Shown: in pieces, positions 1-35,321 of the stretch
Numbering within the stretch: position 1 is the first letter of the stretch
Layout of the letters: every line of letters begins with the position of its first letter
NCBI GenBank assembly: GCA_027729805.1
Contig: JAQCEO010000015.1
Coordinates: 1-35,321, forward strand
Length of the DNA stretch: 35,321 nucleotides
Direction: 5' to 3'
Source of the DNA: Actinomycetota bacterium
Lineage (GTDB): Bacteria > Actinomycetota > Actinomycetes > S36-B12
Position numbers and translations under genes: made by a program
The notes under the pieces: generated by a model
Told to the model about the DNA's origin: nothing
The model's input: only the letters and a program-made list of their open reading frames with translations
The model's database searches: none

Positions 1-165
1 TGGCACCTTGGTGTGATTGGTCTTGACGTAACAACCGGAGAATGTCGCGGGAGTAGATACCGCCTCAGCTTTCGTCCGTGCCGTGAACACGCCAACCTCA
101 CCGGTGCCTGCTTCGTTAACAGCGACGATCTCAAATGTGTATTCCGTATCGGGTCGCCACTTCAT
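1..165 (-). CDS. Fibronectin type III-like fragment, runs off left edge
   Basis: Read on the reverse strand, an open frame begins at ATG 165-163 and stays open for 55 codons to the window edge. The first half has the conserved C-terminal strands of a fibronectin type III domain: PDTEYTFEIVAVNEAGTGEV, then FTARTKAEA. After it comes a segment with one cysteine that I do not recognise. An in-frame TAA lies four codons upstream of the ATG, so the reading frame begins in the middle of the FnIII fold. Either the gene is truncated at its 5' end or a frame lesion separates it from its beginning. An AAGGA lies just before the ATG. Such domains occur in extracellular proteins of actinobacteria. Domain assignment is fairly sure; gene integrity is doubtful. 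Confidence 0.5.
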   Translation of the reverse strand, partial: MKWRPDTEYTFEIVAVNEAGTGEVGVFTARTKAEAVSTPATFSGCYVKTNHTKVP

Positions 166-451
166 GAATCCTTACTCAGGGATTTTCGAAGGCTAGGGCG
201 CAAAATATTGCCGCCATTTCGACCCGATTACGTATCTAGGTAGCGGTGCGGTTCTTCACGACCCCGGGTCTGTCCTATGCTTCCCCAGCATTGGTCATCT
301 CCCGCTGCGATTCTTTGACCGGCGGTGTGTCGAAGCATCTCCAGAGAAGTAGCCGGGATGGTCCTTCTTTCCTGTCCTTTCCGCTAATTGTTCCTCGACC
401 ACTGTTATGGTGCGTACCGGTCCTGGTGGGTTATTCAAGTGGGGGTGTGTG
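166..451. other. Gene-free stretch between two surface-domain fragments
   Basis: No convincing coding frame, RNA gene or terminator was found. The frames that stay open here have unlikely protein composition. It separates the leftward FnIII fragment from the rightward DUF1566-like gene, so it may hold promoters for both, but I cannot point to clear -35/-10 boxes. A short stretch near 418-431 (ggtcctggtggg) resembles the start of the coding sequence at about 499-511 (ggtcccggtggtggg), possibly the trace of a small duplication. Confidence 0.3.
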
Positions 452-955
452 ATGGTGCTTGGGAGTGCCGATGGGAACTACAAGGTTGGTGATACCGGTC
501 CCGGTGGTGGGATCGTGTTCTATGACGCGGGCTCCGTGCAGCCTTGGGGTCGGTATTTAGAGGCGGCGCCAGCAGGGTGGTCAGGGGTAGACGACCCGAT
601 GGACGTGTGGTGTGACGATTCATCTTTGGAAGTCGCGGGGACGGAGACAACGATCGGGGCGGGTGCGGCGAATACGAAGTTGATAACTGCTGCGTGTGGG
701 TCGGGTGCTGCGAATACGGTTAGAGATTATGACGGTGGTGGGAAGACCGATTGGTTCTTGCCCTCCAAGGATGAGTTGAACGCGTTGTATGAGCAGCGAG
801 ACACTGTTGGCGGGTTTGGCACTGGTAAGTTTGGGTACTGGAGTTCCTCGCAGAGCAGTGCGGACGGCACGTGGCTCCAGCTCTTCGCCTATGGGAGTCA
901 GTACCACGGCAACGAGTACAGCACGTACGGCGTCCGTCCGGTGCGGGCTTTTTAA
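452..955 (+). CDS. DUF1566/Lcl C-terminal-like surface domain protein
   Basis: The 167-aa product is almost entirely one domain resembling the DUF1566 / Lcl C-terminal family seen at the ends of large secreted proteins. Recognisable blocks are GDTGPGGGIVFYDAG near the N-terminus, RYLEAAPAGW, GAGAANTKLITAACGSGAAN, KTDWFLPSKDELNALYEQ, FGYWSSSQSSADGTW and the terminal YGVRPVRAF. ATG 452 is chosen because a G-rich tract (GGGGGTG) lies just upstream; the frame remains open to 407 without adding anything domain-like. No signal peptide or upstream repeat domains are present, although relatives usually have them. It may therefore be a detached 3' piece of a larger gene. Base composition is rich in G and T on the coding strand, unlike the neighbours, which fits transfer or recombination of a surface-protein cassette. 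Confidence 0.6.
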   Translation: MVLGSADGNYKVGDTGPGGGIVFYDAGSVQPWGRYLEAAPAGWSGVDDPMDVWCDDSSLEVAGTETTIGAGAANTKLITAACGSGAANTVRDYDGGGKTDWFLPSKDELNALYEQRDTVGGFGTGKFGYWSSSQSSADGTWLQLFAYGSQYHGNEYSTYGVRPVRAF

Positions 956-1246
956 CCATTTAACTATTCATCAATTTGGTTTTTAAGTTTTTCATCTAGC
1001 ACTCGCGGCGGGTGCCGGTGGCTTGCTATACGCCGAGTCAAATGCAGAAGTCGGGCCGCCTCCGGGTGCCTTGGCTTTGGCTAGAAGCTCCCGATTCTTG
1101 CGGCGTCACACCCTCTTCAGCTCTTTGGTCAGCTCCTGTTGGTTAAGCCCACGAGTCTTGGCGGGCACAATCCTCTAGGCCCTGGCGATTTGGACGATCG
1201 CAGAATTCGTCTGAGTCTGAGTTGACCAGGTGTCAGTTGATTAAGG
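956..1246. other. Gene-free stretch with a possible transposase relic
   Basis: No intact gene. On the reverse strand, about 1168 down to 1030, the conceptual translation reads RGLNQQELTKELKRV, stop, RRKNRELLAKAK. This resembles the leucine-zipper region of IS3-family OrfA transposases (typically L-x-x-L-R-x-E-N-x-x-L). It is interrupted by a TGA and has no intact start or downstream orfB. I see no flanking inverted repeats. It could be a heavily decayed insertion sequence or chance similarity. Confidence 0.25.
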
Positions 1247-1630
1247 CTAGATATCTAGGTCGTCAGCGACCGCACGCAGCACCGCGGCGATTTTCTGCGC
1301 TGCGGCGTCCGGCGGGAATTTACCGCGTTGGAGTTGATTCGATACCCCGTCGAGTAACTTAATCAGATCCTCGACAATCCCGGCCAGATCGCCGGCATCC
1401 TTACGTGAACCCTTGACCACCGATTGTGGTGGCCCAATGATCGAGACGGTCAAGGCTTGCTTACCGCGCTTACCGTCGACAATGCCGAAGTCAACCTTGG
1501 TGCCCGGCTTAAGTGCGGGCACCCCGGCGGGCAGGGTTGACACATGGACAAAGACATCCTCGCCATCATCGGAATTGATGAATCCGAAGCCCTTCTCCGC
1601 GTCGTACCACTTGACTATTCCCGTTGGCAT
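1247..1630 (-). CDS. Cold-shock domain protein with C-terminal extension
   Basis: The 127-aa protein begins with a full cold-shock domain (about residues 1-67), a single-stranded nucleic-acid-binding OB fold acting as an RNA chaperone in the cytoplasm. The RNP1-like block KGFGFI (residues 13-18) and the RNP2-like block DVFVHVS are both present, preceded by GIVKWYDAE. The remaining 60 residues form a mostly helical tail (DLAGIVEDLIKLLDGVSNQL), an extension also found in actinobacterial relatives such as the mycobacterial CspB type; its role is not known to me. The start codon overlaps that of the divergent helicase-associated gene, so upstream control sequences must lie inside that gene. The stop is TAG, showing that TAG terminates genuine genes here. 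Confidence 0.92.
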   Translation of the reverse strand: MPTGIVKWYDAEKGFGFINSDDGEDVFVHVSTLPAGVPALKPGTKVDFGIVDGKRGKQALTVSIIGPPQSVVKGSRKDAGDLAGIVEDLIKLLDGVSNQLQRGKFPPDAAAQKIAAVLRAVADDLDI

Positions 1631-3662
1631 GGGTGAAGGCTACCCACCCACCCTTAGGGTGGTGCGGGTGAGTCCACGTAGCTTGGCCGATTCCCTAAGG
1701 CAGCGCGATGATCTAGCCCTCGCCGCCCTGTTGCACCGGCGCCCCGATCTGCTGCACCCAATCCCCTCGGATATCACCGCCCTAGCCGCCCGATCGACCA
1801 CCGGGCCCAGTGTTTCGCGCTGTTTGGATACTTTGGACGCCCTGACCCTCTTCGTCTTGGCGGTGGTCGCAAGGCAGTCGGCCGAACTCCCCGCCCTTCC
1901 CAAGGAAGTCCTCCGCGCCGTTATCGAGGAATTGGACGAATCGGCCCGCGACCTCGCCGAGGCCGCCCTGCAGAACCTGGTTGAACTCGCCCTAGTTTGG
2001 GGCACCGAGGATGAAATCCGAGCCATTCACGCGGTGCGCGAACACCTCGCGGGGGCGACCGCGCCAACTTGGCCACCACCAAGGCTGCCGATCACCACCG
2101 GTAAGACGAAAAACGCGATCAGTGACCAGCAGGCCGGGGTGCACGCCCGAGAAGCGATTGCGCAAGTGCGGGACCTCCTTGATACCTGGGCCGAGAACCC
2201 GCCGAGTGTGCTGCGGGCGGGTGGTCTTGCCGTTCGGGATTTTGCCGCAACCGCACGTGACTTAAATTCCGACGCGCCAACGGCCGCGCTCTGGATCGAT
2301 ATCGCACACGCGGCAGGTTTACTCGACGACGATGGGGAAGAGCGCCCATCTTGGGTACCAACCGATCGGTTTGACATCTGGCTGGGCAAATCCGCGGCCG
2401 AGCAATGGGTAACTCTTGCCCTAGCTTGGCTTACCTCACCGCGCCTTTCGAGTCTTGCCACTGACAAATCAACGCTGCTAGCCACCGACTCCGAGCGTAG
2501 AGCGGTTGTCACCTTGCGTGCCCAGGTACTCCAACTGCTGGCAACCGCTACTGACCCAGTCGAACCCACCGCGCTAATCGAGGTGCTTAATTACTCGCAA
2601 CCTCGGCGCAGTGGCGAACTTCGATCCCAGGTGGTGCACGCGACTTATCGCGAAGCCACGCTGCTTGGTGTTATGGGCGCCGATTCGTTGACTACCCCCG
2701 GGCGCGCACTTCTTGGCCCCGACCCCGGGGCTAGCGCAACCGACGGGGCCGCGGCAATCACCGCATTGATGCCTCTGGAAATTGATCATGTACTCATTCA
2801 GGCCGATCTAACAATGATCGCCCCCGGCCCGGTGGCCCCAGAGCTCGCGCGCAAATTGCGGCTACTCGCTGATGTTGAATCCCGTGGTCATGCCACCGTC
2901 TATCGAATTTCAGAGCACTCCCTTCGGCGCGCATTCGATGCTGGTTGGGATGCGGCCAGAGTGCACGCGGTGTTAGGTGACGCATCTACCACCGGGCTGC
3001 CCCAACCACTTAGCTATCTAATTAATGACCTTGCCCGTCGCCACGGTGCCATCAGAGTTGGTGCCGCGTCCGCTTATCTGCGCTGCGATAACCAGGGCAC
3101 AATTTCAGCGATCCTCGGTGATAGACGGCTGCGAGCACTGCAGCTTTCACAGACCGCGCCAAACATCTTGGTTAGCCAAGCCACCCCGCATGAGTTCATG
3201 GCAGCACTGCGCGAAGCCGGCTATGCGCCGGCCGCCGAAACCCCCGATGGCTCGGTGGTGGTGTTGCGCCCGGATGAACGCCGCGTGCGCTCACGGGTGG
3301 CGCGCAAAGTCAGTTCAGGACGGCGCGATAGCGATGCTCTGATCGCCAGCGTGGTAAAAGGTTTGCGTTCCGGTGACCGCGCAGCGCGAGCACCACGCGG
3401 CGAAGTGGTGGTCGGGCCAGCCGGCACGAACGAGGTGCCTCGCACCAGTAGTGCGGCAACCCTCGAGGCCCTACGGCTTGCGATCGCCGAGACCACACCG
3501 GTTTGGATTGGCTACGCCGACGCCGATGGCACCAACACCGAGCAGATAATTGATCCAATCCGCATGGGTGGTGGCTCGGTCACCGCATTTGACCACCGCA
3601 CCGAGCAGGTTCGAACTTTTTCGGTCTCGCGAATCAGCGGGGTAGCTCCCCTAAATCCCTAA
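1629..3662 (+). CDS. Helicase-associated domain protein (Rv0862c-like)
   Basis: A protein of about 677 aa related to the actinobacterial helicase-associated family (XPB/Ssl2-like N-terminal domain, Helicase_C_3) that usually sits beside XPB helicase genes. The N-terminus has the family pattern ALAALLHRRPDLLHPIPSDI. The central part carries the helicase-like block MPLEIDHVLIQADLTMIAPG, followed by LARKLRLLADVESRGHATVY. The end (ATLEALRLAIAETTPVWIGY to FSVSRISGV) looks like a WYL-type beta domain. No Walker A or DEAD box is present, so it is not itself an ATPase. Its role is presumably in DNA repair with XPB, by inference. The start is uncertain: ATG 1629 overlaps the csp start codon, and GTG 1659, 1662 or 1668 would fit family N-termini equally well. 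The frame stays open upstream to 1413, but that part is antisense to csp. Confidence 0.85.
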   Translation: MGEGYPPTLRVVRVSPRSLADSLRQRDDLALAALLHRRPDLLHPIPSDITALAARSTTGPSVSRCLDTLDALTLFVLAVVARQSAELPALPKEVLRAVIEELDESARDLAEAALQNLVELALVWGTEDEIRAIHAVREHLAGATAPTWPPPRLPITTGKTKNAISDQQAGVHAREAIAQVRDLLDTWAENPPSVLRAGGLAVRDFAATARDLNSDAPTAALWIDIAHAAGLLDDDGEERPSWVPTDRFDIWLGKSAAEQWVTLALAWLTSPRLSSLATDKSTLLATDSERRAVVTLRAQVLQLLATATDPVEPTALIEVLNYSQPRRSGELRSQVVHATYREATLLGVMGADSLTTPGRALLGPDPGASATDGAAAITALMPLEIDHVLIQADLTMIAPGPVAPELARKLRLLADVESRGHATVYRISEHSLRRAFDAGWDAARVHAVLGDASTTGLPQPLSYLINDLARRHGAIRVGAASAYLRCDNQGTISAILGDRRLRALQLSQTAPNILVSQATPHEFMAALREAGYAPAAETPDGSVVVLRPDERRVRSRVARKVSSGRRDSDALIASVVKGLRSGDRAARAPRGEVVVGPAGTNEVPRTSSAATLEALRLAIAETTPVWIGYADADGTNTEQIIDPIRMGGGSVTAFDHRTEQVRTFSVSRISGVAPLNP

Positions 3663-3680
3663 ATCTCGTTACTGAGATTT
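3661..3680. terminator. Bidirectional terminator-like hairpin
   Basis: AAATCTC (3661-3667) and GAGATTT (3674-3680) form a perfect 7-bp stem with a 6-base loop, beginning within the TAA stop of the helicase-associated gene. It lies between that gene and the convergent racemase gene, where a shared terminator is expected. There is no long U tract on either side, so efficiency is uncertain. Confidence 0.5.
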
Positions 3681-3701
3681 GTCCACTTCTTCACCAACTG
3701 A

Positions 3702-4820
3702 TTAATTGATGGGAATCTCCCTAGTCCAGATCCGAAAATCTGCGAGTAACTCTGGGATCGGCTGCACCCCGATACCCGGGCCGGTCGGCACCGGCAGCCG
3801 CCCATCTTTGAGCACGAAGGGCTCGGTGATATCGACCGCGTAGTACCGGTTTGAGGCACTGGTGTCCCCGGGCAAGGTGAAGTTCGGCAGGGCAGCCAAC
3901 GCTAGGTTCGCGGCCCGACCAATGCCGGTCTCGAGCATGCCACCGCACCAAACTGGCGAATTGCGCTGCATGCACATGTCATGGATGTCGCGCGCGGTTA
4001 GGTAACTGCCCACGCGGCCCGGCTTGATGTTGATGATGGTCGCCGATCCAAATTCCAGAGCCGACTCAGCCGAGGCCACCGACAAAATTGATTCGTCCAT
4101 GCAGATCGGTGTTGTGCACACCTCGGTGAGCATCCGATGCCCAAGCCAATCTTCTTCCGGCAGTGGCTGCTCAATGAGCAGCAGGTCGAACTCATCTAGT
4201 TTTGCCAACTGAGCCGCATCAGCACGGGCATAGGCCTGGTTCGCATCCACCTGCAATGGCATTTCGGGCCACCGGTCCCGCACGGCAGCGACCGGCTCCA
4301 CATCCCATCCGGGTTCGATTTTCAACTTGATCCGACGATAGCCGGCATCGACATAAATACCGACTTCGTCCAGCAACTCACTCAAGGTCTCGGTTGTTGG
4401 AATTCCAACACTCACTCCGCAATCAACTTCAGTTCGGGTAGACCCCATGAAACTCGCTAAAGATTGTCCCCGCTCACGTAACCAAACATCGAGCATCGAC
4501 GTCGCAATCGCCGTCTTGGCCATCGGATGGCCGCGGATATAGTCAAGTGCCGCCCGCACTTCTTCGGGATTGGCCGTCAATGTTGTTTCCCGCAATGCCG
4601 GGATCAGGTGATCGGTCATTACGTCAATTACCCCAGCTGTGTATTCAGAGCTATAGCCGGGCCAAGAAGATGCTGCGCACTCGGCCCAACCACTGGTACC
4701 ACTTACTGAGACCGCCTCGACGATCAACACCTCTCGCGCAATCTCAGTGCCAAAACTCGTACGGAAGGGCCGTACCAACGGCATGTTTATTAGGTGAAAT
4801 CGAAACATCTCAATACTCAC
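3702..4820 (-). CDS. N-succinylamino-acid racemase / o-succinylbenzoate synthase family
   Basis: An enolase-superfamily enzyme (372 aa, the normal size) of the MenC2/NSAR group. Metal and catalytic residues are all in place: the KxK pair K165 and K167 in RRIKLKIEPG, metal ligands D192 (VDANQAY), E217 (LLIEQPLPEED) and D242 (CMDES), and the opposite base K266 (IINIKPGRVG). Family members make o-succinylbenzoate for menaquinone, racemise N-succinyl or N-acyl amino acids, or do both. Its neighbours are a GNAT acyltransferase and an M20 deacylase rather than men genes, which favours the racemase role. The GTG start overlaps the TGA stop of the upstream acyltransferase gene (GTGA), so the two are probably translationally coupled. 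Substrate cannot be read from the sequence. Confidence 0.85.
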   Translation of the reverse strand: MSIEMFRFHLINMPLVRPFRTSFGTEIAREVLIVEAVSVSGTSGWAECAASSWPGYSSEYTAGVIDVMTDHLIPALRETTLTANPEEVRAALDYIRGHPMAKTAIATSMLDVWLRERGQSLASFMGSTRTEVDCGVSVGIPTTETLSELLDEVGIYVDAGYRRIKLKIEPGWDVEPVAAVRDRWPEMPLQVDANQAYARADAAQLAKLDEFDLLLIEQPLPEEDWLGHRMLTEVCTTPICMDESILSVASAESALEFGSATIINIKPGRVGSYLTARDIHDMCMQRNSPVWCGGMLETGIGRAANLALAALPNFTLPGDTSASNRYYAVDITEPFVLKDGRLPVPTGPGIGVQPIPELLADFRIWTREIPIN

Positions 4821-5620
4821 GCGCGCTCCCTGTAAAGAACGTATTTACCGGTTCGTTCGACTCCAATAACGCAATACCCGTCAGTTAATGCGGCAGTGAG
4901 CGTCTCGCGTAACGACAACCGCCACCGCATGGCCGCCGCTGGATCAACGCCGCGCAATTCGACAATGTCCTCCGGGATCTCGACCACACGAATATCTCGG
5001 CCGGCCTGGGTGAGCATCGCGGCGTCCAGCGGCAGCAGTCGACCCGCGATCGCATCAGATACTTTGGCCGACGATAGGTGCCACCAGGCAAATACCCGGT
5101 CGGTGGGATCACCCGCATTTATGGCATCTGGCATCTGCCCGTAGAAATCTATTTCATACCCTTTGACATCGACACCAAGTTTGCAGATATTCAAGATGGC
5201 GTTGCGCCGCACGAGCGGATCAAATGTCCAAGAAATTGTGTCAATGCCTTGCTCGATAGCCCACATTCGTTGATGCAGTTTCAATGCGGTACCAATGTGC
5301 CGGTTTCGAAAGTCGGCCAGCACCGCCGCCATATGCGAGTGCAAGTGCACCTGCCACCCAGCGTCAAGGTGTCGACCGACAACCGCCAGTGCCGCTCCGA
5401 CTGGCTCACCACCTGAATATGCGACGGCGCAGTACCCACCCGCATGGATTAACGCGGTCAGCAGATTTTGCTGAACCTGTGTGCCCTCACCTGGCCAGAC
5501 CGTATCGAAAATTCGCCGCGCGGCTGCCAAGTCTGTAGGGTCTACCACTGAGCGGACTTCTACTCCGGCGCGGTCCTGTGCGCGCTGGAAATCGGCCGCC
5601 GAACTATCCGCCAAGGTCAC
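4817..5620 (-). CDS. GNAT-family N-acyltransferase (COG3375-like)
   Basis: A 267-aa GNAT-fold protein. The acetyl-CoA-binding motif A region reads VLADFRNRHIGTALKLHQR, followed by the subgroup signature WTFDPLVRRNAILNICKLGV. This subgroup is typically encoded next to NSAR/MenC-like enzymes. In the characterised Geobacillus case the partner is a succinyl-CoA:D-amino-acid N-succinyltransferase; I infer the same type of reaction here. It overlaps the racemase gene by 4 bases. GTG 5620 is chosen as the start: longer versions up to 5737 would overlap the divergent M20 gene and add nothing domain-like. GTG 5629 is an alternative. Only 43 bp separate it from the M20 start, leaving a compact divergent control region. 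Confidence 0.8.
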   Translation of the reverse strand: MTLADSSAADFQRAQDRAGVEVRSVVDPTDLAAARRIFDTVWPGEGTQVQQNLLTALIHAGGYCAVAYSGGEPVGAALAVVGRHLDAGWQVHLHSHMAAVLADFRNRHIGTALKLHQRMWAIEQGIDTISWTFDPLVRRNAILNICKLGVDVKGYEIDFYGQMPDAINAGDPTDRVFAWWHLSSAKVSDAIAGRLLPLDAAMLTQAGRDIRVVEIPEDIVELRGVDPAAAMRWRLSLRETLTAALTDGYCVIGVERTGKYVLYRERA

Positions 5621-5663
5621 ACATAACACCGTACCGAACCGACACAGCACGAAAAGGAGTAGC

Positions 5664-6800
5664 GTGCCCAAGACCCTGGAATCAGCAACCGCTCTGCTCC
5701 CCCGCATGATCGAAGCCGTACAACTCCTAGTCCGCATCGAATCACCAACCCACGACCTCGCTGCCTGCGCGAATATTGCCGAAATCGCCGCAGACCTGAC
5801 AGGTGAGTGGCTCGGGAGCCCGGCCCGTGTCGAAGTCCATGATGGCTGCCCGGTTTTACGCTGGGGCCCAGAACACCCGCAAGTCCTGCTGCTAGGTCAC
5901 CTTGACACCGTGTGGCCGGTTGGCACCTTGGACCGCCTCCCCACGAAATTTGCCGATGACCAGCTCACCGGCCCGGGTGTCTTCGATATGAAGGCCGGCG
6001 TCGTGCAGGCCTTGGCCGCCGTCGCTTTACTCATTGCTGAGGGTACGGACGTCTCCGCAGTTGGACTGCTCCTAACTACCGATGAGGAGACAGGATCGCG
6101 TGCCTCGCGCGGAGTAATCTCAGCGGCCATCACCGAAGCCAAAGCGGTGCTGGTGTTCGAGCCGTCAGCGGGTGGCGCCCTTAAGACCGAGCGCAAGGGC
6201 ACTTCTTGGTACCAGATTAAGTTCCACGGGCGGGCCGCCCATGCCGGCCTTGATCCCGAACGCGGAGTTAATGCAACCGTTGAAGCCGCCGCATTCGTCA
6301 TCGCAACCCAAACCTGGGGTGATCAAGGTGCCGGTACCACGGTCACACCAACCTTGCTGCACTCAGGGACTACGGCAAACACCGTCCCTGTGCTGGCCGA
6401 GTCAACTTTGGATGTCCGCGCCTGGACAGCGGCCGAGCAGCAACGTATCGATGAAAATGTTCGCGCCTGGCGAGTAAGCCACCCCGAGGCACGCATCGAG
6501 ATCGACGGCGGCATTGACCGACCACCACTTGAAGCAGCAGCATCGCTGGGTCTATTCGCCATCGCGCAAAACGTCGCGCAAGAACTTGGCTTGCCAGAAT
6601 TAAAATCGTGTGCGGTCGGCGGCGCCAGCGATGGCAACCTAACCGCCGCGGCCGGGGTTGCCACCCTGGACGGCCTCGGCGCGGTCGGCGATGGCGCCCA
6701 CGCGGATCATGAATGGGCTTTGGCCTCCGCCATGGCCGAGCGCGCCGCCCTTACCGCCGGCATCATCAAAGCCACACTTTATGGAGAGGTAAATGACTGA
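5664..6800 (+). CDS. M20 family metallohydrolase (carboxypeptidase G2-like)
   Basis: A 378-aa zinc-dependent amidohydrolase of the M20 family. Visible metal and catalytic residues are H79 and D81 in GHLDTVWP, the bridging D108 in GPGVFDMKAG, the general base E141 and ligand E142 in TTDEETGS, E166 in VFEPS, and the C-terminal histidine in GDGAHADHEW. The dimerisation domain has the usual KFHGRAAHAGLDPERGVNA block. GTG 5664 follows a strong AAAAGGAG ribosome-binding site, so the longer open frame to 5481 is discounted. Given the divergent racemase and GNAT genes, a likely job is removing the acyl (possibly succinyl) group from N-acyl-L-amino acids. Its 3' end overlaps the XPB helicase start by 8 bases, indicating an operon. 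Confidence 0.85.
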   Translation: MPKTLESATALLPRMIEAVQLLVRIESPTHDLAACANIAEIAADLTGEWLGSPARVEVHDGCPVLRWGPEHPQVLLLGHLDTVWPVGTLDRLPTKFADDQLTGPGVFDMKAGVVQALAAVALLIAEGTDVSAVGLLLTTDEETGSRASRGVISAAITEAKAVLVFEPSAGGALKTERKGTSWYQIKFHGRAAHAGLDPERGVNATVEAAAFVIATQTWGDQGAGTTVTPTLLHSGTTANTVPVLAESTLDVRAWTAAEQQRIDENVRAWRVSHPEARIEIDGGIDRPPLEAAASLGLFAIAQNVAQELGLPELKSCAVGGASDGNLTAAAGVATLDGLGAVGDGAHADHEWALASAMAERAALTAGIIKATLYGEVND

Positions 6801-8451
6801 AGGCCCCTTGATCGTGCAAAGCGACAAAACCCTCTTGCTCGAGGTTGACAATCCACAAGGCAAGGAGTGCCGGCGCGCTATCGCACCATTTGCCGAGCTC
6901 GAACGTGCCCCCGAGCACATTCATACCTATCGCCTTACCCCCCTTGGACTATGGAATGCGCGCGCCGCCGGTCACGATGCCGAGCAGGTCGTTGACACCC
7001 TTATTCGCTACTCGAAGTACCCGGTGCCGCACGCCCTCCTTGTCGACGTCGCCGAGACGATGTCACGTTATGGGCGCATGCAGGTCAATAACCATCCGGT
7101 GCACGGGCTGGTGCTACAAGCCCTTGACGAAGCGGTGCTCGAAGAGGTCCTGCGGAGTAAGAAAGTGGCACCGCTGCTGGGCGCGCGCGTTGACCAGACC
7201 ACTGTCATCGTGCACCCCAGTGAACGCGGCCACCTAAAGCAGGCACTTATCAAACTCGGCTGGCCAGCTGAGGACGTCGCGGGCTACGTCGATGGCGAGC
7301 GCCATGCAATTGGCCTAATCACCGATGACTGGCAGCCCCGGCCCTACCAACAAGAGGCAGCCGAAGGTTTCTGGCATGGTGGCTCTGGCGTCGTGGTGCT
7401 GCCGTGCGGTGCCGGCAAGACCATCGTCGGCGCGCTGGCCATGACCCTTGCCCAGGCCACCACGTTGATTCTCGTCACGAACACCGTCGCGGCCCGGCAG
7501 TGGCGAAGTGAATTACTAAAGCGCACCACCCTCACCGCCGATGAGATCGGCGAATACTCCGGCGCGAAGAAAGAAATCCGTCCGGTGACAATCGCCACTT
7601 ATCAAGTCATGACTACCAAACGCCAAGGCATCTACCCCCACCTTGACGTGTTCGACTCGCGGGACTGGGGCTTGATCATCTATGACGAGGTGCATCTCCT
7701 ACCCGCACCCATCTTTCGGTTTACCGCTGATATCCAGTCCCGCCGCCGCCTCGGGTTGACCGCAACCCTTGTTCGCGAGGATGGGCGCGAGAGTGACGTA
7801 TTTAGTCTCATCGGCCCGAAGCGCTACGACGCCCCTTGGAAAGATATTGAAAACCAAGGTTACATCGCACCCGCCGACTGCATCGAGGTGCGAATCACCT
7901 TGCCAGACAGTGACCGCATGACCTATGCGATGGCCGAGAAAGAAGATAAGTACCGGCTCGCTGCGTCCGCGCCGGAAAAGAACCGGCTCGTCGAAGAAAT
8001 CATCGCCCATCACCAAGATGACCGCATCCTGGTAATCGGTCAGTACCTTGACCAACTTGCCGAACTCGGTGAACACCTTGATGCACCGATTATCACCGGC
8101 GCAACACCGGTCAAGGAGCGCGAGCGCCTATTTGCTGCGTTCCGTGTTGGCGAGATCAAACTGCTGGTGGTCAGTAAAGTCGCCAACTTCTCGATCGACC
8201 TACCCGAGGCGGCGGTTGCCATTCAGGTAAGTGGAACTTTCGGCTCCCGGCAGGAGGAAGCCCAGCGCCTCGGCCGCATCCTGCGCCCGAAAGCAGATGG
8301 TCGCACCGCCCATTTCTACTCAATTGTCACGCGCGACACCGTGGATGCAGATTTCGCTCAACATCGCCAGCGCTTCTTAGCTGAGCAGGGCTACACTTAC
8401 CGGATTATCGATGCCGATGACATTCACTCCGGGAAATGGGAAGCAGTTTGA
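6793..8451 (+). CDS. XPB/ERCC3-type DNA repair helicase
   Basis: A 552-aa superfamily 2 DNA helicase closely matching the bacterial XPB group (mycobacterial Rv0861c/ErcC3). Motifs in order: N-terminal domain to about residue 170; motif Q region QPRPYQQEA; Walker A GAGKT (206-210) in LPCGAGKTIVGAL; Walker B/DEAH-type DEVH (298-301); motif III LTATL; the XPB-specific RED motif (328-330) in TLVREDG; motif IV region ILVIGQYLDQ; motif VI QRLGRILRPK (491-500). These enzymes are 3'-5' ATP-dependent helicases implicated in nucleotide excision repair. The gene overlaps both neighbours (M20 upstream, ClC downstream). Its usual partner gene lies 3 kb upstream, across the racemase module. Confidence 0.95.
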   Translation: MTEGPLIVQSDKTLLLEVDNPQGKECRRAIAPFAELERAPEHIHTYRLTPLGLWNARAAGHDAEQVVDTLIRYSKYPVPHALLVDVAETMSRYGRMQVNNHPVHGLVLQALDEAVLEEVLRSKKVAPLLGARVDQTTVIVHPSERGHLKQALIKLGWPAEDVAGYVDGERHAIGLITDDWQPRPYQQEAAEGFWHGGSGVVVLPCGAGKTIVGALAMTLAQATTLILVTNTVAARQWRSELLKRTTLTADEIGEYSGAKKEIRPVTIATYQVMTTKRQGIYPHLDVFDSRDWGLIIYDEVHLLPAPIFRFTADIQSRRRLGLTATLVREDGRESDVFSLIGPKRYDAPWKDIENQGYIAPADCIEVRITLPDSDRMTYAMAEKEDKYRLAASAPEKNRLVEEIIAHHQDDRILVIGQYLDQLAELGEHLDAPIITGATPVKERERLFAAFRVGEIKLLVVSKVANFSIDLPEAAVAIQVSGTFGSRQEEAQRLGRILRPKADGRTAHFYSIVTRDTVDADFAQHRQRFLAEQGYTYRIIDADDIHSGKWEAV

Positions 8452-9746
8452 GCCAGGTTGCACCGCCGCCAGCAGCGCCTGAACTCGGCGAGAAACTGCC
8501 AGCTACGGCCTTCATCTTGGCAATTGTCCTAGGCATCCTCGGGGCCCTTGGGGCTTCGGTGTTCATCCTCTTCATGGACTCAGCCCAGACCTGGATCTGG
8601 AAGGACCTGCCGGCGGCCTTCGGCTTCACCGAGTTACCCATGTGGTGGGTGGTCCTCATGCTGTTAATTGGCGCGGGCATTGTGGCCCTCGCGTGGCGGT
8701 TACCCGGTGCTACCGGCAATAGCCCGTTAACGGGCTTTCATTTCGACACCCCGGCCATCAATGCCCCATCGATTCTGCTGGCCGCCCTCGGCACCTTGAT
8801 TTTTGGATTCGTCCTTGGCCCCGAAGCCCCACTCATCATCATGGGCACCACTATCGGTGCGCTCTTAATGCGTGGGCGAGCACCTCAACTGGTGCAAATG
8901 GGCATGCTGCTCGGCGGCGCCGCTGCCATCGGAGCGATCTTCGGTAACCCATTCGTGATGGCTTTCATGTTGCTCGAGTTTGCGGCTCTTGGCATCTTGC
9001 CGTCAATTGCACTCATGCCAGCACTTGTTGCCCTTGGCGCCGGCTACCTAGTGCAGATCGGCGTCGGCCCGTGGTCTGGCGTTGGCACCCACTCCCTCGC
9101 CGTGCCTGGGCTGCCAAGTTATGACAACCTCACGGTGACGCAGTTACTTGCCGGGTTAGTCATCGCGGTTATCGCATCCATCGTCGCCGCGATCGCGCGC
9201 GAGTTCGGCGAACGAGTCGCCGCAGTAGCCGCCAAGCACCGCGCAATAGTTCTATTCGCGGTAGCCCTCCTCACCGCAGCCCTGGCAATCACCGTCAGCG
9301 AAATCACCGGTGTCGATGTCAACATGGTGCTCTTCTCCGGGCAACCGGCAATGACATCGCTGATCGCCGAGACCTCTGCCCTCACCGTGGTTTTGGTGCT
9401 GGTTGCCAAGATGCTGGCTTATGGCATGGCCCTTGGCGGTGGCTACCGCGGCGGGCCGATCTTTCCCGCCACTTTCTTGGGCGTCGCCGTAGGTGTACTA
9501 AGTGCCTTGGTGTTCCCTGATTTGTCAGTCACGGCCATGGCCGCAACCGGTATCGCGGCAACCGCCACGGTGATGCTGCGGCTGCCTTTCACCTCGGCAC
9601 TACTGGCGATGATCTTGCTGAGTTCATCAGGGGTCGCTGTCGCGCCATTTGCCATCATGGGAGCGGTTGTCGGTTTCGCTGTCCGCCAGACACTAGACAA
9701 ACGCGACGCCAAGAGGGCAGCAACCAAGGAGATGGAGAAAACATGA
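8436..9746 (+). CDS. ClC-family chloride channel/transporter, divergent
   Basis: A 436-aa integral membrane protein with about ten hydrophobic segments from residue 25 to 420. It has the ClC selectivity-region features FVLGPEAPLIIMG (corresponding to the GREGP block) and GGGYRGGPIFPATFLG (corresponding to the GGxxGGxFxP block). The first signature, GSGIP, is not recognisable; the equivalent stretch reads GATGNSPLTGF. The acidic gate glutamate of GREGP is retained as E in GPEAP. It may exchange chloride for protons or carry another anion. The start ATG 8436 lies 16 bases inside the helicase gene; TTG 8448 is an alternative. The stop overlaps the start of the next gene (ATGA), so it is part of the forward operon. 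Confidence 0.8.
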   Translation: MGSSLSQVAPPPAAPELGEKLPATAFILAIVLGILGALGASVFILFMDSAQTWIWKDLPAAFGFTELPMWWVVLMLLIGAGIVALAWRLPGATGNSPLTGFHFDTPAINAPSILLAALGTLIFGFVLGPEAPLIIMGTTIGALLMRGRAPQLVQMGMLLGGAAAIGAIFGNPFVMAFMLLEFAALGILPSIALMPALVALGAGYLVQIGVGPWSGVGTHSLAVPGLPSYDNLTVTQLLAGLVIAVIASIVAAIAREFGERVAAVAAKHRAIVLFAVALLTAALAITVSEITGVDVNMVLFSGQPAMTSLIAETSALTVVLVLVAKMLAYGMALGGGYRGGPIFPATFLGVAVGVLSALVFPDLSVTAMAATGIAATATVMLRLPFTSALLAMILLSSSGVAVAPFAIMGAVVGFAVRQTLDKRDAKRAATKEMEKT

Positions 9747-10261
9747 AGCTAAGCCACCTTGTCACAATTGCCAGCGCAGCCTTCATAACGGCTACCGCCC
9801 TCGCGGCTCCGGCGCAGGCCGTCAAACTCGTACCGTCTGACACCGCCTGCTCATATATCTATAAGAAAGGCAAGCCCACCACCAAGACCTATGCCTGCTT
9901 AACCGTGGCCAAGTCGCCGGTCGCAGCGGGCCAACCAGCGACCTTCACCGGAACCTTGAGTTCAAAGGCCATGGCGGCATTGGCTGACTGGACAACAGGG
10001 GCAAACACAGTATGCCTAGATCGCTACCCAGCCAAAGCCAATAACGACGGCTCCATTCCGCGTACCCCGCTCACTAAGGCCTGTTCACCCGTCAAGAAGA
10101 ACGGCGCGTTCACTATCAACGCCGATCTGAGCATCAAAGGCACTTACTACTACGGCCTGAGCATGGGCCCCTGCACCGCGTCTGCCGCCACCTGCGGGAA
10201 CGCTGACCCTGGGCTCGTCGGGGTCGAAGGGCCCGAGGTCGTTCAACTCAAAACCACGTAG
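9743..10261 (+). CDS. Small secreted protein, unknown function
   Basis: A 172-aa protein with a clear Sec signal peptide (MKLSHLVTIASAAFITATAL, probable cleavage after APAQA). The mature part of about 145 residues has several cysteines, suggesting disulfides outside the cell, and beta-rich segments such as AAGQPATFTGTLSSKAMAA and KGTYYYGLSMGPCTAS. I do not recognise the family; the middle part faintly recalls an extracellular beta-sandwich. The ATG overlaps the ClC stop by 4 bases, so the two are likely co-expressed. The stop is TAG. Confidence 0.65.
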   Translation: MKLSHLVTIASAAFITATALAAPAQAVKLVPSDTACSYIYKKGKPTTKTYACLTVAKSPVAAGQPATFTGTLSSKAMAALADWTTGANTVCLDRYPAKANNDGSIPRTPLTKACSPVKKNGAFTINADLSIKGTYYYGLSMGPCTASAATCGNADPGLVGVEGPEVVQLKTT

Positions 10262-10288
10262 TTGCATTCCCACTAGCTAAGGGTGCCA

Positions 10289-10894
10289 ATGCCCCAAATA
10301 GCAATACGCCAAAAACTCATCGCCGCGTGCACCGCGGTTACCTTTATCGGGGCAGCGTGCGTTCTTGCTCCCGGCGCACTAGCCAAGGACGTAACTAATC
10401 TGAAGGCTCTTCAAAAGAAGGTCCCCTTCACGATTTACACCCCGAAATTCACAGCGCAGGTGCCACTAACATCGCTCACCCTGAGCAAATACAGCAAACA
10501 AGCGGTCGGCTCGAACCCGGGCAAGTGCACCTACTACCTAACCACCCAGTACGGCGGCGGCAAGAGTCCGATGGTGGTACTCGTGCAGTCTTATCGCTGC
10601 ACCGACCCACCTGCCCCGATGGCCGATGTCGCTAGCTTCAAAGCCTTCGGCCAACAACTGACGATCACGACCGCCTGCCCAAATACCAGCGCAACAAGTG
10701 AAGCTGACTGCCTATCCGGCTCAACAGCAACTCCCGCGCGATTACTGGAGCAGCAACCCGGCACCGGCGAAACCTGGATCCCGAAGCTACCGGCAAGTGG
10801 CGGACATCTGCCGACCACGGCCAATCTCACAACTAATTTGCTATCCGTGCAGGAGATCAAGAAGGTGGTTAGAAGCCTCGTCAGCGTTGACTAG
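10289..10894 (+). CDS. Secreted protein, unknown function
   Basis: A 201-aa protein with a signal peptide (IRQKLIAACTAVTFIGAACV, cleavage probably after PGALA). Mature features are KVPFTIYTPKFTAQVPLTSL, a cysteine-bearing central part (GKCTYYLTTQYGGG, SYRCTDPP, TTACPNTS, ADCLSG) and a helical end (VQEIKKVVRSLVSVD). No known family recognised. ATG 10289 is chosen over GTG 10283 because TAAGGG sits seven bases upstream. It follows the previous secreted-protein gene by 27 bp and may end the forward operon. Its TAG shares the palindrome CTAG with the stop of the convergent YceI-like gene. Confidence 0.65.
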   Translation: MPQIAIRQKLIAACTAVTFIGAACVLAPGALAKDVTNLKALQKKVPFTIYTPKFTAQVPLTSLTLSKYSKQAVGSNPGKCTYYLTTQYGGGKSPMVVLVQSYRCTDPPAPMADVASFKAFGQQLTITTACPNTSATSEADCLSGSTATPARLLEQQPGTGETWIPKLPASGGHLPTTANLTTNLLSVQEIKKVVRSLVSVD

Positions 10895-11382
10895 CTGGCC
10901 GAAGCCCGCACTTCGAGCTTTGCGTCAACATCGAACCTGAAGTCGTCGATAGTGCCCAGCCCCGGTATCGGTAAATGCACCGTACCCATACTCGCGCTAC
11001 CGACGATCTCAATCTCCCCCATCGGTGACGTTGCCGACGCAATGGGGGTAATTGTTAAACCAAGATCAACTTCGATAGTTCCTGCTTGTGCAGCACCGGA
11101 GACCAACCAGGTTTCACCCGCTGGACCGTTGCCCGTATAAACCAAAGTGTGCGCTTGATACTGGCTGATGAAACTTCTGGCCGCGGACTGCAGCAGGAAG
11201 TTGCCGGTCTTAAGTTGGTCAAGGGCTAGGTGCAAGGTTAAGGTAATTTCCCCCGCGGTGATATCCAGTAACCCGCTAGATACCGGCGCTAAGACATCAA
11301 CGCTCATTGAGCCAATCTGTCCACTACGAAGCCGCACATCGGCGCCATCAACGGCGAGGATCTCCCATTTGCCACTACTCAT
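10891..11382 (-). CDS. YceI-like beta-barrel protein
   Basis: A 163-aa protein without signal peptide or membrane segment. The pattern of alternating beta strands and the block LHLALDQLKTGNFLLQSAAR resemble the YceI-like lipid-binding barrel family, where the corresponding region reads roughly L-x-x-L-x-T-G-N-x-x-x-D. The end (GTVHLPIPGLGTIDDFRFD) is also barrel-like. YceI proteins bind isoprenoid or other apolar ligands; no ligand can be inferred here. It is convergent with the secreted-protein gene and lies downstream of the SDR gene on the same strand (45 bp gap). Family assignment is moderate. Confidence 0.6.
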   Translation of the reverse strand: MSSGKWEILAVDGADVRLRSGQIGSMSVDVLAPVSSGLLDITAGEITLTLHLALDQLKTGNFLLQSAARSFISQYQAHTLVYTGNGPAGETWLVSGAAQAGTIEVDLGLTITPIASATSPMGEIEIVGSASMGTVHLPIPGLGTIDDFRFDVDAKLEVRASAS

Positions 11383-11427
11383 AGGGTCACTTTGCCATGT
11401 CGATTGAAGTTCATCGTTGCCGGCGGG

Positions 11428-12189
11428 TCAGTCGCCTAGGACCCGATGCACTTTATGTTGCGCGGCTTGCGCAACCGGGCGAATTACCATGCGATCGATG
11501 TTGACATGCGCGGGAAGGCCGGCGACCCAGGCGACAGCTGACGCGACATCGTCAGCGGTTAGCGGCTCCTTGACACCTTCATACACTTTGGCCGCCCGCG
11601 CTTCATCACCGCCGAAACGTTTGACCGAGAACTCATCGGTTCGCACCATGCCCGGGATGATTTCAGTGACTCGGATCGGTCGCCCGGAGAGTTCCAGGCG
11701 CAAGGTGCCGGCTATCGCCGCGACCCCATGCTTGGTCGCGGTGTAACTGCCGGCATTCTCGTACGGGATATATCCCGCGGTTGATCCCATCAGCACTATG
11801 AGGCCATGCCCGGAACTTTCAACATTCGGTAGGAAGGCTTTAACCGTTCGCACCAAGCCGATGACGTTCAACTCGTAGCCGGCCTGCCAGCTGGCTAGGT
11901 CTGCGTTCTCGATCTGCTCGGCCTCGAATGCGGCGCCGGCATTGGCCACCAAAACATCAAGTGCCCGGTCCGCCAACTTGGCAACCAGCCGATCCACACT
12001 GCCTTGATCGGTTACGTCCAACTCCCAGGCCGTGATGCCAGGATGCTCCAGGGCCAATTGCTCAAGGCGATCAAGGCGGCGCGCTGCCGCGATCACCTCA
12101 TACCCCAGATCGGCCAATTGGCGGGCGCAGGCGGCCCCAATGCCGCTACTGGCACCGGTGACGAGCGCGCGTCCAGAACTTTTGGTCAT
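11428..12189 (-). CDS. Short-chain dehydrogenase/reductase (SDR)
   Basis: A 253-aa classical SDR. The nucleotide-binding motif TGASSGIG is at residues 11-18, followed by an arginine-rich patch (AAARRLDRL) that suggests NADPH use, then LDVTDQ, the NAG motif in VLVANAGAAF, the catalytic serine in LMGSTAGYI and the YxxxK pair in SYTATKHGV. The block IIPGMVRTDEF follows the active site as usual. It resembles the YdfG/serine-dehydrogenase-like group, but the substrate cannot be told. ATG 12189 is taken as start; GTG 12204 is an in-frame alternative. It lies downstream of groEL on the same strand but is separated from it by a hairpin. Confidence 0.85.
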   Translation of the reverse strand: MTKSSGRALVTGASSGIGAACARQLADLGYEVIAAARRLDRLEQLALEHPGITAWELDVTDQGSVDRLVAKLADRALDVLVANAGAAFEAEQIENADLASWQAGYELNVIGLVRTVKAFLPNVESSGHGLIVLMGSTAGYIPYENAGSYTATKHGVAAIAGTLRLELSGRPIRVTEIIPGMVRTDEFSVKRFGGDEARAAKVYEGVKEPLTADDVASAVAWVAGLPAHVNIDRMVIRPVAQAAQHKVHRVLGD

Positions 12190-12244
12190 GGTGCAAGATT
12201 CCACATTGGCGTGCTGCTCCCACCGTCGGGCTTACTGGGCAAAT

Positions 12245-12280
12245 CCAAGGGCGGTCCCCCTGCCGGGAAACCGCCCTTGG
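12245..12280 (-). terminator. Strong hairpin downstream of groEL
   Basis: CCAAGGGCGGT (12245-12255) and ACCGCCCTTGG (12270-12280) form a perfect 11-bp GC-rich stem with a 14-base loop, 48 bp beyond the groEL stop. On the groEL strand the stem is followed by GATTTGCCC, a weak U tract. It most likely ends the groEL transcript and insulates the SDR gene. Confidence 0.7.
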
Positions 12281-12327
12281 CTCAATCTGTGAAGCAGAAG
12301 TTAGGCTTTCTAGGACTTCGAACTTCG

Positions 12328-14025
<1,698 letters not shown>

Positions 14026-14030
14026 CGCGA

Positions 14031-14059
14031 AAGTTAGCACTCGCACCCCTAGAGTGCAA
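14031..14059 (-). promoter_or_regulatory. Probable groEL promoter inside CIRCE sites
   Basis: On the reverse strand TTGCAC (14059-14054) is followed by a 17-base spacer and TAACTT (14036-14031), which matches the actinobacterial TANNNT -10 pattern. The -35 lies in the distal CIRCE and the -10 touches its other arm, so a bound HrcA dimer would block polymerase. The -10 match to the sigma-70 consensus is weak. Confidence 0.5.
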
Positions 14060-14060
14060 A
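14034..14060. promoter_or_regulatory. CIRCE operator, distal copy
   Basis: On the forward strand the half-sites read TTAGCACTC and GAGTGCAAA with a 9-base spacer (GCACCCCTA); the second arm differs from consensus at two positions. The perfect arms of the two CIRCE copies face each other and form an extra palindrome, GAGTGCTAAC - 6 bases - GTTAGCACTC, at 14017-14042. Tandem HrcA sites are known upstream of actinobacterial groE genes. Confidence 0.85.
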
Positions 14061-14451
14061 TGCACGGTCCACGCCCTGGCCGTTAGCCCCCGGTTACCCA
14101 GAACTTGCCCAAGTTTTTCGAGGTTTGCCCTTGCTTTCGGACCGATCCCGTGTCCCCATAACCATGTCAACTTGCCAGTGTGGCAACTGAGGATCGCCCA
14201 CTGATCCCAGGGGGTTGGGCCCCACTATGCCAAGTTATGACGTTTCAGCACAGGTTTGCTCCGCACCGACCGCCTCGTCCTCGGGTCGAGCTGGGCCCGC
14301 CCGGGTGCCGCCGGGATCGTGACGCCAGCGGATGTGTAAGGAAGTTCGGCCGTCTACACCTGTTTTGCCGCCCGGGCAATGATCGTTCGGCCAAGAACTC
14401 CGAGCTGAGTGGCGGTTATGGTCGAACTAGTTGCCCAGCTCACTTGGGTTA
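14061..14451. other. Gene-free stretch upstream of groEL and downstream of xthA
   Basis: No believable coding frame: the 91-codon open frame at 14180-14455 has low-complexity, arginine- and proline-rich composition and no ribosome-binding site. I see no tRNA or recognisable regulatory RNA. TTGCCA-GTG-TGGCAA (14172-14186) is a small perfect hairpin, perhaps a protein-binding site. The stretch may hold further groEL promoter elements and the terminator region of the exonuclease III gene. Confidence 0.4.
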
Positions 14452-15264
14452 CTAGACCTTGAAAGTCACCGTCAGCGGGGCGTGATCACTCCACCGCTCG
14501 GCGTAGGTAGGAGCCTTGCCAACTATCGCGGCCACCGCCTTGCCGGCTAAGCCCGGGGTCGCGATGACGTAGTCAATGCGCCAGCCCCCGTCGGTGTCGA
14601 AGCCACGCCCGCGCCATGACCACCAGGTGTAGGGCCCGGGGCCATCACCACCAAGGGTGCGGCCTAGGTCAACCCACTGCCCTGCAAACCAACTGTCTAG
14701 ATACTCGCGCTCTTGCTCCAAGAATCCGGCTCGGCCACGATTACCGCGCCAATTCTTGATATCAACTTCATGGTGGGCGATATTGAAGTCACCGCAAACC
14801 ACGACCTCGCCCCCGGCCCGGGTCGCTCGCGCACGTAATGCCTTAAGGCGAGTGTCCATCGCGGCTAAGAAGGCGTACTTATCAACTTGCCGAGGGGTGT
14901 CGGCTTCACCGGTATGGACATAAACCGAAACCACGGTTAGCGGCCCGCCCTTGGTGTCGAGGTCGGCTTCGATCCACCTGCCGGAGTTCGCTAGCACCGG
15001 ATCCTTCATCACCTCACGCACCGCGGTTGGCTCCTTGCGGGTCAAGATGGCAACCCCCGCGCGGCCAAGTTGCGGAGCCGGTGCGTGCGCAACATGAAAT
15101 CCTTGCAATGACGACTCAGCAAGTGTTGTGTGGAGTTGCTCGTGCGTTGCCCTTACTTCCTGAAGGCAAATCACATCCGGTTTTGCTTCCGCGAGCCAGT
15201 CAAGGCCGCCACGACGATGAGCCGCGCGCACGCCGTTGACATTCACCGTAACTACTCGAAGCAT
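14452..15264 (-). CDS. xthA: Exonuclease III family AP endonuclease
   Basis: A 270-aa member of the exonuclease III / AP endonuclease family (E. coli Xth is 268 aa), which cleaves DNA 5' of abasic sites during base excision repair. Motifs are VTVNVNGVRAA at the N-terminus, the metal-binding glutamate in CLQEVRA, SVYVHTGE, the catalytic GDFNIAHHEVDIKN, the W-rich TWWSWRGRGFDTDGGWRIDY and the terminal WSDHAPL with the catalytic Asp-His pair. ATG 15264 is preferred to TTG 15267; AGG lies a few bases upstream. The gene follows the small unknown gene by 8 bp and is probably in its operon. Confidence 0.93.
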   Translation of the reverse strand: MLRVVTVNVNGVRAAHRRGGLDWLAEAKPDVICLQEVRATHEQLHTTLAESSLQGFHVAHAPAPQLGRAGVAILTRKEPTAVREVMKDPVLANSGRWIEADLDTKGGPLTVVSVYVHTGEADTPRQVDKYAFLAAMDTRLKALRARATRAGGEVVVCGDFNIAHHEVDIKNWRGNRGRAGFLEQEREYLDSWFAGQWVDLGRTLGGDGPGPYTWWSWRGRGFDTDGGWRIDYVIATPGLAGKAVAAIVGKAPTYAERWSDHAPLTVTFKV

Positions 15265-15272
15265 CAACCTAC

Positions 15273-15557
15273 TCAGGCAATCCGAAGGGTGACGACTTGA
15301 CCGGTCACCGCGGTCACCGCGGCCAACAGCGCGTCACTATGTCGCGCATCGGTACTTATTGGGTAAGTCTGACTTTGGTCGAAGCGCTGCGGATCGGAGA
15401 AGTCGATCGTCAGTACATCATCTTCAAGTGACACTAAACGCGCGTCGAAGTACAGCAGCCAAGCTACCCGGCTTTGGGATTCCAGATAGAACAGGACGTC
15501 ATTCCACCGCGCTTTCAAGGCAGCAAGCTCATCGGCGGACATAGTTCTAGGCCGCAT
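15273..15557 (-). CDS. Small protein resembling a DnaX (gamma/tau) C-terminal domain
   Basis: A 94-aa cytoplasmic protein. The pattern LKARWNDVLFYLESQSRVAW, then LLYFDARLVSLEDDVLTIDF, has the layout of a domain found at the C-terminus of bacterial DNA polymerase III gamma/tau subunits (W-x-x-V-L...W-x-L-L...V...L-x-L-x-F). It is free-standing here. This is an inference from pattern only; otherwise it is a hypothetical protein. The listed start, ATG 15557, overlaps the end of the phosphopantetheinyl transferase gene; ATG 15542 is also plausible. It sits between that gene and xthA in an apparent operon. Confidence 0.6.
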   Translation of the reverse strand: MRPRTMSADELAALKARWNDVLFYLESQSRVAWLLYFDARLVSLEDDVLTIDFSDPQRFDQSQTYPISTDARHSDALLAAVTAVTGQVVTLRIA

Positions 15558-16287
15558 CAGTATCGGGCGCTACATAACAGATACCGAGCACCGTATCCAA
15601 TGGATGCAGAACCAACACTGGAAGCACCAGACCAAGATCAGTGATGGAGGTCACTTCCACGATTAAACCCTGCGGCACCGAAGTAACTGCCACCACCGGC
15701 CAACGCGACACCCCACCTCCAAGACCAACCCCGAGGGCCTTGGTCGCCGCCTCCTTAGCAACCAATAGGTCAAGCACCGACGCCACCTCGGCAGCGACGA
15801 AAGCTTGCTCCGGCGCGGACAAAGCCCGCGCCACCACATCAATTCGCCGGTTGACATATTCGATGTCAATACCGATCAATGCCCCCGGATCAGCAGCCGC
15901 TGCAACCACCACCCCAGAGTTATGCGTAAGCGAGATTACCGGTGAACCACCGACAGCTGACAGTGCTGCGCAACGAGCGAACGGTGCCCCTTCGTCATCG
16001 ATGTGAATCTCGATATCACGCGGTTCAAGTTGTTGGCCGCGTTCACTTGCCCACGTCCGCACCACATCCTTTAGCGCCAGCCGCCCCAGCAACCACTCAT
16101 GTTGACGGCTCGAACTCGAATCAAGTGACTTCCAGGTCGCATGCTCACCACTGGTCAAAGCTGCTCCCATCGAGGGTGCAGCGGTCAACGTGCTACCTGG
16201 AGCGATCTCAGAGATTTCTATGCGGCGGACGAGCACCTCGGCCGGGCCAATATCCCAAGCCTGACTAACGAACTGCTCTAGTTGCAC
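15547..16287 (-). CDS. 4'-phosphopantetheinyl transferase (Sfp/AcpT type)
   Basis: A 246-aa enzyme that transfers the phosphopantetheine arm of CoA to carrier proteins. Family motifs are present: SLTHNSG (119-125, matching the usual S-L-S-H-S), the Mg-binding pair D141 and E143 in IGIDIEYV, and K178-E179 in VAKEAATKALGVGL (normally W/F-x-x-K-E-A). Length and the two-part pseudo-dimer layout fit the Sfp type rather than the short AcpS type. No carrier protein, PKS or NRPS gene is in the window, so its target is unknown. The GTG start overlaps the stop of the upstream zinc-ribbon gene (TGCAACTAG region), suggesting coupled translation. Confidence 0.85.
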   Translation of the reverse strand: MQLEQFVSQAWDIGPAEVLVRRIEISEIAPGSTLTAAPSMGAALTSGEHATWKSLDSSSSRQHEWLLGRLALKDVVRTWASERGQQLEPRDIEIHIDDEGAPFARCAALSAVGGSPVISLTHNSGVVVAAAADPGALIGIDIEYVNRRIDVVARALSAPEQAFVAAEVASVLDLLVAKEAATKALGVGLGGGVSRWPVVAVTSVPQGLIVEVTSITDLGLVLPVLVLHPLDTVLGICYVAPDTDAA

Positions 16288-16400
16288 TGGCCACCATCAC
16301 AGCAGGGCTGAATGTAATAGCACTTTGGGCACATATCCTTACCGCCGCGTCGCTCTAGGGCTACGGTCTCGCAGGCCGGGCACGGGCCAGGGTCACCCAT
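16278..16400 (-). CDS. 40-aa zinc-ribbon-like small protein
   Basis: A very short gene with strong coding signs. It has a near-consensus Shine-Dalgarno (GAAGGGG) directly before ATG 16400, a reading frame that ends exactly at the start of the phosphopantetheinyl transferase gene (10-base overlap), and seven cysteines in 40 residues. The layout is CPAC near the N-terminus (one CxxC), MCPKCYYIQPCCDGGQCN at the C-terminus (a second CxxC and a CC-x4-C tail), with a basic linker ERRGGKD between. The two CxxC knuckles fit a zinc ribbon. No catalytic domain is possible at this size, so a structural, redox or regulatory role is likely. I believe similar small Cys-rich proteins occur in actinobacteria but cannot verify this here. 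Confidence 0.75.
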   Translation of the reverse strand: MGDPGPCPACETVALERRGGKDMCPKCYYIQPCCDGGQCN

Positions 16401-16454
16401 CACCCCTTCAGTATGCCGCGGCCCAACCAGTAGGTCAGCCCCCGACGCTCCGAG

Positions 16455-16637
16455 TTAATCCACCTCATCAACCGAGCGGGCAGGTGTCGCAGTTACCACC
16501 TCTTGCCCCCGGGTGATTGCTGCGTCCAGCACGAATGCGGTGACCGCAACCCGTTGCTCCGCCGCCGCCCACCGAATCAGGGCCAGTTCGTCCGGGGTCA
16601 GCCTTAAGTTCAACCGCTCCGTTCGCAGATTCTTCAC
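16455..16637 (-). CDS. DUF1778/TacA-like ribbon-helix-helix protein
   Basis: A 60-aa protein with the DUF1778 pattern: RLNLRLTPDELALIRWAAAE followed by VTAFVLDAAITRGQE, an N-terminal beta strand and two helices of a ribbon-helix-helix fold. In TacA-type systems it is an antitoxin and repressor paired with a GNAT toxin. No GNAT gene follows here; the next genes are the zinc-ribbon protein and the phosphopantetheinyl transferase, so it is an orphan antitoxin or a simple regulator. GTG 16637 is preferred because GGGGG lies about eight bases upstream; TTG 16655 is the longer option. Confidence 0.65.
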   Translation of the reverse strand: MKNLRTERLNLRLTPDELALIRWAAAEQRVAVTAFVLDAAITRGQEVVTATPARSVDEVD

Positions 16638-16807
16638 CGCTAACCCCCTGCCCAACCCAGTTGCGTCTCGTGTTGAGCAAAGCGCAGGAGTCAGACAGTT
16701 ACACCGGTGTTATTTGTCGGTGTCTTCATCCTAAAGGGGCTGACAGCCTTCGCCCGATAGTGCAACATCTGTTTCAGAGCCTTAGGAAAACGACCTTTAG
16801 GAACAAC

Positions 16808-17257
16808 ATGGATGACGCAACCGCCTACGCCGCAGCACTCGCATCAGCCCGGGAGGGCATGGCCGAGGGCGGGATCCCGATCGGCGCCAGCCTCTTGGTC
16901 GATGGTGAGTTGCTGGCAGTCGGTCGCAATCAGCGTGTGCAACTTGGGAGCGCCATCCATCACGGTGAGACCAATTGCATAGAAAATGCAGGACGCCAAC
17001 CCGCAAGCGTGTATGCCCGCTCCACGATCTTCACCACCTTGTCGCCTTGCCTCATGTGCGCAGGCACCATATTGCTCTACAAAATCCCACGAGTGGTGAT
17101 CGGTGAGAACTCAAACTTCCAGGCAAGTGAGGAGCTACTGCGCAGCCACGGGGTCGAGGTTGTTGTGCTTGACGATGCCGACACCAAGACCATGTTCAAG
17201 GATTGGATCGAAGCGAATCCGAGGCTCTGGAACGAAGACATTGGCGAGGAGGACTAG
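16808..17257 (+). CDS. Cytosine/nucleoside deaminase (yeast FCY1-like)
   Basis: A 149-aa zinc-dependent deaminase of the cytidine-deaminase superfamily. The zinc ligand H52 and proton shuttle E54 are in HHGETNCIENAGR, and C81 and C84 are in TLSPCLMCAG. The closest recognisable relative is yeast cytosine deaminase, which shares HGE...ENxGR, TLSPCxMC, IPRVVIGEN and the C-terminal W-x-E-D-I-G-E. The likely reaction is cytosine to uracil plus ammonia in pyrimidine salvage, though related bacterial enzymes act on other bases. ATG 16808 has AGGA seven bases upstream; the frame is open further upstream but contains nothing domain-like. Confidence 0.88.
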   Translation: MDDATAYAAALASAREGMAEGGIPIGASLLVDGELLAVGRNQRVQLGSAIHHGETNCIENAGRQPASVYARSTIFTTLSPCLMCAGTILLYKIPRVVIGENSNFQASEELLRSHGVEVVVLDDADTKTMFKDWIEANPRLWNEDIGEED

Positions 17258-17303
17258 CCGCCACTAGGTAAGGTCTGGTCAATAAAGAAAGAGGCTAGGC
17301 CCG

Positions 17304-19031
17304 ATGGCGCCCCAGACGCAGTTGCACCGCCCCACCAACCCGGTGCTGGTACTTGACTGGGGCGGGGTCCTGACCACACCGGTGCAGGAGGCTTTCAACA
17401 GCTGGCTGGCGGCCGAAGAAATCGACCCCGATTCTTTCCAGCGCGTCATGCGCGAGTACCAAGACACCGCCGATAGCCCTCTGCATCGCCGTGAGCGCGG
17501 CGAGATCACCGTCGGCGAGCTGGAGGAGGCAATTGCTTCACGCTTGGTCACCTTGGCTGGGCAGCCGGTTTTGGCAACCGGGGTGATGACGAAGATGTTC
17601 AAACACATCAGACCTAATCCTGCCATGCTGCAGGTGGTTGCCTTGGCGCGCGAAAGCGGCTGGAAGACAGCCGTACTGTCAAATGCTTGGGATGACGATC
17701 ACTATGCCGCCGATTTGCTCACACAGTTCGACGCGGTGGTGCTTTCAGATATGGCAGGTGTGCGAAAACCTGATCTAAATGCGTACGAGGCGATCATCAA
17801 TGCCCTTGGGGTCACGGCCGCCGATTGTGTTTTTGTTGACGATATGCGCCGCAATGTGGTCGCCGCGGAATTGGCCGGTATGCAGGCGATCCAATACGTG
17901 CCCGGCGTTGAGAAGCTACTGACCGATTTGATCACCGACGGTTATCGGTCGGCGGCACCTAGCGCTGACCCCCGCGGGCTGCAACTGGCGCCGTTGACGA
18001 ATTACTTGAACACCCAACTCGGTGGCAATATCGTCGAACTTAGCCCCGAACTCCTGCCCGGGGGCCGATCCAACGTCAGCTACCGCCTAGCCGGTGGTGA
18101 TCTAGGCCCACTGGTGCTGCGCCGGCCACCACTTGGTCACATCCTGCCCACCGCCCACGACATGGGTCGCGAGTTCAAGGTGCTAACCGGCCTGACTTCT
18201 GTCGGATTTCCGGTGCCAAGGCCAATCGCCTTATGCGAGGACACGAATGTCATCGGGGCACCATTTGTTCTCATGGAGTTTGTCGACGGCTTGGTAATCG
18301 CTGACTCGGTGAGCGCAAGCAGTCTTGATCCGATCTCGGCGCGGCAAACCTCACAGAACTTCGTGCAGTGCTTGGCCAATTTGCACAACATTGATCCAGT
18401 TACCGCCGGGCTGGAGAACTTAGGTAAGCCCGCCGGCTACCTGCCAAGGCAACTCAGCCGCTGGATTAAGCAGTGGGAGTTGGCGAAGAAGATTGACTAC
18501 CCCAATGCCGATCTATTAATCAATTGGCTGCAGCGGGCGGTCACTTCCTTACCCGAGGAGACGAAAACTTCCATCGTTCATGGTGATTACCGCCTGGACA
18601 ACGCCATTATCGACCCAACAACAACTGAGATTAAGGCGGTCTTGGACTGGGAGATGTCAACACTTGGTGATCCACTGCTCGATGTTGCATTAACACTGCT
18701 CTATATGACGGAAAGTAATGACAACTTACGAAACACCATCCCAATTGCACTCGAGGTAACTTCCTCGCCCGGGTACTACAACCGATCCGAGTTCCTCGCC
18801 GCTTATTGCGCCATCACAGATGCGAATACCAGTTACCTAGATTTTTGCCTAGCTCTTTCATGCTTCAAGCTGGCGGCAATTCTTGAGTCAATTAAAAATC
18901 GCAGCAAAGCCGGGGAACAACTCGGTGGGGCCGAGCATTCTGGTGATCTCTTCGGCGTTGCATGCAATAATTTGTTATTACTAGGCTTAGCTGTCGCTGA
19001 GGGTGACGGAGTCTGCGGACTCAACCGGTGA
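17304..19031 (+). CDS. HAD hydrolase fused to APH-type phosphotransferase (ACAD10/11-like)
   Basis: A 575-aa two-domain protein. Residues about 13-215 are a HAD hydrolase: nucleophile D18 in LVLDWGGVLT, motif II in AVLSNAW, the lysine in GVRKPDLNAY and acidic motif IV VFVDDMRRN. The usual second aspartate (DxD) is Gly here, as is common in the DxGGV subgroup. Residues about 235-575 are an aminoglycoside-phosphotransferase/choline-kinase fold: GGRSNVSYRL, the invariant LRRPP, FVLMEFVDG, the Brenner motif IVHGDYRLDN and the Mg loop VLDWEMSTLGDP. This order matches the N-terminal half of ACAD10/11, where the kinase phosphorylates hydroxyacyl-CoA; the dehydrogenase domain is absent. The adjacent TesB thioesterase supports a role in acyl-CoA turnover. 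Confidence 0.88.
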   Translation: MAPQTQLHRPTNPVLVLDWGGVLTTPVQEAFNSWLAAEEIDPDSFQRVMREYQDTADSPLHRRERGEITVGELEEAIASRLVTLAGQPVLATGVMTKMFKHIRPNPAMLQVVALARESGWKTAVLSNAWDDDHYAADLLTQFDAVVLSDMAGVRKPDLNAYEAIINALGVTAADCVFVDDMRRNVVAAELAGMQAIQYVPGVEKLLTDLITDGYRSAAPSADPRGLQLAPLTNYLNTQLGGNIVELSPELLPGGRSNVSYRLAGGDLGPLVLRRPPLGHILPTAHDMGREFKVLTGLTSVGFPVPRPIALCEDTNVIGAPFVLMEFVDGLVIADSVSASSLDPISARQTSQNFVQCLANLHNIDPVTAGLENLGKPAGYLPRQLSRWIKQWELAKKIDYPNADLLINWLQRAVTSLPEETKTSIVHGDYRLDNAIIDPTTTEIKAVLDWEMSTLGDPLLDVALTLLYMTESNDNLRNTIPIALEVTSSPGYYNRSEFLAAYCAITDANTSYLDFCLALSCFKLAAILESIKNRSKAGEQLGGAEHSGDLFGVACNNLLLLGLAVAEGDGVCGLNR

Positions 19032-19074
19032 TTGATGCAATACTTAGCACCAGTGAAGAGATTCGGAGAGTGCC

Positions 19075-19935
19075 ATGGCGGCCAGTGCGAGTCGCTTCAT
19101 TGACCGGCTGACCCTAGAGACCGTGGATCGCGATATTTTCTCGGGCACCTGCCACTCGGGCGCACCGCTTCGCGCCTACGGTGGCCAAATTGCTGCGCAG
19201 GCTTTGATGGCCGCCGGGATGACCGTTGACGATAAGGCTCGGCGGGTGCATTCACTCCACGGCTACTTTCTTCGCCCTGGGCGCACCAAAGACTCAATCA
19301 TCTACTTGGTTGATCGGCCACGTGATGGTCGATCTTTCTCCACCCGCATCGTGCGTGCGGTTCAACAAGGCGAAACGATCTTCTTGATGACGGCATCCTT
19401 CGCCGTGACAGACATTGGACCGGACCACCAATTCGAGATACCCGCGGTCGCGCCACCAGATGAAGTGCCGGAGATGTCATACCCGGAGATTTTGGCGCTC
19501 GATCCCGATAGCGCCCTCAGCTTGAACTACCCGGACCAAGCTTTGATTGATCTGCGCATTGTCGACCATGAACACCATGTTTTGCTGAGCGATGGCCGTT
19601 ACGAAAGCATGTCATGGGTGCGCATTACCGAACCCCTCGCGACTGATCCGTTGACTCAGGCCGGTGCACTTACCTATCTATCTGATCTGACGATGGTCCG
19701 TACCGCACTTAGCCCCCACTTCGAAATGCACGACGAACTACAACTGGCCTCGATTGACCACGCGATGTGGTTTCACGCACCGATCGACACCGGCCAGTGG
19801 CTGCTCTTCGCGCAGGACACCCCGGTGGCCCGCGGCGGCCACGGCCTCGCCCGCGGGTTGTTCTATGACCGACAGGGTCAACTTGTTGCTTCGGTGGTGC
19901 AGGAGTCGCTCATGCGAATGCGCAGGCGTCATTGA
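19075..19935 (+). CDS. tesB: Acyl-CoA thioesterase II (TesB family)
   Basis: A 286-aa double-hotdog thioesterase, the same length as E. coli TesB, hydrolysing acyl-CoA to free acid and CoA. Family features are LRAYGGQIAAQALMAAG, VHSLHGYFLRPG, RDGRSFSTRIVRAVQQG, the catalytic aspartate in LTYLSDLTMV, the Ser/Thr position in LASIDHAMWFH (Ser replaces the usual Thr) and the glutamine in SVVQESLMRMR. GGAGAG lies six bases before ATG 19075. It lies 43 bp downstream of the HAD-phosphotransferase fusion gene and probably shares its transcript. Its end overlaps the convergent gene by 7 bases. Confidence 0.92.
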   Translation: MAASASRFIDRLTLETVDRDIFSGTCHSGAPLRAYGGQIAAQALMAAGMTVDDKARRVHSLHGYFLRPGRTKDSIIYLVDRPRDGRSFSTRIVRAVQQGETIFLMTASFAVTDIGPDHQFEIPAVAPPDEVPEMSYPEILALDPDSALSLNYPDQALIDLRIVDHEHHVLLSDGRYESMSWVRITEPLATDPLTQAGALTYLSDLTMVRTALSPHFEMHDELQLASIDHAMWFHAPIDTGQWLLFAQDTPVARGGHGLARGLFYDRQGQLVASVVQESLMRMRRRH

Positions 19936-20564
19936 CACTGAGGTGCGGCGGCGAAGGCATCCCCGAGTTCACCTCGCTTTGGCCCCGTAACCTCGTCTAG
20001 CACTCGAATGAACTCCTTGCCCGCATCAAAGGTGTCTTTCGCGGAGCTGCCGGCTTGTACCAAGGCAGCAGCCAAACTAAGCGGGTCCTTCGCTTCGCGG
20101 GCTTCATCAATATGTTTTGCGGTCTCGTCGCGGGCCTTCAACAACTCATCACCACTGCCCTGAACTTCGGTGACAATCGCTGACACCTCGACATAATCAA
20201 TCGGTACTTGCCCGAGCGCGGTACCCAGGTCTTCCATCGCAGCGTTGATTTCATCCAGATGGGCATCTAACTGGGCTTGAAATTGATCGGCAGCGGAGAC
20301 CCCCGAGTTCGGATCGAAGGTTAGATCCTTACCAAAGTCAATCAACGTCGCGCCGATGCCATCGCGCGCCACACACACCCCACCTGCCCAGCGGGCTAAT
20401 GCCACCGCGGGATCTGGTGTTGGTGAGACTGAAGGGGTCGCCGAGGTCGCGGCGACTGACGGCGCCTCAGCAACTTCAGCGGTGCCGGTCACCTGACTCA
20501 GGTAATACACCAGGCCAAAGAGCACCACGATCACGGCGGCCACTGCTATCACGGTTCGGCGCAT
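19929..20564 (-). CDS. Membrane-anchored or secreted helical protein, unknown
   Basis: A 211-aa protein with one N-terminal hydrophobic segment (RRTVIAVAAVIVVLFGLVYY) lacking an obvious cleavage site, then a Pro/Ser/Thr/Ala linker (about 30-55) and an extracytoplasmic helical region rich in D, A, E and Q (QFQAQLDAHLDEINAAMEDL and further). Two cysteines, in GGVCVARDG and at the C-terminus (APQC), may form a disulfide. The layout fits a substrate-binding or periplasmic-type helical bundle held at the membrane; no named family is recognised. Start MRRTV at 20564 is preferred to 20570. It is convergent with tesB. Confidence 0.6.
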   Translation of the reverse strand: MRRTVIAVAAVIVVLFGLVYYLSQVTGTAEVAEAPSVAATSATPSVSPTPDPAVALARWAGGVCVARDGIGATLIDFGKDLTFDPNSGVSAADQFQAQLDAHLDEINAAMEDLGTALGQVPIDYVEVSAIVTEVQGSGDELLKARDETAKHIDEAREAKDPLSLAAALVQAGSSAKDTFDAGKEFIRVLDEVTGPKRGELGDAFAAAPQCQ

Positions 20565-20570
20565 AGCCAA

Positions 20571-20992
20571 CTATCACCCAGAACACCCCAAATAGTCGGT
20601 AATTTCGCAGATTCGTCGCGACGACGCCAGTGAGATCGCCTTGAAGCAACGTGAGTTAGTACGAATAGGCATTGACCGTCCGGTAGCCCACGCCGTCAGG
20701 TCACCAAGTGGTTGGAGTGGCGCGAGCGCACCTACCGCAAGCTACCCGCGCGTCACTCACGTAGAGATGGCAACCGCACTAAAAGGCAATGCGCAATTGC
20801 GAATGCTGAATCTGCGCCGTAGCAGTGAGTTCGATGACGGTTACGTGCTTGAGACGGTTGATGTGTAAGTGGTGCAGTCACCGGCTCGCTGCAACTAACT
20901 CTCATTAGTAACACCGCCACCAAGGCTCAAGAATTTTTAGTTGAATTCGGTCGCGCCGAACACCTACCCCTGTGAGACTACCGGTACACAAT
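20571..20992. other. Gene-poor stretch with a possible SRPBCC relic
   Basis: No secure gene. On the forward strand at 20641-20868 the translation includes LVRIGIDRPVAHAV and RVTHVEMATALKGNAQLRML, followed by LETVDV. This loosely follows the start of SRPBCC/polyketide-cyclase proteins (IDRPVxxV...W...V...G). The middle would need frame shifts to align, and the C-terminal half is missing. It may be a decayed gene or chance. The rest contains the upstream region of the acyl-CoA ligase gene; I cannot assign promoter boxes. Confidence 0.25.
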
Positions 20993-21004
20993 CAAGGAGG
21001 CCAT

Positions 21005-22552
21005 ATGATCATCCACTCATCCCCCCTGGCAGACGTCGAAATCCCCAACATTGCCATCACCTCGTATGTGCTGCAAGAGGCCGCGCGGGTACCTGATCGC
21101 GAGGCCATAATTGATGGGCCGACCGGTCGCAGTTACACCTACGCCAAGTTAAGTGGAATGATCCACGCATTCGCCGGTGGCCTACAGGCCCGCGGCCTGG
21201 GCCCGGGCGACACCATTGCGCTGATTTCACCGAACATCCCCGAGTTTGCGATCGTCTTTCATGGCGCCGCGGTAGCAGGGGTGGCAGTCAGTACCGTCAA
21301 CCCGACCTACACCGCTGAAGAAATCCGCTTTCAAATCCTTGACTCAGAATCGAAATTGCTCATCACCATCGCCATGTTCCTTGAGACCGCCCAAGAAGCA
21401 ATTAATGGAACTGACGTCACCGAGATCGTCATAATCGGTGACGCCCCCGAGGGCACCACCGCATTGGCCAGCATGTTCGGCGCCCCGATTGCGCAGGTAG
21501 AAGTTGATCCAAGCAGTCATGTGGTGGTGCTGCCTTATTCGTCGGGCACCACCGGGCTGCCGAAGGGCGTGATGCTCACTCACCGCAATCTGGTCGCCAA
21601 CCTCGCGCAGGTCGAGGAAGCACTATCGATAGATGACGGCGAGATCGTGCTTGCGGTTTTACCCTTCTTCCATATCTATGGCATGCAGGTACTGCTAAAT
21701 GAGTTCCTGTCGCGCGGGGCCACCATCGTCACCGTGCCGCGCTTTGACCTCGAGCAATGTTTGAGCATCATTCAAGAACGGCAGATCACCCGACTATTTG
21801 CCGTCCCGCCAATCGTCCTCGCCCTCGCAAAGCACCCACTTGTTGACAAGTACGACCTCTCAAGCCTAAAGCAGGTGTTTTCCGGAGCCGCACCACTTAG
21901 TGCTGAACTTGCCCAAGAGGCGGCCAAGCGCATCGACTGCGATGTGGTTCAAGGCTTCGGGATGACGGAGTTGTCGCCGGTGAGCCATGTGACTTGGCCC
22001 GGGCAGTTCAAGCCCGGCACCGTTGGCGTCACCATCCCAAACACCAAGTGCCGCATCGTGGACCCCGAGACCGGTGAAGACCAAGGGGTTGGTGGCGTCG
22101 GTGAGCTTTGGGTTCAGGGCCCGCAGGTGATGGCTGGCTACCTTAATAATGCCGAGGCCACCGCGCTTACCATCGACGCCGATGGCTGGCTGAAGACCGG
22201 TGATGTTGCCACTATCGACGCCGATGGCCACGTCACTATCGTGGATCGCCTAAAGGAGTTGATCAAATACAAGGGCTTCCAGGTGCCACCGGCCGAACTT
22301 GAAGCGCTGCTGCTCACCCACCCGAAGATCGCCGATGTTGCCGTCATCGGGGTACCCGATACTGAAGCCGGTGAGATCCCCCGCGCCTTCGTCGTGCTTC
22401 GGGCCGACCAGACACTTACGGCAGCTGACATCACCGCCTTCATGCACGACAAAGTTGCGACCTATAAAATGGTTCATGACGTAGTTTTCGTGGACGTGAT
22501 CCCGAAGTCTGCATCCGGCAAGATTCTGCGCAGGCTACTGCGCGACCACTAG
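21005..22552 (+). CDS. Acyl-CoA ligase, 4-coumarate:CoA ligase-like
   Basis: A 515-aa AMP-forming acyl-CoA synthetase of the ANL superfamily: acid + ATP + CoA to acyl-CoA. Motifs: P-loop YSSGTTGLPKGVMLTHRN, A5 QGFGMTELSPVSH, A7/A8 GWLKTGDVATIDADG then IVDRLKELIKYKGFQVPPAE, and A10 PKSASGKILRRLLRD with the adenylation lysine. The A8 hinge and KGFQVPPAELE are typical of plant-type 4CL and luciferase relatives, so aromatic or medium-chain acids are plausible substrates. ATG 21005 follows a perfect AAGGAGG at the right distance; an upstream in-frame ATG (20972) lacks one. It lies near TesB and the HAD-kinase fusion, pointing to local acyl-CoA metabolism. Confidence 0.9.
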   Translation: MIIHSSPLADVEIPNIAITSYVLQEAARVPDREAIIDGPTGRSYTYAKLSGMIHAFAGGLQARGLGPGDTIALISPNIPEFAIVFHGAAVAGVAVSTVNPTYTAEEIRFQILDSESKLLITIAMFLETAQEAINGTDVTEIVIIGDAPEGTTALASMFGAPIAQVEVDPSSHVVVLPYSSGTTGLPKGVMLTHRNLVANLAQVEEALSIDDGEIVLAVLPFFHIYGMQVLLNEFLSRGATIVTVPRFDLEQCLSIIQERQITRLFAVPPIVLALAKHPLVDKYDLSSLKQVFSGAAPLSAELAQEAAKRIDCDVVQGFGMTELSPVSHVTWPGQFKPGTVGVTIPNTKCRIVDPETGEDQGVGGVGELWVQGPQVMAGYLNNAEATALTIDADGWLKTGDVATIDADGHVTIVDRLKELIKYKGFQVPPAELEALLLTHPKIADVAVIGVPDTEAGEIPRAFVVLRADQTLTAADITAFMHDKVATYKMVHDVVFVDVIPKSASGKILRRLLRDH

Positions 22553-22654
22553 CACACAACTTTTACCGGATTGGTTCGCGCTGGACACCGCTGCTCAATC
22601 AGGTTGCCATGGTTACGCAAACGACTGTTTTTGGTTGACGCTTGGGTAACGATC

Positions 22655-23830
22655 TCACCGCTTCGAACGTGCCGCGCCAGGCCGCTGATCCCACCACCAG
22701 CCGACTGGCTCCGCGTAGCGAGCCAAAACCGGTCCGATAGCAGCGGTGAGGAGCACGTATGCCGCAACGAATGCCTGGAACTGATCAGTGAGAACAGTAG
22801 ACACGGCGGCGATTCCAGCTATGACGATGCTGAATTCACCGCGTGCGCTGAGTAGTGCCCCCGCACGCAATCGCGAGATGGTTCCACCATATACCGTGTT
22901 ACTCGCGTACCAACCCGTGACGAATTTCGTAGCGATGGTTACGAGAGCGAGGACAAGGGCTGGCAAAATCACGCTCGGCAAATCAGCGGGATTCGTCGAC
23001 AGACCGAAATAGGCAAAAAAGACAGCGGCAAGTAGCTCACGAAGAGGATCGAGGCGGCGGCGTGCTACCTCGGCCACCTCGCCGGTTAGCAGCAGGCCAA
23101 CTAGGAAGGCAGCGACCGCGGGGGAAAAGGAGACTAGCCCGGCAAGTCCTGCTGCGGCGACCGCCGCCCCGAACACCACAAGTAACAGGCCAACGGGCTC
23201 TGATGCGGTAAAGACACGCTGCACCCAAGACTCTCGTCGAACGGCAATGAACACGACTAAGGCGACGACCAGCAGCGCGATACCGGTGGAGATCAGACCA
23301 TTGACTAGGCCGGCGCCGGCTAGTACCACCGTGAGAATCGGCAGGTAGGGGGCCATCACCAGATCCTCGAGGACCAAGATGCTGACAACGGGTCTTGTCT
23401 CCGGATTGTGTCGCCATCTAAGGTCGCGAACCACTTGAGAGACAATTCCTGACGAGGAGATATACGTGACGCCACCGAGCGCCAGCGCGCCAGCGAAGCC
23501 CCAGCCGAGGATCAGCGCCATTGCCACGCCCGGTGTCGCATTAAGCACCAGGTCGATGAGCCCTGATCGCGACTGCTGTCGCGCCGTCTGGACAAGTTGT
23601 TTACCTGAGTACTCAAGTCCAAGTAGGAGTAGCAGCAGAACGACACCCAACTCGGCAAGTGTGGGCACCAAAATGCCACGCGTATCGATGCCGTAGACGC
23701 CGCCTTCGCCCAAAAGCAGTCCAGCGAGCAGGTAAAACGGGACAGCAGAGAAACCGAAGCGATGCGCAATGCGAGCTATAACACCCAGACCAAGCACGAG
23801 CAGCCCGAACTCCAAAAAAAGCATAGGCAT
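22655..23830 (-). CDS. Kef-type cation/proton antiporter (CPA2)
   Basis: A 391-aa membrane protein with about 11-12 hydrophobic segments, of the Na+/H+ exchanger (CPA2/KefB) family. Typical blocks are FSAVPFYLLAGLLLGEGGVY, LAELGVVLLLLLLGLEYS, ALGGVTYISSSGIVSQVV (the unwound-helix region), ILVLEDLVMAPYLPI (the conserved ED pair) and LSARGEFSIVIAG. It lacks the C-terminal TrkA-N (RCK) domain of full-length Kef proteins, ending instead in a short charged tail; no separate RCK gene is adjacent. Potassium or sodium/proton exchange is likely. ATG 23830 has AGG seven bases upstream; GTG 23863 is the longest option. Confidence 0.88.
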   Translation of the reverse strand: MPMLFLEFGLLVLGLGVIARIAHRFGFSAVPFYLLAGLLLGEGGVYGIDTRGILVPTLAELGVVLLLLLLGLEYSGKQLVQTARQQSRSGLIDLVLNATPGVAMALILGWGFAGALALGGVTYISSSGIVSQVVRDLRWRHNPETRPVVSILVLEDLVMAPYLPILTVVLAGAGLVNGLISTGIALLVVALVVFIAVRRESWVQRVFTASEPVGLLLVVFGAAVAAAGLAGLVSFSPAVAAFLVGLLLTGEVAEVARRRLDPLRELLAAVFFAYFGLSTNPADLPSVILPALVLALVTIATKFVTGWYASNTVYGGTISRLRAGALLSARGEFSIVIAGIAAVSTVLTDQFQAFVAAYVLLTAAIGPVLARYAEPVGWWWDQRPGAARSKR

Positions 23831-24006
23831 CTCAGTACCTGTTATCGACGCTACTACCGGCACCCCCTGATCATGGCAGGCCTAGGTTACAATCGGTAAC
23901 TCAGGAGCGTGCGAGCCGACAGCCTCGGCACTCGACAAAGATGGCGCCCTACAATGTCCTCCACCACTTTGGTTTCGTAAACGCCACTCCTAATGAAGGG
24001 CTCCAA

Positions 24007-24459
24007 ATGCAGCTGACCCCAGGCAAGTTACTCCCGTCATTAGCAGCTGGGGCGTTGGCCGCCAGCCTGCTCGTTGCCGCGGCCCCGGGCGCTGCGGCTG
24101 ATCCGGCATCACCACTTGTCGGCACCTGGGTTGGCGCTGCTGACGTCTATTACGGTGGCAAGTACTCACAGGGCACCGAGAAGATCATCATCACCGTGGC
24201 CAAAGGCAGTGTCGCCAAAGGCACCTGGCAATGGAAATCAACCGGTGGCAGGTGGTCTAAGCCGGCACCGGTGCAATTGATTGCCATGGACTCCGTAGCC
24301 GGTGAGGCCCACATTGACATTCTGGGCGCTGACGCTGACGGCACCTACGAGGGCGTGCTGATCCCCGGGGTGAGCCTGGAGATCGGCTACATGGATTCGC
24401 AACATAAAGCCGTAAAGCAAACCCTTGTCCTGCATTCGTTGATGACAAAAGCCCAGTAG
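24007..24459 (+). CDS. Small secreted protein, unknown function
   Basis: A 150-aa protein with a Sec signal peptide (LLPSLAAGALAASLLVAAAP, cleavage likely after GAAA). The mature domain is beta-rich and compact: LVGTWVGAADVYYGG, EKIIITVAKGSVAKGTWQWK, GEAHIDILGADADGTYEG and ends with KQTLVLHSLMTKAQ. The repeated GTW pattern recalls extracytoplasmic beta-barrel proteins, but I do not recognise a family. ATG 24007 is used because the signal peptide begins there; the longer frame to 23941 adds residues with no signal character. The aldo/keto reductase gene starts 3 bp after its TAG. Confidence 0.6.
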   Translation: MQLTPGKLLPSLAAGALAASLLVAAAPGAAADPASPLVGTWVGAADVYYGGKYSQGTEKIIITVAKGSVAKGTWQWKSTGGRWSKPAPVQLIAMDSVAGEAHIDILGADADGTYEGVLIPGVSLEIGYMDSQHKAVKQTLVLHSLMTKAQ

Positions 24460-24461
24460 TT

Positions 24462-25328
24462 ATGCCCGCCCCGATTCCCGCCGGCGGCACCTTCACTCTC
24501 GGCGTGAATACCGATGATCCGATCACGATCCACCGCTTGGGTTTTGGCGCCATGCGCGTCACCGGCGCCGGCATCTGGGGTGATCCACCCGATCATGGTG
24601 TTGCCATCAAAGTGCTACGTCGCGCGGTTGAGCTAGGTGTTGACTTCATCGACACCGCTGACTCATATGGCCCATATGTGAGCGAGGATCTCATTCGCGA
24701 GGCGCTATACCCGTATGGCGACGTACTGATCGCCACCAAGGGTGCGCTGACCCGGCAGGGGCCAGATAAGTGGGAGGTGGTCGGCAGCCCGGCGTATCTT
24801 CGCCAATGTGTGCAGATGTCACTTCGACGCCTTGGTGTTGAGCGCATCGACCTTTGGCAACTCCACCGCATTGACCCAAAGGTGTCGGCCGCGGACCAAT
24901 TCGGTGTCATCAAAGAAATGCAGGGCGAAGGCTTGATTCGTCATATCGGGCTCTCCGAGGTAAGTGTTGCTGACCTCGTAAGTGCCCAGCAGGTTTTCAA
25001 CGTCGTAAGTGTGCAGAACCTGTATCACGCCGGTAACCGCGCATCTGAAGATCTTCTGGATCACTGCGCCGCGAATCAGATCGGTTTCATCCCGTGGTTT
25101 CCGCTCGGCAACCGCGAGTTAGTTGCCGCCGATGGTCCACTCGCCGGCATCGCAACCCGGCTGGGCTGCGCCCCGGCGCAGGTCGCCTTAGCTTGGCTGC
25201 TTCAGCATTCACCGGTAATGCTGCCGATACCGGGCACCGGCTCCATCGCGCACCTTGAGGAGAACTGCGCCGCCGCGGCTGTGCAACTTGATGCTCAGGC
25301 GATCAGCGAGATCCACGCCCTCCCCTAG
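24462..25328 (+). CDS. Aldo/keto reductase
   Basis: A 288-aa NADPH-dependent oxidoreductase with a TIM-barrel fold. The catalytic tetrad is visible: D64 and Y69 in DFIDTADSYG, K93 in IATKG and H135 in WQLHRID. Further family blocks are LGFGAMRVTG at the start, GLSEVS, the NADPH-side VSVQNLYH and IPGTGSIAHLEEN near the end. It resembles the YajO/YghZ-like short AKRs of bacteria (oxidoreductases of unsettled substrate). No clear Shine-Dalgarno precedes the ATG, which begins 3 bases after the stop of the upstream secreted-protein gene, so translation is probably coupled. Confidence 0.88.
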   Translation: MPAPIPAGGTFTLGVNTDDPITIHRLGFGAMRVTGAGIWGDPPDHGVAIKVLRRAVELGVDFIDTADSYGPYVSEDLIREALYPYGDVLIATKGALTRQGPDKWEVVGSPAYLRQCVQMSLRRLGVERIDLWQLHRIDPKVSAADQFGVIKEMQGEGLIRHIGLSEVSVADLVSAQQVFNVVSVQNLYHAGNRASEDLLDHCAANQIGFIPWFPLGNRELVAADGPLAGIATRLGCAPAQVALAWLLQHSPVMLPIPGTGSIAHLEENCAAAAVQLDAQAISEIHALP

Positions 25329-25360
25329 CGGCGGCAAGAATCCAAGCCAAGAAACGAGCA

Positions 25361-26014
25361 CTACTTCGGTTGCCGGGCCAGCCACTCCTGAAAGTCTTTT
25401 TCCTGCTCCTCGCGCCACTGATCAACCTGCTCTGACAATTGCGCGGCACTCACGGCCGTTAATGCCGGATAAGCATCGACTTCGGCCAGGAAGATCTGCC
25501 CGGCGGCGATGGCGTCGGCTTGCGCACCATGCCAGTCGGCATCATTCAAGGTGATGCCGTAGCGCGCAGCGGTCGGTTGCAGGCGACGCTGCGCCTTGCC
25601 CTTGACATACTTATTGAACTGCCGGTCGATGACATAAGCACAGACCGCGAGCCCGGGTGGCAGTGGCGCCAACCCGGCCCGGATCAGGTTCGAATCTGTC
25701 ACTGGAATATCGAAGTCAGATTTGAAGCAGACGATCGGACCCCCGGCGCCCAGCAGGAAAGAGCGGATATCGGCGAGAGCCGCTACCTGCTCCAAGCCCT
25801 GATCTCGGCTCATCTGCGTGGTCACACCATGAATAGCGCTGGCAGCTTCGGGGATCTCGACATCAACCGCGATAAGCCAAGACCTAGACTCAACCGGGAG
25901 GCCGTTGACGTAGAGGATCGCCGCTGCCGTCACGATACGTGACTCACCGACGTCAATACCGGTGGTCTCGGTGTCATAGGCGATGAACCCTTGATCGACC
26001 CAAGTGGTTGTCAT
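25361..26014 (-). CDS. DnaQ-like 3'-5' exonuclease (DEDDh)
   Basis: A 217-aa exonuclease-domain protein. ExoI motif is YDTETTG (D14, E16), ExoII is the segment GPIVCFKSDFDIPV (Asp in place, although the usual H-N before it reads K-S) and ExoIII is WHGAQADAIAAGQIF with the catalytic His and Asp. HGVT is also present. It most likely trims DNA or RNA 3' ends; it lacks a polymerase or clamp-binding domain, and ends with a charged helical tail (WREEQEKDFQEWLARQ). AGGGGG lies just before ATG 26014. It is convergent with the aldo/keto reductase gene (32-bp gap). Confidence 0.85.
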   Translation of the reverse strand: MTTTWVDQGFIAYDTETTGIDVGESRIVTAAAILYVNGLPVESRSWLIAVDVEIPEAASAIHGVTTQMSRDQGLEQVAALADIRSFLLGAGGPIVCFKSDFDIPVTDSNLIRAGLAPLPPGLAVCAYVIDRQFNKYVKGKAQRRLQPTAARYGITLNDADWHGAQADAIAAGQIFLAEVDAYPALTAVSAAQLSEQVDQWREEQEKDFQEWLARQPK

Positions 26015-26255
26015 CAGGCCCCCTACCTAACTAGTAGCCTTCGCCCCAGCGCAGCTATCAATATAGCCGTCGCCTCTGTCACTCTCGCTGCTTTCGCAGC
26101 CGCCACCTCGACCAACCATTGGGGTGGGCGCACCCGCAGCAACATCAAAAGCGGCTGCCACTTAAAGCCTGGCGGCGTTCACCCTAGTCGCGACGGGCGG
26201 GGTACCACCGATAGATTCTGCAGTTGTAAACCCAGCCAGCCAGCGAGGAAACCCC

Positions 26256-27821
26256 ATGGGCCTGTCCGGTCAATCAACTATCGCGGGCCACCCCGTGCGC
26301 GGTGCAGGTGGCACCTCACATACCTTCAACCCCGCCACCGGCGAGGCACTGGAGCCGACTTTCTATTTCATCGGCGTCGATGAGATCGACCAGGCCGCGC
26401 GGGCGGCGCAGGTCGCATTCGATACCTACCGCAGCACGCCTCCGGCGGACCGCGCAGTTTTCCTGGAGACGATCGCGGCGAACCTTGACGCAATGAAGGC
26501 GGAGATCGTGGGGCGGGCCCAGCAAGAATCCGGCCTGACCACCGCCCGCCTTGAGGGCGAGCACGGGCGCACGACAAATCAACTCCGGCTCTTCGCCAAG
26601 GAGCTGCGCCTCGGGGCCCATCAGGAGGTGCGCATTGACAGCGCGTTGCCAGAGCGCCTGCCAACACCTGGGCCAGATATCCGGCAACGCCAGGTGCCGC
26701 TGGGGCCGGTCGCGGTGTTTGGTGCCAGCAACTTTCCACTCGCGTTTTCCGTCGCCGGTGGCGATACCGCATCGGCCCTCGCCGCCGGCTGCCCGGTTAT
26801 TGTCAAAGCCCATAACTCGCACGCTGGTACCTGCGAGCTCGCCGGTCAGGCGATCACCAAGGCCGTCGGCGACTGCAATTTGCCGCCCGGGGTCTTCTCG
26901 ATCATCTTCGGGCCGGGCGCAAGTGTGGGCCAGGCTCTCGCCGCGCACCCGTCGATAAAAGCAATTGCCTTCACCGGCTCCCAAGGCGCCGGCACCGACC
27001 TCATGCGCGCCGCGGCCGGTCGGCCCGAGCCGATCCCGGTTTATGCGGAGATGTCGAGCGTGAACCCGGTGATGCTTTTTCCCGGCGCCATTGCCAAGGA
27101 CCCGAAGGCGCTGGCCGCCGGCTTCGTGGCCTCGTTGACCCTTGGTGCCGGCCAGTTCTGCACCAACCCGGGTTTGATCTTCATACCGGTAGATGCACCC
27201 AGCATCACCGAGGAAATCATCACCGCACTTGGTGAACTCACCGGGCAGACGATGCTCTCCTCGGGGATTTTTGACGCCTTTAACGAAGGCAATAAACGAC
27301 TTGATGCCTGCGGGGCTGAACTAATCGCCACCGGGGCGCCCGGTCCTACCCTAAATGCACCGACGCCGACGATCTACCGCACCACAGCAGCGCACCTTCG
27401 GGCCACCCCCGATTTGCAGGAAGAAGTCTTCGGCTCATCAGCCATGATCGTTACCTATGTCGATCTTGATGACCTAAAAGCCACCTTAGAAGCAATGCAG
27501 GGCCAATTGACTTTGACCGTGCATGCCGTGGAATCTGACTTTGTCCAGGTGGCAGCGATTATGCCGATTATGGAGCGCAAGGCCGGCCGGTTGATCTTCA
27601 ATGGCTGGCCCACCGGCGTTGAGGTCAACCACGCGATGGTCCACGGCGGGCCCTTCCCGGCTACCTCGGATTCGCGTACCACTTCGGTCGGCACCTTGGC
27701 TATCTACCGGTTCCAGCGCCCGGTCAGTTATCAGGGGTTCCCGGACCAACTCCTACCGGTTGCAATTTCGGACGACAACCCGTGGGCTCTGCCTCGCCGC
27801 ATCAATGGTCAGTTGACTTAA
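26256..27821 (+). CDS. Alpha-ketoglutaric semialdehyde dehydrogenase-like ALDH
   Basis: A 521-aa NAD(P)-dependent aldehyde dehydrogenase of the 2,5-dioxovalerate (ketoglutarate semialdehyde) dehydrogenase group. Signs are the start TFNPATGEALEPTF, VFGASNFPLAFSVAGGDTAS, the cofactor lysine in VIVKAHNSHAGT, FTGS, the base E265 in AEMSSVNP and nucleophile C302 in LGAGQFCTNPG. The family oxidises ketoglutarate semialdehyde to 2-ketoglutarate in pentose, glucarate or hydroxyproline breakdown. None of those upstream enzymes is in this window, so the pathway is undetermined. GAGG lies about seven bases before ATG 26256. Its stop overlaps the convergent membrane-protein pseudogene. Confidence 0.88.
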   Translation: MGLSGQSTIAGHPVRGAGGTSHTFNPATGEALEPTFYFIGVDEIDQAARAAQVAFDTYRSTPPADRAVFLETIAANLDAMKAEIVGRAQQESGLTTARLEGEHGRTTNQLRLFAKELRLGAHQEVRIDSALPERLPTPGPDIRQRQVPLGPVAVFGASNFPLAFSVAGGDTASALAAGCPVIVKAHNSHAGTCELAGQAITKAVGDCNLPPGVFSIIFGPGASVGQALAAHPSIKAIAFTGSQGAGTDLMRAAAGRPEPIPVYAEMSSVNPVMLFPGAIAKDPKALAAGFVASLTLGAGQFCTNPGLIFIPVDAPSITEEIITALGELTGQTMLSSGIFDAFNEGNKRLDACGAELIATGAPGPTLNAPTPTIYRTTAAHLRATPDLQEEVFGSSAMIVTYVDLDDLKATLEAMQGQLTLTVHAVESDFVQVAAIMPIMERKAGRLIFNGWPTGVEVNHAMVHGGPFPATSDSRTTSVGTLAIYRFQRPVSYQGFPDQLLPVAISDDNPWALPRRINGQLT

Positions 27822-29913
27822 ACGCGGGTGGCGAGCAAGACTGCGATGATCAACATGATCACGCCGCCAACTCGATAGACCATGGTCATTGACGGCCTAG
27901 TATACCAACGCGTGTCACCAGCCTTTGGTTCCCGCGCGAACATCCCCATGAAAGCGAGCGCGAACCCGGGCACGGCCATCCAAAGGAACGAGTACTGCGC
28001 GAAGTCTGGAACATCTCCTATCAGATTCCCCAAGATTGTCGAAATGATCAACCCGCATGCCAGGAGGACAGCGAACAGGGGCACACCTTCCGGGATCACC
28101 TGCCAGATAGCCGGGGAGTTCTTGAACCGATGCGAGAGCAACGAAAGTAAACCGGGCAGCAGGAAAAAAGGGCCGCGACCCATAGCTGCCAAACATTGCC
28201 AACGAAGGCCGCGGCGATAAACAAGAAGGCCCCCGTGCGAGCTAGGGCGGATATCACCTGTTGGGTGGCGCTCGGCTCCGGGACATCACTGGGTGATAGC
28301 GCCCGCATACGCGCCGGCACCTTGCGGGCCGCGGCCTCTTCGAGCAGCACCTTGAAAACCAAGGCGATCAGGGCGACAAAACCAACCAGCCTCGCTTGCT
28401 CGGCAATTGGGAAGTCAAGGGCACCTAGATCTGGTAGCGCCGAGACTATGGCGATGGTTGTCCAGGCGCCGATCAGCGGCACCACCACCAGATCGGTTAG
28501 GCGCTCCCATTGTGCCGCTGACCCAAATACCCGGCGGCGCCGAATGTCACGAAAGCTTCCGGCAATCAAACCCGGGCCCACCATGATCAAACCGACACCG
28601 ATCAATGTGCGCACGCTGGCGGCATCGACGATACCGCCGGACACTGCAACAACAACAGCAAATGCCAGCGCCCCGATCAACCCGGCAAACGCATCGAAGA
28701 CGCCGATCACCAGCAGCGGGATCATCAATGCAAGGATCGCCGGCTCCGCCCGACCACCGACGCTGACGGCGGCAAAAATACCCAGCACCAAGGCCGCCAA
28801 CGGTAAGAGTAAACTGAAAACTCCGGTGAAGGCGCGAACTGGCGCCGCATCGTTCAAGGTTCGGCTAAGTAGCGGGCTGAATCTGGCGACGGCGCCGCCG
28901 GTCCCGGCAAGTGCTAAAACCGCGCCCGCTCGCGCCGGTAAATCCATCTCGTCAACATCATCAAGTTCGTCCAGTCGGCCGCGGACCGCGGTGTCAATAC
29001 TCCCGCCACTTGGACCACCTTGAGCATCTGTGCCGCCAATCCAATTACTTCTCTCGCCGCCAAGGCCAACTCCTGCGACCGTCGCAATCGTCAGCGCCGC
29101 AATAGAGGTAGCTACAACCGCAGCCGGTGCATCAAGTGCCACCACCGCTGGGTAGGCAGGAACTTTCGGATTACTGGAAATTCTCGGCATCGCCAACCCC
29201 TCGGTGGAAGCATTCGGGGTTACCGCAGCCAAGGTGCCGTCCGCAGAGATCGAAATACCTGTTGCAAGTTCGGTAGGTGCGCCAGTTGAGTCAACCGCCT
29301 ATACCACCACGGTGTGGTCACCAGGTAGTAGATCACTCGGCAAGGTGGCCGACATCGACAATGTGCCTTCGGCATCGGCGGTGGCTACACCGATAACTTG
29401 CGGGGTGGAAAAGACAATCAGGGTCGCGCGACTTTCCGGCAATAAGTTGCTTGCGCTGACGTTTACTGGTGACCCGCCGGCCGGTGCGCCGATTTCGGCA
29501 ACCAAGTCTATGGACAGACTGGCAGTACCGGTGTCGGCTGCATCGACAGCGGCATCTTCGTCCTCAACAGCGGCCTCATCATCCTCAACAGCGGCCTCAT
29601 CATCCTCAACAGCGGCCTCATCATCCTCAACACCTGCCTCATCATCCTCAACAGCGGCATCATCATCCTCAACAGCGGCCTCATCATCCTCGACCGTCGT
29701 TTCAGCTGGCGCGGTATCATTCGCGACTTCTGCCGGAGCCGGTGCCTCTGGTTCCGAAGGCTCTGCATCGTCCTCAGCAACTATGGATAACGACTGAGCC
29801 GGCAGGGCTAAGGCCAAGGTGGCCCAGCCGCCGGCGAGGAGCACAGCCAAAGCCAGTCGGGGCAGCATCACCGCCCAATTGGCGCGAACGTCAAGGATTC
29901 GATACTGCCGCAC
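27818..29913 (-). pseudogene. Interrupted membrane protein: acidic repeat, Ig-like domain, multiple TMs
   Basis: Three reading-frame pieces (29913-29299, 29298 to about 28164, then to 27818) appear to be one gene of about 698 codons. The first piece has GGAG six bases before GTG 29913, a hydrophobic N-terminal segment, seven acidic heptads and an Ig-like domain running into LLPGDHTVVV. At codon 205 (29301-29299) a TAG interrupts, and the same frame continues as AVDSTGAPTELATGISISA, the natural end of that domain. Six or more membrane helices follow. At the A6 run 28164-28169 the frame changes; one extra base would restore WVAALFFLLPGLLSLL and the remaining helices. With that base the length is a whole number of codons. 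It may be a decaying gene, a sequencing artefact, or expressed through readthrough and slippage. Confidence 0.7.
29548..29694 (-). repeat. Seven-copy 21-bp tandem repeat (acidic heptads)
   Basis: Seven head-to-tail 21-bp units encode VEDDEAA with small variants (VEDDDAA, VEDDEAG, VEDEDAA), inside the first piece of the interrupted membrane protein. On the forward strand the core is cctcaacagcggcctcat. Several units are identical at the DNA level, so copy number is probably variable. The product would be a highly acidic, flexible spacer on the outer face of the membrane between the signal anchor and the Ig-like domain. Confidence 0.9.
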
Positions 29914-29996
29914 TTTGGCTCCAAATGGTTAGTTCTGGGGCTGACATCAACGCCAAATCATCAAGCCTATTTGTAAGTCGCGGCACCAAATCCGGC

Positions 29997-30608
29997 TTAA
30001 GCACAGCCCAGCGGGTTGTTATCGCTCGATAACTGCTTGCCGAGCTTCTTTACCGTGGGCAAGGGCGCCTTGAAATGATTGGCCGCATGGATGTAGGTAT
30101 ACGCGTTGAGCAAGATGGGAAAGGTGTCAGCAACTTGGGGATCGTCGATATCCCCGCAGACGGCAACGTGCAGATCCTCGATGGTGGCATCAGCACCTAG
30201 TTGCATCACCAATGGTGACTGGCCAGCCAGGTACTTGCGGACCTGCGAATTGGCCTTGCCGTTTGGGCACAGCACATTTCTTATTGAACCGTCCTGGTTC
30301 TTCTTCGGTTTACCACACTTTTCGGTGACGCTGCGGGCGGACGCGACGGACGGGGCCGCTGAAGCCGGGGCCGCTGCGATGAGGGCGAATGCGGTTACCG
30401 CGACCACCAAGAAGATGAGGCGCCTCGTCAGTCGGCCCCGGCTCTTAAACGGTATGAGTGGGTAATCCTGAGCGGCGGCAGGGCCGGCCCCCTTGATTGC
30501 GGCGATTCCGGCGGTTGAAGCGGCCGCGCTGGCGAGGAGCCGGCGACGGCTTAGGCCCCGAAATGCGGGGGTGTCATCGTCGATCTCAGTGCCTTCGAAA
30601 TCACTCAC
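29997..30608 (-). CDS. Secreted protein with two successive signal-like segments
   Basis: A 203-aa protein. Residues 18-47 form a Tat-like signal (GLSRRRLLASAAASTAG with three arginines, then PAAAQ). After a short basic linker, residues 58-85 form a second, Sec-like signal (RRLIFLVVAVTAFALIAAAP, ending ASA). The remaining 115 residues hold four cysteines (EKCGKPKK, NVLCPNGK, VAVCGDID, NPLGCA) and helical segments; the fold is unknown to me. The double signal suggests a fusion of the 5' end of one gene to another, or a start lying further inside, but no ATG, GTG or TTG is seen just before the second signal. The GTG start at 30608 has only a weak ribosome-binding site. Confidence 0.55.
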   Translation of the reverse strand: MSDFEGTEIDDDTPAFRGLSRRRLLASAAASTAGIAAIKGAGPAAAQDYPLIPFKSRGRLTRRLIFLVVAVTAFALIAAAPASAAPSVASARSVTEKCGKPKKNQDGSIRNVLCPNGKANSQVRKYLAGQSPLVMQLGADATIEDLHVAVCGDIDDPQVADTFPILLNAYTYIHAANHFKAPLPTVKKLGKQLSSDNNPLGCA

Positions 30609-30752
30609 TCTTTAATTTTCCCGTCCGTTGGTTTTGGGTTAAGCCTCAACTTGCCTCACTTTGACGGCCATAGTAAGCACACGCTCCCCCGAATTACTAA
30701 AGATCAGACCTAAATCGGCAGCCTTTTTTGCCAATTCACGCGGCCCTAGGTG

Positions 30753-31291
30753 CTACCACCACTTATCCGGGTAGGAGCGGTAGCCGAGCACCCGGTTGGT
30801 CACTATCGCCAGGCCAATTACCAAAACGGTGTAAATCATCAAGATGCCATAGGCCTTAGGGACATCTGCCAAGACATAGCCGGCCATGATCGCGGCAAAG
30901 GGCACGGCAAATGCGGGGCGTGAAAGACCCCGAAAAGGTAGAAGAAGAACAAGGCTGTGGCTCCGGCCATGACCCCAAGTATCGTCGCGGGCCAAGGCAA
31001 AATCGACAAACAAATACCCAGGAAGCCAGTCAGCGCATAAGCCCCGAGTACTCGAAGTGGGCGACTGCTCGGCAGCTGTGGTTGCGCGACGATCAATACA
31101 AAACTCACCAGCGGTGGCACCAACAAGGTGGCCACAATGCTCAGGTCACCTTCCAGTAGCCAGCTGACGCTAAGGATCACGGCCAAACCCACAGCCTGCA
31201 CCGCGACCAAGGCGAGGAGGTTGCGCATCGGCATCCGCTTTGCGCTGTCGATCAGTGGTTTTGACGGGCCCTGCTGTGATTCTTCAGTCAT
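30753..31291 (-). pseudogene. HPP-family membrane protein, frameshifted
   Basis: Two overlapping frames make one protein of 179 codons if one base is added near the G4 run at 30915-30918 (reverse strand C4). Frame one, from ATG 31291, gives four or five membrane helices and reaches FFYLFGVFHAP; frame two resumes as AFAVPFAAIMAGYVLADVPK and ends YRSYPDKWW. The block RPLRVLGAYALTGFLGI, the HAPA stretch (cf. HPPAGA) and the YP-x-W ending match the HPP family of small membrane proteins, some implicated in nitrite transport. The start overlaps the stop of the CocE-like gene (ATGA), showing that the pair was an operon. A sequencing error in the homopolymer is possible. Confidence 0.7.
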
Positions 31292-32976
31292 CTAGCGCCG
31301 GCCACCGGAACCCGAAGCTCGGCCAAGTGCGTACCGCCCAGATGCACGCGCGTCGATCCGGTCGATCCGGTCACATACCGGGCGGGCAGTTGCCCGGTAA
31401 ACGGGTTCAATGCGAACAACCACTGTGATCGCAGTTCCAACTCCAAGACATCACCGGCGCGCAACCTGGTGGCCTGCGGCAGCAGTGCGACGCTGATCGG
31501 CACGATCTCACCGGGGCTAAATGGTTCGGCTTTGGCGTGGGTGTGCACCGGTTGCCAAGGGGTGGAAAGCTCGGCGTCGACTTCACGATGCGCGAGCCGG
31601 TGCCAGCCGTGCGTCACTACATCGCGCCCGAAACCATAAGACCCTTCGAAGGGGACTTCGACTCCCCCGCGAATCAGCCGCACCGCCGCTAACAAGGTCG
31701 CGTCGCTCGCGCCCTCAAGGCTGATATCAGCATTAAATGTCATTGGCCCGATGAGGTCGAGTGCCCTTGGCACCTGCCACCTAAACTTCAGCGCCCCATC
31801 CGCATTAGCAAATACCACTGACGAATCGGTGGTCTCCGGGGTTTCGGTTAGTTGCCCGCCGGCGTGCAGATGGAGTGACATCCAGGTGACATCCGGTGGC
31901 GGCCAGTCGGCCGCCATGCGGATCTCCGCCGGTGCGTCGCCAGTTTCGTGGATTGCGATCCGCACCGGTGGCACTTGATCCCAACCGTTATCGGCGCCCG
32001 CCAAGAAGTGTTCGAAGAAGCGCAATTGCGTGGCCTTGGCTTCATCTCCGTAGAACACGCACCATTTACCGCCGCGGTGCGTCCATAGCCATTTCTGTTT
32101 TGACGAAACTCGGGCGTAGGCTTCAAAGGAGCCGCGGGTATGTAGTAGGTGGTCTGAGAAGCTGCCGCAAACCAGCATCGGCACGTTGATGCGCGAAAGT
32201 TCTGGCATCCGCGAGCGCCACCAGTCGTCAAGCTCGGGTCGGCTCACCGCCTGCGCGTACAAATCCTAAGTGGTGCGTCCGGATTTATTGGTGATCTTCC
32301 CCCACATCGCGAAGAAACCGTGCTCGCGCACCCCACCGGGCTTCGCGAAATCGCGATAGACATCCGAAAAGCCCTCCCATGGGCAAATCGCCGCCAAATG
32401 CGGTGGCTGCTCGGCGGCCGCCCGATACTGCGAGAGGGCCAGATACGAAACCCCCAGCAGGCCAACTTTGCCGGTTGACCACGGCTGGGTACCGGCCCAT
32501 TCGATTAGATCGTGATAATCCTCGCCCTCTTGCTTAGAGAGCATGGTGCCGGTACCTTCCGAGGCACCGAACCCGCGCAGATCGCAGACCACTACCGCGT
32601 AGCCCAGTGGCACCCAGTGCGCGGGGTCTGGCCCCTCCCACCCCGTCCAAGCCGAGAAAGTTATTGGCTCTGGTTGGTGAAACACCCGATACTGCGGTGA
32701 CGGCAGGTAACCCCACGGCACTTTTTTCGGCAGCGCATCCTTGTTATACGGATGCGCGCACATTATTACCGGCACCGGCCCGCCACCGCGGATCAAATCC
32801 CCCGGGCTACCCGGTGCGGGTCGAAAGACATTGGCTCTAAGTACCGTGCCATCGCGCGCGGTGATCGGCACATTCCATTCGGCGATGACGCCGGCAGGTG
32901 GCGCGGTGATTGTTATCGGTGGGCGCGCCATGCCGTGCAGGCGCCGGGACACGGTGCGCGGGCTAGCCAGCTTCAT
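31288..32976 (-). pseudogene. CocE/NonD-family alpha/beta hydrolase with internal TAG
   Basis: A 562-codon gene of the X-Pro dipeptidyl-peptidase/cocaine-esterase family, interrupted by one in-frame TAG at codon 237 (32268-32266). Piece one (32976-32269) starts after a GGAGGGG site, with ATARDGT-like VPITARDGTVLRANVFRP, VCDLRGFGASEG and the nucleophile elbow GVSYLALSQY. Immediately after the TAG the same frame continues DLYAQAVSRPELDDWW, then supplies the acid (CGSFSDHLLHTRG) and the histidine (WTHRGGKW), and ends in the beta-jelly-roll lid domain (LELELRSQWLFALNP). No base is missing, so only the stop codon breaks it. It could be a recent nonsense mutation, an error, or UAG readthrough. Confidence 0.75.
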
Positions 32977-33058
32977 CTACCCCTCCGCCCTAGCAGTAAC
33001 TGGTCAACAACAAAAGAATAGATGTTCAACCCCAGCACTTGCCCCCGAATATGGCAAT

Positions 33059-33082
33059 GGGGGCCGAATAAATCCGGCCCCC
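33059..33082 (-). terminator. Terminator-like hairpin after lipoprotein gene
   Basis: GGGGGCCG and CGGCCCCC pair to an 8-bp stem with an 8-base loop, 20 bp beyond the lipoprotein stop codon. There is no U tract on the reverse strand, so it could also be a barrier between that gene and the CocE-like gene or an mRNA-stabilising end. Confidence 0.55.
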
Positions 33083-33101
33083 AGCGAAAACAACCAACTC
33101 A

Positions 33102-33557
33102 CTAGCCAGCCAGGCAACCACTTGGATATAGCGCAGCGGGGATCAGCGCATCCGCTGGCACCTCGGTGCCACTTGCCGTGCCACAAACAGCAGCGACGGC
33201 CTTGGGGATCCAGAACTGGCCCTCGGCTTCGAAGATGAACGAAGTCGGTGCGCCCTGGGGGGCGTCGGCTGCGGTTTCGCTGGTCCCGAGGATGCCGGTG
33301 ACAACCGCCCACCCATCAGCACACTCCACGCTCGCGTCGGTGACCACGTTGCCTTGGCCCAGTGCCTGCGCCGCCGCCTGGAGGGAGGAGTCAAGGGCAG
33401 CTAGGTCGCAGGTGGTCATGCCGCCAACCATTGAGGCTTCAGGCGATGCTGCCGAGGTGGCATCAGCGGTGGTCGAACCTGATGAGCAGGCGCTCAGGCC
33501 CGCGATCGTCAGGGCCGCGGCCCCGGCAAGTGCTGCGAACTTCATGTTCCTACGCAT
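33102..33557 (-). CDS. Small lipoprotein, unknown function
   Basis: A 151-aa protein with a lipoprotein signal peptide: basic start MRRNMKF, hydrophobic AALAGAAALTIAG and lipobox LSAC, so the cysteine at residue 24 should be lipidated and the protein anchored outside the membrane. A Ser/Thr/Ala linker follows, then a domain of about 105 residues with three cysteines (TTCDLAALDS, VECADGWAVV, AAVCGTASG) plus one at SGCLAG. The strand pattern ADGWAVVTGI...TSFIFEAEGQFWIPK recalls small extracytoplasmic beta domains but no family is recognised. AAGGGG lies six bases before ATG 33557. Confidence 0.7.
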   Translation of the reverse strand: MRRNMKFAALAGAAALTIAGLSACSSGSTTADATSAASPEASMVGGMTTCDLAALDSSLQAAAQALGQGNVVTDASVECADGWAVVTGILGTSETAADAPQGAPTSFIFEAEGQFWIPKAVAAVCGTASGTEVPADALIPAALYPSGCLAG

Positions 33558-33696
33558 GGAAGCCCCTTCGAGCTATTTGTTCGAGTTATTCGAACGTGAG
33601 CCTTAATCCTCACCTGATCACCGGGCCCATCAGCACAGCACACGCCATAACCCCATAAATGTGACCGAACCGAAGGAGTCACATCTTAACAATTAA

Positions 33697-33714
33697 CAAC
33701 TAGACAACTAGTTG
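33697..33714. promoter_or_regulatory. Palindrome upstream of toxin-antitoxin operon
   Basis: CAACTAG - ACAA - CTAGTTG is a perfect 7-bp inverted repeat in an AT-rich stretch, ending 21 bp before the antitoxin start. Phd/YefM-type antitoxins bind such palindromes and repress their own operon, so it is a likely operator. I cannot assign clear promoter boxes around it. Confidence 0.55.
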
Positions 33715-33735
33715 AATTACAGTTAAAGTTAGCGG

Positions 33736-34026
33736 GTGACTCCAGCAACAACAGCCATCACCAACCCTTCCATCGTCGGAGCCTTCGAGGCCAAGACCCA
33801 CCTTTCCGCGCTACTTGCACGGGTGGAGGCGGGCGAGACCATCACCATCACTAACCGCGGCCGCGCTGTTGCCAAGCTCATCCCTTTGGATTCCACTGAT
33901 GACCAGGGCGAATTGCCACTTGGTTTTTGGGAGCGCATCGACGCGCGCTCGGCCCAGATCCGAGCTCGGGGGTGGAGTCCAACTCAAGGTGAAATCGGGG
34001 CGATGATTGCCGAGGGGCGTACGTGA
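33736..34026 (+). CDS. Phd/YefM-family antitoxin
   Basis: A 96-aa protein with the Phd/YefM antitoxin layout: N-terminal DNA-binding part GAFEAKTHLSALLARVEAGE, then TITITNRGRAVAKLIPL, and a C-terminal helical region (FWERIDARSAQIRARG, EIGAMIAEGRT) that would wrap the toxin and inhibit it. GTG 33736 is the start; no clear Shine-Dalgarno is seen, so the message may be leaderless or nearly so. It overlaps the toxin gene by 4 bases (GTGA), the usual arrangement that couples their translation. A palindrome just upstream is a likely autoregulatory operator. Confidence 0.88.
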   Translation: MTPATTAITNPSIVGAFEAKTHLSALLARVEAGETITITNRGRAVAKLIPLDSTDDQGELPLGFWERIDARSAQIRARGWSPTQGEIGAMIAEGRT

Positions 34027-34430
34027 AAGATCCGTACGTGCTTGATGCCTCGATGGCGGTGGTCTGGGTAATGAAGTTTGAACAAACACCAGAGCGAGCC
34101 TTGCAACTTCGCACTGAACTCAGTAACCGGTCTGCCATCGTGTCGCACTTATGGCGCTTTGAGATGTTGAACTTCTTAGCAACCTCGCTTCGCACTAAAC
34201 GCCTACTCCTCGCGGAGGCCACAGCCTATGCAAACGAAATTCGGCTCTTCACTCCTTACATAGCCGATGAAGGCGATCCCGCGCTCATTCTTGCGCTTTG
34301 CCATGAGCACTCACTTAGTGCTTACGATGCGACCTACCTTGCCATTGCGCTAGGCGGCGGCTGGCCGATCGCGACCCTTGATAAAGCGTTGATCAAGGCG
34401 GCGCAAGTAACTGGCGTGGCAGTCCTTTAA
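34023..34430 (+). CDS. VapC-family PIN-domain toxin
   Basis: A 135-aa PIN-domain ribonuclease, the usual VapC size. The acidic site is complete: D8 in YVLDASMAVVWV, E47 in LWRFEMLNFL, D102 in LSAYDATYLAIAL and D120 in PIATLDKALIKAA. These residues bind Mg2+ and cut RNA (often tRNA or rRNA in known VapCs); the target here is unknown. The start is GTG 34023, inside the antitoxin stop. Its last 38 bases overlap the convergent NERD-domain gene. Nothing indicates inactivation. Confidence 0.9.
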   Translation: MKDPYVLDASMAVVWVMKFEQTPERALQLRTELSNRSAIVSHLWRFEMLNFLATSLRTKRLLLAEATAYANEIRLFTPYIADEGDPALILALCHEHSLSAYDATYLAIALGGGWPIATLDKALIKAAQVTGVAVL

Positions 34431-35040
34431 ACAACATCGCATCCTGCACTCTGGGGCGTGCGCGCCATACCACGGGCTCATCAACCACGCCCCGCAACAG
34501 CCCAACCGCCACCTCCACCCAACCCGCCGCCGGCACCGGCGTCTGCAGATCAATTTGCCCAAGTCGGTCATAGACCAATCCAGCAATCTCCTCCAGGTCC
34601 TGCTCGCCGATCAGCAGATCACGACGGCCTTCGGGGCCCATATCACCGGTGACGTTCGTATAGGGCAGGGCGATCATCCACGCCGCCCGCAAGTGACCGC
34701 GCGACCAAGTCGGCTGCCGCTCGACATACCTACGCAACGCATAAACACCATTACGCCCCTGACGGGCCGGATCAATAACGCGTGAGCCGCGAGCGTCAGT
34801 TTGCTTCCAACCGCCCTGCCGATACGAGACAGCGCCGCCCTTGACCTCGATCGCCAACGCCCCGCGATCTGGCATCAACACCAACAGATCAATCTCCACT
34901 TCGCCGTGCTCGATGTCGGTGAAACGAACACCGTGCAACAACACATCGCCATCACGCAGCTTACGCTTCAGCGCCCCCCACACCAACGACTCGCTTTCGT
35001 CCGCGAAGGTGGGCACCGCGGGCAGACAAAGAGGTGGCAT
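34393..35040 (-). CDS. NERD-domain (nuclease-related) protein
   Basis: A 215-aa protein with an N-terminal NERD domain, a predicted restriction-endonuclease-like fold. Visible are E15/E17 in FADESESLVWGAL, the GEVEIDLLV stretch with D51, and the E65-x-K67 pair in LAIEVKGGAVSYRQGGWKQ, all as expected of a D-(E/Q)xK nuclease core. The second half (about 90-215) is helical, with YALRRYVERQPTWSRGHL, and unrecognised. The family is found alone or fused to helicases and kinases and is thought to process DNA. GGAG lies about eight bases before ATG 35040. It converges on the toxin gene. Confidence 0.78.
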   Translation of the reverse strand: MPPLCLPAVPTFADESESLVWGALKRKLRDGDVLLHGVRFTDIEHGEVEIDLLVLMPDRGALAIEVKGGAVSYRQGGWKQTDARGSRVIDPARQGRNGVYALRRYVERQPTWSRGHLRAAWMIALPYTNVTGDMGPEGRRDLLIGEQDLEEIAGLVYDRLGQIDLQTPVPAAGWVEVAVGLLRGVVDEPVVWRARPRVQDAMLFKGLPRQLLAPP

Positions 35041-35321
35041 CTTGACGCTCCCCCCTGCGATGACGTGCCGGCTAGGCCCGTGCCAGGAATCCTGACGACA
35101 CTTGATCCTATGGAACTGGGCGGGGGGTTGCCTGACAATAGGCCGGCTGTTAGGTGGCCTGCTGGCTGCTTGTACTGAAAGTCAAAACCCATAACTCACC
35201 CCATATTGTCCGCAACCTGCCTGACTCAAGTCAGCAAAGGAACGGTCATATCTAGGGTTGCCTTGGTCCACGGATGCACCAACCGCACCTGACCTGATCG
35301 ACAGTGGCTAATTGACTTAGT
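35041..35321. other. Right-edge stretch with possible hydrolase remnant
   Basis: No secure gene. Near 35248 the forward frame gives RVALVHGCTNRT, then TGA, then PDRQWLIDL. VALVHG is the usual beginning of alpha/beta hydrolases, and AAAGGA precedes the position where an ATG would be expected, but the codon there is ATA. This may be a broken or edge-truncated hydrolase, or chance. The rest is presumably the promoter region of the NERD gene. Confidence 0.25.

Follow-up and report, generated by a model that had tools for sequence, protein, structure and literature searches.

A three-gene module probably involved in amino acid enantiomer conversion is conserved in the actinobacterial order Nanopelagicales

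Main finding

Three adjacent genes in the window, by which we mean the whole 35,321-nucleotide stretch of DNA analyzed here from an uncultured actinobacterium, are likely to encode an amino acid enantiomer-conversion module that works by N-acylation, racemization, and deacylation, probably with a net conversion from D to L. The initial annotation of this DNA had proposed an N-acyl-amino-acid module of this kind, and the identity of the racemase, the subgroup of the GNAT acyltransferase, and the family of the putative deacylase lend support to that proposal. We established the family identities of the three proteins, the presence of intact functional residues, the coupling of the genes, their conservation in related genomes, and the absence of a MenC role for the racemase gene. 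What we propose by analogy with the pathway of Geobacillus is the identity of the acyl donor, the stereospecificity of the acyltransferase and of the hydrolase (and hence the direction), and the physiological role.

In the proposed pathway, the GNAT would transfer an acyl group, by analogy succinyl from succinyl-CoA, to the amino group of free amino acids, probably the D-forms. The racemase would interconvert the N-acyl-D and N-acyl-L forms through a 1,1-proton transfer between two catalytic lysines, with a metal-bound enolate. The M20 enzyme would then hydrolyze the N-acyl-L form, so that the net flow would probably run from D to L and consume one acyl-CoA.

Organization of the locus

The features of the locus are as follows.

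1413 to 3662, plus strand: Helicase_C_3/WYL-domain protein, the syntenic neighbor on the other side of the module from XPB; presumably not involved in the pathway
3702 to 4820, minus strand: N-succinylamino acid racemase (most likely; NSAR/OSBS family, MLE subgroup of the enolase superfamily), 372 amino acids (P0001), GTG start
4817 to 5620, minus strand: GNAT N-acyltransferase of the NSAR-associated subgroup, 267 amino acids, with the motif W-T-[FY]-D-P-L-x3-N-A
5621 to 5663, no strand: intergenic region of 43 bp separating the GNAT and M20 genes, which are divergent
5664 to 6800, plus strand: M20 metallohydrolase (P0003), carboxypeptidase G2-like, 378 amino acids, PF01546/PF07687
6793 to 8451, plus strand: DNA repair helicase XPB, a syntenic neighbor; presumably not involved in the pathway

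The GNAT and racemase genes overlap by 4 nucleotides (GTGA) at the start of the racemase, and the 3' end of the M20 gene overlaps the start of the XPB gene by 8 nucleotides. This layout agrees with the initial annotation, which had described an NSAR/MenC-type enzyme with all its catalytic residues, a GNAT of the matching subgroup coupled to it, and a divergent M20 gene 43 bp away. The genes immediately adjoining the module in the window include no transporter, peptidase, or D-amino acid gene, a point against our preferred explanation. Both flanking genes carry Helicase_C_3, a domain found at the N terminus of XPB, and the module looks as if it sits between a functional pair of helicase-domain genes. 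The true start of the Helicase_C_3/WYL gene is probably downstream of position 1413. Elsewhere in the window (31288 to 32976, minus strand), an S15/PepX_C (CocE-type) hydrolase gene is broken by one in-frame stop codon, which reflects either a decayed gene or a sequence error.

The racemase

Based on family identity and intact residues, P0001 is most likely an N-succinylamino acid racemase of the NSAR/OSBS family. It matches TIGR01928 with 310 bits (cutoff, 200 bits), and its top phmmer matches in the PDB are to the NAAAR/NSAR structures from Amycolatopsis. The alignment shows that the catalytic lysines Lys167 and Lys266, the metal ligands Asp192, Glu217, and Asp242, and Lys165 of the KxK motif are all present. 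The second-shell residue Arg269 is the equivalent of Arg266 in the Amycolatopsis numbering, a residue that we take to have a role in favoring racemase activity. This position is an arginine in all 65 module racemases that were aligned, and the arginine is absent from the true MenC of the same genome. Among the 71 GNAT-adjacent racemases from other genomes, the catalytic residues and the arginine are kept in every aligned sequence. Enzymes of the NSAR/OSBS family are catalytically promiscuous (PMC4215206), and this counts against our preferred explanation.

The genome itself contains five MR_MLE_C matches. A second NSAR-like match, on contig C7 (L055:6753-7613, minus strand), turned out to be no working copy, as it consists of the C-terminal ~145 amino acids of an NSAR between ftsK-like and rimO-like open reading frames (ORFs). 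It looks like the remnant of a second copy, which is still complete in some relatives. In one genome from another family of the order, the position between the WYL helicase and XPB genes is occupied by a diverged enzyme of the MLE family with 35% identity (L075:6935-8041, minus strand). This enzyme is without the Arg266 equivalent, and its locus is without a GNAT or an M20 gene.

The acyltransferase and the M20 hydrolase

The GNAT has a C-terminal extension of ~80 amino acids. In an AlphaFold2 model (pLDDT, 95.8), residues ~16 to 188 match ordinary GNAT folds (best Z score, 16.1; 152 aligned residues; 2.2 to 2.3 Å), and the matches are general GNAT folds only, namely N-terminal acetyltransferases and others. 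The model thus confirms a predicted acyltransferase fold over this region, and the fold matches do not indicate a substrate. The protein fits no NCBIfam family, and a PDB sequence search for its relatives gave no GNAT match.

P0003 is a probable N-acyl-L-amino-acid deacylase, as judged from its family and residues. The residues expected of an M20 enzyme, comprising the metal ligands, the catalytic Glu, and the class-marking Glu, are present (His79, Asp108, Glu141, Glu142, Glu166, and His346). A Glu rather than an Asp at the Glu166 position points to the specificity of aminoacylases and carboxypeptidases rather than that of dipeptidases (PMC6271292). Carboxypeptidase G2 (CPG2) is the closest solved M20 enzyme and aligns with P0003 over the whole length; His193, Asn239, and Arg286 align with CPG2 His229, Asn275, and Arg324, in the residue numbering of PMC6271292. 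Orthology of P0003 with the M20 enzymes of the Bacillota modules was considered and rejected, as blastp gave no meaningful match.

Conservation in the order Nanopelagicales

A contig (G046:C14) from a genome in the family of the window is identical at 7,001 of 7,001 bases to JABAYF010000022.1 of Candidatus Nanopelagicales bacterium HE327_NSB002. Because both genomes group in the same family, this match places the window in the order Nanopelagicales. A match to P0001 was found in 98 of the 166 genomes of the order, and 39 loci were read out for their gene neighborhood. The GNAT gene lies directly upstream of the NSAR gene and in the same direction at 36 of these 39 loci, a divergent M20 gene lies beside the GNAT gene at 27, and XPB follows beyond the module at 31. 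The gap between the GNAT and M20 genes is 25 to 74 bp in most of the loci, and the other side of the module is commonly flanked by a Helicase_C_3/WYL gene and a cold-shock gene. The full trio occurs in nine genera, one of which (g34) is from a different family.

The initial annotation had regarded the divergent layout and the link with a repair helicase as unusual, which these counts do not bear out, and it had suggested a survey of the triad in related genomes, where both the pair and the trio proved to be conserved. The layout and the helicase link are a conserved trait of the order; they are old and retained, since the block is common to many of its genera, and for the same reason we rejected the idea that the helicase link is peculiar to this genome. 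With the counts for GNAT (36/39) and M20 (27/39) in the order and for the wider loci described below (71/89), the association of the genes exceeds chance.

In three genera (g2, g18, and g39) the GNAT-NSAR pair stands at the locus without an M20 gene. Of ten genomes lacking an adjacent M20, seven carry no M20 of this type at any other place either. The third step is therefore not always encoded by this M20, which is a further point against our preferred explanation. It is conceivable, and in our view improbable, that in Nanopelagicales the GNAT-NSAR core is essential and the M20 optional; N-acyl-amino acids would then be the end product where the M20 is missing, for excretion, detoxification, or signaling, and the adjacency of XPB would reflect shared regulation.

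Distribution beyond the order and known systems

Bacterial and archaeal genomes were scanned with a degenerate DNA pattern based on the GNAT motif, which gave at least 120 loci, a sample of unknown bias and not a census. Among the matches listed, 89 loci had an NSAR or at least 1.5 kb of sequence to each side of the GNAT. NSAR is adjacent to the GNAT in 71 of these 89, always on the same strand, and the spacing is no more than 60 bp in 62 of the 71. Among these matches, an adjoining NSAR accompanies the GNAT subgroup in about nine phyla, and the loci belong to Actinomycetota, Bacillota, Chloroflexota, Acidobacteriota, Gemmatimonadota, Alphaproteobacteria, Hydrogenedentes, Bipolaricaulota, and a Thermoplasmata archaeon. 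The usual order in the listed Actinomycetota is M20-GNAT-NSAR, all codirectional, with a CPG2-like M20. A different M20 subfamily lies beside the pair in the Bacillota Oceanobacillus, Heyndrickxia, Psychrobacillus, Sporosarcina, and Chryseomicrobium, and one Arthrobacter also has this Bacillota-type M20. Because M20 enzymes of two subfamilies turn up repeatedly next to this pair, there is good reason to count deacylation among the steps of the pathway.

In several plasmids the module is near amino acid or peptide ABC transporters or MurR/RpiR regulators, and beta-lactamase-family serine hydrolases are found near it in Streptomyces, Arthrobacter, and D. psychrotolerans. Such neighbors suit amino acid or peptide catabolism but do not prove it. 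Among the matches listed there are also 18 loci (L084, L112, L172, and 15 others) where an NSAR-type GNAT with at least 1.5 kb of sequence to each side has no NSAR nearby; the Herbidospora locus (L172) has only M20 and GNAT. The GNATs at these loci may act without a local racemase.

A close functional precedent is the route of Geobacillus kaustophilus, reportedly described by Sakai et al. in 2006, in which an NSAR, a succinyl-CoA:D-amino-acid N-succinyltransferase, and an L-desuccinylase act together. The window resembles it in having the racemase, GNAT, and M20 families, and the GNAT-NSAR coupling is as in the Bacillota loci; it differs in its divergent M20 gene and helicase neighbors. The claim of the initial annotation that the same three families are involved thus stands for the M20 at the family level and does not extend to the subfamily, as P0003 is CPG2-like and gives no meaningful blastp match to the Bacillota module M20s. 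Judged from these, the G. kaustophilus M20 very probably belongs to another subfamily than P0003.

Relatives of the module are found in other Actinomycetota. The link to the CHARACTERISED enzymes runs through the characterized 1SJA racemase (Amycolatopsis sp. T-1-60), which is 96% identical to the racemase of a plasmid operon in Streptomyces sp. NBC_00257 and 90% identical to that of an M20-GNAT-NSAR operon in Amycolatopsis azurea. The window proteins are 55 to 57% (NSAR), 40% (GNAT), and 48 to 49% (CPG2-like M20) identical to those of this group. The Streptomyces plasmid and A. azurea operons have the same three genes adjacent, all codirectional with M20 first, whereas in Nanopelagicales the M20 gene lies in divergent orientation and is linked to the XPB gene. 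In Amycolatopsis azurea (G166) there are two NSAR genes, both with a GNAT in the vicinity (L213 and L214), and besides the trio a dedicated menC of its own, with a score of 451 bits.

On plasmid MP1 of Deinococcus radiodurans, an NSAR and a GNAT that are 43% and 33% identical to the window proteins lie near each other, and no M20 gene was found in the stretch read. Unlike in the window, ABC transporter substrate-binding ORFs lie between the two genes; these two overlapping ORFs (L077:7183-8060) are probably one broken transporter gene.

Alternative explanations

The automated family name of the racemase (TIGR01928) is o-succinylbenzoate synthase (OSBS), and it could be argued that the gene serves menaquinone synthesis and that its neighbors are coincidental. 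OSBS activity is possible in members of this family, and the Amycolatopsis enzyme was once assigned a physiological OSBS role (PMC4215206). This explanation is strongly disfavored, to the point of being hardly credible. On contig C23 of the same genome there is a menC that matches NF002782, the actinobacterial MenC model, with 323 bits (cutoff, 288 bits), next to menB (TIGR01929, 393 bits; cutoff, 343 bits) and menD (TIGR00173, 365 bits; cutoff, 244 bits). A MenC of this type was found in all 40 relatives searched, 31 of which score above the cutoff, and the linkage of the racemase to a GNAT is seen across phyla. Because a dedicated menC adjoins menB and menD elsewhere, P0001 is not the MenC of the cell, and we rejected that role. 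A separate menC, which the initial annotation had proposed to look for and whose absence, together with OSBS activity only, it had named as a refutation of its proposal, is thus present.

The same enzymes could also work in the opposite or in a neutral direction: the GNAT would acylate L-forms, the module would make or detoxify N-acyl or D-amino acids, and the M20 might be D-specific or a general salvage deacylase. The racemase step is reversible, so only the stereochemical preferences of the other two enzymes, which the sequence does not reveal, set the direction, and several genera keep the pair without the M20. In Geobacillus, however, the succinyltransferase is reportedly D-specific and the hydrolase L-specific, and we therefore regard an opposite or neutral direction as rather unlikely. 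The NSAR/L-succinylase pair of G. kaustophilus has been used to produce L-amino acids (PMC7431475), which again argues for the D-to-L direction. It is more doubtful still that the substrate is a related N-acyl amine or a dipeptide and that the M20 is a carboxypeptidase instead of an N-acyl-amino-acid deacylase. CPG2 as the closest solved M20 and the position of the GNAT outside all NCBIfam families would fit such a substrate. The racemase, however, is far nearer to the NSAR structures (431 bits) than to dipeptide epimerases (only ~93 bits), and the residue class of the M20 suits aminoacylases as well as carboxypeptidases (PMC6271292).

Implications

The gene trio, which we prefer to explain as an enantiomer-conversion module, is real but of a known kind and largely ordinary, because it is kept across much of the order and resembles the Streptomyces and Amycolatopsis operons. 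What changes in the earlier picture is the subfamily of the M20 enzyme and the gene neighborhood, which is conserved and not unusual. The survey also corrects automatic annotation, as these "menC" genes are most likely racemases in genomes with a separate MenC. The correction covers relatives of the historical Amycolatopsis enzyme, and the gene set of A. azurea bears on the old debate on whether the physiological role of the Amycolatopsis "N-acylamino acid racemase" is that of an OSBS (PMC4215206).

The module may be used for the assimilation of environmental or wall-derived D-amino acids, and the recycling of peptidoglycan D-amino acids that the initial annotation had tentatively put forward would be one such use; with the search terms tried, we found no paper on D-amino acid use by Nanopelagicales. 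If the proposed function is true, a costly, acyl-CoA-driven route for D-amino acids has been retained widely in an order of actinobacteria with small genomes, and D-amino acids would be a predictable nutrient for that order.
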